Positions 1 through 64,000 of a DNA stretch of 64,000 nucleotides are shown here, piece after piece. The DNA comes from Akkermansia muciniphila (GTDB taxonomy: Bacteria > Verrucomicrobiota > Verrucomicrobiia > Verrucomicrobiales > DEV007), in the NCBI GenBank assembly GCA_945883495.1, contig CAMCXS010000015.1:1-64000 (forward strand), written 5' to 3'. The position numbers and the translations under genes were made by a program. Position 1 is the stretch's first letter, and every line of letters begins with the position of its first letter. Below the pieces are notes generated by a model. It had not been told where the DNA came from. It did not search any database and saw nothing but the letters and a program-made list of their open reading frames with translations.

Positions 1-456
1 GAAGTGCGCCGGATCGTGAGCGAGCTCTTCGAAGAAGAGCACCGGGAAGTAGCCACGGAATTGGCCGCCCTTCTCTGGACCTTCCTGCTCCAAGCATCGG
101 ACTTGCGACGCGAAGAAGTCCGGCGCATTGTGGAAGAAACCATCCCACCAGAGGAAAAAGAGCACTTCATGAGCACGGCGGAAATGCTGAAGGAAGAGGG
201 ACGCCAGGAAGGGCGCGCCGAGGGACGCCAGGAAGGACGTGCCGAAGGACGCCAGGAAGGACGTGCCGAAGGACGCCAGGAAGGACGCAAGGTTCTTTGC
301 GATTCCGTGATCGACTTGCTGGAAACCCGCTTTCAGACGGTGCCGCCCAGCTTACGAGAAGCCGTTCTTCGCGTGGATGATCTGTCCCAACTCCGCGGCC
401 TCGTACAGCTCGCGGCCGTTAGTGTCTCCCTGGACGCTTTCGAGGCAGGTCTCTGA
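1..456 (+). CDS. Rpn/PD-(D/E)XK transposase-like protein, C-terminal part
   Basis: The frame is open from the first base, so the 5' end lies outside the window. What is visible is a helical C-terminal region, then a Gln-Glu-Gly-Arg repeat at about residues 67-97, then a short helical tail. This layout is typical of the C-terminal half of the Rpn (recombination-promoting nuclease)/putative transposase family, whose catalytic PD-(D/E)XK domain is N-terminal and would lie upstream. The catalytic part cannot be checked here, so the assignment rests on tail architecture alone. Dispersed repeats follow directly. Confidence 0.6.
   Translation, partial: EVRRIVSELFEEEHREVATELAALLWTFLLQASDLRREEVRRIVEETIPPEEKEHFMSTAEMLKEEGRQEGRAEGRQEGRAEGRQEGRAEGRQEGRKVLCDSVIDLLETRFQTVPPSLREAVLRVDDLSQLRGLVQLAAVSVSLDAFEAGL
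199..292 (+). repeat. 24-bp in-frame tandem repeat, about 4 units
   Basis: Units of 24 bp starting GGACGCCAGGAAGG encode the octapeptide repeat GRQEGRAE. Units two and three are identical. The array ends as the frame enters the conserved tail. Being a multiple of three, copy-number change would alter linker length but not the frame. Confidence 0.85.
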
Positions 457-540
457 AGAGCGTGAGAGGCGGAGAGCGTGAGAATGGCCTGATCGGCCTG
501 GAAACATTCCATTTGCGAGAGTTCCGTCGTGCTGGTGCGC

Positions 541-690
541 GTAATCGGCATCAATTCCGATGACGAGCACCGCTTCGCTGAGCACGAGCACGAGTACAAA
601 GCAAGGGTTCGTCCCTGCGGCTGAACCTCGCATCGCTCAACCTACCTCATCCGTGCGAATCCGTTTCATCCGTGTCCCATCCGTGCCCCA
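541..690 (+). repeat. Dispersed repeat, copy 1 (copy 2 at 2424-2565)
   Basis: The two copies share a 'cgcttcgctgagcacg' core, then 'gttcgtc...gcggctga', and end in a nearly identical block ending 'ccatccgtg'. They flank the AP2-HNH gene on both sides. No open frame, terminal inverted repeat or transposase is visible, so this looks like a non-autonomous dispersed sequence. Confidence 0.65.
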
Positions 691-773
691 CTTTAAAGAG
701 CGTGAGAGGCGGAGAGCATGGGAGCGTGAGAAAGGCCTGACCGGCCTCTCTAGTCCTGCTGCATCCACATGCC

Positions 774-809
774 TTCTTACTTCTTACTTCTTACTTCTTA
801 CTTCTTACG
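774..809 (+). repeat. TTACTTC heptanucleotide array, about 5 units
   Basis: Five perfect or near-perfect TTACTTC units run directly into the GTAGG start of the hairpin element at 809. A single related 'cttcttatgtagg' precedes the copy at 10737, so the heptamer probably expanded from the element's own border. Confidence 0.85.
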
Positions 810-884
810 TAGGATGGGCATTCCTGCCCGTCCCGAGTTAGCGTCGGCGATGCGGTCTCGGGCGGACAAAAATGTCCACCCTAC
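809..884 (+). repeat. Dispersed 76-bp hairpin element, copy 1
   Basis: Starts GTAGGATGGGCATTCCTG and ends GGACAAAAATGTCCACCCTAC; the two ends are imperfect inverted repeats that would fold into a long hairpin. The same element occurs three times in tandem at 10737-11118, and a divergent relative lies at 50639-50715. It resembles REP/MITE-like intergenic elements; no coding function is supported. Confidence 0.75.
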
Positions 885-1368
885 AAACCATCGCCCCCGT
901 GCCCGTGCCCGTGCTCGTGCTCGAAATCGATTACGACGACGAGCACCGCTTCGCTGAGCACGAGCACGAGGTTGTCCGATGCATGGAGTGTGGAGACTCC
1001 TCTCCGCCTTCCCGCCCGAAGCTTGCTGAGGAGCGTGAGCGTCCATCCTTCCAATTCGTCAATCGTCGGCAAGCCTCCTCCGGAAAGCGGCGACGAGTCG
1101 CGCGCCGTCCATAGGGCAATCAACCCCATGGCGATTCGACACCGCCTCCCCGGGCCCGGCAAAGCCGTGGAAGCCCGTGAGATCAGCGCCGCCCATGCAC
1201 CCCAAACCCGCACCACCGCCGGCGCCCTGATCGACCCACCTTTCGCCAGTAGTTTCCTTGAACCATCGGGGAAATCACCTCATTCTGGTCGGGTGAGGTC
1301 CCTGCGGATATCACCTCTGGCGCCGTCACGAAGTCATACCGTTCGCATAGCTCAACCACCCGAGACTC

Positions 1369-2331
1369 ATGCCTTTAGAAAGCACGCGAGGCATCTCGCG
1401 CTTAAAATATGAAAGCGTTTCCAATGGATGGCTCGCCCGCTACACGCGAGAGAAGGTGCTTTTTTCGAAAACCTTTTTCGATTCGGCGTATGGCTCTGCT
1501 GAGGCATCTTTCGATGCCGCCAAAGCATGGCATGATGAGGCACGGAGATTGCTTCCGCCTTTGAATCGCCGCGAATATGTCGAGATCAAAAAAGGGAACA
1601 ACACTTCGGGCATCACTGGAGTTCATAGAGCGACGAAGAAAGCAAAAGGACATCGCTACGACGTCTGGATCGCTTCATGGCGCACAGCCGAGGGTAAGCG
1701 AAAAAACAAAGCCTTTTACATCGGTCAACACGGGGAAGAGAAAGCAAAGGAGTTGGCTATCCAGCTTCGCAAAGAGATGGTAGCGCAGCTCCCAACGGAA
1801 TTAAGTTCGGACTATTGGAGCTACAGACCCCACGGCGACCGCCAGTCATTCGAGCGGGATATTTATGCATTCGAAGGCACTGAGATAATTCGAGTTCACC
1901 TTGCCAGAGAGCGAGATCGGAGATTACGCCAAAGTAAAATTGAAGAGTTTCTCGCCGAGCATGGCTGCTTGTTTTGTGAGCTGTGCAGTTTCAACTTCGA
2001 GGCGGCTTATGGGATTATCGGACGCGGACTGATTGAGGTTCACCATTTGACGCCCTTGGCGGAGTTGACCAGTGCCACCATTAATCGAACAAAGGATTTG
2101 ATGCTCGTCTGCGCTAACTGCCATCTGGTGCTTCACAATGGCGATTGCCACGAGAACCTCGAAACCATCAAGTTCATCTACGCAGCGAAACACCACCGCA
2201 GCGCCGATCCGAAGGTGAACAAACCGCTCGTGCCAACTGCCGGGGCTGCTCTGTCGTCCATGGCTTCCCTCGGTCTATCTCACGATCCCGTGTCGACGAT
2301 CACCTGCGCCCCAGCGGAGGGCACCGCTTAG
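1369..2331 (+). CDS. Tandem AP2-like domain HNH endonuclease
   Basis: A 320-residue protein. Residues about 8-62 and 80-137 are two AP2-like DNA-binding repeats; the second has the typical SGITGVH start, a tryptophan pair and a helix ending LAIQLRKEM. Residues about 200-260 form an HNH nuclease core: C203/C206, EVHH (H225, H226) and CANCH (C248, C251, H252), giving a zinc-bound beta-beta-alpha-metal fold. AP2 plus HNH is known in homing-type endonucleases, where AP2 supplies site specificity. The last 40 residues look like read-through into repeat DNA. It has no partner methylase. A stand-alone protein with the same two AP2 repeats is encoded at 32217-32693. Confidence 0.8.
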   Translation: MPLESTRGISRLKYESVSNGWLARYTREKVLFSKTFFDSAYGSAEASFDAAKAWHDEARRLLPPLNRREYVEIKKGNNTSGITGVHRATKKAKGHRYDVWIASWRTAEGKRKNKAFYIGQHGEEKAKELAIQLRKEMVAQLPTELSSDYWSYRPHGDRQSFERDIYAFEGTEIIRVHLARERDRRLRQSKIEEFLAEHGCLFCELCSFNFEAAYGIIGRGLIEVHHLTPLAELTSATINRTKDLMLVCANCHLVLHNGDCHENLETIKFIYAAKHHRSADPKVNKPLVPTAGAALSSMASLGLSHDPVSTITCAPAEGTA

Positions 2332-2347
2332 ACGATGCCTTGTGCGA

Positions 2348-2427
2348 CAGCTCCTCGTCGGCAGCGCCCCAGCGGGGCGCGAGACCGCAAAAATCATCCG
2401 CTTCCTGCTGCTTGCACTCGAAATCGG
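2348..2427 (+). repeat. About 80-bp direct repeat, copy 1 (copy 2 at 2631-2710)
   Basis: Both copies begin CAGCTCCTC, pass through 'ggggcgcgaga', and end in a CCGCT(T/C)CCTGC...CTCGA block. Identity is imperfect. The copies bracket the 2424-2565 repeat, as if that unit sits between them. Confidence 0.55.
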
Positions 2428-2565
2428 GTTCGATGGCGATGACGGGCATCGCTTCGCTGAGCACGCGCAAACAAAGCCAGGAGTTCGTCGTGGCGGCTGA
2501 TGCGCGCACCTCTCAATCTACATCATCAGTGCGAATCCGTTTCATCCGTGGTCCATCCGTGGCCA
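2424..2565 (+). repeat. Dispersed repeat, copy 2 (copy 1 at 541-690)
   Basis: Matches copy 1 over the 'cgcttcgctgagcacg' core, the middle block and the closing block ending 'ccatccgtgg', with several substitutions. Both copies have the same orientation. Confidence 0.65.
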
Positions 2566-2947
2566 AAAACAAGGATCCCCGGCCCCATTAATACACCCGA
2601 AGCCGCACTGCGGCGCAACGGCGCGACCACCAGCTCCTCTTCAGCAGCCGGCCAGTGGGGCGCGAGATGACCAAAGTCAGCCGCTCCCTGCCCTTCTCCT
2701 GCTCGAGCCCGCAGTGATACTCAGCCATTCAATCAAACCAGGCCCCGACCTCATTTCTCCGTTCACACCCATCAAGGGCGATTGAAACCGATTGGATTTA
2801 CCGCAACTACCGCCCAGAAGAACAACCAAGATGCCTGTCCATCTCGGAACGTCTCCCCGTCGAAAGTCCTTGCGAATCGAACCTTAAGAAGCTAACATCT
2901 TGCTAAACGGTGGACCAAGGCGCCTCCCGGTGCGCAACCAAACAAAC

Positions 2948-3358
2948 ATGGCTGACGTGGATCAACTCAAGGCACTAGGCTGGAGTCTGTGCCCAGATAC
3001 TTTTGCCCATCAATTAACGGCGACGGCATACATGAGCCACAGCCTCCACTCGTGTCCGTTAGACGCATTGCCATCCGGCCTTCAAGAGACCCCGGGGTTG
3101 GAGTCTGCTTATGTAAGTGCATACTTTGCCCCGATTGAGACGCTGCCTTGCCTTTCCGCCACAGGAGAGTTCGTGATGATTCGGTACGACGACGACCGTG
3201 CCAAGAGCTACGATTTCGTTTTTGCAGTCAGCGATGACCAGCGCGTGTTCTACAAAGGGCCGTTCAAGAAGTTTGAGCTCCATCATATCACTTTCGGTGA
3301 ACCGATCCCCATCGAGAAGCTCTTTGGGAATAATCCGATCTACCGATCTACTGAATAG
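2948..3358 (+). CDS. Unrecognised 136-residue protein
   Basis: Start chosen at the ATG of MADVDQLK; an upstream in-frame start at 2900 would add an unstructured basic stretch. The protein is soluble, mixed alpha/beta, with no membrane segment or signal peptide and no motif I recognise. Base composition is visibly less GC-rich than the core genes further right, as in the next gene 40 bp downstream, so the two may have been acquired together and be co-transcribed. Function unknown. Confidence 0.55.
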   Translation: MADVDQLKALGWSLCPDTFAHQLTATAYMSHSLHSCPLDALPSGLQETPGLESAYVSAYFAPIETLPCLSATGEFVMIRYDDDRAKSYDFVFAVSDDQRVFYKGPFKKFELHHITFGEPIPIEKLFGNNPIYRSTE

Positions 3359-3397
3359 GGAATCTCATGATGTCATTCACGAACCACCAATAAAGCC

Positions 3398-4312
3398 ATG
3401 CCACAGCGAATCAAGGGCACATCGGCGCGAGGACTCTCGCTGGTGCGGCCATTTCTAAAGACCGGAGATAAATACCGACTTGCGTTGAGCGTTGGGGAGA
3501 TTGAAGACGGGCGATTGGAATCTGTCGGCTGTCCTATGCCTCCAAAAGCAGGCGTGTCGTTTCTGCCCGCAGCCGTGGGCAAGCATTCGACGACGAACTC
3601 CCAGGCATCAGAGGCGCTCGATAAGACGGGACGTAAGGAGACTATCTATCGAATGGTCTACAGCACTTGGAACGACTGGCACGGGACCCCGCACTCCGGG
3701 ATTGTTGCACGACCATACCAACGTTGGCCCCGCACCGTTTCACCTCCCCCGGAGGAGGTGCTTCATCTTCAAGAGGTGAATGGCACGTGCCATGTTTGTT
3801 CATCGGTCTGCACTTATTCCGCACAGGATGAGAGCCGAAATCTTCACCTTCTCTGCCTTTTTCTAGAGCTCTTCGGTGAGTTTGACTTGTTTGACGACAG
3901 TGGCCAAACATTGCTCGCTCCAAAAGTTCGACGTGTGAATTGGGATTTGCTGCCACGGGGCGATTTTCCTTGGGAACGAGCCGAAAAGCACATTGCTGCA
4001 GCCACGAAGCACCTGAGCGTTGAAGAGCAGACTGTGATTCACCACAGACTTCGCCACGTTGCCGGGTTTGAACCGGAACTCATAGCTGTTGGCCGAGGCG
4101 GGTTCTCCGGGTACTTCGCCTTTGGTTTTCCGAAGAAGCGCATGTTTATCTTGGAAAGCACGGAACTGGATAACGCTACGTATGTTTTTGGTTCAGATTG
4201 GGAGAAGCTTTCACAGTTAACCAAGAAAGACATATTGTGCAACAATCTCCAGAAAGAGCGCATAATTCACGATAGGCGATGGAGGTTTCGCCTGACAGCC
4301 CTATTCAGATGA
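3398..4312 (+). CDS. Unrecognised 304-residue protein
   Basis: The ATG is 40 bp after the previous stop and in the same orientation, which suggests a two-gene unit. The protein is soluble and has a small cysteine cluster CHVCSSVC (C131, C134, C138) that could bind a metal. The C-terminal 100 residues contain ordinary alpha/beta sequence (FGSDWEKLSQLTKKD). I do not recognise a family. GC content is lower than in flanking core genes, suggesting transfer. The gene is followed by a repeat-rich gap, so whether the 3' end is native is uncertain. Confidence 0.55.
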   Translation: MPQRIKGTSARGLSLVRPFLKTGDKYRLALSVGEIEDGRLESVGCPMPPKAGVSFLPAAVGKHSTTNSQASEALDKTGRKETIYRMVYSTWNDWHGTPHSGIVARPYQRWPRTVSPPPEEVLHLQEVNGTCHVCSSVCTYSAQDESRNLHLLCLFLELFGEFDLFDDSGQTLLAPKVRRVNWDLLPRGDFPWERAEKHIAAATKHLSVEEQTVIHHRLRHVAGFEPELIAVGRGGFSGYFAFGFPKKRMFILESTELDNATYVFGSDWEKLSQLTKKDILCNNLQKERIIHDRRWRFRLTALFR

Positions 4313-5300
4313 AGATGGGCGTAAACAAAGCACTGGTGACAACGGCTTGTAGCTGGCCGGAGTTTCAGCCTAGTCTTGCACTCGTCGTTGAATCCGAGCA
4401 CCTCGGACGCCGATCAGGTTGGGCAAAAGTAGAGGTTCCCACTTCAGGCCGAACATTTTAGATTATATGGCGGATATGGTAGGAGCCATGTCGATGTGGT
4501 CGTAGCTTCGACTGCACTATACTCCCTGCTCACCGCCCCCGCCCAGTCAACCCCCGCACCATCACATAAAAACAAGGCGCAAAGAACAACCCCAGCAACG
4601 TCACCCCGCTCATCCCAGATAACACCGCCGTCCCCAACGCCTGGCGCATTTCGGCGCCGGGGGCGGTGGCGAGGAAGAGCTTGAGAGCGTGGGAGCTTGA
4701 GAGCGTGAGCAGGGCCTGATCGGCCTTGGTTTTCGCAGTCGGGATCGGGATCGATCTTCGTTTTTCCGTAGCGGCTGCGCTTCCGCGGCTGATTTCTCTC
4801 GTGGGAGTCGCGCGCGCGCCGAGGGAAGACGGCGGGGGAAGCCCCGCCGCTACGATTCGATCAAAGTCGGCATTCTGGGGAATGCCGCTACGACTTGTCT
4901 CGCCTCGTGGCGGCTGCGCTTTCGCAGTCGATTTCCCTTCGGGGGTTTCGCGCACGCGCCGGATGGGCTTCCTTGTGGGAGCGTTCATTTTGGCCTGCCG
5001 CTCCGTGAGGTCGGCCTCGATAGCACAGGTCACGTTGTCGTCATCGGCCCCTCGAACGACAACTACGGATTTATCGTGGACAGCAACGTTACTTTCAACC
5101 CGTCTGAGCATCAGCACATCTCCGCCGAACAATTTGAACAGGAGTGGAACAGTTTCAATGCAACCAACATCGCCTAGCCATGCGCTGCAGCGAACCTCCG
5201 GTGAGCTTGGGTCGTTCTATCCAAAGACCGAAGGTCAATCATCCCGGCGACAACCCCCAACCTTGGCCGATTCAAATCGGCTTGAGTTACCCGCCCACAA
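4313..5300. other. Repeat-rich gap with a degraded RND-pump fragment
   Basis: Besides the RND fragment annotated separately, this stretch carries another GAGCGTGAGAGC/GGCCTGATCGGCC repeat (about 4681-4735), a 'gtagcggctgcgcttccgc' unit at about 4769 (again near 12505), and a 'ggcgggggaagccccgccgctacga' palindrome at about 4829-4855 (again near 11157 and 5837). Frames across it are compositionally biased and unlikely to be genes. Confidence 0.6.
4530..4683 (-). pseudogene. C-terminal remnant of an RND efflux permease
   Basis: On the minus strand about 50 codons read PGAEMRQALGTAVLSGM, then GVTLLGLFFAPCFYVMV. This closely matches the last transmembrane helix region of AcrB/MexB-type inner-membrane drug/proton antiporters (family consensus GAEMRQALGTAV..GM.GVTLFGLF.TPVFYV). 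The other ~1000 codons are absent: just upstream the frame runs into dispersed repeat sequence. This is therefore the decayed 3' end of a former efflux gene. The remnant shows that the zone has lost genes through repeat-associated deletion. Confidence 0.75.
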
Positions 5301-5315
5301 GTGGAAAATTCCTCA

Positions 5316-5531
5316 ATGAGCGTTGAAGAACTACGGCGAGAGGCAGAGCTCCTGCCCGAAAGCGAGCGAGGGCAATTGATCGTGGAGCTTTTATCCACTT
5401 TAAGTTATCAAGATTATGATGTTTCTGATGAAGAAGTGGAAAGAAGAATTGCGGAGACAGAATCAGGGGAGGTGGCGGACATCTCGCTCGAAGAACTAAA
5501 GGCCGGGTTGGGCCGTCAATCCACGGAGTGA
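5316..5531 (+). CDS. Addiction-module antitoxin-like protein
   Basis: A 71-residue acidic helical protein (MSVEELRREAELLPESERG...) matching the putative addiction module component family, the antitoxins paired with RelE/ParE-type toxins. ATG 5316 is preferred; an in-frame GTG at 5301 would add five residues. Its stop codon overlaps the GTG start of the downstream toxin fragment by four bases, the usual translational coupling of such pairs. The toxin is truncated, so the antitoxin now appears to be orphaned. Confidence 0.7.
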   Translation: MSVEELRREAELLPESERGQLIVELLSTLSYQDYDVSDEEVERRIAETESGEVADISLEELKAGLGRQSTE

Positions 5532-5731
5532 AGCCCTTACGCTTTCACCCAAGCGTCCAAAGGGACGTCAAAAAAGCCATCGATTACTATGCATCTATTT
5601 CGGAGGGATTGGGGGCGGCATGCCGACGCAGATTCGCGCCAGTCACGGAGCCGGTAATTGCTGGCTCCGATCAGACGCGGGCGAACCCGCTGAGGAGCGG
5701 GCCGAAACCCGTCCTGAGCGACTTTGCGTGA
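5528..5731 (+). pseudogene. Truncated RelE/ParE-type toxin
   Basis: The GTG start overlaps the antitoxin stop. Residues 1-31 (MKPLRFHPSVQRDVKKAI, then DYYASISEGLGAA) are a good RelE/ParE N terminus: first strand and helix pair. After about base 5620 the frame changes character to Arg/Pro-rich sequence containing short palindromes, and the remaining strands with the toxin's catalytic or gyrase-binding residues are missing. A normal toxin is about 95-100 residues. I infer that a repeat replaced the 3' two-thirds, leaving an inactive toxin. Confidence 0.7.
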
Positions 5732-5859
5732 GACCTAGTTCTCCTTGGTTCTAGGATGAATGCTCCCGCCTCGTGCTGGTAATCGCTATCGAACCCGAAC
5801 CCACGAAGGACGGATGGAGCCAGCCGGCCCAGATGGCGGGGAAGCCCTGCCGCTACGCG

Positions 5860-7479
5860 CTACGCAGCCAGCAGCCGGATGGCCACCTCCAACCCTTTCG
5901 GCTCCCGCAAGCTCGCGCTCACCGTCCCGCCGCAGGCCTCGACGCAGGTGCGCACGATGGCCAGGCCCAGGCCCGTGCCCCCGCTTTCGCGCGCCCGCGA
6001 TGCGTCTGGCCGGTAAAAGGGATCGAACAACCGGGGCAACGTCTCCTCTGGGACGCCCGGGCCGGAATCGCGCACCCGGAGGATGATTTGGTCTTCGCTC
6101 CGGTCCGCCCGGATTTCGATCTCGCCTGAATCGCCGGCGTAGCGTTGGGCATTGCGCACCAAATTCCCTATCGCGCGGCCCAGCAATTCCGCATCCGCGA
6201 GCCCTTCCATGTCCTCTGGCACGTCAAGCCGCACCAGCGCCGGGCTGGTCTCTTCCCGTTCCAGCACCTCCCGCACCAACCGGGCGAGCGGCACCGGAGC
6301 CAAGGCCACCTCCCGCCGCAAACTGGCTTTGGAGAAGCTGAGCAACTCATTGACCAAGGCGCTCATTTGCTGCACCTCGGCCGTCACTTTGCGCAAATAG
6401 CGCTGGCGAGTCTCCTCGGTTCCCCCGCCCTCTTCGAGAATCCCCACCACCGCCTGCAATCGGGAAATCGGCGAACAAAGCTCGTGCGCGATATCGCCCA
6501 GAAAACGCTTCTGTCCGTTGGCGTGGGTTTCCAGCCGTTGCGCCATCGCCTGCACGGAGCGGCCTAATTCACCGAGTTCGTCCCCGCGCGAGGCGTCCGG
6601 CACGGAAACCGCGAAGTCCCCTTCCGCGATCCGGCTCGTCGCTTTGCCGATCCGTCGCAGGCTGCTCGTGAGGCTGACGGCCACCGGCACCCAAATCAAC
6701 CCGGAAACGAGGAGCACGCCCAGTCCGGCCAGGAGCCAAGGCTTGGGATCGAAAAAGACGCCATGCCCAGTCAGTGAGTTTGAACGCATCACCAAAATCA
6801 GGGGCAAGTAGCCGCGGGCACTTTCCACCACCGGCACCATGGAGAGCACCCAATAGGTCGCCGGATCGCCGGTCCAAGCGGTCATCTTCGGATAGCTCCC
6901 CGCGGAGGGATCCATCGGCTCCGGCGCCCGCTCACGATGCGGCGGACGGCCGTGAGGCGGGGGCGGATGGGGAGGCGGGAAACCGTCGAACTCTTCTTCC
7001 GGTCCGGGCCCGGGCCCGCGCTCCGGCGGCGGTGGCCGATCCCAATCCGGCTCCTCCGGCGGACCGTCAGCAAACAACGGGCGGGGCCGTGGTCCGCCGC
7101 GCACCAAGGTCCGGCGGATTTCCCGGCGCACCTCCTCCGGAAAGTCCCGCAACGGCCCGGCGACCGGACGCAGGGTGCCATCGAATAGCGAATACTCGAC
7201 TCCGCTGGCCTTCGATGCCGCCGCCAGGACGGTGTCCCATCGTTCCCAACCTTGGCCGCGCAATTCCTCTCCGATGCGCTGCGCCGTCGCCTGCACCCGC
7301 GGCTCCGCGATGCCCCGAAAGAGGTCATTCGTGGCGCTCCCAAACTGCGCGCGGAAGACCCAGAAAAAGCCGATCGCCAAGAGGGCCAAATTGGCGACGA
7401 CCCCGGCGACCAGCTTGGCGAAGATGGGAAATGGAAGGCGATTGAGCACGGATCTGATGGTTCGACCCGATTCACGCAA
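5860..7479 (-). CDS. Membrane sensor histidine kinase (CpxA-like layout)
   Basis: A 539-residue kinase. TM1 is at about 20-42, an extracytoplasmic domain at 43-245, TM2 at about 248-270, HAMP at 270-325, and HisKA has phospho-acceptor H332 in DIAHELCSP. The ATPase domain has an N box (NLVRNAQRYA), G1 DSGPG (471-475), F box FDPFYR and G2 GGTGLGLAI. The sensor domain holds an unusual insert at 138-190 rich in Pro, Gly, Glu and His (PPPHPPPPHGRPPH), which suggests metal or polyanion contact. The start is TTG 7479 or GTG 7449. It lies 54 bp after its response regulator and is presumably co-transcribed. It faces a divergent YHYH gene, its likely target. Confidence 0.9.
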   Translation of the reverse strand: MRESGRTIRSVLNRLPFPIFAKLVAGVVANLALLAIGFFWVFRAQFGSATNDLFRGIAEPRVQATAQRIGEELRGQGWERWDTVLAAASKASGVEYSLFDGTLRPVAGPLRDFPEEVRREIRRTLVRGGPRPRPLFADGPPEEPDWDRPPPPERGPGPGPEEEFDGFPPPHPPPPHGRPPHRERAPEPMDPSAGSYPKMTAWTGDPATYWVLSMVPVVESARGYLPLILVMRSNSLTGHGVFFDPKPWLLAGLGVLLVSGLIWVPVAVSLTSSLRRIGKATSRIAEGDFAVSVPDASRGDELGELGRSVQAMAQRLETHANGQKRFLGDIAHELCSPISRLQAVVGILEEGGGTEETRQRYLRKVTAEVQQMSALVNELLSFSKASLRREVALAPVPLARLVREVLEREETSPALVRLDVPEDMEGLADAELLGRAIGNLVRNAQRYAGDSGEIEIRADRSEDQIILRVRDSGPGVPEETLPRLFDPFYRPDASRARESGGTGLGLAIVRTCVEACGGTVSASLREPKGLEVAIRLLAA

Positions 7480-7533
7480 AGTCCATGCGCCTTCCTCGCA
7501 GCCGATTTGTGAAGGAATGGTAAATCCCGCCCT

Positions 7534-8259
7534 TCAAACCCGGTCCGGGTCGATCAACATGTAGCCGACGCTCCGCAGCGTCCGGATGAATTTGGGATCC
7601 TTGGCGTCATCCCCCAACTTCTTGCGCAGGGCCGCGATATGGACATCGACGCTGCGGTCGAAGACCTCCCATTCCCGGTCGCGGATTTCGTCGAGGAGCT
7701 GCTCACGGGTTTTCACCCGGCCTTTGGCCTTGGCCAGGCTGAGAAGGAACTCGAACTCGACCGGTGTCAGCACCAGCGGCTCCATCCCATGGAGAGCCAC
7801 CCGGGTGTTCGGGTTGATCCGCAACGCGCCAACGACCACTTCCGGATCCTCGCCGGAATCCGGCGCCGCGCTCCGCGCCTGGGAACGCCGCGTCACCGCG
7901 CGCAGCCGCGCCAGGAGCTCGCGCATGGAAAACGTCTTCGGCACATAATCGTCCGCGCCCACTTCCAAGCCGACGATCCGGTCCATCTCATCCCCGCGCG
8001 AGGTCAACATCAGCACCGGGACGTCGCTCACCTTGCGGATCCGTTTGAGCACTTCAAACCCGTCCATTCCCGGGAGCATCACGTCCAGGATGACCGCCTG
8101 CCACGGCTCCCCGGTGGCCCGGCTCACCCCGTCCGGCCCATCGTGCGCCGCCTCGACTTGATAGCCCATGGGCGACAAGTACTCCCGCAACAAGGCCGCG
8201 AACTCGCGGTCGTCATCGACGAGCAAAAGCCGGGGAGCGCTGGAAGTTCCGGAGGACAC
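7534..8259 (-). CDS. OmpR-family response regulator
   Basis: A 241-residue protein with a receiver domain and a winged-helix DNA-binding domain. Acidic residues DDD (15-17), phospho-acceptor D59 (VILDVMLPG), T86/S87 and K108 are present; the usual PKPF is PKTF here. The C-terminal domain carries the OmpR/PhoB recognition pattern (TREQLLDEI ... VDVHIAALRKKLG ... IRTLRSVGYML). The start is GTG 8259. It is the first gene of the unit with the kinase. A GTAA direct repeat lies 15 bp upstream between this gene and the divergent YHYH gene and may be its own binding site. Confidence 0.92.
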   Translation of the reverse strand: MSSGTSSAPRLLLVDDDREFAALLREYLSPMGYQVEAAHDGPDGVSRATGEPWQAVILDVMLPGMDGFEVLKRIRKVSDVPVLMLTSRGDEMDRIVGLEVGADDYVPKTFSMRELLARLRAVTRRSQARSAAPDSGEDPEVVVGALRINPNTRVALHGMEPLVLTPVEFEFLLSLAKAKGRVKTREQLLDEIRDREWEVFDRSVDVHIAALRKKLGDDAKDPKFIRTLRSVGYMLIDPDRV

Positions 8260-8273
8260 GATTCGGCTTTATT

Positions 8274-8289
8274 GTAAGGGGAAGGTAAA
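8274..8289 (+). promoter_or_regulatory. GTAAG-N6-GTAAA direct repeat, putative regulator box
   Basis: Two GTAA motifs spaced 11 bp (one helical turn) sit in the 69-bp region between the divergent regulator and YHYH genes. OmpR-family regulators bind direct repeats of this spacing, and CpxR recognises GTAAA-N5-GTAAA. Position and form suggest autoregulation plus control of the YHYH gene; this is inference only. Confidence 0.4.
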
Positions 8290-8328
8290 GCTCGGCAACT
8301 TTGTCGCACAGGGTCCGTTTTCTTCCGC

Positions 8329-9288
8329 ATGAAATTGCTTGTTTTGCCCATGGCGATGCTTGCCGCTTGGCCAGCTTGGGGGGCCGCCGCCGAGAAAAGC
8401 TCCGTGACCATCACCGTCGAAGGGGAGACCCGGATCGTCCGTTCCAATGGCTTGCCCGATCACCGGCCCGGCCGGTTCCCCAATGCCCACAATCCCAACG
8501 AAATCCAGCCGGTCCCCCACGAGTTCCGCATGCCCGCCAAACCCGTGGCCAATGAAGAGGCGACGCCCTCCCGTCACGCCAGCTTCGGGGTGGCTCTCAA
8601 CGGGGTGCCTTACGATCCCGGCACCGCAGAGTTCTGGCATGGGGATCCCAACTGGAACTACGAGGCCGGGACCGGCTTCCTGGATTTGGGGCTCGATGCC
8701 CACAACGCGCACGTCCAGCCCGACGGCTCGTACCACTACCATGCCATGCCCAAAGGTCACATTGATGCCCTGGGCGGCGACACGAACCAGATGCGGCAAG
8801 TGGGCTGGGCGGCCGATGGGTTCCCGATCTACACGGCGGCCGGCCACACCGATCCAAAGGATCCCAAAAGCCCGCTGAAAAAGCTGCGCTCCAGTTACGC
8901 GCTCAAAACGGAACCACGCGACGGCGGCCCCGGCGGCAAACCCGACGGCACCTTTACGGCCGACTTTGCGTATGTCGCGGGCAAGGGCGACCTGGACGAA
9001 TGCAACGGCCGGTTTGAAATCACGCCCGAGTTTCCCGAAGGCACCTTTGCCTACCACATCACGGAGGAGTTCCCCTTCATCCCCCGGCTCTGGCGCGGGA
9101 CCCCGGACCCGAGCTTTGAGAAGCAAGGCCCTCCGGGTGGCCCTGGTGGCCCTGGCGGACCACGCGGTCCCCGCCCAGGATTTGGACCAGGGCCAGGACC
9201 AGGACCAGGACCCGGCGGCCCTGGCGGCCCCGATGACCGCGGCCCCGGGAGGCGTCGTCCTCCACGTGGCGGGGAGCGGCCGGAGTAA
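8329..9288 (+). CDS. Secreted YHYH-domain protein with Gly/Pro tail
   Basis: A 319-residue protein with a signal peptide (about 1-21). The central domain has the diagnostic GSYHYH motif (YHYH 135-138) along with conserved pieces GVALNGVPYDPG, FWHGDPNWNYE and VGWAADGFPIY, as in the YHYH family of unknown function. It is rich in histidine and acidic residues. From about residue 267 a collagen-like GPPGGPGG/GPGPGP tail extends to an Arg-rich end. It is transcribed divergently from the two-component system, whose kinase also carries a His/Pro-rich insert. A role in metal or surface binding is a guess. Confidence 0.85.
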   Translation: MKLLVLPMAMLAAWPAWGAAAEKSSVTITVEGETRIVRSNGLPDHRPGRFPNAHNPNEIQPVPHEFRMPAKPVANEEATPSRHASFGVALNGVPYDPGTAEFWHGDPNWNYEAGTGFLDLGLDAHNAHVQPDGSYHYHAMPKGHIDALGGDTNQMRQVGWAADGFPIYTAAGHTDPKDPKSPLKKLRSSYALKTEPRDGGPGGKPDGTFTADFAYVAGKGDLDECNGRFEITPEFPEGTFAYHITEEFPFIPRLWRGTPDPSFEKQGPPGGPGGPGGPRGPRPGFGPGPGPGPGPGGPGGPDDRGPGRRRPPRGGERPE

Positions 9289-9351
9289 CGGTGGAAACGG
9301 AAGTTCGCTACCGCTCCGTCCACCCCCGCAAGGGGGCGGCTACAATCGACT

Positions 9352-10020
9352 TCAACGCCCCGCCCAGACCCTCACGTGATCAATCTGACAGGTGCCGTGA
9401 TCCACGGCCTTGAAGTCAATCTGCGCCTGACCGGTCATGTCGATGTTCGTGCTCTCGAAGCGATGTTTCTTGCCGTCGATCGTGAGCAGCAAGGTCCCTT
9501 TCTTTAGTTCGATGGTCACGTCGTGCCATTGGTTGAGCGCGAAGAGCGGTTCCATGACGGGCAGGGTCTCCACGTTTTTCTTGATCGTCAGGGTGGTGGC
9601 TTTCTCGGAAAACACCACGGTGTGGATATGGTGGCCCAGATCGAGAAGCGGGAAGCCGCGCTGATACGCCGGGGCGTCGTAGCGCATGCGCAGCGAGCAA
9701 ACGAAGTTCTCCGGCACCTTCTTGAGCCAGATCACCGGCTTGAGCCCGGCGTGGGAGGGATCGTTGCTGGCCAGCTTTTTGGCCTGGAACTCTGGGGACG
9801 AGGGGCCGCCACTTAAGACCCCGTCTTTGATGCTCCAAGTCGAACTTTGGCGCACCTCCCAGAACTCCGTGTTCAACACCGCCGCTTCGCCGGTGAAGGT
9901 ATCCTGGTAGACCAGCTCAAGCTCTTGGAACAACTCGGACTGGATGGCGGGAAGGTCGTTGGCTCCAGCGGAGGCGAGAAGCGAAACGAGAGCAAAGGCG
10001 GTGCAGAAGGGCTTTGTCAT
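9352..10020 (-). CDS. Secreted LamG/DUF1080-like protein
   Basis: Start chosen at the ATG of MTKPFCTAFALVSLLASAGA, a clear signal peptide; a further in-frame start upstream adds nine residues. The mature part (about 200 residues) looks like a single beta-sandwich of the concanavalin type: it begins with a 'DTFTGEAAVLNTEFWEVR' strand, has the W(H)DVTIELKKGTLLLTIDGK pair and ends IDHVRVWAGR. This is the pattern of DUF1080/3-keto-disaccharide hydrolase-like domains, abundant in Planctomycetes and Verrucomicrobia. The catalytic residues cannot be assigned. Confidence 0.65.
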   Translation of the reverse strand: MTKPFCTAFALVSLLASAGANDLPAIQSELFQELELVYQDTFTGEAAVLNTEFWEVRQSSTWSIKDGVLSGGPSSPEFQAKKLASNDPSHAGLKPVIWLKKVPENFVCSLRMRYDAPAYQRGFPLLDLGHHIHTVVFSEKATTLTIKKNVETLPVMEPLFALNQWHDVTIELKKGTLLLTIDGKKHRFESTNIDMTGQAQIDFKAVDHGTCQIDHVRVWAGR

Positions 10021-10161
10021 GAGAATGTCAGATCGATGGCGATCCATTTCACCCCGGGATTATCCCGAAGTCGCGGTGAGACTGGACTGCTTGTGCGCGG
10101 GCGTTCCGCTGCGGGTTACGCAGCCTTCCGTGATCAGAGGAGCTGCCGGGATTTCCTGCCG

Positions 10162-10491
10162 TTACTCGCGCAACTCAACGACGTCAGCAACTCCGGCCGG
10201 AACGTCGGCGCCCGCCCAAGTCCCCTTGAATCGTTGAAAAATCGAGGGGTATTCTGCCTGGAACCGCGCCGCGTCAATGGTCGTGGCCAATTCCCGTCCG
10301 TCGGGCCCTTTCACTGTGTAGAGCGGTCCGTCGGGCCCCGTGAAGAGAACGACCTGATAGTCGGCTGCGGAGATCACGCCCACCGGAGACAGCCCCCGGG
10401 CGGACGATTGAGGCTTCGCCTCCTCTTTCTGGCACCCCACTCCAAAAGCGGCGAGCGCGATCGTGGAGAGCGGAATGAGAAAACGGTGCAT
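10162..10491 (-). CDS. Small putative lipoprotein
   Basis: A 109-residue protein starting MHRFLIPLSTIALAAFGVGC, an N-terminal hydrophobic segment followed by a cysteine at position 20 in a plausible lipobox (FGVGC). The mature part is about 90 residues with a short beta-rich domain (YQVVLFTGPDGPLYTVKGPDG). I do not recognise a family. It lies downstream of repeat DNA with no clear operon partner; the next gene in the same direction begins about 140 bp further along. Confidence 0.6.
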   Translation of the reverse strand: MHRFLIPLSTIALAAFGVGCQKEEAKPQSSARGLSPVGVISAADYQVVLFTGPDGPLYTVKGPDGRELATTIDAARFQAEYPSIFQRFKGTWAGADVPAGVADVVELRE

Positions 10492-10547
10492 GAGGGCCAG
10501 CCTGCTCGCTCCACCGCACCTGAGTCAAGGACGAATCGAGGGAGTGC

Positions 10548-10664
10548 ATGGAACTGATGGTCAGAAAGGGCGGAATGCGTGGGCGATTCCGCTACGAGAA
10601 TGAATTCTGAGTAGCGGAATTCCCAAGAATTCCGCTCCAGCGTCCATCACAATCATTCACACCC
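10548..10664 (+). repeat. 117-bp dispersed repeat, copy A (copy B 12997-13112)
   Basis: Both copies run from ATGGAACTGATG to TTCACACCC with only a few differences, including one single-base deletion in copy B. Each holds two nested palindromes: GGCGGAAT..ATTCCGC and AGCGGAATTC..GAATTCCGCT. No frame is open through copy A. Confidence 0.85.
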
Positions 10665-10736
10665 CCAAATCGATCTGATGGCTGGTACCCGCGATGGCCT
10701 CGCCACTTCTAGATCCCTGATCACTTGCCTTCTTAT
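10665..10736. other. Short spacer between repeat families
   Basis: Unique sequence between the 117-bp repeat and the tandem array. No gene, promoter or terminator can be supported. Confidence 0.5.
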
Positions 10737-11118
10737 GTAGGACGGGCATTTTTGCCTGTCCTCTGCCAGCATCGGCGATGCAGTCTCGGGCAGACAAGAA
10801 TGTCCGCCCTACAGTCAGCCGCACCTCCCTCTCTTCGTGGCCTTCATGGTGATCCCGATGGCAGATGATTGATCCACTTGCTTTCATCCGTAGGACGGGC
10901 ATTCCTGCCTGTCCTCTGCCAGCTTCGGCGATGCAGTCTCGGGCGGACAAGAATGTCCACCCTACGGTCAGCTGCACCTCCCTCTCTTCGTGTCCTTCGT
11001 GGTGATCCCGATGGCAGATGATTGATCCACTTGCTTTCATCCGTAGGACGGGCATTCCTGCCTGTCCTCTGCCAGCATCGGCGATGCAGTCTCGGGCGGA
11101 CAAGAATGTCCACCCTAC
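10737..11118 (+). repeat. Three hairpin elements in a 153-bp tandem array
   Basis: Copies of the 76-bp hairpin element begin at 10737, 10890 and 11043, spaced exactly 153 bp. The 77-bp spacers between them are also nearly identical (CCTCCCTCTCTTCGTG ... GATTGATCCACTTGC). The region is thus a tandem duplication of element plus spacer, not three separate insertions. A minus-strand frame is open across all three units but its repetitive translation (VGWTFLSARDCIA...) is not a credible gene. Confidence 0.9.
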
Positions 11119-11156
11119 GGTCAGCGGCACGCTCGGGAGCGAATCCAACGCCAAAC

Positions 11157-11182
11157 GGCGGGGGAAGCCCCGCCGCTACGAG
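11157..11182 (+). repeat. GC palindrome GGCGGGGGAAGCCCCGCC
   Basis: A short perfect hairpin followed by GCTACGA. Near-identical copies are at about 4829-4855 and 5837-5857, all in gene-poor repeat zones. Confidence 0.7.
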
Positions 11183-11216
11183 GGAATGCGATAGCGATCC
11201 CGATTCGGTTCGGGAC

Positions 11217-12284
11217 CTAGGCAGTCAAGCCCTCGCGGGAAGGAAGGTTGCTGGCAGTCCTCGTTCCTGAGACGGGGTCCTGGAGGGGCCGTTTCGCGGC
11301 GATTACCTCGCTGCCGCGTTCATTGCCGGTCTCTAGGACGACATAGATTTTATACAACGCCAGGTCGCCGGGGTTGCTGAGCCCTTTGCGGGTGAGGTGC
11401 TCGCGCGGAGCGTCCGGGGAAATGATGGCTTGCACCGTTTCGGCATCGCTATCATAAGACTCGCCGGGGCTGTAGCGCACTTCGTAATGATCTAGATTGG
11501 GATTCTCGCTCGCTTCCCAGGTGATCACGGCCTGATCGACCCCGGCATCCCACACCGCTTGCGCATCCACTGGGTCTGGAGTCGAACCTGGCAGCGGGGT
11601 GAGGCGTGGCAGGGTGAGGACCAGGGCGTCTTCGGCTGCATATTCGCTTTGAATCGTGGCGCGGTAGACTCGGAGGGTGGCGTAGACGGTTTCTTGCAGC
11701 AGATTGCGCCGGGTCCGGATCATCTTGAGTTGCTGCTCCTGCTGCACGATCTCCGCATAACTCGTGCGCAGGCGGGCGACCCCCGCTTCGAACTTAGGCT
11801 GATCATAGTTGTCCCGGAGCACCAGCGGGCCGTCCAGCCCAGGCACTTCGCCCGCCTCGACGGCCTTGTTGAGCGTGATCCAGAGCGTATTGAGCTCGTT
11901 GAGCGCCAAGCAAATCCGGGATTCCCCCACGGTCACGGCCGGGACTTTGGGCAAGGTGCGAGCATACACCGTATCATGCAGCAACGCCCGGGCCCGGCGG
12001 TTGAATTGATTGAGGCGCTCGTGCAGCTCCTCCCGCAAGATCTTGTTGCGCGCCCGGGCCAAATCGCGGGCCAGGACATGATCTTCAATCCGCGCGGCGA
12101 ATTTCATGAGCTCATCCCGCCACTGCACGAGATCCGCCCGCCCCACCGAAGGCAACTGAGCCGATACCCGGACTTTCAGCTCTCCCCCACCTTCACTCCC
12201 CTGCCCCACCGTGTTGGCTTCCGCCCAATGCGGCAGGAAGTGGTTGAGACAAGGAACATAACTGGAAGGACCGGTAATCGCCAT
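11217..12284 (-). CDS. Unrecognised protein with C-terminal fibronectin-III-like domain
   Basis: A 355-residue protein. Residues about 45-215 are largely helical, charged and probably coiled coil; there is no signal peptide or membrane segment. Residues about 240-330 form a plausible Fn3 beta-sandwich (AVITWEASENPNLDHYEVRYS ... LYKIYVVLETGNERG). The final 20 residues look disordered. The combination of a helical rod and an Fn3-like end suggests a structural or binding role, but I cannot assign a function. It stands alone: repeats lie downstream and a 326-bp gap upstream. Confidence 0.6.
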   Translation of the reverse strand: MAITGPSSYVPCLNHFLPHWAEANTVGQGSEGGGELKVRVSAQLPSVGRADLVQWRDELMKFAARIEDHVLARDLARARNKILREELHERLNQFNRRARALLHDTVYARTLPKVPAVTVGESRICLALNELNTLWITLNKAVEAGEVPGLDGPLVLRDNYDQPKFEAGVARLRTSYAEIVQQEQQLKMIRTRRNLLQETVYATLRVYRATIQSEYAAEDALVLTLPRLTPLPGSTPDPVDAQAVWDAGVDQAVITWEASENPNLDHYEVRYSPGESYDSDAETVQAIISPDAPREHLTRKGLSNPGDLALYKIYVVLETGNERGSEVIAAKRPLQDPVSGTRTASNLPSREGLTA

Positions 12285-12610
12285 GGGGAAAATGGGTGCG
12301 TGGGTTCGACAAACAAGCTAAGTCGCGCCGCATATTCAACGTCGAGAAGAAATTATCAAGAAAGATTAACGAATTTTCTTCTTGGCAGCGGGTAGAACCT
12401 ACTCATTGCGCTCTAATTCTCAATATTATGGCGGAATGAGTGAGTATAATTGCAATAAAGATCGATCCAAGCGAACAAGAGTCCGTAAGTTTGCGATTCA
12501 CCGTCGTAGCGGCTGCGCTTCCGCTGCCCATTTCCTTTGCGGGGGATTTTCAAGCGCGACGATGGATTGATTCCGATACCGATCGCGACGACGATTTCCT
12601 TTCGATTTCG
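12285..12610. other. Intergenic gap, AT-rich then repeat-derived
   Basis: The left part (12330-12470) is unusually AT-rich and could hold the promoter of the leftward Fn3-like gene, though no clear -35/-10 pair stands out. The right part (about 12505-12600) contains the 'gtagcggctgcgcttccgc' dispersed unit seen at about 4769. An open frame crosses the repeat into the SnoaL-like gene, but its translation there is not conserved-looking. Confidence 0.55.
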
Positions 12611-12943
12611 ATGATGCACACGGAACTACCCAACCCCATCGCAGCCTTCTTCCAAGCCCACAACTCCGGGCAGACGGATAACTTCTTGGATCTGTTCGCG
12701 GCCGACGCGGTCGTCTCTGACGAGTCTCACGAGTATCGTGGCGACGCGATCAAGACCTGGCTGGACGGCGCGATCGCCAATTTTCACCCTTTGCATGGCG
12801 AGGTGATCAGCTTGGCGCCGAATGGGGAGCACACCGTCGCCACCGCGAGAGTCAGCGGGACCTTTCCCGGCAGCCCGGTCGTGCTTCGTTATCAGTTCAC
12901 CCTTCAGGGCGACAAGATTGCCGCGCTGAGCATCGCTCCGTAA
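12611..12943 (+). CDS. SnoaL-like (NTF2-fold) protein
   Basis: Start taken at the ATG pair of MMHTELPNPIAAFF, where family similarity begins; the upstream open frame is repeat DNA. About 110 residues with the SnoaL/NTF2 pattern: helix PIAAFFQAHNSGQTDNFLDL, FAADAVVSDESHEYRGDAIKTWL, then curved beta strands (VVLRYQFTLQGDKIAALSIAP). Such small cone-shaped proteins bind or isomerise hydrophobic ligands; the substrate is not predictable. It is a single gene with repeat DNA on both sides. Confidence 0.8.
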   Translation: MMHTELPNPIAAFFQAHNSGQTDNFLDLFAADAVVSDESHEYRGDAIKTWLDGAIANFHPLHGEVISLAPNGEHTVATARVSGTFPGSPVVLRYQFTLQGDKIAALSIAP

Positions 12944-12996
12944 CGGGGACGTCCTCCACGATGAAACCACAAGCCATCAAGTTCCTCCGGGTGTGA

Positions 12997-13112
12997 ATGG
13001 AACTGATGATCACAAAGGGCGGAATGCGTGGGCGATTCCGCTACGAGAATGAATCTGAGTAGCGGAATTCCCAAGAATTCCGTTCCAGCGTCCATCACAT
13101 TCATTCACACCC
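12997..13112 (+). repeat. 117-bp dispersed repeat, copy B
   Basis: Near-identical to 10548-10664 in the same orientation. It lacks one T after 'gaat', which removes the in-frame TAG present in copy A and leaves a frame open from ATG 13049 straight into the VOC gene. Confidence 0.85.
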
Positions 13113-13591
13113 AGTTCCTCCTCATGGCTCAAGACATGGAGCGAGCCGTGACCTTCTACCGGGATGTCATGGGCCTCTCCGAAGATTTCTCCTCTCCTGA
13201 CTGGTCCGAGCTCCGATTTGGCGACGCGATCCTGGGACTGCACGGCGGAGGGGACGGCAGCCGGTGCCAGTCCGGTCTCTCGATTCAGTATGAGGACGTC
13301 GAGCAGGCGTATCGCAACGCACTGGCAGGCGGCGCAACCGGGACGCAGGCACCGGAGCGTCGGGAGGGAGAGCCGATCGTTTTGGCGTCGATCGCCGATC
13401 CGGAGGGCAACGTGATTATGTTGACGCAGTTTGTGGGGCACGCATGCCGAGGCGGCCTCTGTGATTCGGTCCTCACGCGGACCTGCCACCCAGCATCTCC
13501 TCGATCCGGGCGACAATCCCATCGACTGCCCAGAGCCGGCCTTTTCCTTCGTAACCGCAGGCGAGCATCCCCTCCTCTTCCGGGCCGATGA
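13049..13591 (+). CDS. VOC/glyoxalase-family protein, altered at both ends
   Basis: Core residues match the vicinal oxygen chelate fold: MAQDMERAVTFYRDVMGL at the first helix, a 'LGLHGGGDGS' turn, and closing DPEGNVIMLTQF. The family's first strand (here SITFIHTQFLL) is encoded partly by the 117-bp repeat, so translation probably starts upstream of ATG 13124, at ATG 13049 or GTG 13028. After about base 13440 the frame runs antisense to coaC and encodes an Arg-rich tail of some 50 residues with no family counterpart, indicating loss of the native stop. The repeat therefore supplies the N terminus and the 3' end is aberrant; activity is uncertain. Confidence 0.65.
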   Translation: MNLSSGIPKNSVPASITFIHTQFLLMAQDMERAVTFYRDVMGLSEDFSSPDWSELRFGDAILGLHGGGDGSRCQSGLSIQYEDVEQAYRNALAGGATGTQAPERREGEPIVLASIADPEGNVIMLTQFVGHACRGGLCDSVLTRTCHPASPRSGRQSHRLPRAGLFLRNRRRASPPLPGR

Positions 13592-14021
13592 ACGCCACTC
13601 CACGCTCTTGGAGCCGGCGCACGTTCTCCTGCGTAGCGGGATGGGACCACATCTTCCCGTTCATGGCCGGGGCGATCAGCACGGGCGCTTGGCAGGCCAG
13701 GGCGATGGCGCTCAGGGCGTCGTCCGCCAAGCCGTAGGACAGTTTGGCGAGAATGTTCGCGGTAGCCGGGGCGACGACGAAGAGATCGGCGGAATCCGCC
13801 AGCTGGATGTGACCGGGGTGCCAGCTCTCTTTCTCGTCGTAGAGACTGGTGGTCACGGGATTGCGGGAGAGGACCTGAAGCGTCAGCGGTGTGATGAACT
13901 CCGTGGCGTCCCGGGTCATGATGACGTGGACATCGTGGTTCCGCTTGCGGAGCTGGCTCGTAAGGTCCGCCGCCTTGTACGCCGCGATCGAACCCGTAAC
14001 GCCCAAAAGAATCGTAGCCAT
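13473..14021 (-). CDS. coaC: Phosphopantothenoylcysteine decarboxylase (CoaC)
   Basis: Decarboxylates 4'-phospho-N-pantothenoylcysteine in coenzyme A synthesis, using FMN. The start is the ATG of MATILLGVTGSIAAYKA. Visible family features are the N-terminal GVTGSIAAYK flavoprotein loop, the active-site histidine in HPGHIQLAD, the PAMNGKMW motif, and the substrate clamp ACGYEGKGRL with its cysteine. At 182 residues it is CoaC only, without the CoaB synthetase domain that many bacteria fuse to it. It follows gmk by 10 bp in a yicC-gmk-coaC operon. Confidence 0.9.
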   Translation of the reverse strand: MATILLGVTGSIAAYKAADLTSQLRKRNHDVHVIMTRDATEFITPLTLQVLSRNPVTTSLYDEKESWHPGHIQLADSADLFVVAPATANILAKLSYGLADDALSAIALACQAPVLIAPAMNGKMWSHPATQENVRRLQERGVAFIGPEEEGMLACGYEGKGRLWAVDGIVARIEEMLGGRSA

Positions 14022-14028
14022 AAGTCCC

Positions 14029-14049
14029 CCCTCAACCCTCAACCCTCAA
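14029..14049 (-). repeat. TTGAGGG heptamer x3 spanning the gmk stop codon
   Basis: Three perfect heptamers cover the last codons and TGA stop of gmk, just before the coaC start at 14021. Gain or loss of one unit would shift the reading frame of the gmk tail and its coupling to coaC. Confidence 0.8.
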
Positions 14050-14640
14050 CCGCGCGGTCCGCAATCGCTCCGCCTCTAGGATCGCCGTAAAGCGCGCGAA
14101 GTCCTCTTCGCGTTCCCCGGTGACGATCGTGTAGGCGTATTCCGGCCAGTGAACCATTTCGACCTCGGCGTTGCGCAAGCGACGGCTGAGTTCCTCCTCG
14201 GACATCGCGCCGCGGCCGCGAATTCTCGCTTCCAGGTCTTCCAGGCTTGAGGGCAGGATGAAGACATCGACCAAGGAGCGCTGGATCTCCTCGTCCGCCG
14301 AAGACCGCAGTTGCGCGGCACCTTGCACATCCAGGTCCATGACCACGTCGCGTCCATTTCGGAGATGATCCAACACCTCGGACTTCAGCGTGCCGTAGTG
14401 ATGCTTTTGGTGAACCAGGGCGTGCTCCAGGAACTCCCCACGGGCGATGCGCGCTTCAAAGTCTTCGCGGCCAAGGAAGTGGTAATCGACGTGATCCACT
14501 TCGCCTTCGCGCGGGGACCGGGTGGTGCAAGAGACGGAATAGGCCACGCCCGGAAGTTCCGCCGCGGCCCGATGGCAGATCGTGGTTTTGCCGGAACCCG
14601 AGGGGCCGGACACAACGCATAAAACTCCACGCCGGTTCAC
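14032..14640 (-). CDS. gmk: Guanylate kinase
   Basis: Phosphorylates GMP to GDP with ATP. The 202-residue protein starts at GTG 14640, six bases after the yicC stop. The P-loop is GPSGSGKT (12-19), followed by the GMP-binding segment SCTTRSPREGEVDHVDYHF and the lid/base elements IQRSLVDVFILPSSLEDLEARI and RRLRNAEVEM. Length and motifs are those of a normal bacterial Gmk. Tight spacing with yicC upstream and coaC downstream implies one transcript. Confidence 0.95.
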   Translation of the reverse strand: MNRRGVLCVVSGPSGSGKTTICHRAAAELPGVAYSVSCTTRSPREGEVDHVDYHFLGREDFEARIARGEFLEHALVHQKHHYGTLKSEVLDHLRNGRDVVMDLDVQGAAQLRSSADEEIQRSLVDVFILPSSLEDLEARIRGRGAMSEEELSRRLRNAEVEMVHWPEYAYTIVTGEREEDFARFTAILEAERLRTARLRVEG

Positions 14641-14646
14641 GTCACT

Positions 14647-15525
14647 TCACTGCACGTTCTGAACTTGCTCACGGATCTTCTCGAGCTCCGTCTTCGCCTC
14701 CACGACGGCATGAGCAATGGTAGCGTCGTTCGCCTTGGACCCGATCGTGTTCAACTCCCGATTCACTTCCTGACAGAGGAAATCGAGGGACCGGCCCACC
14801 GGTTCGTCCTGATTGAAGTAACGCAGGAACTGATCGAAATGGCTTTGCAGGCGGGTCAACTCCTCGCTGATGTCGCAACGTTCCGCGAAGATGGCGAACT
14901 CCCGGAGCAGCCGTTCGTCGTCGAGATGGGTGTTTACGCCGGCGTCGTGAAGCCGCTTGTGGAGCTGTTGCCGATAGCGATCCTTCACCCGAGGCGCATG
15001 GGCCTCGATCTGCTCGACCCGTGCGCGCAAGGCGTCCAAGCGGTCCCGAAGGTCCGACCGCAGACGGGCGCCCTCAAGGTTCTGCATATCGAGCAAGCGG
15101 CTGAACGCATCGCTCAAGGCATCTTCGAGAAGCGGTTCGACGTCCTGAATACTGACGGAGTCTTCCTTGACGGTGAAAACGCCGGGGGCGCGCAGAAGAT
15201 CGGCCGCTTGGAAGGGCACGGCTTGCTGGCTCCAGATGCGTTGGAGGAGCTGAAAGGCCTGGTAGTATTCGGTGGCCAAGTGATCATCCACCTGCAAGGT
15301 GCTGCGGGCGCCGCCCACCTGCTCCACCGCCACCTGCACCGTGATGCGTCCACGGGAGAAGACTTCGAGAATTCCGGCCCGGATCTGCGGTTCCAGGGAG
15401 GCCAAGGTGCGCGGGAGATTGATGACCAGCTCGGCCTGCTTCCGGTTCACCGAGGCCATCTCCACGCTGATCTTCAATCTGCTTGAGGAAGCTTCGCCGC
15501 TCCCAAATCCCGTCATGCTCCGCAT
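14647..15525 (-). CDS. yicC: YicC family endoribonuclease
   Basis: A 292-residue protein beginning MRSMTGFGSGEA, the hallmark YicC start; the frame stays open far upstream but that part is antisense to other genes. The N-terminal YicC domain (about 1-155) is followed by the DUF1732 C-terminal domain with the conserved LTRLQSHFDQF, RSLDFLCQE, NREL(N)TIGSKA end. E. coli YicC acts as an endoribonuclease or RNase adaptor. It leads the operon with gmk, a common arrangement. Confidence 0.92.
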   Translation of the reverse strand: MRSMTGFGSGEASSSRLKISVEMASVNRKQAELVINLPRTLASLEPQIRAGILEVFSRGRITVQVAVEQVGGARSTLQVDDHLATEYYQAFQLLQRIWSQQAVPFQAADLLRAPGVFTVKEDSVSIQDVEPLLEDALSDAFSRLLDMQNLEGARLRSDLRDRLDALRARVEQIEAHAPRVKDRYRQQLHKRLHDAGVNTHLDDERLLREFAIFAERCDISEELTRLQSHFDQFLRYFNQDEPVGRSLDFLCQEVNRELNTIGSKANDATIAHAVVEAKTELEKIREQVQNVQ

Positions 15526-15825
15526 TCGCTCCCAGATATGCGCGGGCCTGGGCTGGCTGGCAAGTGTGGATTCGCGGGAGCATGCGCTTCGTCGGCTCGG
15601 AAGCGGTGTGGATGGCGTGTTCGCCCCCGGCCCAGCGTTTCGCTCGGCGCGTTCAAGACCGTCGCCAATCAGGAAACGCGGCGGACCCGAGCTGGGAACC
15701 CGGTTGGGCGAAATGCACGGCGTTGACAGGCAAATCGCGCCCACCTCACGCACCCGTGGTCCGCCTTTCCCCGTCCATTCTCCCTGGCACTTGGGCTGCT
15801 TAGAAGCTGAATCCCTTTTTCCACT
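15526..15825. other. Divergent intergenic region
   Basis: Exactly 300 bases between divergent yicC and the secreted SnoaL-like gene. It must hold promoters for both. A TTGACA at 15723-15728 is a candidate -35 on the plus strand, but no good -10 follows at the right distance, so I do not call a promoter. Confidence 0.4.
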
Positions 15826-16755
15826 ATGAGAAGCATTGCATGGATCTTCGTTATGGCCTTCTGGATCGCGGAGCAGGGCGCAGCCCAAACGCCTCCCCAG
15901 TCTGAACCTGAAGCCGAGACTGAGCCGGCGGCCGCTCGCGCGAAGGCGGACGTGGCTGCCAGCAATCGCGCCTACGAAGCGGCTTACGCCAAGGGCGACG
16001 CGGATGCGCTGATCGAGTTTTTCACCGAGGATGCGGAGTTTACCGACGATGAGGGGGAGGTTTATTCCGGGCGGGAAGAAATCGCGCGGGCCATTCGGGA
16101 CGGTTTGCGCGCCCACCGTGGTGCCCGGCTCGCGATCGAGCCGCTCTCGGAGCATCTGCTGGCGCCGGAGATCCTCCTGGAAAGCGGATTGACCACCGTC
16201 ACCGCCCCAGATGGAGACGTCTCCAGCGCCCGCTACAGCGCGATCTTCGTGCAACGCGAAGGCGAGTGGCGAATCCGTCAGCTCACTGAAGCCCCGATTC
16301 CCGATGCCACCGCAAGCGACAGACTGGAGGAGCTGAGCTGGCTGGTCGGCGAATGGCGCGAATCCGATCCCGAGAACGGCGTTGACGTGGACAGCCAAGT
16401 CCGCTGGGCCAGGGGCGGAACCTTTCTCACTCGATCCGTCACAGTCCGGCGCGACGGCGCAGTGACCCTTGAAGGCTGGCAGATCATTGGCTGGGATCCC
16501 ATCGAGAACCGCATCCGTTCTTGGACCTTTGACAGTCAAGGTGGCTTTGCCGAGGGCGCTTGGACCCGGGAAGGGCAGCGCTGGCTGGTGCGTGAGACGG
16601 GGGTGAGACCGGACGGGAGCCGGACCTCCGCGGACAATATCATGGCCAAGCTCAGTCCCCGCCGGATTTCCTGGGAATCTATAAACCGGACGGTCGATGG
16701 CGAACCGCGCCCGAATGTCCCGGAAATCGAAGCACAACGCGTGGAGAGCGAATAA
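15826..16755 (+). CDS. Secreted SgcJ/EcaC-like (SnoaL, DUF4440) protein
   Basis: A 309-residue protein with a signal peptide (about 1-20), a short Glu/Pro/Ala linker, an NTF2/SnoaL domain at about 45-155 (SNRAYEAAYAKGDADALIEFFTEDAEFTDDEGEVYSG) and a second beta-rich, lipocalin-like domain at 165-300 (LSWLVGEWRES ... GWQIIGWDPIENRIRSWTFDSQGG). This two-domain form is frequent in Planctomycetes and Verrucomicrobia. The next gene starts 14 bp after the stop and encodes a surface-type protein, so both are probably co-expressed and exported. Its ligand is unknown. Confidence 0.8.
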   Translation: MRSIAWIFVMAFWIAEQGAAQTPPQSEPEAETEPAAARAKADVAASNRAYEAAYAKGDADALIEFFTEDAEFTDDEGEVYSGREEIARAIRDGLRAHRGARLAIEPLSEHLLAPEILLESGLTTVTAPDGDVSSARYSAIFVQREGEWRIRQLTEAPIPDATASDRLEELSWLVGEWRESDPENGVDVDSQVRWARGGTFLTRSVTVRRDGAVTLEGWQIIGWDPIENRIRSWTFDSQGGFAEGAWTREGQRWLVRETGVRPDGSRTSADNIMAKLSPRRISWESINRTVDGEPRPNVPEIEAQRVESE

Positions 16756-16769
16756 CCAACGACCCAACA

Positions 16770-18416
16770 ATGCACTCGAAACTTGTGATTGGCGTGGCGG
16801 TGGTGGCGTCGCTGTCCTTGATGACCGGAGATGCCGTCGGACGAGGTGGACGTGGCGGCGGCGGCGGCGGCGGCGGCGGCCGAGGCGGTGGCGGTGGCGG
16901 TGGCGGACCAAGAGGTGGCGGGGGCAGTTTTCACCCGCCATCCCGGCCGCCCGGAGGTGGCGCGTCCCGGCCTGCTCCTCCGCGGACGTCACCGTCCAGA
17001 CCGTCGGCCTCGCGGCCCTCCGGGTCGCGTCCATCGACCGCTGCAAGACCTTCGCCGTCCCGCCCCAGCAGTGGCCATGTGGCCTCCAAGCCATCCCGTC
17101 CTTCGTCCGCGGGGGACCGATCGCCCGCTCGTGGCTCGGCGTCTCAGTTGCCATCCAGCTCCCGCCCCAAGCCCACGTCGAAGGCAGTGGCGCAACGGCC
17201 CCAGGCGGAATCGCGGCCGAGCGTGGCGACCCGGCCCGATCGCCCAGCTTCGCGGCCAGAGAGCCGACCGAGCGGAGCCGATGTGGGCAACTTCCTGGGA
17301 ATTCAGGGCGGCGACCGGCCTGCTTCGTCCCGGCCATCCGACAGGGCAGCGCTGGCGGCGCAACGACCCGCGTCCGCGGAGCGCGAACGCGTCCCCCGCC
17401 CCGAGCAGCGTCCGGGTTGGGAGGAACGCTCGCGAAGTCGCAATGAGCAATGGGAGCAGAGAGTCGACAACCGGGACACCGCCTGGAACCAACGCGAAAA
17501 AGAGCGCGAAGGCACGCGCCAGGACTTCCAAGAGAATCGCGAAGACCGCTGGAGCCAAATCGAGGAAGGCAGGACCAATCGGCAAGACTGGCGAGAAGCG
17601 AACCGCGAGGATTGGCAGGAACATCGCGAGCAGCTCTGGGATTATCGCGGGGATCGCGCGGAAGAAGTCTGGGATGAAACCCGCGACTTCTACGATGACG
17701 TCTTCGACGACCGCTGGTGGCGCGCCTGGGGCTGGGGAGCGGTGACGGGCTTGGCGGCCGGTGCGATCGCGGATCCCTGGTGGTGGTGGGATTCCCCCAG
17801 CTACGAGGAGACGGCGGATTTCGTCACCGGAGTCGAGTCCGAGCCAGCCTATGCAGACTACGGGTCCAACATCATCTACGAAGGAGACAACGTGTATGTG
17901 AATAGCGAACCGGTGCCCGCCGCGCAATATAGCGAAACCGTAGTGGAACTAGCGACCACCGTAGCGCAACCACCGCCGCCGCTTCCAGCAGAGGCTGCAT
18001 CGCCCGGAGAGCAAAGCACCGAGGAACCACAAAGCGAGTGGCTGCCGCTCGGAGTCTTCGCCTTGGTCCAAGAAGAAAAGGGAGATCCCGTCATGTTCTT
18101 TCAAATCTCGATCAATCGGGATGGTGTTCTCAGCGGCGGCTATTCAGGAGTGCTCACTGGAGATCAACGCCCGATCGCTGGAAAAGTAGATAAGGCCACT
18201 CAGCGGGCGGGCTGGCGGATCGGCGAAAGCACCGAGACGATCTTTGAAACGTCGCTCGGCAACCTCACTCTCGATGTGTCGCCCGTCGCGGTGCATTTCG
18301 GAGATTCCCGCGTCCAGACGTGGCTGTTGGTGCGCTTGCCGGAACCCGCGCCGGCCGGACAAAAGCAAACGTTGCCCAAAGCGCCTCACGGGCCGCCGCA
18401 GCCGAGCCAAACCTGA
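16770..18416 (+). CDS. Protocadherin-like low-complexity secreted protein
   Basis: A 548-residue protein: signal peptide (1-23), a poly-Gly/Arg stretch (24-55), a Ser/Arg/Pro-rich region (55-220), an Arg/Glu/Trp-rich helical repeat region (220-310: W..R...R.D...), a Trp-rich hydrophobic hairpin (about 320-345, ending PWWWWDSP), then a compact C-terminal beta domain (about 420-535, LGVFALVQEEKGDPVMFFQIS). Such proteins are often annotated 'mu-protocadherin' in this phylum. The gene lies 14 bp after the SgcJ-like gene. A surface or envelope role is inferred from export and composition; the C-terminal domain is the only part likely to be globular. Confidence 0.75.
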   Translation: MHSKLVIGVAVVASLSLMTGDAVGRGGRGGGGGGGGGRGGGGGGGGPRGGGGSFHPPSRPPGGGASRPAPPRTSPSRPSASRPSGSRPSTAARPSPSRPSSGHVASKPSRPSSAGDRSPARGSASQLPSSSRPKPTSKAVAQRPQAESRPSVATRPDRPASRPESRPSGADVGNFLGIQGGDRPASSRPSDRAALAAQRPASAERERVPRPEQRPGWEERSRSRNEQWEQRVDNRDTAWNQREKEREGTRQDFQENREDRWSQIEEGRTNRQDWREANREDWQEHREQLWDYRGDRAEEVWDETRDFYDDVFDDRWWRAWGWGAVTGLAAGAIADPWWWWDSPSYEETADFVTGVESEPAYADYGSNIIYEGDNVYVNSEPVPAAQYSETVVELATTVAQPPPPLPAEAASPGEQSTEEPQSEWLPLGVFALVQEEKGDPVMFFQISINRDGVLSGGYSGVLTGDQRPIAGKVDKATQRAGWRIGESTETIFETSLGNLTLDVSPVAVHFGDSRVQTWLLVRLPEPAPAGQKQTLPKAPHGPPQPSQT

Positions 18417-18608
18417 TCTGAGAGCACCAGCATGAAGCGACTGACCTACGACCGGTCAAATGATAAACTAGACTAAACCAACAGTGCGAGGCCACGCGCG
18501 ATTCCGTATCCATCAGTACGGACGGACTCGCCATCCGTGAGAGCGGTGCAAAACCGGCAGAAATGCTGCACGCTAAGAAAGGACGGCCAGACTGGCCCAC
18601 CGCCCATC

Positions 18609-19217
18609 ATGAAACGTGCTTTTCGCCTGCTTAGCTCGGCATTGGTGACCGGGCTTCTCGTGGTTATTCCGGCTTGGGTTTCCCTGCTTCTGCTCACGAA
18701 GATGCTGACGCAGCTCAGCGCTCTCTTGCGGCCGATTTTGAAGTTTTTGCCCCCCGGGGTGATTCATCCAGACCTGGTGGGCGCGGCGGCATTTGTGCTG
18801 ATCTGCCTCGCGGCGGGCCTTCTCGTCAAAACCACCGTTGGCAGAGCCTTCGGCCATGCCTGCGAGCCCCTTTTCCGGCGCGTCCCTGGCTATCAACCAC
18901 TGCGCAACCTCGCCCGGCAGTTCGGAGACCCCAACGCGCATGCCGGATTCAAGCCCGCTCTGATCGAAATCGAGGACGGCTGCCTTGCCCCGGCGTTTCT
19001 CGTCCAGACTCACCCGCACGATCGGTCGACCGTCTTTATGCCCTCCGCTCCGACTCCGCTGACCGGATCGATTTTCATTATGCCGAGCGGGCGGGTTCAT
19101 CCCATTGATGTGCCAGTGGCGGTCATGTTGAAATTGATCTCGACGTGGGGAACGAGTTCCGGCGAGATCGAGGAAGCCCTGCACCGCCTTGTACCGGCCC
19201 AAAAAACGTCAGCGTGA
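18609..19217 (+). CDS. DUF502 family membrane protein
   Basis: A 202-residue protein starting MKRAFRLLSSALVTGLLVVIP. TM1 is at about 8-30 with the typical GLLVVIPAWVSLLLL pattern and TM2 at about 50-75 (AAAFVLICLAAGLLV). It has the conserved RVPGYQPLRNLARQ loop and the closing segment VFMPSAPTPLTGSIFIMP. DUF502 is a widespread inner-membrane family of unknown function. The start was set at this ATG because upstream codons are not membrane-like. It appears monocistronic. Confidence 0.85.
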   Translation: MKRAFRLLSSALVTGLLVVIPAWVSLLLLTKMLTQLSALLRPILKFLPPGVIHPDLVGAAAFVLICLAAGLLVKTTVGRAFGHACEPLFRRVPGYQPLRNLARQFGDPNAHAGFKPALIEIEDGCLAPAFLVQTHPHDRSTVFMPSAPTPLTGSIFIMPSGRVHPIDVPVAVMLKLISTWGTSSGEIEEALHRLVPAQKTSA

Positions 19218-19290
19218 CGCAGCGGATGAGCCGTCCTCTTTCCTCTTTCCCCTTTGTCAAGCAGCCTCCCCTCTGCTAGGCTGCTGGGTC

Positions 19291-19932
19291 ATGGCGTCTC
19301 CAACCATCGCGCCTTTCTCCCGGGCTCCCCGCCAGATCACGATTCCTCCCTTGGAAAATGGGGATCATCTCAGCGCGTCCGAGTTTCTGCGGCGTTACGA
19401 GGCGATGCCGGCGGTAAAGAAGGCCGAGCTCATCCAAGGAATTGTTTACATGGCCTCTCCCGTCCGCATTGCAGAACATGGTGAACCCGATGGGATCATC
19501 AACACTTGGCTTGGCACCTATGCCGCTCATCATGGCGGGGTGCGGCACGCAATCAATACCACCCTTCTCCTCGGCCCGGACGATACACCGCAACCCGATG
19601 GCCTGCTCTTCCGCGATGGCGGCTCCTGCCGCGTCGATCCCTCCGGCTACCTCTGCGGGCCACCGGAGTTGGTGGTTGAAATCGCCGCCAGCAGCGTCTC
19701 CAGGGATGCCCGGGAAAAACTCGTCACCTACCGCCGCGCCCGGATCGCGGAATACCTGCTTTGGCGTGTGGAGGATGAGGTCATTGAATGGTTCGTCCTG
19801 GAGCAGGACGAATACCGGCCACTGCCGATCGGTGAGAGCGGAATCGTCGAAAGCCGCACCTTTCCCGGCCTGCGGCTCGATGTCCCGGCGGCGTTGCGGT
19901 TTGAGGCGGGGGCAGTGCTGGCGGCGCTGTGA
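19291..19932 (+). CDS. Uma2 family (DUF820) PD-(D/E)XK nuclease-like protein
   Basis: A 213-residue protein. The Uma2/DUF820 signature is visible: LSASEFLRRYEAMP at the start, KKAELIQGIVYMASP (acidic residue of the fold), QPDGLLF (catalytic Asp region) and PPELVVEIAASS (Glu of the ExK-like site), then YRRARIAEYLLW. Uma2 proteins are restriction-endonuclease-fold proteins of unknown role, often present in many copies. It is convergent with a DUF4058 gene, with nine bases between the stops. The two families are frequently found in the same genomes, but a shared function has not been shown. Confidence 0.85.
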   Translation: MASPTIAPFSRAPRQITIPPLENGDHLSASEFLRRYEAMPAVKKAELIQGIVYMASPVRIAEHGEPDGIINTWLGTYAAHHGGVRHAINTTLLLGPDDTPQPDGLLFRDGGSCRVDPSGYLCGPPELVVEIAASSVSRDAREKLVTYRRARIAEYLLWRVEDEVIEWFVLEQDEYRPLPIGESGIVESRTFPGLRLDVPAALRFEAGAVLAAL

Positions 19933-19941
19933 CGGAACGGG

Positions 19942-20748
19942 TCACTCCAGCCCCGCCGTAGCAAGCCGGTCGAGGGTGTAGGCCAGGTCGGCGTCGCTGA
20001 ACGGAGGATCTTGCCGAAAACGTCTTGGATCGTCTTGCCAGTAGTATCCAAGTTCAAACGCGCGGTTAAGCAGCGGTTGAAGATCTAGGACGGCATCGGG
20101 ATCGTCCGGCCGCAGAGGGATCGCGATGGCCGGGATCCGTTCCCGCAGCCCCCAATGGTAAACCTCATAGCGGTCCGGGATCGCGCGGCGCACGCAAATG
20201 GAATACCGGGTCGCATCCGAGGGATGGACCCAAGGCTCCGCCATGGCCGCGACCACCCGGCTCCCATCGCGGAGAAGGTCGATCTCCACGACATTCACCT
20301 GAGCCGATTCGTAGTTGAGGCGTTTTTGCAGGTAACGTTGACGACCGGGACTCGACTTGTTCGCGAGACTCAAGAGTTCGATCACGGTGATGAGTTTGCC
20401 ATGTTCGGAGCAGATCTCGATCCACCGTTCGACCCCGGGCTCGCGAAGAACGATTTTGGGAATCGCCAATTCCACGGGAGCCCGATCCTGTCCCCCCGGC
20501 TGCCAAGATGGAGGCACGCCTTGTTTCCACGACTCCAGCACCGCCACATCCGCCCGCACGGAGGGAGATTCGGGCAATCGCTCCTCTTCCACGGACAAGC
20601 GTTCCTCGGCCCGGGCCCGGAGCCCCGCAGGAAGCCCCCGCAGGGCCAATTCGTCCCGAATGTAGGCGATCAGCTGGGTATGAACATCACTCCAACTCCG
20701 TTCGAGGAACGGATTCATGCCCGGGAATGGGTTGTGCGGAGAGACCAT
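19942..20748 (-). CDS. DUF4058 family protein
   Basis: A 268-residue protein with the DUF4058 hallmark N terminus NPFPGMNPFLERSWSDVHTQLIAYIRDEL and conserved WIEICSEHGKLITVIELLSLANK and PGRQRYLQKR segments. The segment VELAIPKIVLREPGVERWIEI with a later VIELLS resembles a nuclease-like fold, but no catalytic assignment is safe. It has no signal peptide and is probably cytoplasmic. It is transcribed towards the Uma2 gene. Confidence 0.85.
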   Translation of the reverse strand: MVSPHNPFPGMNPFLERSWSDVHTQLIAYIRDELALRGLPAGLRARAEERLSVEEERLPESPSVRADVAVLESWKQGVPPSWQPGGQDRAPVELAIPKIVLREPGVERWIEICSEHGKLITVIELLSLANKSSPGRQRYLQKRLNYESAQVNVVEIDLLRDGSRVVAAMAEPWVHPSDATRYSICVRRAIPDRYEVYHWGLRERIPAIAIPLRPDDPDAVLDLQPLLNRAFELGYYWQDDPRRFRQDPPFSDADLAYTLDRLATAGLE

Positions 20749-20805
20749 GCCTTCAGTTTACCGGAATCACCCGCCACGGCAAGCACGCGCGCCCAGCGGA
20801 AGCCC

Positions 20806-21330
20806 TCACCGGATCGGATCCGGGCATTGCTCCCGGCGCCCGCACTTCACGCAGAACTCACCTAGATAGAGATCATCAAAGAAGCGCATCAGCTCGGCGA
20901 TGGTCGATTTCTCATCCGTGATGAACCCCGCCTCGAAGTTGCGGCGAGTCGGCCCCTTGGCGCCCATGCCCGCCCCGGTGAGATTCGCGGAGCCGACGAA
21001 CGCGAAGGTGCCGTCGATGACAATCAGCTTGGTGTGGTTGCGGGGGCAAAGAACCCGTTCGAAACGGTCGGAATGGATCAGTTCGGGGAACCGGTCGAAG
21101 TCTTGGCGGAACGGTTTGCCGGGCTCTTTGGCGTGGATCAAGCGGATTTCCACACCGTCCCGGATCAGATCCGCGAAGACGGCGAGGATAGAGTCGAACT
21201 TGCCGCGCCGCACTTCCATGTGGAGGTCCTTGATGTCCGCCGTGGCGATCCAGAGGAACTTCTCCGTGGCCGGAATGCGCTCGAGGATGACGCGCTGATA
21301 AATGTCTTCGTTGAGGACGAGTTCGGTCAC
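20806..21330 (-). CDS. Phospholipase D-like protein, single HKD motif
   Basis: A 174-residue protein containing one HKD motif: H99, K101 and D106 in HTKLIVIDGTFAFVGSANLT, followed by N-rich GSANLTGAG. Most PLD enzymes have two HKD motifs, whereas single-motif members (Nuc-type nucleases and related proteins) act as dimers. There is no signal peptide, so it is probably cytoplasmic. The C terminus has a CVKCGRREQC cluster (C160, C163, C169) that could bind zinc. Substrate is uncertain: nucleic acid or phospholipid. Confidence 0.75.
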   Translation of the reverse strand: MTELVLNEDIYQRVILERIPATEKFLWIATADIKDLHMEVRRGKFDSILAVFADLIRDGVEIRLIHAKEPGKPFRQDFDRFPELIHSDRFERVLCPRNHTKLIVIDGTFAFVGSANLTGAGMGAKGPTRRNFEAGFITDEKSTIAELMRFFDDLYLGEFCVKCGRREQCPDPIR

Positions 21331-21389
21331 GCGGATTCGTAAACCGGCGTACGTTGACCAGCAATCGCGGATGCCTTAGAATTCGCGCG

Positions 21390-21719
21390 GTGAACAGAGC
21401 CTTCGCGATTCTCCTCCTTCTCGCCGGCAATGCCGCCGCTTCCGAAGGAGCGCGCTTTGATCTGTTCGGCCGGCTGATCGACCCCGCTCACCTCAATCTC
21501 ACTGGCACCATGCCGCCGGGGGAACTCAAGTTGGTGCTCGATGCTCGGGCTCCTCGCTTTGGAAGCAAAAAGCGCTCCGCCCGCCGCCCCTTGTCCCGCC
21601 CGGAGCACGTCATCCGGCTTTGGCAACGCCCCGCGCAGCAGGTGATCAATATGGACCAGGCCATCGTAGCGACCCATCTCGTGAAGAGCGGAGGGCGTCT
21701 CATCCTCCGCCACTACTAA
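21390..21719 (+). CDS. Small secreted protein of unknown function
   Basis: Start set at GTG 21390, which gives a good signal peptide (MNRAFAILLLLAGNAAA); an earlier in-frame start would put charged residues in front. The mature part of about 92 residues is basic (KKRSARRPLSRPE) with no recognised domain. It ends 16 bp before the potassium channel gene in the same orientation and may share its transcript. Confidence 0.5.
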   Translation: MNRAFAILLLLAGNAAASEGARFDLFGRLIDPAHLNLTGTMPPGELKLVLDARAPRFGSKKRSARRPLSRPEHVIRLWQRPAQQVINMDQAIVATHLVKSGGRLILRHY

Positions 21720-21735
21720 GGAAACTCCGCTGCAC

Positions 21736-22746
21736 ATGCCCTCCCCTTCTGACCGTCCGCGGACAAATCTGATTTATTCCGCGGCGGCGATGGCCGTGAT
21801 TATGGTGGTCTTTACCTTGGGCTACCGGATGGCTGGCTGGTCGTGGGGAGACTCGTTTTACATGGTGGTCATCACCGTGTTCAGCGTCGGCTTTGGCGAA
21901 GTGATGCCGATCACGGATCCTTGGCTGCGGGCTTGGACGATCGCGATGATCATCTTCGGCTGCACCGGCACCATTTTCATCACAGGTACTTTGGTTCAAT
22001 GGCTAACCCAGGCCCAAATTGAGCGGGCGCTTGGAGGAAAACGCATGGAAAACGAAATCGAGAAACTCACCAATCACGCCATTATCTGCGGCTGCGGCCG
22101 GATCGGACGGATGATCGCCCGCCAGCTCGAAGCCGGCAAAATCCCGTTCGTGATCCTAGATCGCTCTCCGGAACGCGTCGCCGAAGCCAGGGAATGCGGC
22201 TGGCTCACGCTGCCGGGGGAAGCCACGGATGAAACCGTCCTGCGCCAAGCCGGAATTTCCCGGGCCCGGGTGCTGGCCACCGTTCTCCCGGACGATGCCG
22301 CCAATGTCTTCATCACCCTGAGCGCACGCAACATGAACCCCGCCGTCCAGATCATTGCTCGTGGCGAGGTGCCAGCAACGGAACGCAAACTCCTGCAGGC
22401 CGGAGCCAATCGCGTTGTTCTCCCCGCCCACATCGGCGCGGACCGGATCGCCTATCTTATCCTCCATCCCAACGCTCGCGAAGTTTTGGGTGAGAAAACC
22501 AAGGATCGCCTCGCCTTCGAACATCACCTGGACGAACTCGGACTGGACGTCGAGGAAATCGAAATCGGAGCCGACAGCCCCTGGGCGCAACGCACGGTGG
22601 GCGAGATTGAGCGCGAAGCCGCCGGCCGGTTCCTCATTGTGGCGATTGTCCGCAAGGAGTGGGGCACGGACGTGAACCCCGGACCTACCGCTACCTTGCT
22701 GGCGGGCGATGCGTTGGTGGTGATGAAGCGGACGTCTCGCGGGTGA
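21736..22746 (+). CDS. Potassium channel with RCK (TrkA-N) domain
   Basis: A 336-residue protein. Two membrane helices (about 12-32 and 66-92) flank a pore loop with selectivity filter TVFSVGFGE (47-55), a variant of TVGYGD. The cytoplasmic RCK domain starts at about 113 with a dinucleotide-binding GCGRIG (119-124), and a TrkA-C-like domain follows at about 255-330. This is the Kch/MthK single-pore layout: four subunits form a ligand-gated K+ channel in the inner membrane. The stop overlaps the GTG of the rhomboid gene, so the two are translationally coupled. Confidence 0.88.
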   Translation: MPSPSDRPRTNLIYSAAAMAVIMVVFTLGYRMAGWSWGDSFYMVVITVFSVGFGEVMPITDPWLRAWTIAMIIFGCTGTIFITGTLVQWLTQAQIERALGGKRMENEIEKLTNHAIICGCGRIGRMIARQLEAGKIPFVILDRSPERVAEARECGWLTLPGEATDETVLRQAGISRARVLATVLPDDAANVFITLSARNMNPAVQIIARGEVPATERKLLQAGANRVVLPAHIGADRIAYLILHPNAREVLGEKTKDRLAFEHHLDELGLDVEEIEIGADSPWAQRTVGEIEREAAGRFLIVAIVRKEWGTDVNPGPTATLLAGDALVVMKRTSRG

Positions 22747-23591
22747 GCCAGGACTCCGAGCACAACGCCCATGGGGTGCCCGTGGCCGCTTTCGCAACAC
22801 TGGAGGAAGCGCAAGAGCATGTCTTAGTGGCGCTCGCGATGGGGCGGGAATGCACGCTGCTCGAGGAGCCTCCTGGCTTTGTGATCCGTGCCAGCGAAAT
22901 GGACATTGATCCCCTGCTCCGCGAGTTCGCCATTTACGCTCGCGAGCGAGCCGAATTCAGCCTGAAATCCGCAGCCCCGGAACAGCCCATCCTCCGGGGC
23001 GGATGGGAGTTGGAGTTGCTCTGGGTCTTGACCTTACTGGCGGCGTATCACCTGCAAGGAGAAGACCAGCAAGTGACGGAACGCTTCCGGAACTCATCCC
23101 GCGCTGTGTTCGATCACGGAGAATGGTGGCGGCCCTTCACCGCGCTGTTTCTGCATGCGGACATGGGCCACCTACTGGGAAACGCGTTGTTTGGAGCCGC
23201 CTTTTTCTCGTGGGTGACCTCGCATCTCGGCCCCCGCACCGGATGGCTCTTGATTTTTGCCAGCGGCACCATCGGAAATTCTTTGTCGGCCTGGATGCGC
23301 TATCCAGAAGACTACCTCTCCCTCGGCGCCTCGACCGCCACGTTTGGCGCGCTGGGAATTCTGGCCGGAATCTCCACTCGATCCGCTTGGCATTCCCGGG
23401 CGTGGCGCCAGCCCATGCAGGTTCTGGGGCCGGCCATCGCGGGAATCATCCTTCTGGCCTGGCTCGGATCCGGGGAGAGCCCCACGGACGTCCTGGCCCA
23501 TGCCCTCGGTTTTGCGGCCGGGGGAATCTTGGCGGCATTCCCCCCCTGCCCGGTGCTCCGTGAAACATCCATCGACAACCGCCTTTCTTGA
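22743..23591 (+). CDS. Rhomboid family intramembrane serine protease
   Basis: Start at GTG 22743, overlapping the channel gene stop by four bases. A soluble N-terminal region of about 85 residues precedes the membrane core. Catalytic serine is S197 in LGASTATFG and catalytic histidine H253 in AHALGFAAGG; the WRPFTALFLHADMGHLLGN block with N146 forms the oxyanion side. The usual GASG is GAST here, a tolerated variant. Rhomboids cleave transmembrane substrates in the membrane; the target is unknown. Coupling to a channel gene suggests joint expression, not proof of joint function. Confidence 0.85.
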   Translation: MSQDSEHNAHGVPVAAFATLEEAQEHVLVALAMGRECTLLEEPPGFVIRASEMDIDPLLREFAIYARERAEFSLKSAAPEQPILRGGWELELLWVLTLLAAYHLQGEDQQVTERFRNSSRAVFDHGEWWRPFTALFLHADMGHLLGNALFGAAFFSWVTSHLGPRTGWLLIFASGTIGNSLSAWMRYPEDYLSLGASTATFGALGILAGISTRSAWHSRAWRQPMQVLGPAIAGIILLAWLGSGESPTDVLAHALGFAAGGILAAFPPCPVLRETSIDNRLS

Positions 23592-23610
23592 GGTTACCTG
23601 CTAGGAAACG

Positions 23611-24662
23611 ATGACCTCTCCTCGTCGATCCCCGAAGCAGACGCCGGCGCCGGAAACCTCTCTCGCCGTGGCCGCCCCACCGGCCCAGACGCTTGAAGCA
23701 AAGGCGTTGGCTTCCCAGGAACGCCACCGGCATCTCGAAGCGCTGCACAGCCACTTCCGCCATACTGACCTTCCCGCTTTCGAGATGTGGCTGGACACCG
23801 AGTTTGGCGAGGAGCGAACCACGGCTACCGCCCTGCGCGATCGGGCAAATGAGCTGGAAAGAATTCTCTTCGATGCCGAAGCAGCCTGGATGGCGGGAGA
23901 AGCCGGGAGCTTGCAGGAAGCCGTCGCTGCGGAGTGGGCAGCCGCCCAGGCCAGAGCAAACAACCCGGATGATGACTCCTTCGCCTCGACTGGAGGAATG
24001 CCTCCTGACGAGTTCGACATGCTCTTCGAATCCTACCTGTCAGACGTGCGGGGAATTGACATCGACGAGATGGACGACGCCAAGTACGAAAAGGCGCGGG
24101 CGGACTTCGCGGAAGCGATGGGCCGGGCCGCCGCTGGGGACAAGGCCGGGTTTGAGAAACTCATGCTCCGCACGGCCGCCGATGAGAGCGCTGATAACGT
24201 CCGGGCAGTGAAGACGATTTACCGGCGGTTGGCCAAGAAACTGCACCCCGATCAAAGCGGCAGCTGGGACGAAACGGAAAAACGTCTCTGGGACGAGGCC
24301 GCCGCAGCCTATGAAGGCTTGAATCTCGAAGACCTGAAGCGGATCGAACTCATGCTTTGCCTGCATCGGGGTGAAGAAATCCCGGCCACCCGGAAAGGCG
24401 AGTTGCGGACCTGGATGCAGCGTTTGCTCAAGGCGATCTCCGGTTTGGAAAAAGATCTACGCGAAATGCGCCAACACCCGGCCTGGGGCTTTGCGAAGCG
24501 CCGACGGACCAAGGCGTTCCGCGAAAAGATTCGCAAAGAACTCGACGCCGACATCCGGCAAGATCAGGCGCGGATTGCGATGATGGAGCAGGAACTGGCG
24601 ATCCTCCTCCGCCGCCGGGTCAAGAGGAAGGCCCCGAGCCGCCGCAAGAAGCCCCGGTCGGC

Positions 24663-24669
<7 letters not shown>
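23611..24669 (+). CDS. J-domain-like protein
   Basis: A 352-residue protein with no membrane segment. Residues about 195-240 form a J-like domain: helix [18 protein letters not shown] with HPD at 212-214, then [21 protein letters not shown]. The J domain contacts Hsp70 (DnaK) through HPD. The rest is helical, probably coiled coil, and the C terminus is strongly basic ([16 protein letters not shown]), which suggests nucleic acid or membrane binding. It lacks the Gly/Phe and zinc domains of DnaJ, so it is a specialised co-chaperone. It is convergent with carB, overlapping by seven bases. Confidence 0.8.
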
Positions 24670-27872
<3,203 letters not shown>

Positions 27873-28054
27873 CGGGGCAGGGGCGGGCGAAAAATTTGAG
27901 ACCATTGGCTTGCGCAGGGGGCGTTGTAAAGCGCCCATCTGGGGGAATCCACGGCGGCACAATCATTTGGGAGCCCGAAGAATCCAGCTCTGTGAATTGC
28001 CAAGCTGCCGGAACGCGGCTACGATGCCGCGCGAGTTGCGCGGTAAAGCCGTTC

Positions 28055-28840
28055 ATGACATTCATTTTTACAGCGATCGGCCGGGTCGTCACCGAACTCA
28101 TCCGCTTCAGCGGTCAAACGGCCGTGCTCGGGATGGAAGTGCTCGGGTCCCCCTTCGTTGGCAAAATGCGGTTCGGCTTGATGGGCCAGCAGTTGGTTCG
28201 AGTCGGATTTGGCTCGCAATTCGTGGTGGTCGTAACCGGCGCGGTGATCGGAAGCGTCTTCGCTGCGCAGTCGTATTACGTGTTTTCGAGCGTCGGCCTC
28301 GAAACTGCGGTGGGATCGGTCGTCTCGATCGCAATGTGCCGGGAATTGGGCCCGGTCTTGACCGCGCTGATGGTGACCGGCCGGGTCGGCGCTGCGATGG
28401 CAGCAGAAATTGGCACCATGAAGGTGACCGAACAGATCGATGCCTTGCGATCCATGGGCGTCCACCCGATCGATTACCTCGTTTTCCCCCGCTTCGTCGG
28501 AATGATGATCTCAATGCCTCTCCTGATCGCGGAGGCCATCGGTTTTGGAATTCTGGGCTCCTATCTCGTGACCGTGAAGGGATTTGGGGTCGATGAAGCG
28601 GCCTACACGAAAAACCTGAAGCTGTTCACGGAGTTGGATGACGTCGGGATCGGCATGATCAAGGGCGTGGTGTTCGCCATCCTCATCGTGCTGATTTCCT
28701 GCATGAACGGCCTCCTGGTGCGCCATGGAGCCGTCGATGTCGGCCGCCGCACGACTCAAGCCGTGGTGACGTCCTCCTTGTCGGTGCTCATTTCGAATTT
28801 CTTCCTGAGCATTCTCCTCAACTACTTTTTCCCGATCTGA
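28055..28840 (+). CDS. mlaE: MlaE-type lipid ABC transporter permease
   Basis: A 261-residue inner-membrane permease with five to six hydrophobic segments and the MlaE signature: CRELGPVLTALMVTGRVGAAMAAEIGTMKVTEQIDAL. The start is the ATG of MTFIFTAIGRVV. It is the first gene of a three-gene unit with the ATPase (15 bp gap) and MCE protein (18 bp gap). The Mla system moves phospholipids between inner and outer membranes and keeps the outer leaflet asymmetric, so a double-membrane cell is implied. mlaB and mlaC are not adjacent. Confidence 0.92.
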   Translation: MTFIFTAIGRVVTELIRFSGQTAVLGMEVLGSPFVGKMRFGLMGQQLVRVGFGSQFVVVVTGAVIGSVFAAQSYYVFSSVGLETAVGSVVSIAMCRELGPVLTALMVTGRVGAAMAAEIGTMKVTEQIDALRSMGVHPIDYLVFPRFVGMMISMPLLIAEAIGFGILGSYLVTVKGFGVDEAAYTKNLKLFTELDDVGIGMIKGVVFAILIVLISCMNGLLVRHGAVDVGRRTTQAVVTSSLSVLISNFFLSILLNYFFPI

Positions 28841-28854
28841 CCCGTTCCCGAACC

Positions 28855-29655
28855 ATGGTGGATTTGCTTCCAGACAAACCTTCGCAGCCGCTTGATCGGG
28901 GCCCGTGGGTGTTGGAAGTCAAAGACCTCCGCAAATCCTTCGGCTCTCAGGAGGTCCTTCGCGGACTGACGATCAATATCCGCCGCGGCGAAACGCTGGT
29001 CATCATCGGCCGGAGCGGTGGCGGCAAAAGCGTGCTCCTCAAACACATCCTTGGTCTGGTCCCGGCCGATAGCGGCAGCATCCGCATCGATGGCGAGGAG
29101 CTCTGCGGCCTTCCCGAACGCAAACTGAGCCTGATTCGCCGCAAAATCGGGATGCTTTTTCAGGAAGGCGCCCTCTTCGATTCCTTCAACGTCGCCGAAA
29201 ACGTCGCGTTCCCCCTCTTTGAGCAGGGATTGAAGAACCGCCAGGAAATCTTCGAGCGGGTACGCGATGCCCTCCAGGACGTCGGCCTCGAAGCCCACAT
29301 GGCCAAGTTCCCCTCGAATCTCAGCGGAGGGATGCGCAAGCGGGTCGCCTTGGCCCGTGCCATCGTCAGCCGGCCCGACATCATCCTCTACGACGAGCCT
29401 CAATCCGGACTCGATCCGGTGATCACGGACAGCATCAATCTGCTCATTCGGCGGCTTCAGCAAAAATATCGCGTCACTTCGATCGTGGTGACGCATGATA
29501 TGAAGAGCGCGTATCAGATCGGCGACCGAATCGCCTATTACCGGGATGGAAACATTTACTTTTTAGGAACTCCCGACGAGCTAAAGTCAAATCCTGACCC
29601 GATCATTCAAGACTTCATCCAAGGTCGTTCTCGACCTGAGCACGCTTCCGAGTAA
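28855..29655 (+). CDS. mlaF: MlaF-type ABC transporter ATPase
   Basis: A 266-residue ATPase. Walker A is GRSGGGKS, the Q loop is GMLFQEGALFDS (the MlaF-type GALFDS variant), the signature is LSGGMRKR, Walker B is IILYDEP and the H loop VVTHDM. It energises lipid movement through MlaE and MlaD. It starts 15 bp after mlaE. There is a short N-terminal extension of about 18 residues before the core (WVLEVKDLRKSFG). Confidence 0.93.
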   Translation: MVDLLPDKPSQPLDRGPWVLEVKDLRKSFGSQEVLRGLTINIRRGETLVIIGRSGGGKSVLLKHILGLVPADSGSIRIDGEELCGLPERKLSLIRRKIGMLFQEGALFDSFNVAENVAFPLFEQGLKNRQEIFERVRDALQDVGLEAHMAKFPSNLSGGMRKRVALARAIVSRPDIILYDEPQSGLDPVITDSINLLIRRLQQKYRVTSIVVTHDMKSAYQIGDRIAYYRDGNIYFLGTPDELKSNPDPIIQDFIQGRSRPEHASE

Positions 29656-29672
29656 GTTCCCGCACCGATCCC

Positions 29673-30755
29673 ATGTCCGACGCCAACGTGATTCGCAAGG
29701 AGCGCACCGAGTTCTTCGTCGGGCTGTTCGTCGTGGTGGGCTCCCTCATCATGGGGGCGCTAATCTGGCAATTCGGGAAATTCAGTGATCGCCTGGAGAA
29801 GGATTACCCGATCTTCTTAGTCCTGCAGGATGCCTCCGGAATCATTCCGGGCGGGAACGTCATGTTCTCCGGAGCCCGCATCGGCTACGTCAAAAGCACG
29901 GAGCTCGATCAAAAATCGTTCCAAGGCAGCCAAGTGGAATTGCGGATCTTTGACCGTTACAAACTCCCGGCCGGCTCCAAGTTCCGCGTCGCCACTAGCG
30001 GGCTCATGGGAGATAATTACATCAGCGTCACTCCGCCCCCACCGGATCAGATCACCGGAGAGATTATTGGACGCGAGGGCGTGGTCCTCCGCGGCACTGA
30101 AAACGTTCTGGATCAACTTCCAGAGCAGGGCAAACGAATCGCGGACAATCTTGAGGTCGTACTCGCGGAACTCGACGTCGCGGTGGAAGACGTCCGTAAA
30201 GTGATCATCAACTTTATCAGCATCTCGGAAAAGCTCGACCAACGAGTCATGAGCGATGAGAATCTCACTAGCTTCGATAAGGCGGTAACCAGCATCGGCG
30301 AGACCGCGACAAACCTGCAAACGGCTTCGGACAAACTCACCGTCCTGATTGAGGACAGCCGCAAGACCGTTGCCACCGCCGCCCAGCCTTTTGAGCGGGC
30401 GGATAAGGCCATCGCGGAGCTTGAGCCGACGATGAAGGAGTTGCGCGCCACGATCCAGGAAATCCACCACGCGGCCGATCAAGTGACGAGCGGGGATGGT
30501 CCAGTGCCTGCCCTGCTGACGAGCAGCGAGATGCGGAACAACCTGGAGAGCCTCGTCTCCAATCTGGAGAAGCACGGTATCCTCGGCTACAAGCGTGGCC
30601 GCGACAAAGAGGAGGACAAGTCCAAGGACGAATCCGGCACTGAAAGTCGGGGCAGGCTGCGGAGCTTTTTCCAAAAAGACGACCCAAAAGACGAGGCCAA
30701 GCCAGAGCAGCCCCGTAGCGAGCGCAAGCCGGGGCGCCCCTTCGGCAAGAACTGA
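29673..30755 (+). CDS. mlaD: MCE-family lipid transport protein (MlaD-like)
   Basis: A 360-residue protein with one N-terminal transmembrane anchor (about 14-36) followed by an MCE domain at about 43-125 (YPIFLVLQDASGIIPGGNVMFSGARIGYV ... SGLMGDNYISV). A long helical region follows at about 150-300, then a charged, disordered C terminus rich in Lys, Asp, Pro and Arg. MlaD-type hexameric rings carry lipid across the periplasm. The tail is longer than in E. coli MlaD. Third gene of the mlaE-mlaF-mlaD unit; the next gene is rplU with its own ribosome-binding site. Confidence 0.9.
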   Translation: MSDANVIRKERTEFFVGLFVVVGSLIMGALIWQFGKFSDRLEKDYPIFLVLQDASGIIPGGNVMFSGARIGYVKSTELDQKSFQGSQVELRIFDRYKLPAGSKFRVATSGLMGDNYISVTPPPPDQITGEIIGREGVVLRGTENVLDQLPEQGKRIADNLEVVLAELDVAVEDVRKVIINFISISEKLDQRVMSDENLTSFDKAVTSIGETATNLQTASDKLTVLIEDSRKTVATAAQPFERADKAIAELEPTMKELRATIQEIHHAADQVTSGDGPVPALLTSSEMRNNLESLVSNLEKHGILGYKRGRDKEEDKSKDESGTESRGRLRSFFQKDDPKDEAKPEQPRSERKPGRPFGKN

Positions 30756-30834
30756 GGCGCCAACGCCATTTTCACTTGCTCGATTTCGAAAGCTGTGACA
30801 CACTCCCCGCCCCAGTCTTCCAGGGGAGGTGACC

Positions 30835-31143
30835 ATGGCATACGCAATTATCAAAGTCGGCGGCAAGCAATTCCGAGTCAGCGAAGGCGACTTGGTCGAT
30901 GTCGAGAAGCTCGACGCCCAAAAAGGTGATACCGTGAAATTCGAGGACGTTCTCCTCATTTCTCGTGACGGTGCCACCACCGTCGGATCTCCCAAAGTAG
31001 CGGGCGCAGCCGTGACTGCCGAAGTCATCGAGCAACGCCGCTTGCCCAAGGTTACGGCTTTCAAATTCAAGCGCCGCAAAGGCTTCCACAAAACCAAAGG
31101 TCATCGCCAGCCCGTGACCCGCGTCTCCATCAAGGGCATCTGA
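30835..31143 (+). CDS. rplU: 50S ribosomal protein L21
   Basis: A 102-residue protein with the standard L21 beginning MAYAIIKVGGKQFRVSEGD and the 23S rRNA-binding KFKRRKGFHKTKGHRQ segment near the C terminus. A strong GGGGAGGTG ribosome-binding site at 30823-30831 decides the ATG at 30835. It is paired with rpmA 41 bp downstream, the nearly universal order. Confidence 0.97.
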   Translation: MAYAIIKVGGKQFRVSEGDLVDVEKLDAQKGDTVKFEDVLLISRDGATTVGSPKVAGAAVTAEVIEQRRLPKVTAFKFKRRKGFHKTKGHRQPVTRVSIKGI

Positions 31144-31184
31144 GCAAATCTCTTCCAGTCCGCACCTCAATCATCCTTTAGGTC

Positions 31185-31445
31185 ATGGCTCACAAGAAAG
31201 GTCAAGGTAGTGTCAAGAACGGTCGCGACTCCCGCAGCAAGCGCCTCGGCGTGAAGCGTTTCGGCGGTGAAGCCGTTCTCGCCGGTTCCATCATCATCCG
31301 CCAGTGCGGCACCAAGTGGCAGCCGGGCAAAAACGTCGGCTGTGGCCGGGATTACACCCTGTTCGCCCTCGTCGATGGCAACGTCCGTTTCGATCGCGAC
31401 GGCCGCCGGGTCAACATTGATCCGATCGCCGCTGGGGCGAACTAA
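31185..31445 (+). CDS. rpmA: 50S ribosomal protein L27
   Basis: An 86-residue protein starting [16 protein letters not shown]; the N-terminal tail reaches the peptidyl transferase centre. It begins directly with the mature-type sequence, so no Firmicute-style cleaved N-terminal extension is present. It follows rplU, with a rho-independent terminator 50 bp after the stop. Confidence 0.97.
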
Positions 31446-31495
31446 GTCCATCGCTGGATCGGCTTCCTCCGGTCCCCACCTCTTCCTCATTTCCG

Positions 31496-31535
31496 AAGAA
31501 CCGGCAGGAGTCTCCTCGCCGGTTCTTTCGTTTTC
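31496..31535 (+). terminator. Rho-independent terminator after rpmA
   Basis: AAGAACCGGC pairs with GCCGGTTCTT around an AGGAG/CTCCT inner stem, followed by TTTCGTTTT. It ends the rplU-rpmA transcript 10 bp before trmL, so trmL would need its own promoter or read-through. Confidence 0.85.
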
Positions 31536-31545
31536 TCCTTAGCCC

Positions 31546-32007
31546 ATGTTCCACGTCGTCCTGGTCGAACCCGAGATTCCTCCCAATACGGGGAACATCG
31601 CCCGCCTTTGCCTGGCCACTGGCTCCGTGTTGCACCTCGTGGAACCGTTGGGGTTTTCCATCGACGACCGCTCGCTGAAGCGGGCCGGCCTCGACTATTG
31701 GGCGGATGTGGACGTGCGGGTGTGGCCCTCCCTCACCGGACTCTTTGAAGCAACCGGTGAGTCGAAGCGCTACTTTCTGACCACCAAAGCGACGAGACCT
31801 TACTGGGACCAGAGCTTTCAGCCAGGAGATTACCTGTTCTTTGGCAGGGAGACGCGAGGCTTGCCAGAGAGTCTCTTGCAGGCGCATCCGGACCAATGCC
31901 TCACGATCCCGATGGAGCGAGACTCTACGCGGAGTCTCAACTTGGCAACGGCGGTGGGAATTGTACTGTATGAAGCGATTCGGCAAACCAGAGTGAATGG
32001 TGTCTGA
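31546..32007 (+). CDS. trmL: tRNA (cytidine(34)-2'-O)-methyltransferase TrmL
   Basis: A 153-residue SPOUT methyltransferase that 2'-O-methylates the wobble base of tRNA-Leu isoacceptors using SAM. The start MFHVVLVEPEIPPNTGNIARLC is diagnostic. The knotted SAM site is shown by FFGRETRGLP and IPMERDSTRSLNLATAVGIVLYE. Length is that of the minimal TrmL family. It sits between the rpmA terminator and the promoter of the AP2 gene. Confidence 0.93.
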   Translation: MFHVVLVEPEIPPNTGNIARLCLATGSVLHLVEPLGFSIDDRSLKRAGLDYWADVDVRVWPSLTGLFEATGESKRYFLTTKATRPYWDQSFQPGDYLFFGRETRGLPESLLQAHPDQCLTIPMERDSTRSLNLATAVGIVLYEAIRQTRVNGV

Positions 32008-32131
32008 GTGAGGGACGTCCTAAGAGGTTGATCCCACTGCCTGGCATGGGTCCTGGAAGAGCTGGGCTAGGCTTTGGGGAGCGCAAAGATCCTAGAAAAT
32101 CTAAATAATTAACAGAAATTAAATATTCTAG

Positions 32132-32160
32132 TTGCAGTAGTCCTCGACTGCTTCTATAAT
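32132..32160 (+). promoter_or_regulatory. Canonical sigma-70 promoter for the tandem-AP2 gene
   Basis: -35 TTGCAG (32132-32137), 17-bp spacer, -10 TATAAT (32155-32160), preceded by about 45 bp of AT-rich sequence that could act as an UP element. Transcription would start near 32167, 50 bases before ATG 32217. It is the most consensus-like promoter I can read in the window. Confidence 0.75.
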
Positions 32161-32216
32161 TGCCATGCGTATCGCGCCCCACTAAACAAACCAACAAAGC
32201 ACAACAGGAGATGAGC

Positions 32217-32693
32217 ATGGTAGCACCACGAGCCAACTACGGGATCACCCGTATCGACCAACCCGAAAAGAAAAACCATGGGTATTATGTCCGGATTACT
32301 CACCGCGGCACAACCCATCAGAAGTACTTCCCGGATAAGTCCAGCGGAGGTAAGGCTAAGGCCCTCAAACTGGCCAAGGCCTATCGCGACGAGCTTCTCG
32401 CGCAAATGCCCAAGGCCAAGCAAGAGATGGCCGCCCGCAAAAAACGCAAAGCTCTTCAATCCGGCGTAACCGGCGTCACCCACGTGGTGAGCAAGGTCGG
32501 CGAAAACAAGGAGTATCAGTACTGGCAGGCGGCCTGGGCTGATGAAAACGGCAAGCGCCGCACCGCGAAGTTCTCGATCGGCCGCTACGGCAAGGAGAAG
32601 GCTCTCGAGATGGCGATCAAGGCCCGCAAGAAGGCGACTCGCGAAACCGGTAAGAATAAGAAGGCCGCCGCCGCTGCCGCCGCCGCCAACTGA
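32217..32693 (+). CDS. Stand-alone tandem AP2-like DNA-binding protein
   Basis: A basic 158-residue protein. ATG 32217 follows AGGAG (32206-32210) at a 6-base gap; in-frame starts further up overlap the promoter. It has two AP2-like repeats: about 7-64 (YGITRIDQ ... HGYYVRI ... KYFPD ... ALKLAKAYRDEL) and 81-143 (SGVTGVTHV ... YWQAAWADENGKRRTAKFSIGRYG ... ALEMAIKARKKA). A Lys-rich segment with a run of eight alanines closes it. The same repeat pair precedes the HNH nuclease at 1369-2331, but no nuclease is present here. The strong promoter and its own terminator suggest high constitutive expression; a nucleoid-type or regulatory DNA-binding role is inferred. Confidence 0.8.
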   Translation: MVAPRANYGITRIDQPEKKNHGYYVRITHRGTTHQKYFPDKSSGGKAKALKLAKAYRDELLAQMPKAKQEMAARKKRKALQSGVTGVTHVVSKVGENKEYQYWQAAWADENGKRRTAKFSIGRYGKEKALEMAIKARKKATRETGKNKKAAAAAAAAN

Positions 32694-32760
32694 ACAAACA
32701 TTTAACCCTCGCGTCACCCGGTCCACAGACCGGACAACGCTCTTGTGACTTACATGAAGG

Positions 32761-32800
32761 ACCGGCTTTCGCCTTATGGTGAAAGCCGGTTTCTTTTTTT
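32761..32800 (+). terminator. Strong rho-independent terminator of the AP2 gene
   Basis: ACCGGCTTTCGCC pairs with GGTGAAAGCCGGT around a TTAT loop, followed by TTCTTTTTTT. It isolates the AP2 gene from the ATP-grasp operon 40 bp downstream. Confidence 0.92.
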
Positions 32801-32839
32801 GATTTTGGCACGGTGCGTGCTTCGCTCCCGGGAACCCCG

Positions 32840-34276
32840 ATGCTGTTCCAAAATTACGAGAAGGGAGATTTCTTCGACGAAATGTTCGCCTCTGGCGACG
32901 GCGACGTTTTCCCCCACTACCAGCCCCTCTACCAGCGCTTCCAAAACTTGGAGCGCGAGCAGTTCCAAGAACGCCAACAGCGGATCGACGACACCTTCCT
33001 CAAGAACGGGATTACCTTCACCGTTTACGGAGATAAGGACGGAACCGAGCGCATTTTCCCCTTCGACTTGATTCCACGAGTCATTCCCGACAATGAATGG
33101 CGGGTCGTCCAGGATGGCCTCACCCAGCGGATCATCGCCCTCAACCTTTTCCTGCACGACATCTACCACGAGCAGCGCATCCTCAAGGACGGCGTGGTGC
33201 CGAGGGATATCGTGGAATCGGCGGCGCACTATCGTCCGGAAATGCTGGGCGTGAATGTCCCGCGCGACATCTACATCCACGTCTGCGGAACCGATTTGAT
33301 TCGCGATCATGATGGCAAGTATTTGGTGTTGGAGGACAACGGCCGCTGCCCGTCAGGAGTTTCCTATCTCTTGGAAAACCGGGAAGCGATGAAACGGGCC
33401 TTCCCCCGCCTCTACAGCGCCATGAACGTGCGTCCGGTGGATGCCTATCCGGAGCTCCTTCTCAAAACCGTGCAGCACCTTTCCCCTCGGCAATCGCAAA
33501 CTCCCGTCTGCGTCCTGCTCACGCCTGGGGTCTACAATAGCGCTTATTTTGAACACACCTTTCTGGCACGCCAGATGGGAATTCAAATCGTCGAAGGCCG
33601 CGACTTGGTGGCAATCGACGGTTATGTCTACATGCGAACCATCCGGGGCTTGGTGCAAGTCGACGTCATTTACCGCCGGATCGATGACGACTTTATCGAT
33701 CCGAAAGTCTTCCGTCCGGATTCAGTGCTCGGCGTGCCCGGACTCATCGATGCCTACCTGCGCGGAAACGTCGCGCTCGCCAACGCCGTGGGCACCGGAG
33801 TGGCGGACGACAAAGTGACATATTGCTACGTTCCAGAGATCATCCGGTATTATCTCGACCAGGACCCGATCTTGGATAACGTACGCACCTACCTGGGTTG
33901 GCGGCCGGACGACCAGAAATACATGCTGGAGAACCTGGAAAACCTCGTCATCAAAGCGGCCAACGAATCGGGCGGCTACGGGATGCTCATGGGGCCCTCC
34001 TCCACCGCGAAGGAACGCGCCGAATTTGCCGCCAAAATTAAGGCGAACCCGAGAAACTACATCGGCCAGCCGGTGATTTCCCTCTCCCGCCACCCCACCG
34101 TTTGCGGGGACACCATTGAAGGCCGTCACGTTGACCTGCGCCCGTTCGTGCTCTATGGCGAGGACGTGCAGATCATCCCTGGAGGTCTCACCCGCGTCGC
34201 ATTGCGCAAAGGTTCCCTGGTGGTCAATTCCTCTCAGGGTGGTGGCAGCAAGGACACCTGGGTTCTTTACCAATAA
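32840..34276 (+). CDS. Circularly permuted ATP-grasp protein
   Basis: A 478-residue protein of the CP_ATPgrasp family (DUF404/DUF407 type). Start taken at the ATG of [16 protein letters not shown], where family similarity begins. Conserved pieces are [27 protein letters not shown]-type nucleotide site, [25 protein letters not shown] and [13 protein letters not shown]. It heads a three-gene operon with alpha-E and transglutaminase-like genes. Comparative work has proposed that such operons make or process a peptide-like tag; no substrate is established. Confidence 0.88.
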
Positions 34277-34285
34277 TACGCATCC

Positions 34286-35296
34286 ATGCTTTCCCGCGTT
34301 GCTGAGAGCCTGTATTGGCTCAGTCGTTATATCGAACGGGCCGAAAACCTCGCTCGCTTGGTCGATGTCAATCGCCAGCACCTGCTGGATTCCCATCGAC
34401 AAGGCCAGTCCAACCCCACGGACGCTTGGCGGCCCGTGCTCCTGGCCACTTGCGCGGACACCGCCTACGATGCCATTCTCAAGGATTGCGATAGTCCGCC
34501 GGACGCCGGCCGTTTCATCACCTTGGAGAATCGCTATCCTGACTCCATTCGCCAATGCATCGCCACCGCGCGGGAGAATGCCCGCATGGTGCGCGACCAG
34601 ATTTCCGAGGAAATGTGGCTGGAGCTGAACGCGATTCACCTCCTTCTCCAGAGCCCAGAAGCGGAAGCGCTCTGGACTTCGGACGCTCAGGAATTCTACA
34701 ACCGGATCATTGATTTCTCCCTGCTGTTCCAAGGCTTGACCGACGCCACGATCGTTCATGACGAGGGGTGGCAGTTTATGCAACTTGGCAAGTTCCTGGA
34801 GCGCGCGGACAAAACCAGCCGGATTCTGGACATCCTGACTTTCTGGCACGAGCCTGATCGCTACCACTGCACCACCGTGCTCTCCAGTTGCTCCGCGTTC
34901 TCCGCCTTCCGCGCGGAATTCCGCGGTGAGGCCACGCTGCAAAACGTCGCCGCGTTCCTCCTTTTCTCGCAGGCGTTTCCACGGTCATTCCGCTCCTGCT
35001 TGCGCCACGTCGATCACGCTTTGCACGCCATTTCCGGGGTTCCTGCCGGCACGTTCTCGAACGAAGCGGAACGCCTCACAGGGAGCCTCTTGGCGCGGAT
35101 CAATTTTTCCGGCATTGATGAAGTGTTCGGGCACGGGCTCCACGCCTACATTGATGAATTGCAGCAGCATCTGAATGACATCGGCGAACGTCTCTACGAA
35201 ACATACGTATTGCTGCCATCCTCTTTGCGCAATGTAACCCGTTCGGACGGAGGCACGCAGCACATGTGGCAGTACCATCAGCAGCAACAGCAGTAG
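34286..35296 (+). CDS. Alpha-E domain-containing protein (DUF403)
   Basis: A 336-residue all-helical protein starting MLSRVAESLYWLSRYIERAEN, the family hallmark. Further conserved pieces are ARENARMVRDQISEEMW, FLERADKTSRILDI and FLLFSQAFPRSFRSCL. It starts nine bases after the ATP-grasp stop. The two families nearly always co-occur and may form a complex. The C terminus ends in a glutamine run (HQQQQQ). No enzymatic activity is known. Confidence 0.9.
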   Translation: MLSRVAESLYWLSRYIERAENLARLVDVNRQHLLDSHRQGQSNPTDAWRPVLLATCADTAYDAILKDCDSPPDAGRFITLENRYPDSIRQCIATARENARMVRDQISEEMWLELNAIHLLLQSPEAEALWTSDAQEFYNRIIDFSLLFQGLTDATIVHDEGWQFMQLGKFLERADKTSRILDILTFWHEPDRYHCTTVLSSCSAFSAFRAEFRGEATLQNVAAFLLFSQAFPRSFRSCLRHVDHALHAISGVPAGTFSNEAERLTGSLLARINFSGIDEVFGHGLHAYIDELQQHLNDIGERLYETYVLLPSSLRNVTRSDGGTQHMWQYHQQQQQ

Positions 35297-35336
35297 TAGC
35301 CGCAACACTCCACCGCCCCCCGAACCCCTTACGGGC

Positions 35337-36281
35337 ATGCGTCTCCGCGTTCATCATCGAACAGAATATCGATACTTTTCACCGGTCTGGGAGAGCCTCA
35401 ATGAGCTCCATCTCAAACCCTTGGAGACTCGTTGGCAAACCTGCGAAAGCGCCATCATCGCCGTCATTCCGGCCGTGCGCCTCACTAGCTACGAGGATCT
35501 CCATCAGAACACCGTTCATCACTTCGAGATCCCCGAGAAACACGATCGTTTGATCATCGACAGCCGCTGCACGGTCCGCACGATCTGCAAAGTCGACTTT
35601 GAAGCCCTTCCTTATGGCTTCCCGCATTCTGGACTGCGTGGACTCAAAGGCGACGAAGAGTGTTTCCCCTATCTCCAGGATAGCCGGTATGTCGAAATCA
35701 ATCCGGAACATTGGCGCCTCGCCCTCGATATCCAGGATTTCTCCACGGATGTCTTCCAAACCGCCTATGCAATCATGGAATACATCTTCCGCAATTTCGA
35801 ATATCGCTACGGTTCCACCTCAGTGACTACGCATGCCAACGAAGTGATCGCCCGCCGCTGCGGCGTCTGCCAAGACTTCGCGCACGCCATGGTTGCTCTG
35901 TGCCGTTGCTTGGGCATTCCCTGCCGCTATGTCAGTGGCTACTTCTTCGACGCCACCCGCAACCACTCCTTGCGCGGCTCCGAAGCTTCTCACGCCTGGA
36001 CCGAAGTATTTATCCCTGGCCACGGCTGGATCGGCCTCGATCCCACCAACAATAAGGTCATCGACGATACCTACATCGCCGTCGCGGTCGGCCGCGATTA
36101 CCGGGATGTCACTCCGGTAGCGGGAACCTACTTCGGCATCGGCTCCAGCATCCTGGAGGTCAAGGTCACCGTAGAACGGCTCGACCCGCCCGTCGCCACG
36201 CCGCAAAGCTCAAAAGCCACCGCCCCCTCCGCGGCCGCCGCAAAACCGGCGACCGGGGAGACAGCAGCGCTCAAAGCTTAG
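35337..36281 (+). CDS. Transglutaminase-like cysteine protease family protein
   Basis: A 314-residue protein. The N-terminal domain (MRLRVHHRTEYRYFSPV) is the usual bacterial transglutaminase N-terminal domain. The papain-like core has catalytic Cys in CGVCQDFAHAM, His in SHAWTEV and Asp in GLDPTNN. The last 40 residues are Ala/Pro-rich and unlikely to be structured. It closes the ATP-grasp/alpha-E operon; in such operons it may cleave or transfer the proposed peptide product. It overlaps the convergent bioD by 11 bases. Confidence 0.9.
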   Translation: MRLRVHHRTEYRYFSPVWESLNELHLKPLETRWQTCESAIIAVIPAVRLTSYEDLHQNTVHHFEIPEKHDRLIIDSRCTVRTICKVDFEALPYGFPHSGLRGLKGDEECFPYLQDSRYVEINPEHWRLALDIQDFSTDVFQTAYAIMEYIFRNFEYRYGSTSVTTHANEVIARRCGVCQDFAHAMVALCRCLGIPCRYVSGYFFDATRNHSLRGSEASHAWTEVFIPGHGWIGLDPTNNKVIDDTYIAVAVGRDYRDVTPVAGTYFGIGSSILEVKVTVERLDPPVATPQSSKATAPSAAAAKPATGETAALKA

Positions 36282-36927
36282 AGACCAGGCGAACGGCTTC
36301 TTCGACGGAAGCGATGTCGATCGCTTCGTCCTCGAAGTGCAATTCCGCCACGATCGGGCACGCGAGAAACTGTTCCAAGACCACGCGATTGCTGATCGAC
36401 GCAGCGTCGCGCTCCGGCCGGACGTGATTCAGGACCAATCCCGCCACCTTGAGGTCAAAGGCTTCGACCTGCCGGACCGTGAGGATCGTGTGGTTGAGGG
36501 CGCCGAGCTTGTTGTCGACCACGATCAAAACCGGATACCCGAGTAACGCCGCGAAGTCGGACATGGCCTGATCCGCCGTCACCGGAACCTCCCAACCACC
36601 CGCCCCCTCGACGATGAGGTGATCGTTTTCCTTGGCCAAAACCTTGGCCCGCTCAGCCAGGCTGAGCACATCGATGCTGCCCCCTTCGATCATGGTCGCC
36701 GCGAAAGGCGCCGCTCGTGACTTAAACCATACCGGATTGATGTCGTCCACGGTGATGTCGGTGCGGCCGGAGGCTTCCAGCAGTTGCATCGCATCCTCCC
36801 GGGTGCCACACGCGATCGGCTTAAAAGGCATCACCCGGTCGCCGCGCTGGGCAAGTGCGCGGACGATGAGCGTGGTTACATACGTTTTGCCGACGTCGGT
36901 GTCGGTCCCAGTGATAAACAGATTCAT
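36271..36927 (-). CDS. bioD: Dethiobiotin synthetase
   Basis: Closes the ureido ring of dethiobiotin from diaminopelargonate, CO2 and ATP. A 218-residue protein with P-loop GTDTDVGKT (7-15), FKPIACGTREDA, and VEGAGGWEVPV for substrate and ATP binding, the usual BioD pattern. No other bio genes are in the window. Its ATG overlaps the glmM stop by four bases, an unusual partner implying translational coupling to cell-wall precursor synthesis. Confidence 0.93.
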   Translation of the reverse strand: MNLFITGTDTDVGKTYVTTLIVRALAQRGDRVMPFKPIACGTREDAMQLLEASGRTDITVDDINPVWFKSRAAPFAATMIEGGSIDVLSLAERAKVLAKENDHLIVEGAGGWEVPVTADQAMSDFAALLGYPVLIVVDNKLGALNHTILTVRQVEAFDLKVAGLVLNHVRPERDAASISNRVVLEQFLACPIVAELHFEDEAIDIASVEEAVRLVSKL

Positions 36928-38297
36928 ATACCGATTTGTTCTTGAATGGCCGCCGCGATGGCATCGCCTTGTGTTTGAAGGAATGCTTCGTCTGGACCTT
37001 CGAGAAGGAGACGAATTTTCGGCTCGGTTCCCGAATAACGAAGCAACACGCGGCCTCGTTCGCCCAGAGCGGCTTCCGTTTCGGAAAGCAATCGGCTCGC
37101 TTCGTTCAATTCGGACAAAGGAGGCTTCGACCGCACCCGGAAATCCCGCCGCACTTGGGGGTATTTGATCAGGCAGCGCCGCAATTCGCTGAGCGGTTTT
37201 CCTTCCGCCGCCATGATTTCCAGAATCTGCACCGCCGCGATGATGCCGTCCCCCGTGGTGGTGTGGTCGTGAAAAATCAGGTGTCCGCTTTGCTCGCCAC
37301 CGAGATTGAGACCCCGGCGTCGCATCACTTCGATCACCTGCCGGTCCCCCACCCCACAGCGCACCACCTCACCACCGAGCGCTCGCAGCGTGTCGTTGAG
37401 GCCAAAATTCGACATCACCGTGGCCACAATGGAGTTTGCGCTCAGCCGGTTGCGCTTGGCAAGGAAGGTCGCCGCGATCGCCAAGATTTCGTCCCCGTCC
37501 AGCGCCGAGCCGGTTTCGTCGCAGAGGATCACCCGGTCGGCGTCGCCATCGTGGGAAACTCCGGCCACGGCCCCGCTCTCCCGCACGAGGCGCCCGATCG
37601 CCTCCGGATGCGTGGCCCCGCAGTCCGCGTTGATGTTCCGGCCGGTCGGCAGGTTGTAGTCCACCACCAAGTCCGCTCCGAGATGTGCCAAGACATGCGG
37701 GCTGGTCCGCACCGAGGCCCCGTGTGCGCAATCGAGCGCGATCTTCATCCCCTTAAGAAAGGGCGCGTCGGTTTGCACCGTCCCCAACACCCGTTGCACG
37801 TACGTCTCTTCGGCCCCGTCCAAGGGATCGATCCGCCCCATTTTCCCCGGTGTGGCCCGTTCCACCTCGGCCCCGCTGAAATACGCTTTCTCGATCGCCA
37901 GTTCCGTCGCGTCATCCAGCTTGTAGCCATCCGGCCCGAAAAACTTGATCCCGTTGTCCTCATACGGGTTGTGCGATGCGGAGATCACGATTCCAAACGC
38001 CGCTCCCAGCTTGGTCGTCAGATAAGCCACCGCTGGAGTCGGGATCACGCCGGCCAAACGGACATCGACGCCCGCTGACGCCAACCCAGACGCAACCGCC
38101 GCTTCGAGCATGGTCCCGCTGAGACGCGTATCCCGGCCCATGACGCAGACCGGCCAATCCGCCTGATCTCCCTTGACCCGGCCGAGGTGCGCCGCCGCGA
38201 TCTGGCCGAGCCGCACGGCCGATTCTGGAGTCAAGGGACCGGCATTTGCAACGCCACGAATGCCATCGGTACCGAATAATTGGCCGGAAGAACTCAT
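36924..38297 (-). CDS. glmM: Phosphoglucosamine mutase
   Basis: Converts glucosamine-6-phosphate to glucosamine-1-phosphate on the way to UDP-GlcNAc. A 457-residue protein starting MSSSGQLFGTDGIRGVAN. The phospho-serine is S108 in ISASHNPYEDNG; the metal loop is DGDADR, the sugar loop GEQSGHLI and the phosphate-binding end RYSGTEPKIR. Length and motifs are standard. It is the first gene of a bioD-coupled pair; its upstream region is the repeat-rich gap to the right. Confidence 0.95.
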   Translation of the reverse strand: MSSSGQLFGTDGIRGVANAGPLTPESAVRLGQIAAAHLGRVKGDQADWPVCVMGRDTRLSGTMLEAAVASGLASAGVDVRLAGVIPTPAVAYLTTKLGAAFGIVISASHNPYEDNGIKFFGPDGYKLDDATELAIEKAYFSGAEVERATPGKMGRIDPLDGAEETYVQRVLGTVQTDAPFLKGMKIALDCAHGASVRTSPHVLAHLGADLVVDYNLPTGRNINADCGATHPEAIGRLVRESGAVAGVSHDGDADRVILCDETGSALDGDEILAIAATFLAKRNRLSANSIVATVMSNFGLNDTLRALGGEVVRCGVGDRQVIEVMRRRGLNLGGEQSGHLIFHDHTTTGDGIIAAVQILEIMAAEGKPLSELRRCLIKYPQVRRDFRVRSKPPLSELNEASRLLSETEAALGERGRVLLRYSGTEPKIRLLLEGPDEAFLQTQGDAIAAAIQEQIGI

Positions 38298-39126
38298 CCC
38301 GGCAACCTACCCAGATTTCCCGTCGGCAAAGTGAAATTCCGCAAGAAAAACCCCGAATCGATCCCGCGCCTCAACCATCCACCCGCGCGAAAGATTGCCC
38401 CGCGTCTGCAAAGGCATCTCGCGTGTCTGCAGACGCATCTCTGCTCTCTTCAATGAGAGGTCGTGTCCCATCAATGATAGCTCGCGCACCTGCCATTACT
38501 TCCATGTTTTTTGGAACGCCGATCCGTTCTCTTTCAATTGAGAGCTGACTCGCTTCAATGCGAGCTCTCGGGTCTGCAATCGCCATCCCCTCTCTTTGAA
38601 TTGCGAGCTCACTCTGATCAATGACGTCTCGTGATCGTACAACCGGCATCGCGACGTCTGCACCGCACGCCGCCAAGGTCCCTTGGCCGTTGGAAGCGAT
38701 TCCCATAGGCCCAACGGGCCGGGATAGGATAGCCCAGGGCGCAGGGAGCTTTCAGCGACCGCAGCCCTGGGAAACGCCACGACAGGCGCCCCGCCCTGAA
38801 AGGTGCGGGACAATGTGGGGATCCGCCAGTTGACTTGCGGCTTTCAGCGCCCGCCTGCGGCTTCCTTTCGCTCTGGGCTATCATGTCACGGCCTTTTGGG
38901 CCTTGATGTCCAACACCGAAGAACTTGTGGGTAATGGCTATCGATCCCGAGCACGAGCACAGACGCGCGGAGGGCACCGAGGCCAACGAGGGGAGGCGAG
39001 ACTGGCGCAGCCATGGAGCGGACGGAACACAGGCCGCGAAGCAGCCACTTGCGCATGGTTGTTCCATCCTGCCACGGCGCGTGGGGAATTGACGCCGCCT
39101 TCCCCTCCTCCTACGCTCTGCTCCCG
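38298..39126. other. Gene-free stretch with 21-bp array and dispersed palindromes
   Basis: The left part holds the 13-unit 21-bp array (38371-38643). The right part (about 38700-38960) holds inverted blocks such as TAGCCCAGGGCG / CGCTCTGGGCTA and CAGCCCTGGG, plus 'aacgggccggga', which recurs in degenerate form at about 42929. No gene with recognisable domains. The region must carry the glmM promoter, but I could not assign one. Confidence 0.6.
38371..38643 (-). repeat. 13 x 21-bp degenerate tandem array
   Basis: Read on the minus strand, 13 consecutive 21-bp units start ATTGA/ATTCA/TTTGC and contain GAGA or GAGC plus CTC blocks. One frame translates as a heptad pattern beginning I(D/E) in most units (IDQSELA, IQREGMA, IEASQLS, IERERIG), and all three frames stay open for long stretches. 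Units have diverged by substitution but the 21-bp spacing is exact over 273 bp. No start signal or flanking domain supports a real protein. Confidence 0.85.
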
Positions 39127-39229
39127 ATGGACGAGATCGCCTCCCTAACTGAACGGATTCGCCAATTCCGCGACGCGCGGAAGCCGGGGAACTGCTTCAG
39201 CACTTCGTCTGGAAATCTTCTACAGATAG
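39127..39229 (+). pseudogene. mazG-like remnant with internal deletion
   Basis: Starts MDEIASLTERIRQFRDAR, the typical N terminus of small MazG-like nucleotide pyrophosphohydrolases. After a few bases another frame continues with EAGELLQHFVWKS, matching the metal-binding helix of the same family (EAGEL.EHFQW). About a dozen codons between the two pieces are missing and the frame shifts. The rest of the gene is gone; its end meets the 3' end of denD. It would not encode a working enzyme. Confidence 0.65.
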
Positions 39230-40197
39230 TCCTCGATGTACTCCCCCACGATCCGCTTTAAGGTCGGCGGTTGCGGTATGCCTAACGCCACGGCGCGAGC
39301 CCCATCCACCGCCACCGGCCAGTTGTCCACGATCCCTTGAATCCGGGCGTCAAAGGCATCGACGATCTTCCCAAGCTTCAAACCCCGTTCCCGGGCCACT
39401 TCCCTTAAAACGGTGTCCGCCGCCTCCGGAGTCACACGATGCGCCGGGAGCACATATCCCCGGTCATCTCCCAGCTTCATTTCCGGCACCTCGTGGAGGG
39501 CGATCAGGGAATCGATCACCGTGCGATACCCAGTCATCGGATGGCACTGGGTGCGACGTACCGGGAGCGGGCAATCCATTCCACTCAACGGCTCGCGGAA
39601 CATCCCGCTGGCCCAACTGGAGGCGGCGGCGTTGGGTTTGCCGGGGCGGACGATGACGGTAGGAAGCCGCGCGGAACGGCCATCAAAGTGCCCCTTGCGG
39701 GAGTGATCATTGATCAGCAATTCACAAATCGCTTTCGTCATGCCGTAGGTGGTCCGAGGCGTCAGCTTGGTGCGGTCGTGATTCTCCTCGACCATCGCCT
39801 CCCCGCCATAGGTCGCGATGCTGCTGGCGAAGACCACCCGGGGTTTTCCCGCCGCCGCCCGGGCCGCCTCAAAGACATGGCGCCCACCATCGAGGTTCAC
39901 GCGCAAAGCATCGTCAAAACGCTCTTCGCACTCTCCGCTCACCATGGAGGCCAGGTGAAAAATCGCGCCTGGATCCGGCCCAACCGCCGAGAATACGGCA
40001 TCGCGGCTGGAAATGTCCGCCGGGATTTGCCGCACCCGTGGATCCGTGGCTGGCGTCGGGAAGAAGGCATCGAAGAGCACGATTTGGCTGATCGGCTCCG
40101 GCTGCCCGGAAAGGCCAGTGAGCGTGCCACGTTCCAAAAGCTTCGCGCAAAGCCGGGAGCCGAGGAAGCCGCCTCCGCCGGTGATCATGATTTTCAT
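39220..40197 (-). CDS. denD: NAD-dependent epimerase/dehydrogenase, DenD-like
   Basis: A 325-residue short-chain dehydrogenase with a Rossmann motif GGGGFLGSRL near the N terminus and a YGMTK active-site Tyr/Lys preceded by SSIATYGG. The pattern MKIMITGGGGFLG...LARLL and the RLPTVIVRPGKPNAAASSW block are characteristic of D-erythronate dehydrogenase (DenD) and relatives. It is divergent from an LtnD-like gene with 71 bp between, and both belong to four-carbon acid sugar catabolism, which supports the call. The kinase and aldolase or decarboxylase of the pathway are not nearby. Confidence 0.75.
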   Translation of the reverse strand: MKIMITGGGGFLGSRLCAKLLERGTLTGLSGQPEPISQIVLFDAFFPTPATDPRVRQIPADISSRDAVFSAVGPDPGAIFHLASMVSGECEERFDDALRVNLDGGRHVFEAARAAAGKPRVVFASSIATYGGEAMVEENHDRTKLTPRTTYGMTKAICELLINDHSRKGHFDGRSARLPTVIVRPGKPNAAASSWASGMFREPLSGMDCPLPVRRTQCHPMTGYRTVIDSLIALHEVPEMKLGDDRGYVLPAHRVTPEAADTVLREVARERGLKLGKIVDAFDARIQGIVDNWPVAVDGARAVALGIPQPPTLKRIVGEYIEDYL

Positions 40198-40268
40198 GCA
40201 ACTGATGCCAGGTTGGGTTTTGGGGTTGCGATCTGCCCGCTTCTCCGTTGGGGTGATGCCCGCAAACC

Positions 40269-41147
40269 ATGGACAAGCCCCTCGCAGGACACAAGATCGG
40301 ATTCGCCGGCCTCGGCAACATGGGCTGGCCGATGGCCCGTCATCTCCACGACGCCGGCGCCGAAGTGATCGTTTGGAATCGCAGCCCGGGCCCCTTGGAA
40401 CGCGCCCGAGCTTACGGAATTCGTCCAATCGCCACGCTCCCTGAACTGGCCCGCGAGATCGGCCACGGCATCGTCGGGATCAATCTGACGCATACCGGCG
40501 TGGTGGAAGAGATTGTCTTCGGCCCAGGCGGATTGGCGGAAGCGCTCGACCCCGCGGCGTTGATCATCGATTTCGGGACCACTGGTGTCCCCGCCACCAA
40601 ATCATTCGCGCGGCGGCTACACTGGGTGGACGCTCCGGTGTCAGGCGGCCAAGTCGGCGCGGAGGCCGCTACCTTGACCATCATGGCCGGCGGTTCCCCG
40701 GAGAACTTTGCCCGCGCGCTTCCGGTGCTTCAAACCCTGGGAAAACGAATCACCCATCTCGGACCCTCTGGATCCGGCCAAGTCACCAAACTGGCGAATC
40801 AATTGATCGTGGCTCAAACCATCGACGCCGTGGCGCAAGCCTTGCGGCTCGCCGAACTCGCCGGGCTCGATAGCGCCCAAGTCCGTGACGCTCTCCTCGG
40901 TGGGTTCGCCGACAGCCGGATTCTGGAGCTGCACGGAGATCGCATGGTGCGACGCGACTTCACCCCCGGCGGGCGCTCCGCGCTTCAGCTCAAGGATGTC
41001 CGCCTCATTTGCGAGCTTGCCGAATCGCTCGGCTTCGATTCCCCCACCCTCCGCAACTGCCGCGCTCAATGGGAGCACTTCGTAAATGACTGCAACGGAG
41101 GGGACCTGGATCACTCGGCCTTGTTCCGGCTGTATGAGGTTAGCTGA
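40269..41147 (+). CDS. ltnD: NAD(P)-dependent beta-hydroxyacid dehydrogenase, LtnD-like
   Basis: A 292-residue enzyme of the 3-hydroxyisobutyrate dehydrogenase family. The dinucleotide motif is GFAGLGNMGWPMARHL, the substrate loop DAPVSGGQVGAEAATLTIM and the catalytic lysine lies in GSGQVTKLANQ. Substrates of the family include L-threonate, glycerate and hydroxyisobutyrate. The adjacent divergent DenD-like gene points to four-carbon sugar acids, so L-threonate is the best guess; the substrate cannot be read from sequence alone. Confidence 0.75.
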   Translation: MDKPLAGHKIGFAGLGNMGWPMARHLHDAGAEVIVWNRSPGPLERARAYGIRPIATLPELAREIGHGIVGINLTHTGVVEEIVFGPGGLAEALDPAALIIDFGTTGVPATKSFARRLHWVDAPVSGGQVGAEAATLTIMAGGSPENFARALPVLQTLGKRITHLGPSGSGQVTKLANQLIVAQTIDAVAQALRLAELAGLDSAQVRDALLGGFADSRILELHGDRMVRRDFTPGGRSALQLKDVRLICELAESLGFDSPTLRNCRAQWEHFVNDCNGGDLDHSALFRLYEVS

Positions 41148-41273
41148 GGCGAATTCCGAATTTCTGGCATGGCACAAACCGTCAAGGGCTCCTGATTATC
41201 AGGCTATTTCGATACACTGTCATGCATCTCACGGTTGCATCTCTGCCAGGCCGCGACATAGATTGGCTCCCCA
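41148..41273. promoter_or_regulatory. Probable promoter region of the ParA operon
   Basis: 126 bases between ltnD and the GTG start of the ParA gene, noticeably less GC-rich than the surroundings, with TCATGCATCTCACGG and a 'tgattatcagg' palindrome. No clean -35/-10 pair can be assigned. Confidence 0.3.
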
Positions 41274-42098
41274 GTGACTAAGGTCAGCATCGCCAGCCAA
41301 AAGGGTGGGGTCGGTAAAACCACCGTCGCCATCAATCTCGCTTACTCCTTGGCCCGGCGGGGGTGGAATGTGCTCTTATTGGACACGGACCCGCAGGGAG
41401 CCATTGGCCTCTCCCTGGTGGAGCGCAGCTTTGAGCATCGTGGCTTTTTCGATGCCCTTTGTGGCGATGCCCTGAGCGGCCTAATCATGCACACTCGGGT
41501 GCCTGGCTTGGCGCTGATGCCCGCCGGGAACTATCGCCGCTACGATCAGGCGCCGGTCTCGCTCGACCCTGCGGCCCGGCGCCGCCGCACGGGAGCGATT
41601 TTTGCCGAGCTCGCCACCGTGGATCGCGACTTCGATGTCGTCCTGATTGATACCGCGGGCGGAACCCACAGCGTTACTGGAGACGTCCTCTGGCACAGTG
41701 ACCAAGTTCTCATCCCGGAACTGGCCGAACCGCTCGGGTTGCGCACGCTGCCTCAGATTCTCCACCTCATGGCCGATCTCCAGGCCAAACAACCGCCGAC
41801 CCAAGTGCTCGGAATCGTGCCCACGATGGTTCAGGGGGATCAGCCCAACAGCGCCAGCGTGGTCCGCAAGCTGCGTGAGATTCTCCCCGCTGAGTTGCTC
41901 TTCAATACCGTTGTCCCCCGGGATCCGGTGTTTCTCCGGGCCAGCGAACATGGGGTTCCCCTCGCGCTCCTTTCCCAACATCCCCTCCCCTCCGCCTTGA
42001 TCTTCGACCAGCTTGCCGCCGAGGTCGAACAACGTCTCCCGGGGCTCGCCCCCGCCATCTCCAACCGCTCCGATGGCCTCGCCAGACTCATGGATTGA
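41274..42098 (+). CDS. ParA/MinD-type ATPase
   Basis: A 274-residue deviant Walker-A ATPase: KGGVGKTTVA with the signature lysine, the VLLLDTDPQG Walker A' loop and VVLIDTAGGTHS as Walker B. The start is GTG 41274. Such ATPases bind DNA or membrane as ATP dimers and position plasmids, chromosomes or protein clusters. No ParB or parS is adjacent; instead the next gene overlaps it by 26 bases and encodes a roadblock-like protein, which suggests an orphan ParA used for subcellular positioning, not DNA partition. Confidence 0.88.
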   Translation: MTKVSIASQKGGVGKTTVAINLAYSLARRGWNVLLLDTDPQGAIGLSLVERSFEHRGFFDALCGDALSGLIMHTRVPGLALMPAGNYRRYDQAPVSLDPAARRRRTGAIFAELATVDRDFDVVLIDTAGGTHSVTGDVLWHSDQVLIPELAEPLGLRTLPQILHLMADLQAKQPPTQVLGIVPTMVQGDQPNSASVVRKLREILPAELLFNTVVPRDPVFLRASEHGVPLALLSQHPLPSALIFDQLAAEVEQRLPGLAPAISNRSDGLARLMD

Positions 42099-42837
42099 TC
42101 TCTCGGAAGTGGCGCGACTCGTCCGCCAAATCCTTCCCTCCACGACCCCTCCATTGGAGAGGCCCGCGCCCGGCCCTTCACCGGCGATGCCGTTGGTCGG
42201 CTCGGGACAACAGTTCCCGTGGCAGATCGATCCCAACGCGACCTTCCCGGAGCTGGACGATCTCGATCCCAATGCCGAGGCAGACCTCGATCTGCCGGCG
42301 GATCCCGACTTGGAACGGCTCACCACCGCCGAGCTCCGCCACCGCGCGACCCGCGCCATGAGGGCTCTCCACGCCGTCGCCTCGCCTCGCGTCCCGGCTC
42401 CCTCGCCTCCCGAAGCCCCCCAACCGGCCGAACCCGCCGGCTCGGCCTCCGGCTTTTCCATCCCAGACGGCAAACTCCGTGACCGCCTCCTCGCGTATGC
42501 GAACTGGGTCGCCGAAGTCACCGGTTGCGTCTCGTTCCGCATCGTCGATCCCCAGGGCTACTCCCTTCTGGAGCTCGATGGCGATAACGATCCCCGCATG
42601 GTTGATTGCGCCCTGAAACTCATTGCCGCGCTGGAAGAAGCTCGCTCCCGGATGACCGCCGACAGCCCCCGCGCCGGCCTCTATCTTCCGTTGAGCGATG
42701 ACGAATGGCTCGGTGTTTTGGAGTGCGAAAGCACCGCCGGACGCATGTGCATTTCCCTGGTCACCCGCGCTCCTCTCTCCAAAGCCGCCGCCGCGGAACT
42801 GATCGACACCCTCCGCCGGACCGTCGATCTCGCCTGA
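42073..42837 (+). CDS. Roadblock/LC7-like domain protein
   Basis: A 254-residue protein. Start chosen at the ATG of MASPDSWIDLSEVARLV, inside the ParA gene's last 26 bases; the frame itself extends further up. Residues 1-120 are Pro/Asp/Glu-rich and probably disordered. Residues about 135-250 look like a roadblock/LC7 fold: KLRDRLLAYANWVAEVTGCVSFRIVDPQGYSLLEL, then a helix and strands ending LVTRAPLS and a final helix. Roadblock proteins (for example MglB) regulate small GTPases; here the partner in cis is a ParA ATPase. No GTPase gene is nearby. Domain call is by pattern, not by search. Confidence 0.6.
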   Translation: MASPDSWIDLSEVARLVRQILPSTTPPLERPAPGPSPAMPLVGSGQQFPWQIDPNATFPELDDLDPNAEADLDLPADPDLERLTTAELRHRATRAMRALHAVASPRVPAPSPPEAPQPAEPAGSASGFSIPDGKLRDRLLAYANWVAEVTGCVSFRIVDPQGYSLLELDGDNDPRMVDCALKLIAALEEARSRMTADSPRAGLYLPLSDDEWLGVLECESTAGRMCISLVTRAPLSKAAAAELIDTLRRTVDLA

Positions 42838-43241
42838 GTTCCGTGGGCGGGCAACCGCGCGTCTCGTCCTGAGCTTCACCCACAGTTGGAAACCATGGTG
42901 GGGTCGGCTCATCATGAGTCCAATAGGTCCGACGGGCCGGGAGATGATACTAGGAAAGAGCCCTGCTTCTCCCCATCATCAGTCCCCCAAGGCCACAGCA
43001 GGGCCAGTTTGGCACGCGGGCCGCGCTCAGGTGCGACGAAATCGACCGGCGTATGCGTCAATCTGTCTCCAATCCGGGGAGTTTCCGCCGCCCCCCACCT
43101 CCGTCTACTCGTCGTAAATCCCTCACAATCAGTAGATTACAACTCCACGAATGCAGATGGCACGGTTTCGGCTCACTCGGCCCGCGCCTCCCAAAAACTT
43201 TCTTCAACCAAACCACCAGACCACAACCCGAAACAATCGAC
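42838..43241. promoter_or_regulatory. groESL upstream region and repeats
   Basis: 404 bases without a gene. The left part (about 42900-43030) carries a 'caataggtccgacgggccggga' block similar to one at about 38705. The right part must contain the groES promoter. I looked for CIRCE (TTAGCACTC-N9-GAGTGCTAA) and found none, and no clear heat-shock promoter can be assigned. Confidence 0.5.
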
Positions 43242-43535
43242 ATGAGTGCCAAAATCAAACCATTGGGTGCCCGCGTTCTCGTCCGTCGGCTCGAAGCTGA
43301 AGAGAAGAGCGCCGGCGGAATCATCATCCCAGACGCCGCGAAGGAAAAGCCCCAGGAAGCCGAAGTCGTCGAACTCGGCACTGGCGGCAAAGACGACGAA
43401 GGCAACGAGATCGTCTTCCACGTCAAGAAAGGTGACCGCGTTCTGATCTCTAAATACGGCGGCACCGAAGTGAAACTCAACGGCGATCCCGTCGTGATCC
43501 TCAAGCAGGACGAAATCCTCGCCATTTTCAATTAA
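43242..43535 (+). CDS. groES: Co-chaperonin GroES
   Basis: A 97-residue protein beginning MSAKIKPLGARVLVRRLEAEEKSAGGIIIPD, with the mobile loop (EEKSAGGIIIPDAAKEKPQ) that docks on GroEL. Forms the heptameric lid on the folding chamber. It precedes groEL by 41 bp in the usual order. The start is fixed by the conserved N terminus. Confidence 0.96.
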   Translation: MSAKIKPLGARVLVRRLEAEEKSAGGIIIPDAAKEKPQEAEVVELGTGGKDDEGNEIVFHVKKGDRVLISKYGGTEVKLNGDPVVILKQDEILAIFN

Positions 43536-43576
43536 CTCCCCGTCCGGGACTGAAACTCAACTGACTCAATTCCTTT

Positions 43577-45202
43577 ATGTCCGCGAAAAAACTCATCTTC
43601 GATGAAAGCGCCCGTCAGAAACTCCTGACCGGGGCTGAAACCCTCGCCAAGGCCGTTAAGGCCACCCTCGGACCGGCCGGACGCAACGTCGTCCTCGCCA
43701 AGAAGTGGGGCGCTCCCACCGTCACCAAGGACGGCGTCACCGTCGCCAAGGAAATCGAACTTCCCGATGCCGTCGAGGACATGGGCGCCAAGCTGATCCG
43801 CGAAGTCGCTTCCAAGACGAACGACGTTGCCGGTGATGGCACCACCACCGCTACCGTCCTGGCCGAGTCGATCTTCCGCCAAGGACTCAAGAGCGTGACC
43901 TCCGGCAGCAACCCGATCAGCCTGCAACGCGGCATCCTCAAGGGAGCCAACGCCGTGGCCGCGGAGCTGACCTCCCTTTCCAAGAAGGTCAAGGGTTCCA
44001 AGGAGATTGCCCAAGTCGCCACTGTCTCCGCAAACTGGGATGCCTCCATCGGCAACATCATCGCGGAAGCCATGGACAAGGTCGGCAAGGACGGCACCAT
44101 CACCGTGGAAGAGGCCAAGTCGATCGACACCACCCTCGAAGTGGTCGATGGCATGCAGTTCGACAAGGGCTATCTCTCGCCCTACTTCGTGACCGATTCC
44201 GAGGCCATGGAGGTGGTGCTGGATAACCCCTTTATCCTCATCTACGAAAAGAAGCTGAGCAATCTGCGCGACCTCATTCCGATGCTGGAGAAGGTCAGCC
44301 AAAGCGGACGCCCGCTCCTCATCATCTGTGAAGACGTGGAAGGCGAAGCCCTGGCCACCCTCGTGGTGAACAAGATCCGCGGCACCCTCCAAGTTTGCGC
44401 CGTCAAAGCTCCTGGCTTTGGCGATCGCCGCAAGGCCATGCTTGAGGACATCGCCATCCTCACCGGTGGCCAGTTCCTCACCGAGGACCTCGGCGTGAAG
44501 CTCGAAAACCTCCAAATCGCCGATCTTGGCAGTGCCAAGCGCGTTAGCATCGACAAGGATTCCACCACCATCCTCGAAGGCAAAGGCAAGAACGATGCCA
44601 TCAAGGGCCGCGTGAACCAAATCCGCCGCCAAATCGAGGAAACCACCTCCGACTACGACCGGGAGAAGCTCCAAGAGCGCCTCGCCAAGTTGGCCGGCGG
44701 TGTGGCCGTCATCCACGTCGGCGCTGCGACGGAGCCGGAAATGAAGGAGAAGAAGGCTCGCGTTGAGGACGCCCTGCACGCCACCCGCGCCGCGGTGGAA
44801 GAAGGCATCGTTCCTGGCGGTGGCACTGCCCTGCTTCGCGCGCAAAAGTCGCTCGATGCCCTCAAGCTGGAAGGCGACGAGGCCATCGGCGTGCAAATCG
44901 TGCGCCGCGCCATCGAAGAACCGCTCCGTGCCTTGGCTGAAAACGCCGGGTTGGAAGGTTCCCTCATCGTCGGCCGCGTCCGTGAGAAGTCCGGAAACGT
45001 CGGCTTCAACGTCGCTACTCAGGAATACGAAGACCTCGTCAAGGCGGGCGTCGTCGATCCCTGCAAAGTGACCCGCACCGCGCTCCTCAACGCGGCTTCC
45101 GTCGCCGGTCTCCTCCTCACCACCGAGGCGGTCATCTTCGACAAGCCCGAAGAGAAGAAGCCCGCAGCCGGCGGCGGTCACCACGACCACGACGATTATT
45201 GA
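43577..45202 (+). CDS. groEL: Chaperonin GroEL
   Basis: A 541-residue 60-kDa chaperonin subunit, ATP-driven folding chamber. Visible are [31 protein letters not shown] at the N terminus, [10 protein letters not shown] (ATP site), and [17 protein letters not shown]. The tail is unusual: most GroELs end in GGM repeats, whereas this one ends [12 protein letters not shown], rich in His and Asp. That could bind metal but is short. A hairpin terminator lies about 70 bp after the stop. Only one groEL is in the window. Confidence 0.97.
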
Positions 45203-45271
45203 TTGCGTCAACTCGTTTGATCCCCAATCCTCCGGAGCACCACCGCCGGCAGGATGAAGGGGTCGAATCCA

Positions 45272-45305
45272 GGCCGGAAGGGAAGCCCCTTCCGGCCTTT
45301 TTTCC
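45272..45305 (+). terminator. Rho-independent terminator of groESL
   Basis: GGCCGGAAGGG pairs with CCTTCCGGCC around a GAAGCC loop, followed by six or more T residues. It separates groEL from the convergent dnaE. Confidence 0.92.
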
Positions 45306-45414
45306 GGTACGTCACCTAGAGAACCCTGTGCGCTGGTCACGCACAAATGAGCAATCCGACCACTCCAAACGGCAAGCAGGTAGACTACGCCTCAGATTCC
45401 TTGCCCTGGAAGTT

Positions 45415-48400
45415 TTAAGCAACCAGCCAAGGTGACAAATCGCTCTTGGCGTCGTCCGTCGCGTCGATCCAGTACTTGCGGTTCGTCAGCAGCACGTGGG
45501 CGGAGCCATCTCGAAGGTGGATCTTAAGCCGGAGCGGGGACCGGCCACGATGCCGTTTGGCGATAGCGTGAATCTTCTGGAGGTCGGCCACGGAATCAGT
45601 GGCGCTGTCGAGCACCAAGGTCATCTCCTGAATGGGCGTCTCGACGGTTTGCTTTTCAAACTCAGCCGGATCGAAGGGGATCGGCTCGACGCGATTGATC
45701 TCCTGCACGCTGACGCGCCGCGCGTTGGGATCTTGGCGGTCTGCGGAGATTTGGGCCTTGAACTCGATCACGGTGTTCGTCTTGAGCAACTGGCTGGAGG
45801 AGGCGTAGAGATCGCTCCAGACGGGCAGCTCCAGACTGCCGCTGAAGTCCTCCAGCATGAGGATCGCGAATGGCTTGCTGTCCTTCTTGGAATATTTGAC
45901 CTGCACTTCCTTGATCAGCCCGGCGAACTTTACCGGCGTGCGGCTCTCTGGGAGTCCTTGGATCTGGTTGAGCTTCTTGTAACGGCCCACCTGAAACGAC
46001 TTTTTGTAGGCGTCCAACGGGTGGCCGGTCACATAGAATCCCAGCAGCTCGCGCTCCGCGGCCAATAGTTCTTCCTTGGGCCACTCCGGCACCGGTTCGC
46101 TAACGACCACGGCGGCGGGCTCGGGCGCTCCCACCATTTCGTCCAAGCCAAACAGCGAAAATTGGCCAGCCTTGCGATCCCGCTGCGCGCTCGCGGCGGA
46201 AGCAATCGCCGAATCGAGGCGAGCGAACAACCCGGCCCGCGTCTCGCCCAAGAAATCGAAGGCACCCGCACGGACTAAGCTTTCCAGGATCTTCTTGTTG
46301 ACCGTCTTGGAATCGAGACGGTTGCAGAAGTCCTCGACACTCTTGAACGGACCATTGGTCTCGCGCTCCGCGACCGCAAGCTCCATCGCCCCCGCGCCGA
46401 CGTTCTTGATCGCGGCCAAGCCGAAACGGATGCTCACTTTGGGATCGCCCCAACGATCCGCGCCCTCCTCGGGCACGAACTTGAGACCGCTGCGATTCAC
46501 GCAGGGAGGCAAAATCTGAATCCCCATGCGCTGACACTCCGCCACGAAAACCGAGATCTTGTCGGTATTGTTGATTTCGTTGGAGAGCAAACCGGCCATG
46601 AATTCAACCGGAAAATTCGCTTTGAGATACGCGGTCTGATAACTGATGAAACCGTAGGCGGCGGAGTGGGATTTGTTGAAGCCATATTCCGCGAATTTCG
46701 CCAGCGTGTCGAACATCTCGTTCGCCAGCTTGGCGTCGATGTGGTTGACCGCCTGCGCGCCCGCGACGAACTTGGCGCGCTCCTTCTCCATGATCTCGGG
46801 CTTCTTCTTGCCCATCGCCCGGCGGAGCAAGTCAGCCTGTCCGAGCGAGTAACCGGCGATCACGTTGGCGACCCGCTGCACCTGTTCCTGGTAAATGAGA
46901 ATCCCGAACGTCTCCTTCGCGATCTGTTCGTAGAGCGGATGCGGATACTCGACGCTTTCCTTGCCTTTTTTCCGGGCAATATAGGTGTCGATAAACTGCA
47001 TCGGCCCCGGACGATAAATCGCAATCAGGGCGATAATGTCTTCGATATTGCGGACATCGAAGCGTTTGCAGAGATCAACCATCCCGCCAGATTCAAGCTG
47101 GAACACACCGCACGTCTCGCCCTGGTTCAAGAGCTCCATGGTCTTGCGATCGTCCAAGGGAATCGTCGAGTGATCAAAATCCGGGACCCGGCGGTGGATC
47201 AGAGTCACCGCGTCTTGAATCACGGTAAGCGTTTTGAGGCCGAGGAAGTCCATCTTCAGCATGCCGAGCTCCGTGAGCGGCTCCATGGCATACTGGGTCG
47301 TGACTTCACCTTCCTTAGCGCGAGCCAGGGCAATGAAGTCGGTCAAATCCCGGTCGGCAATGACAACACCCGCCGCGTGAACCCCGGTGCCACGCTTGAG
47401 ACCTTCGAGGAAGGTCGCGGCCTCCCAAAGCTGCTTCGTGGCGCTCTCATTTTCGATGGCCTGCTTGAGTTCCGGGTTCTTCTGCCAGGCTTCCGCGAGC
47501 GTGATGTTTAGCTCGTTCGGGATCATCTTGGCGATGCGGTCGCCCTCGCTATAACTAAAGCCCAAGACGCGGCCGACGTCGCGCACCACGCTTTTGGCTC
47601 CCAGGGTGCCAAAGGTGATGATTTGGGAAACCGACGCTTCGCCGTACTTGCGGCGAACATAATCAATGACTTCGGGCCGCCGCGTCTGACAGAAGTCGAC
47701 GTCCACGTCCGGCGGGGAAATCCGTTCCGGGTTGAGGAATCGTTCGAAAATCAAGCCGAAGCGGATGGGACAAATATCCGTAATGCCCAACGCATACGCC
47801 ACCAGACTGCCTGCGGCGGATCCCCGGCCAGGGCCGACGGGAATGCCATGATCCTTGGCCCACTTGATGAAGTCCCAGGTGATCAAGAAATAGGAGATGA
47901 AACCCATCTTCTCCATGATCCCGATCTCATATTCGAGACGTTCCTGGAGCGCCGGGTCCGTCCGCAAACGCTCTTCGCCATAGCGCGACACGAGCCCCTC
48001 TTGGCAAACTCGCCGGAAGTAGGACTCACGCGGCGAACCATCCGGCGCATTGAATTGGGGATACTTGGCGATACTGGTGGCATCCAGCGGGATTTCCAGA
48101 TCGCACATTTCCGCCACCAGCCGCGTGTTCGTCACGGCCTCGGGCAGCTCGCTAAAGAGCCGTTTCATTTCCTCGGCGGTCTTGAAATAGACCTCCGGGG
48201 AATACTTCATCCGGTTCTCTTCGACCTTCAGCTTGTTCGTGCCGATGCAGATGAGAATGTCATGCGGATCATGATCCATCCGGTTGAGGAAGTGGACATC
48301 ATTCGCGGCCACCAGCTTGAGGTCGAACTCCCGGCCAAACTCCACCATCTGACGCGTGCACTTGCGCTGCAGCTCCATCTGGTGATCGTGGATCTCCAGG

Positions 48401-48942
48401 AAAAAGCGGTCCCGGCCAAAGATTTCCAAGAAGCTGCGCAGACTGTTGCGCGCCTCATCGAGCATGTTGTCCCCGATGAACTGGTTGATTTCCCCCTGGA
48501 CGCACCCGCTGAGAACAATCAAGCCTTCTGAATGCTTCGCCAACAGCTCGTGGTCGATCCGGGGTTTTGAATAGAACCCCTCCAGGTGCCCAGCGGAAAC
48601 CAGCTTCGTAAGATTAGCAAACCCGGTGGCGTTTTGCGCCAACACGGTGAGGTGCGACGTTTTGCGCTCTCCGGGTAGCTTCTTGCGAGTGTGCATCGAC
48701 ACTCCCGGCGGGGTCAGGTACATCTCGCACCCGATGATTGGCTTAACCCCTTTTTGCTTCGCTTTTTGGTAAAACTCGATCGCCCCGTAGATATTTCCGT
48801 GGTCGGTCATCGCGACCGCCGGCATCCCAAGTTCCGCCGCCCGCGCCATCAAATCCTTGATCCGCACCGCGCCATCGAGAGTCGAATACTCGGTGTGGAG
48901 GTGCAGGTGGACGAAATCGGAAACGGGCGCAGCATCTGGCAT
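45415..48942 (-). CDS. dnaE: DNA polymerase III alpha subunit
   Basis: The main replicative polymerase, 1175 residues, matching the DnaE1 size. The PHP domain is at about 10-210 (HLHLHTEYSTLDGA, MTDHGN), followed by the C-family polymerase core with metal-binding aspartates in PDVDVDF at about residue 410 and in LKMDFLGL at about 560. GFNKSHSAAYGFISYQTAYLKANFP precedes the helix-hairpin-helix region, and an OB domain lies near the C terminus (KFAGLIKEVQVKYSKK). The start MPDAAPVSDFVHLHLHTEYS has a GGAAGGG just upstream. No dnaQ or other holoenzyme genes are adjacent. Confidence 0.95.
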   Translation of the reverse strand: MPDAAPVSDFVHLHLHTEYSTLDGAVRIKDLMARAAELGMPAVAMTDHGNIYGAIEFYQKAKQKGVKPIIGCEMYLTPPGVSMHTRKKLPGERKTSHLTVLAQNATGFANLTKLVSAGHLEGFYSKPRIDHELLAKHSEGLIVLSGCVQGEINQFIGDNMLDEARNSLRSFLEIFGRDRFFLEIHDHQMELQRKCTRQMVEFGREFDLKLVAANDVHFLNRMDHDPHDILICIGTNKLKVEENRMKYSPEVYFKTAEEMKRLFSELPEAVTNTRLVAEMCDLEIPLDATSIAKYPQFNAPDGSPRESYFRRVCQEGLVSRYGEERLRTDPALQERLEYEIGIMEKMGFISYFLITWDFIKWAKDHGIPVGPGRGSAAGSLVAYALGITDICPIRFGLIFERFLNPERISPPDVDVDFCQTRRPEVIDYVRRKYGEASVSQIITFGTLGAKSVVRDVGRVLGFSYSEGDRIAKMIPNELNITLAEAWQKNPELKQAIENESATKQLWEAATFLEGLKRGTGVHAAGVVIADRDLTDFIALARAKEGEVTTQYAMEPLTELGMLKMDFLGLKTLTVIQDAVTLIHRRVPDFDHSTIPLDDRKTMELLNQGETCGVFQLESGGMVDLCKRFDVRNIEDIIALIAIYRPGPMQFIDTYIARKKGKESVEYPHPLYEQIAKETFGILIYQEQVQRVANVIAGYSLGQADLLRRAMGKKKPEIMEKERAKFVAGAQAVNHIDAKLANEMFDTLAKFAEYGFNKSHSAAYGFISYQTAYLKANFPVEFMAGLLSNEINNTDKISVFVAECQRMGIQILPPCVNRSGLKFVPEEGADRWGDPKVSIRFGLAAIKNVGAGAMELAVAERETNGPFKSVEDFCNRLDSKTVNKKILESLVRAGAFDFLGETRAGLFARLDSAIASAASAQRDRKAGQFSLFGLDEMVGAPEPAAVVVSEPVPEWPKEELLAAERELLGFYVTGHPLDAYKKSFQVGRYKKLNQIQGLPESRTPVKFAGLIKEVQVKYSKKDSKPFAILMLEDFSGSLELPVWSDLYASSSQLLKTNTVIEFKAQISADRQDPNARRVSVQEINRVEPIPFDPAEFEKQTVETPIQEMTLVLDSATDSVADLQKIHAIAKRHRGRSPLRLKIHLRDGSAHVLLTNRKYWIDATDDAKSDLSPWLVA

Positions 48943-49008
48943 CCCTTCCAGAATAGCCGATGCAGGCGCCGGCGCAAGGTCCTGACACGACGGCCAAATC
49001 GCTTCCCG

Positions 49009-49950
49009 TCAGGGCCGTCCAAACATCCCTACCTTCCGCGTCGAGAGAAGCTCAAAGTTCATGCTTTGCTGCACGGGGATTTCGACCATTTCCGCGGAGT
49101 TCGATGGATTCGGAAGGCTCATCGTCATCGTCGTCATCGACATCCCGCTCCGGGGAAATCGGAGCTCTTTGTCGATCGAGATGGCTCCGTTGAGGCGTCC
49201 CTGGCGGATCTGGACGGTAGTGGCGGGCGCTTTGGACCCAGCGGCGGCCGTTTGCAGGTCCGCGTTGATCCCGGCGCCGTACTCGATGACCCCATGCGGG
49301 CGATTCTCCAGCAGTTCGTCCCGGGCGTAGCGGACATCGAACGAAGCGGTCAAGTGTTGCCCGGGCCCCAGAGTGATGTCGCGATCCTGCTTCCAGCTCT
49401 CGCCCAACGCGGCGCCCTTCGCCGGCACCCCAAGGCGAAGCGCGGGAGTGGCGATCTGCTTGAGCTGCTCCGGACCAAACTGCTGCGCCAAGAGGTTGTC
49501 CCCGGTGGAAAACTGCTCCATGCCTTTCGTCGCCACCACTTCCCCCGCTTCGTCTAGCGTCACGGAAAATGATTTGCCTACGAGCGGCCGGAAGGTTTGG
49601 CCGAGCAGGGTTTTGGCAGAGTCGGCCTCGCGTGAGTCGTAGCGCATCTCGACGCCGCCCAGGCGAACATTGATCTTCATGGCCAAGAGCTCGACGGCGA
49701 CATCGCGCAACTTGGAATCCGTTTTGTGGGCTTGGCACACGGATCGGACTTCCAGCTCCACATCCGCCACCTGCTTGGCCTTGGCATCGCCCGAAACGCC
49801 GACCACGGTCTCGGCGTGCTGGGTGCTGCGGAGGACATACTCGCGCCCGGGTTGGTAAGTGGGAGGAAGCAGCGGATCAGCTGCCGAGCCGGAAAGCGGG
49901 ACAGACAAAACGGCCGCCAACACCGCGAAAAGTAAGGGGAAACGCCACAT
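49009..49950 (-). CDS. Secreted protein, DUF6263-like
   Basis: A 313-residue protein with a signal peptide from the ATG of MWRFPLLFAVLAAVLSVPLSG (a further in-frame start adds six residues). The mature part is a repeated beta-rich fold: PPTYQPGREYVLRSTQHAE, DVELEVRSVCQAHKTDSK, PLVGKSFSVTLDEAGEVVATKG and a closing TRKVGMFGRP. This resembles the DUF6263 family of exported proteins of unknown function, but I assign it with caution. It lies between dnaE and PII with its own transcription. Confidence 0.5.
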   Translation of the reverse strand: MWRFPLLFAVLAAVLSVPLSGSAADPLLPPTYQPGREYVLRSTQHAETVVGVSGDAKAKQVADVELEVRSVCQAHKTDSKLRDVAVELLAMKINVRLGGVEMRYDSREADSAKTLLGQTFRPLVGKSFSVTLDEAGEVVATKGMEQFSTGDNLLAQQFGPEQLKQIATPALRLGVPAKGAALGESWKQDRDITLGPGQHLTASFDVRYARDELLENRPHGVIEYGAGINADLQTAAAGSKAPATTVQIRQGRLNGAISIDKELRFPRSGMSMTTMTMSLPNPSNSAEMVEIPVQQSMNFELLSTRKVGMFGRP

Positions 49951-50053
49951 GCGAAAAAGGAGTGTCATCCTACCTCTCTGAGACGAAAAACAGCAACGGA
50001 ATCCTCTGATGGATTCGATGTGGTAAGTAATTTATCAGCCAGGGATCAATTAG

Positions 50054-50542
<489 letters not shown>

Positions 50543-50554
50543 AGTCCGTTGCCT

Positions 50555-50606
50555 GTTCCCGGGTCCGCGCGGCGGAGGGTCGCCCCTAAGCCGCGCACCT
50601 GGGAAC
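50555..50606 (+). terminator. Large hairpin after the PII gene, no T tract
   Basis: GTTCCCGGGTCCGCGCGGC pairs, with a few mismatches, with GCCGCGCACCTGGGAAC across a loop. It may act as a terminator or RNA end stabiliser, but lacks a T run. A dispersed hairpin element follows at 50639. Confidence 0.5.
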
Positions 50607-50638
50607 TTGGCGGTCCGGGCTCCTCCGCCTGAGCCCTC

Positions 50639-50715
50639 GTAGATGCAGGCCGGACATTCTTGTCTGGCCATTTATGTAGTCCATTGAGGTCGCCAGACAG
50701 GAATGTCCGGCCTAC
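50639..50715 (+). repeat. Divergent hairpin element, relative of the 10.8-kb array
   Basis: GGCCGGACATTCTTGTCTGGC and GCCAGACAGGAATGTCCGGCC form nearly perfect inverted ends around a 24-bp middle. The ATTC(C/T)TG(C/T)C(T/C)G motif matches the elements at 809 and 10737-11118, though the middle differs. Flanked by an imperfect duplication of the next gene's end. Confidence 0.7.
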
Positions 50716-50722
50716 GATTTCG

Positions 50723-51769
50723 TTACAACTCGATCCGGGCTCCTCCGCGACTCGCACTCTCGTAGATCGCGTTGATTAGCGCCACTGCTTTGCGCGCTTC
50801 CGTCCCACCGACCGACGGCTCCCGGCCCTCTTGAATCGCTTGGACAACGTCTTCGAAATTGCGTTGGTGCCCCAAGAAGTTGATTGCCTTGGGATCATTC
50901 GCCCCCACCCCGCGGACTTGGCTGCCCTGCATCAGTTCCGCCGTCACCATCTCATCCCACGGAGCCGGTTCCTGGAAGTCCCAAACCCGGAAACGCTCAT
51001 CCGCCAAGAAAGCGGAACCTTTTTCCCCACAGACATGGACTTCAGCGGGATGGCCGGTCGATGACCAACAAGCGGTGGAACATTGGATCACCCCACGCGC
51101 GCCGCTCACGAACTCGACGATCGCCACCGCAGTGTCTTCCACTTCGATGCCGGTGTGGGCGAGGCAAGCGGTCGAGGCGCAAACGGAACGGACGTCGCCG
51201 GCGAGGAAAATGAGCTGATCCACGGTGTGAATTCCTTGATTCATGACCGCGCCGCCGCCATCGAGCGCCCAAGTCCCCCGCCAAGCGCCGGAGTCGTAAT
51301 ATTGCTGCGTGCGATACCACTTCACATAGGCATCGGCCATGGTGATACGGCCGAAGCGGCCTTCATCGACGGCGCGCTTGAACGCGGCGACCGCGGGGGT
51401 GAAGCGACGGTTGAAAATGCCGGAAAGGGTGACGCCGGCTTCGCGGGCCGCCACGATCATTTGGTCGATCCGCTCCGTGGTGACTTCGAGCGGTTTCTCG
51501 ACGATGACGTGTTTGCCAGCGCGGATGGCCGCCAAGGCGGGTTCCAGGTGCGCTCCGGAGGGCGTGGCGATGGTGACGATCTCGAGGTTTGGATCCGCGA
51601 GAAACTCGCCGAGATCACTAAAGGCGCGGCATTCAAGTTCCTTGCCGAGCTCCGCCGCCGCATCGGGCCTGCGACCGTAGACGGAAACGAGTTCGCCGTT
51701 GGCCATGGCGCGGATCGCCTGGGCATGAAACTTGGCGATCATGCCCGCCCCGATAATTCCGAATTTCAT
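50723..51769 (-). CDS. Gfo/Idh/MocA family oxidoreductase
   Basis: A 348-residue NAD(P)-dependent sugar oxidoreductase: Rossmann start MKFGIIGAGMIAKFHAQAI, the EKPL motif (HVIVEKPLEVTTER) and the substrate-binding domain ending in a helix (RKAVALINAIYESA). D-xylose, inositol and glucose-type substrates are typical; none can be chosen. It is the downstream gene of a leftward run from ftsK, 38 bp after the trypsin-fold gene. Its last codons have a diverged duplicate just beyond the stop. Confidence 0.88.
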   Translation of the reverse strand: MKFGIIGAGMIAKFHAQAIRAMANGELVSVYGRRPDAAAELGKELECRAFSDLGEFLADPNLEIVTIATPSGAHLEPALAAIRAGKHVIVEKPLEVTTERIDQMIVAAREAGVTLSGIFNRRFTPAVAAFKRAVDEGRFGRITMADAYVKWYRTQQYYDSGAWRGTWALDGGGAVMNQGIHTVDQLIFLAGDVRSVCASTACLAHTGIEVEDTAVAIVEFVSGARGVIQCSTACWSSTGHPAEVHVCGEKGSAFLADERFRVWDFQEPAPWDEMVTAELMQGSQVRGVGANDPKAINFLGHQRNFEDVVQAIQEGREPSVGGTEARKAVALINAIYESASRGGARIEL

Positions 51770-51807
51770 GGTGCTGCCTTCGGCGATCCCGGAATTCCTT
51801 CAACTGA

Positions 51808-52611
51808 TTATTTGAGACCGGCTTTGCCCTTGGCGAGGTCCGCGAGGGAATTCACCATGCCCGCCGCGAGGGTCCCCAAAACATTGGTGCGCTGGCCACC
51901 GACGATCCGCTGCACGGTGATTCCGGCGAAGCGCCCCTGGGTATCAAACACCGGCACGCCCTGGGAATTTCCAGCGGTGGTAATGTAGAACGTCGATTCC
52001 GGCCGCTTCGAGATGGCGGTGACATAGCCGGGAAGGACGGTCGGAATGTGGCGATAGACGGACGAAGAACGGGAAAGCCCCACCACGGGATCCGCAATGC
52101 TCAGGCCGCCCTCGGTGACTTTCTTGGAAGTATCGACGAAGGCCAACGGCGTTTTGCGCTCGGCCACTTTCTTCGGATCGATCAGGAGGAAGGCGAGATC
52201 CATGTCGAGGTTTTGCTGGATCCGGGTCGCATTGTACTCGGAGCCGTCGGCGAGATTGATCTGGATTTCCGGGAAGCTGGCGTCCGCCTTGGTGACGGTC
52301 ACGAACTCCTCGGTTCCGGCCGCCCGCCCTTTCTGCCCGACCATGCCGACGCTGAGATCGAGGGCGCTGTTGGAAACCACGATCAGACCTCGCGGATGGA
52401 TCACCGTGCCGAGGGTTTGGGTGGGTTGCTCCTGATTGGGAAGGCTGCCTTTGTCGGTCGTGAATTCTATTTCACAACGAGCGGTGACCACGGCCAGGGC
52501 GTCCTGATACGCTTGATAAACGTCCCGGGCCGAGTCCGAAATGGATTGTGCCGAGGCGCCGGAGACGAGCGCCAAAGTGACGAGAACGGGGAAGATGGAC
52601 GATTTACGCAT
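51808..52611 (-). CDS. Secreted trypsin-fold protein, probable pseudoprotease
   Basis: A 267-residue protein with a signal peptide from the ATG of MRKSSIFPVLVTLALVSGASA. It has a trypsin/HtrA-like double beta-barrel pattern: LGTVIHPRGLIVVSNSALD, NLDMDLAFLLID (Asp region, D138) and AGNSQGVPVFD (Ser S216). The expected catalytic histidine in TNAHV is replaced: the segment reads SNSAL, and GNSGG is GNSQG. I therefore predict it is not an active protease but a binding scaffold. It lies between the Gfo and HicB-like genes, transcribed leftward. Confidence 0.65.
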   Translation of the reverse strand: MRKSSIFPVLVTLALVSGASAQSISDSARDVYQAYQDALAVVTARCEIEFTTDKGSLPNQEQPTQTLGTVIHPRGLIVVSNSALDLSVGMVGQKGRAAGTEEFVTVTKADASFPEIQINLADGSEYNATRIQQNLDMDLAFLLIDPKKVAERKTPLAFVDTSKKVTEGGLSIADPVVGLSRSSSVYRHIPTVLPGYVTAISKRPESTFYITTAGNSQGVPVFDTQGRFAGITVQRIVGGQRTNVLGTLAAGMVNSLADLAKGKAGLK

Positions 52612-52643
52612 AAGAAAGGGGGGGCAGGAAAAAGTGAACTCGA

Positions 52644-52829
52644 TCAACTGTCGCGAGAACCGCCCGAGACATGCAGCTCGATGTTTCGCTGCAAGTCCTC
52701 GACGCACGCCTCGCGCGTCGGTCCTTCACCGGTGATCCCGGGATAGCTAGGACAGATGGCGACGAAGCCTCCATCTCCTTGATAAACGATGACGCGGAGT
52801 TCTTCGGAGTCGGACACGGGTTTGGTCAA
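52644..52829 (-). CDS. HicB-like small protein without HicA
   Basis: A 61-residue protein starting at TTG 52829; no in-frame ATG or GTG exists upstream before a stop. It shows the HicB domain: RVIVYQGDGGFVAICPSYPGITGEGPTREACVEDLQRNIEL, with the typical ICPSYPG segment. Normal HicB antitoxins carry a C-terminal HTH or ribbon-helix-helix DNA-binding domain and a HicA RNase partner next door; both are missing here, so it is probably a stand-alone HicB-fold protein. It is 67 bases downstream of the HTH gene. Confidence 0.65.
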   Translation of the reverse strand: MTKPVSDSEELRVIVYQGDGGFVAICPSYPGITGEGPTREACVEDLQRNIELHVSGGSRDS

Positions 52830-52895
52830 GAAATAGGGGGCTCTCTTATGGCCGATCAGACCGGCGGCATCCAGCGAAAATTCACGTCCCGAGCC

Positions 52896-53525
52896 TCAGG
52901 GACGCGGCGGGGCCTCACTGAGCAGGGCATCCAGCTCTGGATTGGGGACCGGAGGACGCAACGGCGCGGAAGGAAGGCTGCCATCGCTCGGCTGGCGTTG
53001 CTTGATCGGATCTTTCGTGACCGGATTTGTCGCCGCAGTCTCTACAGGCAAACCGGACACCTCCTCAAGCTGGGATTCCGGTGTCGCCAACTTAGCTTCG
53101 GCCTGCCCCAACCTTCTACCGAGCAGGAACGCGGTGGGCAACAGAAGCAGCGCCGTGAGGAATAGCAGCGGAACGAGGATCGATTTGACTTGCCGAGGAC
53201 GGTATTCGGGCAGCCCCTTCACGATCGGAATGATCGAGTCCTGAGGCTCCATGCTCATCTTCGGCGCCAGCGGAGCCCCACGGAACGCGGTGATCCCCGG
53301 CTTCGCCATCGCCTCAATTTCGGCTCGGGCATCAACCCCCAGAAAGGTGCTGTAAAGGCCGAGAAAGCTCCGGGCGTAGGCCACACTCGGAAAAACGGAG
53401 TAATCGTCCGCTTCCAAACCGAGGATCTGTGCTTCCGTGATCCGCGTGGCGTGACAGACATCACTCACCGAGTTGCCTCGGCCCAGGCGGGCATCCTTGA
53501 GCTTGTTTCCGATCGAATCCGACAT
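52896..53525 (-). CDS. RodZ-like membrane HTH protein
   Basis: A 209-residue protein. Residues about 5-70 form a Cro/RodZ-type HTH (IGNKLKDARLGRGNSVSDVCHATRITEAQILGLEADDYSVFPSVAYARSFLGLYSTFLGV, the latter part shared with RodZ). A transmembrane helix lies at about 115-135, and a short Pro-rich C-terminal tail faces the outside. RodZ links MreB to the cell wall, but this protein lacks the beta-rich C-terminal domain, so I call it RodZ-like. It starts 21 bp after the ftsK stop, in the same direction. Confidence 0.75.
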   Translation of the reverse strand: MSDSIGNKLKDARLGRGNSVSDVCHATRITEAQILGLEADDYSVFPSVAYARSFLGLYSTFLGVDARAEIEAMAKPGITAFRGAPLAPKMSMEPQDSIIPIVKGLPEYRPRQVKSILVPLLFLTALLLLPTAFLLGRRLGQAEAKLATPESQLEEVSGLPVETAATNPVTKDPIKQRQPSDGSLPSAPLRPPVPNPELDALLSEAPPRP

Positions 53526-53546
53526 CCGGGTGGCGTGAGGCCTACC

Positions 53547-56309
53547 TTAGCCAAGATCCGGGTCGGGAGCGATAAGAATTTCCCTCGGTTTCGCCCCATC
53601 TCCGGGCCCGACGATTCCACGCTCCTGGAGGATGTCCATCATGCGTGCGGCCCGGGTGTATCCGAGCCGTAGCCGGCGCTGCAAGAAGGACGTGGAGGCT
53701 TTGCGCTCCGCCAAAATCACCTCGATGCACTTGTCGAGGATTTCCTCGTCCGCATCGGACATGCCGGCTTCCGGCTCTTCTTCCGCCTCCGCCTCGAGAT
53801 TGTCGTGAATGGACCGGTCAAACACCGGGGCGGCTTGGGATGCGCAATGCTCCACAATGTCCTGGACCTCGTCATCCGTGACGAACGCCCCCTGAGCGCG
53901 CACCATCACCGGAGAATCCGGCGGCTGATAAAGCATGTCCCCTTTGCCCACCAGGCGATCCGCGCCCGCCCGGTCAAGAATGACCCGGCTATCGGTGGCC
54001 GACGCGACCTGGAACGCGATCCGGGACGGGATGTTCGCCTTGATCAAGCCCGTGACCACATCGACCCGGGGCGATTGGGTGGCCACGATCAGGTGGATGC
54101 CAGCGGCCCGAGCTTTTTGGCAAAGACGGGAAATCGCGGTTTCGACCTCCGCCGGCGCGGTTTGCATGAGGTCGGCCAGCTCATCGATGATGACCACGAT
54201 GAACGGCAGCTTGGAGTGGGTGTCCTCCTCGCTGCTTTCGTCGGCGTGCGGATCGATCACCGGGGGATGGATCACCGTGGAACGGCCCCCAATTTCGTCA
54301 CGCGGGAACAGCTCGGGCTGGACGGTGCCGGCGCGGCGGGCGCGGCGTTGCTGCTGACGCAAGTGCCGGTTGTTGTACTCCTCCAGCTTGCGGCATCCCG
54401 CCTCCGCGAAGAGTTCGTAGCGGCGCTCCATCTCGTTAATGCACCACCGCAACGCGAGGAGCACCTTCTTCGGACTGGTGACCACCGGCACGGCGAGGTG
54501 CGGAAGATCTTTGTACATCTGCATCTCGACGACCTTGGGGTCGATCATGATGAAGCGCAGCTCCTCGGGCGTGAAGCGGCAGAGCAAGCTCACGATGATC
54601 GAGTTGATGCAAACGCTCTTCCCACTGCCCGTGGCACCGGCGACCAGGAGGTGCGGCATCGCGGCCAAGTCGGCCACCAGCGGTTGTCCATACACGTCCT
54701 TGCCTAGCGCGAGCGGGATCTGCGCCTTGCCATCCGTGAATCGGTGATCTTCCAGCAACTCCCGGAGCGGCACCAAAACCTTTTTGTGATTCGCGATCTC
54801 GATGCCCACGGTGTCGCGTCCAGGGATCGGCGCCAAAATGTTGATCCGTTCCGCCCGAGTGGCCCGCGCCAAATCCGCCTCCAGCGCAGCGATCTTCTTC
54901 ACGCTCTGGCCAACCGACGGATAGATCTCGTAGCGGGTGATCGTCGGCCCGCGGGTGATGTCACCAGGACTGACGATCAAGCCAAAGGTTCGCAGGGTAT
55001 CAATGATAATGCGCTGAGTTTCCAGCAAGCCCGAAGTATCGGCCACCTCGGCGGCGTTCTTTTCTTCCTCGCAATCCAGAAGATCGATGGACGGCAGCTC
55101 GTAACCTTGAAAGGCACTGCCTTGGCGATAAAACGAACCAGGCACGTTTGCCGGGTCCGCCATCACCGGGCGGGCTTGACGCGGGCGCCGCGGACGAACC
55201 GTATCGATGACCTGGGGCGCCGGTCGGACCGGCTCCCGCCGCATGACGGCCGCGTGCTCCGCATCGGCATCAGCATCCGCGTCCATCTCGGACTCTTCCA
55301 ATTCATGCCGCTGCGGCTTGGAGAGCACCGGCTCTGGACGGCGATCTTCGGCGCTGCTGCGATACTCCGGAGGCTCTTCCCAGCCCGCGGGCGGGAGGGC
55401 CAAGTCGTTGTCGTCCGCCCCGGGATCGGTCTCCTCGACCCGAATCATCGGGGAAGGATAGCGTTGCCGCGCGGAGTGCGCTGGTTGCGGGTCGTACTCC
55501 GGGATGCCCCGGGGGACAAGCTCCACAACGTCGTCGGGATCACTATCGATCTCGATCACGCGGATGCTGCGCACGGCAGGATCTGGGGTGTGCCGGGAAT
55601 CCGCAAGCAAGGGAAACGGCGACGGCTCGGGAACGACAGGTTGCGGCGAATGCGGGGCGACCATCGGATGATGGATATACTCCGCGAGATCAGGGCTCAG
55701 GACGCGGCGGCCGAAATGGATCGCCCGAAATCCCGTCATCCCGAGCAGACCGGCAAGGTAGATCACCAACATGACGGTGCTTGAGCCCAGCGGTCCGAGG
55801 TATTTTGCCGTCAGCTCACGGCCAATCAGGTAACCGGCGTACCCGCCCGGGCTTTGTGGCAAATTGTATTTCGTGATCCAGTCCCGCAGGAAAACCGGTT
55901 GAAAGTCGATTAAGCACGACGCGGAGACCAAAAATGCCGCCGAAGCGATTACGGTGCGCCAGCGCCAAACTGAAAATCCCATCACCGTCGCGAAGCTGAA
56001 CCAGAGCAACATCGCTGGGATGAAATAAACCGCGGCTCCGAACAGTTGATAGCCCAAGCCCGCTGACAATGCTCCCACCGGACCGATGAGGTTGGCAATG
56101 GCGTGGTCCGGCCCAAGAGGTCGGCTGAAGGGCACCCACGACGGGAGGTCGTGCGGGGTGTAGGACGTCAATGCAAAGAAATAAAGGATAGCGACCCCGG
56201 CGCCGCATAGAGCGCCCAGCTCGCGACGGCGGCGTGCTTTCAAGTAGTCGTCGCCTCCCCGGGCAGCAACCGAAGGATTGGGTTCAGCGTATCGATTCGT
56301 CGAGGACAT
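53547..56309 (-). CDS. ftsK: DNA translocase FtsK
   Basis: A 920-residue protein that moves DNA at the division septum and activates dimer resolution. Start set at the ATG of MSSTNRYAEPNPSV; seven more residues are possible from a start at 56330. An N-terminal membrane domain with four or five helices occupies about 30-190, followed by an acidic, proline-rich linker (210-400). The RecA-like motor has Walker A GATGSGKS near residue 555 and Walker B VVIIDELADL, and a C-terminal gamma domain (FLQRRLRLGYTRAARMMDIL) binds KOPS-type sites. Downstream are the RodZ-like and HicB-like genes. Confidence 0.93.
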   Translation of the reverse strand: MSSTNRYAEPNPSVAARGGDDYLKARRRRELGALCGAGVAILYFFALTSYTPHDLPSWVPFSRPLGPDHAIANLIGPVGALSAGLGYQLFGAAVYFIPAMLLWFSFATVMGFSVWRWRTVIASAAFLVSASCLIDFQPVFLRDWITKYNLPQSPGGYAGYLIGRELTAKYLGPLGSSTVMLVIYLAGLLGMTGFRAIHFGRRVLSPDLAEYIHHPMVAPHSPQPVVPEPSPFPLLADSRHTPDPAVRSIRVIEIDSDPDDVVELVPRGIPEYDPQPAHSARQRYPSPMIRVEETDPGADDNDLALPPAGWEEPPEYRSSAEDRRPEPVLSKPQRHELEESEMDADADADAEHAAVMRREPVRPAPQVIDTVRPRRPRQARPVMADPANVPGSFYRQGSAFQGYELPSIDLLDCEEEKNAAEVADTSGLLETQRIIIDTLRTFGLIVSPGDITRGPTITRYEIYPSVGQSVKKIAALEADLARATRAERINILAPIPGRDTVGIEIANHKKVLVPLRELLEDHRFTDGKAQIPLALGKDVYGQPLVADLAAMPHLLVAGATGSGKSVCINSIIVSLLCRFTPEELRFIMIDPKVVEMQMYKDLPHLAVPVVTSPKKVLLALRWCINEMERRYELFAEAGCRKLEEYNNRHLRQQQRRARRAGTVQPELFPRDEIGGRSTVIHPPVIDPHADESSEEDTHSKLPFIVVIIDELADLMQTAPAEVETAISRLCQKARAAGIHLIVATQSPRVDVVTGLIKANIPSRIAFQVASATDSRVILDRAGADRLVGKGDMLYQPPDSPVMVRAQGAFVTDDEVQDIVEHCASQAAPVFDRSIHDNLEAEAEEEPEAGMSDADEEILDKCIEVILAERKASTSFLQRRLRLGYTRAARMMDILQERGIVGPGDGAKPREILIAPDPDLG

Positions 56310-56570
56310 GTTTCCAGGTTCGAGGGCCAACGCTTCGCCTTGCGGCTAAAGCAGGTCCCGGCAAAAAACCATAGCTGTCGCGACACTTGGAGCAACGAAT
56401 AAATTAAGAAGCCTTGATATTTTGTTTTCCCGCCCCGATGCTGAAGCGATGTCAACCGGGGAGTTTTCGCATTCCACCGCAGATTTTGGCTGCGCCGTCC
56501 TCCCTCCAGGACCAAGTTTCCCCAACAACATCGGACTTGCCGTGGCTCTCCCCTCCCCTCCCCTCTCTCC
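56310..56570. other. Divergent region between ftsK and the isomerase fusion gene
   Basis: 261 bases that must hold promoters for both genes. A segment near 56405-56435 is AT-rich (gatattttgttttcc) and may contain one, but no clean consensus pair was found. Confidence 0.35.
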
Positions 56571-57998
56571 ATGAACTCGGACCTGCTCGAACCTCTTTCT
56601 TTCGTGCCGATCTACCGGGACCGGATCTGGGGAGGCCGGACCCTCGAAACCCGGCTGCATCGGCAGCTTCCACCGGCCCGGCCGATCGGAGAGTCCTGGG
56701 AAATCGTCGATCGCCCCGAGGCTCAAAGCGTGGTCGCCGGTGGGCCGTTGGCCGGAAAGACGCTGGGTGAACTCTGGCGCACCCGCCGCGAAGAGATTTT
56801 TGGCATCGGAGATCTCCCCGGCCCGTTTCCCCTGCTCCTGAAGATCCTCGACGCCCGGGAACAGCTTTCCCTTCAGGTCCATCCACCCGAGCGCGTTGCC
56901 GCCGAACTGGGCGGAGAATCCAAAACCGAAATGTGGTACGTCGCCCACGCGGAGCCCGGGGCCATGCTCCACGCCGGCCTCCGCTCCGCTGGAATCACGC
57001 CCCCCCAGCTGCGGGATGCGCTGGCCAGCGGCACGGCGGAAACCCTCATTCATGTGATTCACCCACGCTCCTCGGATGTCCTCTTCATCCCCAGCGGCCG
57101 ACTGCACGCGATCGGTGCCGGGCTTCTGATCTACGAAATCCAGGAAAACAGCGACAGCACCTACCGGATTTACGACTGGAATCGGACGGGTCCCGACGGC
57201 AAGCCCCGAGACCTCCACGTGGACGAGGCCATGCGCAGCATTGACTTCGATGACGTGACACCTGGCTTGGTGCAGCCTCAAGGAGAGACGTTGGTCTCCT
57301 GCCGTCAGTTCGATGTGGCGCGGTGGGACCTCGGTCCAGGCCAGATCCGTGACTTGGAGTCGGGCAAGTTCGCCATCATCACGGTGCTCTACGGGCCGGT
57401 GCGCTGCGGCGGGCTGGATTTTCCGGACGGCTCTTTCTTCCTGGTGCCGGCCGCCACCGCCCACACGCTTCCGCTGCAGGCAGGTGGTTCGGGCGCTTCG
57501 GTGTTGCGGACGACTCTGCCACGAGACTGGCGGCCGCGTGAGGCCAGCGCGGCGGCGGCTTCAGCTCACGGAGGATTTTACCGGAGTCTCCGCGCCCAAG
57601 TCACCGCCTGGGCGGAGTCGCACAGCGGCAAGGACCACCCGTGGCTGCGCTACATTCTTTTGGCGCCCGATCTGCTCCACCTGCTCCTCTGCCTCTTGGC
57701 GGACCCCAAAGTGCCGGCGAAGCCGAAGACGATGCTGGCGGCGGTACTCGCCTACTTCGTGCTGCCGGTGGACTTGCTGCCCGAGGGCTTTATCGGCCCG
57801 GTAGGCTATCTTGACGACATCGCGCTCACGGCCTTTGCGCTCAACCAAATTCTCAACCAGACGGATCCGGAGGTCCTGCGCCGCCATTGGGCGGGGGACG
57901 GCGATATCCTGGACGTGATTCAAGACGTTGTGAAGCGCGCGGACGAAATGATCGGCAGTGGCTTGGTCGCCAAAATCCGCGAGAAACTGGGCATTTAA
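56571..57998 (+). CDS. Phosphomannose isomerase fused to a DUF1232 domain
   Basis: A 475-residue protein. Residues about 1-325 are a type I mannose-6-phosphate isomerase: Q102 and H104 in LQVHP, E120 in KTEMW and H179 in PSGRLHA are the zinc ligands, with R199 in YRIYDW for substrate. It interconverts fructose-6-P and mannose-6-P. Residues about 345-475 are a second domain with the YkvA/DUF1232 pattern: PKTMLAAVLAYFVLPVDLLPE and GYLDDIALTAFAL, found in membrane-associated or poorly known proteins. I have not seen this fusion before. It has its own start near a pyrimidine-rich leader. Confidence 0.8.
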   Translation: MNSDLLEPLSFVPIYRDRIWGGRTLETRLHRQLPPARPIGESWEIVDRPEAQSVVAGGPLAGKTLGELWRTRREEIFGIGDLPGPFPLLLKILDAREQLSLQVHPPERVAAELGGESKTEMWYVAHAEPGAMLHAGLRSAGITPPQLRDALASGTAETLIHVIHPRSSDVLFIPSGRLHAIGAGLLIYEIQENSDSTYRIYDWNRTGPDGKPRDLHVDEAMRSIDFDDVTPGLVQPQGETLVSCRQFDVARWDLGPGQIRDLESGKFAIITVLYGPVRCGGLDFPDGSFFLVPAATAHTLPLQAGGSGASVLRTTLPRDWRPREASAAAASAHGGFYRSLRAQVTAWAESHSGKDHPWLRYILLAPDLLHLLLCLLADPKVPAKPKTMLAAVLAYFVLPVDLLPEGFIGPVGYLDDIALTAFALNQILNQTDPEVLRRHWAGDGDILDVIQDVVKRADEMIGSGLVAKIREKLGI

Positions 57999-58079
57999 CG
58001 TCCGGATTGAATGCGCCCGGGCCGCCGGACGTTCTCTACTCCGGGGTGTTTTTTCGAGATCAGACCCAAACCCCACCAA

Positions 58080-58754
58080 ATGAGAACCCTACTTTGCGCC
58101 GCCTCGGCTTGGCTCATTACGCTGGCGGCCTTGCCCGCCAAACCGTTCCTGGAGTTCACTCCGCAAGAACAAACCCAGCTCAAGGCCGGTGAAGTCCTCT
58201 TGTGGGAAGGACGCGACGGAAAAAAGCGATTCACCACCGCCGCCATCCTCCTGGATCATCCCATCGAGCAGGTTTGGGCTCTTGTTGATGAGAAAGAGGC
58301 GATGCCCAGCTACATCGCTAACTTGCGACAGGCAAAGCTTCTTTCCCGCGAAGCCAACGTGTGCCTCATCGCCCAAGAAACGGAAGCCTCAGGCCGGACC
58401 TTCAACTACGTGATGGAACACGTGCTGACGTATCCCCAGAAGGTGAATTTCCGGCGCCTGCGGGGCGATTTCCGTCACATCGAAGGCTGCTGGAACTTTG
58501 ATCCTGTGGAGGATCAAAGCAAAACGCTTCTTGTTTACACCCTGCACCTGGACGCCGGGGTGCTGGTTCCTCAGAGCTTCATTGTCAGCTCGCAGATGAA
58601 GGCGCTGCCGCAGATCATGTCTTCCATCCGTGCAAAACTCGCTTCCCAGGTTTGGCCACCGGTTTCGAACCCTGCGCCCGCGGTTTCCCAAAATGCCCCG
58701 GCTGCGGCTTCGCCTCCGGCTGGTCTGGCCGGTGCATCGCCAGTAACCCCTTGA
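58080..58754 (+). CDS. Secreted SRPBCC (START/Coq10-like) protein
   Basis: A 224-residue protein with a signal peptide from the ATG of MRTLLCAASAWLITLAALPAKP. The mature part has the SRPBCC lipid- or aromatic-binding fold: RFTTAAILLDHPIEQVWALVDEKEAMPSYIANL and closing VYTLHLDAGVLVPQSFIVSSQMKALPQIMSSI. Its C-terminal 40 residues are Pro/Ala-rich. The last 140 bases overlap the 3' end of the sulfatase gene on the other strand, so both share coding sequence at their ends. Ligand unknown. Confidence 0.75.
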   Translation: MRTLLCAASAWLITLAALPAKPFLEFTPQEQTQLKAGEVLLWEGRDGKKRFTTAAILLDHPIEQVWALVDEKEAMPSYIANLRQAKLLSREANVCLIAQETEASGRTFNYVMEHVLTYPQKVNFRRLRGDFRHIEGCWNFDPVEDQSKTLLVYTLHLDAGVLVPQSFIVSSQMKALPQIMSSIRAKLASQVWPPVSNPAPAVSQNAPAAASPPAGLAGASPVTP

Positions 58755-60348
58755 GACCTCGTCTCGGCGACAAGCCAAGAGCGGCTTCGGTCCCAGTGCG
58801 GGGCATCTTGTCCGTGAATGGCGCTTCCGTTCTCCGCAACTCGCGTTCGAGACGCCCCCTCATGTCGTCCAACAAGGCGGCATTTCCCGGCTTGACCGCC
58901 AAGTTTACCAACTCCTTCGGATCATTGCGAAGGTCATAAAGTTCCTCGACTTCGCCACGGACCATCGTGCGCACGTACTTATAGCGCCCCTGAACCACCG
59001 AAACCCACCATGGCACTGGCGGACCAATCGGTGAACGGCTTCGCCAGATCTGTGCGCTCTTTTTGCCAAACCCCATCCGGGTGTAACTCTGCACCACCGG
59101 ATAATCCCACGCACGGCTGCCCGGACTTTCGAGTAGCGGAGTCAAATCATGCCCATCCAAAGGCTCTGGACTCTCCACCCGCCCTTGGGCATAAATCGTG
59201 GCCACCAAATCCACCCCGCCTACCGGCGTCCGACACACTTTGCCCTGCGGAATCTTTCCCGGCTGACTGATGATGAGTGGGGAGCGAATGTTGTCATCAT
59301 ACGGTGCCAGCTTGTGTGCGAATCCGTGTTGCCCCAGGGCAAACCCTTGGTCCGATGTAAAAATCACCAACGTGTCCTTGTCCTGCCCGGTCGCCGCCAG
59401 GGCCTTCATGATGTCCCCTACCCCGTCGTCGATCGCGGTGACACATTGCTGATACTGCCGGACCCAATCGGACAGCGTTTCCCCCTTGAGCGCCGCACCG
59501 CCAGCCGTCGGCGTTTCGATACGCTTCATCACGGGCTCTCCGTCCGCGTTCGGCGTCCACGCCCGGTTCTTCCCAACGTATGCCGGCTTGCCAGCGGCCG
59601 GGAGAAAGACATCCCCGGGTATTGGAACTTTCACCCCGGCGTAGTCGCCCCGATCCCGCTCGGCTGGGGTAAAGGGAGGATGAGAATTCGGGTAGCACAA
59701 CCAGAGCGCCCAGGGCTGCTCGCTCTTGGCCCGGTCCCGGATGAATTCAACCGCCCAATCGGTGTAATGATCCGCCGGATAGCCCTCAACCCGGACGGGC
59801 TTCTTGGCACCGTGGAAGTGCAGTTCTTGGGCAGTATAGTAGGCGCTGGCATTGGCGCGGCTCCCGGCTGGACGGTTCCAGACGATTTGATAATCCCAAT
59901 CACGGCCAAAGCCCGCATCTTTGCCGGTATGCCACTTCCCGATCATCCCGGTGTAATACCCCTCACCGCGAAAGACCCGCGGCCAGAACGTCACCCGGTC
60001 CGGATTGTAGGAATTGCGCGGGTAAACCAAACCGTGCCGGAACGACTCGATCGCATACGGATGACGCCCGGTAAGCGCGGTGAAACGGGACGGAAGGCAC
60101 CAGCTCCCTAGATACGCATGCGTAAACCGGACGCCACGCTGCGCCAAGCGATCCAAGTTCGGTGTGCGCACCCAGTCGTACGCACCCTCCGGCCGGTAGC
60201 ACCCCACCGTGCGGAACGACTGATCGTCAGTGAGTATATAGAGAATATTAGGCCGGCCAGCCGCGTTTGTGGACGCCAAAAAGCATCCGGTCAACCCAAG
60301 CGCGGCCAGAAGGAGCTGTCTCCACCCGGCAACGGCGGAACACGTCAT
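58615..60348 (-). CDS. Secreted sulfatase (type I, formylglycine)
   Basis: A 577-residue arylsulfatase-family enzyme. The signal sequence is about 1-30, followed by the start of the alkaline-phosphatase-like fold RPNILYILTDDQSFRTVG with metal-binding Asp pair. The maturation motif is C-x-P-S-R in SWCLPSRFTALTGRHPYA, whose cysteine becomes formylglycine. Further metal and substrate residues lie in IGKWHTGKDAGFG, SDQGFALGQHGF and KLAPYDDNIRSPLII. It probably removes sulfate from polysaccharide. The C-terminal 40 residues (RPDQPEAKPQPGHFGKP) overlap the SRPBCC gene by 140 bases. Confidence 0.88.
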   Translation of the reverse strand: MTCSAVAGWRQLLLAALGLTGCFLASTNAAGRPNILYILTDDQSFRTVGCYRPEGAYDWVRTPNLDRLAQRGVRFTHAYLGSWCLPSRFTALTGRHPYAIESFRHGLVYPRNSYNPDRVTFWPRVFRGEGYYTGMIGKWHTGKDAGFGRDWDYQIVWNRPAGSRANASAYYTAQELHFHGAKKPVRVEGYPADHYTDWAVEFIRDRAKSEQPWALWLCYPNSHPPFTPAERDRGDYAGVKVPIPGDVFLPAAGKPAYVGKNRAWTPNADGEPVMKRIETPTAGGAALKGETLSDWVRQYQQCVTAIDDGVGDIMKALAATGQDKDTLVIFTSDQGFALGQHGFAHKLAPYDDNIRSPLIISQPGKIPQGKVCRTPVGGVDLVATIYAQGRVESPEPLDGHDLTPLLESPGSRAWDYPVVQSYTRMGFGKKSAQIWRSRSPIGPPVPWWVSVVQGRYKYVRTMVRGEVEELYDLRNDPKELVNLAVKPGNAALLDDMRGRLERELRRTEAPFTDKMPRTGTEAALGLSPRRGLKGLLAMHRPDQPEAKPQPGHFGKPRAQGSKPVAKPGKRVLHGWKT

Positions 60349-60430
60349 CCTTCAATATTTTCTAGAATGTAGACTTTTGCAAATTTTTCAGGAAACCTAC
60401 CCTAGCTTCCTGAGTCGCTGCCAGGAATAT

Positions 60431-61447
60431 TTATCGCCCGCCCTGGCAGGGCCCGAACCTTTCCAATTTGCGCTCCAACCGGCGCTTCTCCTCCTCGCTC
60501 ATCGCCCACTCCTCGTTCAGTGTCGGGAAGGTCACGCCCGCGGGTTCCGTGTAGCGCAAGCCCCGGTGGCTCAGGTATTGGCCCACCATCAACGGCATGC
60601 GGTCAAACATACGGAAAACACGGGTGAACCACCCTGGCTTCTTCCGGCGCTTCACGACAGAACGATCCAAAATATTAAACATTTCATAAACACATTGGGT
60701 CCCGCCGATCGCCAATAGGTTGTAGGGCATGTCCAATCCGATCTCGTTGGCCCGCCGGACCGACTCCAAAAAGACCCGCTGCGGCTCCGCGCCCTCCAAG
60801 TGAAGGAGAAACTGATACACAGTGTGCTGGGTCTCCATCATCCGCTCCGCTTTGTCTTCGGTTGAGGTGAAGCGCATCGACTGCCGGAACCAGCCTTTCG
60901 CCCCGCCGATCATGTCGAAGGTGGGGAAGCCATCAATCTGCGGACGGGCCGCCTCCGCGCTGACGACGATGTCATCCACCGGCCGGCCAGCGTAAGGCAA
61001 TTGACCTTCTTCTTGGGGATAGAGCTCCAAGGCACAGCCATCCCGGAAAATGAACCGCATCTGCCCGTGCGCCGCCAACGGCCGCTTGAAGATTGGGCTC
61101 CGCAGAAAGATCTCCTGCTGCACGACCACGTTTTGCACCTCCGCCGGCTGCACGACCGCGATCCAGTTCTCCCCATCATGCCAGAAGTTCGCAAATGCAA
61201 GGCGTGCCCCCTTGGCCGGGTCCGCTAACTCCTCGACCGGCGGCATCAAACTGGCCGCGTCCTTGACCCCAAACAGCGCTGCCTCTTGCGGCGCGAGCCA
61301 AATCGCACTGCGTGCCCCAGTCGCATCGACCGCCACTTCCGCCCCTCGAAAGCTGCGGAATTCCCGCCGCACCGTGGACGGGACCTTCATTTTCACGCCC
61401 CGGAACTCCAGCCGACTGCGGAGTTCTTCGATGGATACCTCGCTCAT
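60431..61447 (-). CDS. Unrecognised protein coupled to an esterase gene
   Basis: A 338-residue protein starting MSEVSIEELRSRLEFRGVKM. It appears cytoplasmic: no signal peptide or membrane helix. It has long segments of beta and mixed fold (VDDIVVSAEAARPQIDGFPTFDM) and a histidine/cysteine-bearing region NLLAIGGTQCVYEMFNILD, and ends strongly charged. I do not recognise a family. The ATG overlaps the esterase stop by four bases (ATGA), so the two are translated together. Confidence 0.6.
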   Translation of the reverse strand: MSEVSIEELRSRLEFRGVKMKVPSTVRREFRSFRGAEVAVDATGARSAIWLAPQEAALFGVKDAASLMPPVEELADPAKGARLAFANFWHDGENWIAVVQPAEVQNVVVQQEIFLRSPIFKRPLAAHGQMRFIFRDGCALELYPQEEGQLPYAGRPVDDIVVSAEAARPQIDGFPTFDMIGGAKGWFRQSMRFTSTEDKAERMMETQHTVYQFLLHLEGAEPQRVFLESVRRANEIGLDMPYNLLAIGGTQCVYEMFNILDRSVVKRRKKPGWFTRVFRMFDRMPLMVGQYLSHRGLRYTEPAGVTFPTLNEEWAMSEEEKRRLERKLERFGPCQGGR

Positions 61448-62337
61448 TTTGCCAATTCCCCCCTCAGCACATCGCGCCGGCGCAGCCATTCTTCAAGCGC
61501 ACTTTCCCAGGAAGCATTGGTCTGGAACGCCCTCGGACCGTGGCCACCTTTCTCGTAAATCATCGCTTCCCCGGCGATTCCCTGCCTGCGCAGCGCCAAC
61601 AGATAGCGCGTGGAGTTCTCGACGGGCACCACGGTGTCGTCCGAGGCATGCAGCAGCCAAGCCGGAGGCGTCCCGGCACTGACCCTTAGATCCGTCGAAA
61701 ACTTCTCGGCGGGCGCGTCCGAGCCGGTGAGATTGCGACGCGATCCGGAATGCCCGACGCCGTCCTCCATCGCGATCACCGGGTAGAAGAGAATCGAAAA
61801 GTCCGGCCGCGCGGAACCGGCATCGATCAACGTGCCCTCCAGGTCCGCCTCCGTTTCCCCGGCCGTGGACACGAACGACGCCAGGTGCCCTCCGGCGGAG
61901 AATCCCCAAACCCCGATTTTGGCCGGATCCACGTTCCAATCCGTGGCCCGGGCCCGCACCAGGCGGATGGCCCGCCGCGCGTCCATGAGCGGGACTTCCC
62001 AATGCCCATTCGGGAGCCGGTATTTTAACACGAACGCAGCGATCCCCCGTTTTCCCAGCCATTCGGCGATCGGCGTCCCCTCCGTGAGCGTGCAAACACT
62101 GCCGTACCCGCCGCCCGGAATCACGACGACCGCCGCCACCGGCGCCTTCGACTCCGGAACGAGAAAAGGAGTCAACGTGGCCACCGAAACATTCCGGAAC
62201 CCCGCCGGCGTCGGCTCCTCGGGGCCGGTCAATCCATTCTCCAGCGGCGCCTCCCCCGGCCAAAGCGGGATTTCTTCCGCTCGGGCGCCCAAAAGGAGCA
62301 GCGCCAACGCCCACACGATCTTCCTCCCGGTTCTCAT
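61444..62337 (-). CDS. Secreted alpha/beta-hydrolase (esterase/lipase family)
   Basis: A 297-residue protein starting MRTGRKIVWALALLLLGARA, a signal peptide. The hydrolase fold shows an oxyanion-hole loop VVVIPGGGYGSV, nucleophile elbow GFSAGG, an Asp in HASDDTVVPVENS and a terminal His in EKGGHGPRAF. This is the bacterial secreted esterase (DLH/acetyl-xylan esterase-like) pattern. It is coupled by four bases to the unrecognised gene. The start of mfd is divergent, 99 bp away. Confidence 0.85.
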   Translation of the reverse strand: MRTGRKIVWALALLLLGARAEEIPLWPGEAPLENGLTGPEEPTPAGFRNVSVATLTPFLVPESKAPVAAVVVIPGGGYGSVCTLTEGTPIAEWLGKRGIAAFVLKYRLPNGHWEVPLMDARRAIRLVRARATDWNVDPAKIGVWGFSAGGHLASFVSTAGETEADLEGTLIDAGSARPDFSILFYPVIAMEDGVGHSGSRRNLTGSDAPAEKFSTDLRVSAGTPPAWLLHASDDTVVPVENSTRYLLALRRQGIAGEAMIYEKGGHGPRAFQTNASWESALEEWLRRRDVLRGELAK

Positions 62338-62436
62338 GCGCCCCATCCTGGCCGCTCTATTCCCGAAATCCAAGGCATTTGCGGCGCCGTATGTCAGCTT
62401 CCTTCCCTTGGCATTGCCGAGCGGACTTTTCTGGCG

Positions 62437-64000
62437 ATGGTGACAAATTCTTCCATGGCGGTTCCGGCGACATCTCCCCCTCCCCTTCCGAGCGCGGCGG
62501 AATGGTTTGCTTCGGCCCTCAACTTCCCGGATCTGGCGGCAGGGCCGGAATTGTCACAAGTCGCCGAGCCGGCCCAGCCCTTCGTCACCGCCGCCGTCCT
62601 CCGGAGTAGCACCGCGAATCGCGTGTGGATCGTCTGCCGCGACGTGCGCATCCAAGAACAGATGCACCACGACCTGCGAGTCTGGGGCATCGCCTCCCAA
62701 TTCTTCCCGGAACTCGAATTCTCCGGGTTCGCCGACGCCCTTCCCGACCCCGACATCGCCGCCGACCGGCTCACGATTCTCAATACCATGGGCTCCACGG
62801 AGGCGGCCTCGGAACGCAAGGTTGTCATCCTATGCGAGGAAAGCCTTGGCGATACCGTCCCCGCGCCCGGCTCGCTCCAGAAAGACGAAATCCGCCTCTC
62901 GCTCGGCGACCGAATCGATCTCGACGCCCTCCTGGAAAAGCTCGAAGACGCCAACTACGAACGCGTTCCCCAGGTCTTCCAACGCGGCCAGTTCGCCTTG
63001 CGCGGCGGCATTCTCGATGTCTTTTCCTGGCAAGACGCGGTGCCCTCTCGCATTGAGTTGTTCGATGACGAGATCGAGTCGTTGCGCGAGTTCGATGTCG
63101 ATGAGCAAATCTCCACCGGCCGAGTACCCACGGTTTCCATCCTCCTCCAAGCCAGCGCCGAAGGAACTCACTGCGAACTCGTCGCCTACCTCCGGCCGGG
63201 CGATTTGGTGATCGGAGTCGAGTGCGACGCCAAATCTCGCGCTCACCAGACGATTCTTTCCGGCGGCGAGCCCGAAAACGCCCGGCTTGCCTGCTTCGAC
63301 AATCCGCTCGGCGCTTTCGCGGCGGGAGATTTCGTGCTCCAGGAGGTGCGACGCACCCAGTTCATCCGGCAAATGCACGAGTGGCACGAGGACGGATGGC
63401 ACGTCGCCATGGTCTTCAATACCGAAGGAGAACGCGAACGTTTCGCGGAACTCGTCGATGCCGGATTCCTCTCCAGCGGCTTGATTCAACCGGTTTTGGG
63501 ACGCCTGGAACGCGGCTTCACCGTCCCCGCCGCTTCGTTGGCGGTGCTCTCCGATGCCGAGATCTTCGGCCGTTACCAGCATTTGCGAACGCGGCGCCTC
63601 TCCGAAAAGCGGATGAAGCAACGCCGCGTCACCGGGGAAGCCGATCTCCGGGAATACGCGGAAGGCGATTTCGTCGTGCACCACGAATACGGGATCGGCA
63701 AATTCCTCGGCATCCAAAAGCGCGATGGGATGGAAGTCATCGCCATCCGCTATGCCGAAGAAGCCACCCTCTACGTCCCGGTCGATCAGTCGCACCTCGT
63801 CAATCGCTACGTCGGCGTTGGCAAGGTCCGCCCCGACCTGGATCAGCTGGGCGGAAAGAAGTGGAATCGCACCCGGGAGAAAGCAGAAAAATCCATTCTC
63901 GACTACGCCGCCCACCTCCTCGATACCCAGGCGGAGCGAACCACCAGCAAGCCCTACGTCCACGAGCCAGACACGAAGTGGCAATGGGAATTCGAGAACT
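62437..64000 (+). CDS. mfd: Transcription-repair coupling factor Mfd, N-terminal part
   Basis: The frame runs off the right window edge, so only about the first 520 codons are seen. Start at the ATG of MVTNSSMAVPATS; a second in-frame ATG lies six codons on. Visible parts are the UvrB-homology module (YERVPQVFQRGQFALRGGILDVFSW), a linker region and the CarD-like RNA polymerase interaction domain YAEGDFVVHHEYGIGKFLGI, then VDQSHLVNRYVG and KWNRTREKAEKSILDYAA. Mfd removes stalled RNA polymerase and recruits UvrA for repair. The translocase motor would lie beyond the window. Confidence 0.92.
   Translation, partial: MVTNSSMAVPATSPPPLPSAAEWFASALNFPDLAAGPELSQVAEPAQPFVTAAVLRSSTANRVWIVCRDVRIQEQMHHDLRVWGIASQFFPELEFSGFADALPDPDIAADRLTILNTMGSTEAASERKVVILCEESLGDTVPAPGSLQKDEIRLSLGDRIDLDALLEKLEDANYERVPQVFQRGQFALRGGILDVFSWQDAVPSRIELFDDEIESLREFDVDEQISTGRVPTVSILLQASAEGTHCELVAYLRPGDLVIGVECDAKSRAHQTILSGGEPENARLACFDNPLGAFAAGDFVLQEVRRTQFIRQMHEWHEDGWHVAMVFNTEGERERFAELVDAGFLSSGLIQPVLGRLERGFTVPAASLAVLSDAEIFGRYQHLRTRRLSEKRMKQRRVTGEADLREYAEGDFVVHHEYGIGKFLGIQKRDGMEVIAIRYAEEATLYVPVDQSHLVNRYVGVGKVRPDLDQLGGKKWNRTREKAEKSILDYAAHLLDTQAERTTSKPYVHEPDTKWQWEFEN

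Follow-up and report, generated by a model that had tools for sequence, protein, structure and literature searches.

The window, by which we mean the whole 64,000-nucleotide stretch of Akkermansia muciniphila DNA analyzed here, carries an open reading frame for a stand-alone protein with two tandem AP2-like repeats, and our analysis confirmed this observation (Table 1). The frame is open over 158 aa plus a stop codon and encodes a product of 17.6 kDa with a pI of 10.35 and a net charge of +24. The protein is small and strongly basic in the manner of nucleoid-associated and histone-H1-like proteins, and the basic character is general, extending to nearly all of its relatives. The assigned start agrees with the N-termini of orthologs, which follow the pattern M-x-x-P-R-x-x-YG, and with the AGGAG that precedes it by six bases. 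As the sequence-only reading had claimed, no nuclease or integrase domain was found in Pfam, PHROGs, or NCBIfam, and the latter two returned no significant match. A catalytic tyrosine-integrase domain is likewise absent; the full 158 aa are taken up by the two predicted AP2 folds plus a short tail. Matches from phmmer to alphaRep, HEAT-repeat, and peptidyl-tRNA hydrolase proteins were rejected as artefacts of helical Ala/Lys composition. Elsewhere in the window, an ORF at 4-456 (plus strand) contains tandem EGRQEGRA repeats and resembles the C-terminal end of a transposase-like protein of the Rpn type (PD-(D/E)XK).

Table 1. Features of the tandem AP2 locus and related positions in the window
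Feature	Position	Strand	Basis or remark
Paralog: same tandem AP2-like N-terminus plus C-terminal HNH nuclease domain	1369-2331	+	outside the AP2 unit
rplU	30829-31143		upstream of rpmA and trmL
rpmA	31185-31445		between rplU and trmL
trmL-like tRNA methyltransferase gene, conserved upstream neighbor	31546-32007	+	synteny
AT-rich upstream (UP-like) element	32097-32131	+	conserved in two sister species
Promoter TTGCAG - 17 nt - TATAAT	32132-32160	+	hexamers kept in two sister species
Shine-Dalgarno-like AGGAG	32206-32210	+	6 nt 5′ of ATG 32217; orthologs without it
Stand-alone tandem AP2-fold protein, CDS	32217-32693	+	open ORF, orthologs, charge
AP2-like repeat 1, aa 8-62 (predicted E10-13, E22-29, E32-39, H46-62)	32238-32402	+	structure predictions, fold search, alignment A3
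AP2 repeat 2, aa 83-140 (predicted E87-94, E98-108, E114-120, H126-157)	32463-32636	+	Pfam, structure
Short basic Ala-rich tail, aa 141-158	32637-32690	+	not conserved in sister species
Intrinsic terminator, 15-pair stem, 4-nt loop, T-run	32759-32792	+	terminator scan

Upstream of the gene, the −10 hexamer TATAAT (32155-32160) is perfect, while the −35 hexamer TTGCAG matches at 3/6 positions and the promoter is absent from the list of our consensus scanner. Both sister species keep the AT-rich element, the two hexamers, and most of the leader, and the spacer has changed. Because the hexamers and the AT-rich element are kept while the spacer changes, we consider the promoter to be real, its phylogenetic footprint being the signature of a working one. 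The sequence-only reading had called it strong; with its weak −35 it is not a textbook promoter. The AT-rich element that had been pointed out is retained in both sister species, and the proposed independent expression unit gains support from the gene's own footprinted promoter. As for the terminator claimed for the gene, the 15-pair hairpin is strong, yet the scan found 1 terminator versus 1.8 in shuffled sequences, a count that by itself carries no significance. In the neighboring genus g2, 19/26 ortholog loci have another block, CTTGTC...AAAAACGnTA, located 74-122 nt 5′ of the start; only 22 occurrences of this pattern exist in 178 kb on both strands, including those 19. A g2 dyad, CTTGTC...GACAAG, was considered as an auto-operator and dropped since its left arm, together with the −10-like TA, is all that is conserved across species.

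Conservation and gene neighborhood

Homologs (E ≤ 0.001) are present in 70/75 genomes of the window's family, including 41 of the 42 good genomes, and by our own count from the family homolog table a close ortholog (best E ≤ 3e-45) occurs in 56/75. Within the window's order, 135/190 genomes have a match, and across the phylum a profile search that includes single-repeat proteins gave 62/387. Outside the phylum, the order of Desulfurivibrio contains relatives in 88/146 genomes (about 60% of those sampled), mostly in one copy, and further relatives occur in Anaerolineae and on Rhizobiaceae plasmids. Akkermansiaceae also encode AP2-like proteins of 84-108 aa that stand alone and have one repeat (L155-L162), a family expanded to as many as seven places per genome in one genus, probably Akkermansia, with genomes of 2.2-3.3 Mb.

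The genes rplU-rpmA-trmL lie upstream of close orthologs in 26-27 of 30 loci. Presence and neighborhood among relatives had been proposed as a check, and the near-complete distribution in the family and the conserved rplU-rpmA-trmL-AP2 order speak for the gene. Many close orthologs are followed by a lolD-like gene, which in the window's own genus is replaced by a gene for a circularly permuted ATP-grasp protein. This gene, an alpha-E gene, and a transglutaminase-like gene stand in a row at 32813-36281 (plus strand), where other genera have lolD; clusters of this kind are known and poorly understood. In Desulfobulbales (L121-L153), the AP2 gene is divergent to a mazG/rpsF/DUF2232-like/rplI cluster in most loci, with mazG-like genes in 26/31, rpsF-like in 19/31, and rplI-like in 18/31, these three being named from their sequences and not by profile. 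An rplQ-like gene is found close to one single-repeat relative, and several other AP2 subfamilies have no ribosomal neighbor. Pairwise dN/dS of the AP2 gene was 0.023-0.057 versus 0.058-0.106 for trmL in the same genomes. These comparisons support a vertically inherited gene under strong purifying selection.

Predicted fold of the repeats and variation of the tails

With the C-terminal half alone as query, repeat 2 matched Pfam AP2 (PF00847) over aa 101-140 at 33.8 bits (E 4e-8), above the curated cut-off of 33.3 bits, whereas the whole protein scored 31.0 bits, under that cut-off. Repeat 1 of the window protein had no match to PF00847, and repeat 1 of relatives matched in 2/46 cases at E ≤ 0.1 (best 0.003). 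The profile search that the sequence-only reading had proposed thus bore out repeat 2 but not repeat 1. Aligning the profiles of the two repeats (hhalign) placed strand, strand, and helix in register at E 0.0014, with a probability of only 18%.

Structure prediction, the other proposed check, gave an AP2-like fold for each repeat. The model of the window protein built from a 42-sequence alignment (mean pLDDT 84) contains two beta-beta-beta-alpha units, and in AlphaFold models with pLDDT of 84 and 78.5 both repeats form a three-stranded antiparallel sheet packed on a helix. A pTM of 0.51 makes the mutual placement of the repeats unreliable. In VIA-align searches with the whole protein, the best matches were the Toxoplasma mitoribosomal AP2 proteins 9i05, 9g6k, and 9hqv (Z 9.0-9.9, about 21% identity), followed by the DNA-bound Plasmodium SIP2 AP2 tandem (6sy0, Z 6.6), DNA-bound WRINKLED1 (7wq5, Z 5.5 over 54 residues, 2.8 Å), and integrase arm-binding domains (Z 4.5-4.8). 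Since the two repeats are placed differently, the rmsd of whole-length matches is large, and the per-domain matches are the meaningful ones. When repeat 1 was folded alone, its top five matches were all AP2 domains (Z 6.3-8.2), the best being a T. gondii mitoribosomal AP2 protein (Z 8.2), after which Z dropped to 4.8. This implies that both repeats are AP2-like and that repeat 1 is beyond the reach of Pfam; its assignment is by predicted fold. The claim that two such repeats make up nearly the whole protein therefore holds at the level of the models, with a short tail as the remainder. Among 42 relatives (alignment A3), R12, D14, H21, G22, V25, R26, G31, F38, D40, A53, and R57 of repeat 1 are invariant, as are G83, G86, V87, W107, G125, A129, and A133 of repeat 2 across relatives. 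The arm-binding domains of tyrosine integrases (3jtz, 3ju0, 3rmp) are also DNA-binding units with a three-stranded sheet and a helix, but they are parts of recombinases, unlike the window protein, which has no catalytic domain.

Beyond repeat 2, the last 15 residues of the window protein are 53% Ala and 20% Lys/Arg. The two sister species end in KKATRGSAKSKKVAVAS/G, and the basic poly-Ala tail described from the sequence, although present in the window protein, is species-specific. An H1-like Lys/Ala tail is not found in the window protein itself; long tails are confined to relatives. There, Lys/Ala-rich tails almost without acidic residues occur in several separate lineages. For instance, the f3 orthologs consist of one AP2 repeat and a Lys/Ala tail of up to 53 aa, still adjoin lolD, and have the tail in the place of repeat 2. 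The Lys/Ala tail is 98-108 aa long in f4 (L052/L053) and 79 aa in Desulfurivibrio (L128), it is N-terminal in subfamily 3 (142 and 84 aa in L059/L060), and f6 (L051) has a Lys/Ala-rich tail as well. The tails of two relatives match Pfam HC2 (PF07382) with E 7e-9 and 9e-5; neither match reaches the curated cut-off, and both may reflect composition only. HC2 (HctB) is the chlamydial histone-H1-like nucleoprotein; it resembles these relatives in its Lys/Ala-rich basic sequence but has no AP2 fold, and the window protein itself has only its short Ala-rich tail.

In a tree of 74 rows and 145 columns, with many forks unresolved, f3 groups with the window's own clade (100/100), and the tail state changes at least 11 times. 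Since syntenic orthologs have a tail in the place of repeat 2, the function seems to tolerate the swap of a folded for a disordered basic module. A general binder would accommodate such an exchange more readily than a protein that reads two half-sites. In Akkermansiaceae (L091, L103, L109, L110, L120), a DksA/TraR-like zinc-finger protein encoded ∼1.5 kb upstream of the AP2 gene has a long Lys/Ala-rich, histone-H1-like N-terminal tail. Tails of this type are thus not specific to nucleoid proteins and not diagnostic alone.

Origin, ligand, and likely role

What is known of AP2 domains comes mainly from transcription factors of plants and apicomplexans and, on the bacterial side, from homing endonucleases to which they are appended. 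The genome of the window holds four homologs. The paralog with the HNH domain (Table 1) has a codon adaptation of 0.65, low against the window median of 0.77 and in line with a mobile gene. A second close homolog (54% identity; G000:C1:28987, L065:4422-5311, minus strand) appears frameshifted, with the N-terminal part FGITRIAQPEKRILGF and the rest in different frames, and is either a pseudogene or an assembly error. One further homolog stands alone and belongs to subfamily 3. Bacterial and phage HNH-AP2 homing endonucleases, among them this paralog and gp47.1 of phage G7C, share an AP2-like domain of the same family but carry the HNH nuclease, which the vertically inherited window protein lacks. 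The gene could accordingly be read as what is left of a homing endonuclease or mobile element after decay and loss of the HNH domain, given that the HNH paralog with the same tandem region lies in the same window and that the phage matches of the window protein are HNH endonucleases. This reading conflicts with the strong purifying selection, the conserved synteny, the footprinted promoters, and the near universality of the gene in the family, and in the tree the HNH fusions appear as a few long branches, with one viral match only. On conservation, synteny, and selection we rule it out as highly improbable. A phage gene was also rejected, the four phage matches being weak and all to HNH endonucleases, with one stand-alone tandem in a viral contig. 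That protein (L183:869-1315, 148 aa) is the only stand-alone tandem AP2 found by pattern among 2.9 million IMG/VR contigs. The stand-alone family may have arisen from an HNH protein in the distant past, or the reverse. The window protein is probably a general DNA- (or RNA-) binding protein and not a piece of a mobile nuclease, a view to which we are led by its composition of two AP2 folds only, its tight conservation, and its H1-tailed relatives in other phyla.

If the ligand were structured RNA, either rRNA or a ribosome-assembly intermediate, the protein would resemble the Toxoplasma mitochondrial AP2 proteins (9i05, 9g6k, 9hqv, 9fi8), which are small, have tandem AP2 folds, and bind rRNA rather than acting as transcription factors (PMC11652630). 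They are the top fold matches of the whole protein and of repeat 1 alone, and ribosomal neighbors occur in two phyla (rplU-rpmA in Verrucomicrobiales and the rpsF-/rplI-like cluster in Desulfobulbales), besides the rplQ-like gene near one single-repeat relative. These proteins belong, however, to a eukaryotic organelle and are proven binders of rRNA in its mitoribosome, whereas the bacterial protein is likened to them by fold and gene neighborhood, and fold similarity does not tell the ligand. The gene also has its own promoter, is transcribed divergently to the Desulfobulbales ribosomal cluster, and lacks ribosomal neighbors in several other subfamilies, and the absence of the family from most phyla means that it is not part of core ribosome assembly. 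Weighing the rRNA-binding closest structures and ribosomal neighbors against subfamilies located elsewhere, we regard RNA or ribosome binding as the main rival reading, unlikely but serious. A classical sequence-specific transcription factor, with the tandem repeats reading two half-sites like PfSIP2 or plant AP2 proteins, would be consistent with the AP2 fold, the two repeats, the match to PfSIP2 on two half-sites, and the particular polar residues that are invariant in repeat 1. PfSIP2, which shares the tandem repeats, and WRINKLED1 offer DNA-bound structures of the fold, but SIP2 and plant AP2/ERF proteins are eukaryotic sequence-specific factors with large extra regions, whereas the bacterial protein has hardly anything beyond its two repeats. 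H1-like tails that replace a whole repeat in syntenic orthologs are ill-suited to two half-sites, no effector or ligand domain is present, and no linked regulon was seen; we hold this role to be rather improbable.

The reading we favor, at roughly even confidence, is that this stand-alone, strongly basic, vertically inherited two-AP2-fold protein is an architectural, nucleoid-type DNA binder. Each predicted repeat would present a three-stranded sheet with invariant Arg/His residues (R12, H21, and R26 in repeat 1) and a helix packed behind, and by analogy with known AP2 domains these residues would lie on the DNA surface. Two tandem folds with a basic linker and tail could allow one small molecule to hold or bend DNA or to bridge two segments, and in several relatives a disordered histone-H1-like Lys/Ala tail would strengthen the same job or replace repeat 2. 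The occurrence of such tails in several separate lineages, and in place of repeat 2, favors the nucleoid-type reading. It was already put forward from the sequence; the H1-tailed relatives lend it weight, while the poly-Ala tail that formed part of the argument turned out to be species-specific. Against it, the genome also encodes two HU-family proteins, the protein's own tail is short, Ala-rich, and not of the H1 type, and the proteins that match it best in structure are AP2 proteins that bind rRNA. We rejected codon adaptation as a proxy for abundance: ribosomal genes (0.70-0.86) overlap the window median, the AP2 gene stands at 0.80, and a measure that fails to separate ribosomal genes from the rest is uninformative on abundance in this genome. 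In this reading the ligand would be DNA, bound with little sequence specificity by an abundant protein of architectural role; these four points are inferred.

To our knowledge, the nucleoid proteins of Verrucomicrobiota have been little studied. Our searches, which mostly covered literature outside subscription journals, found nothing linking AP2 domains with Akkermansia and, for Verrucomicrobia, the nucleoid, and bacterial AP2 proteins, no stand-alone bacterial AP2 protein. The main text of a Verrucomicrobium spinosum essential-gene paper (PMC12283558) does not mention AP2 domains. The fold and the domain are known, and as far as the literature searched goes, a conserved tandem-only bacterial AP2 family with H1-tailed relatives is undescribed. 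A stand-alone bacterial tandem AP2 family so deeply conserved and strongly selected would mean a housekeeping role for the fold in bacteria, and the eukaryotic AP2 tandems that bind DNA and rRNA would gain an ancestor-like counterpart for comparison. More tentatively, the family may represent a new class of bacterial chromatin protein on the AP2 fold, abundant and architectural, that is passed on vertically in Verrucomicrobiales and Desulfobulbales and has exchanged tandem AP2 repeats and H1-like tails for each other. The window protein could thus be a new chromatin protein for Verrucomicrobiota.
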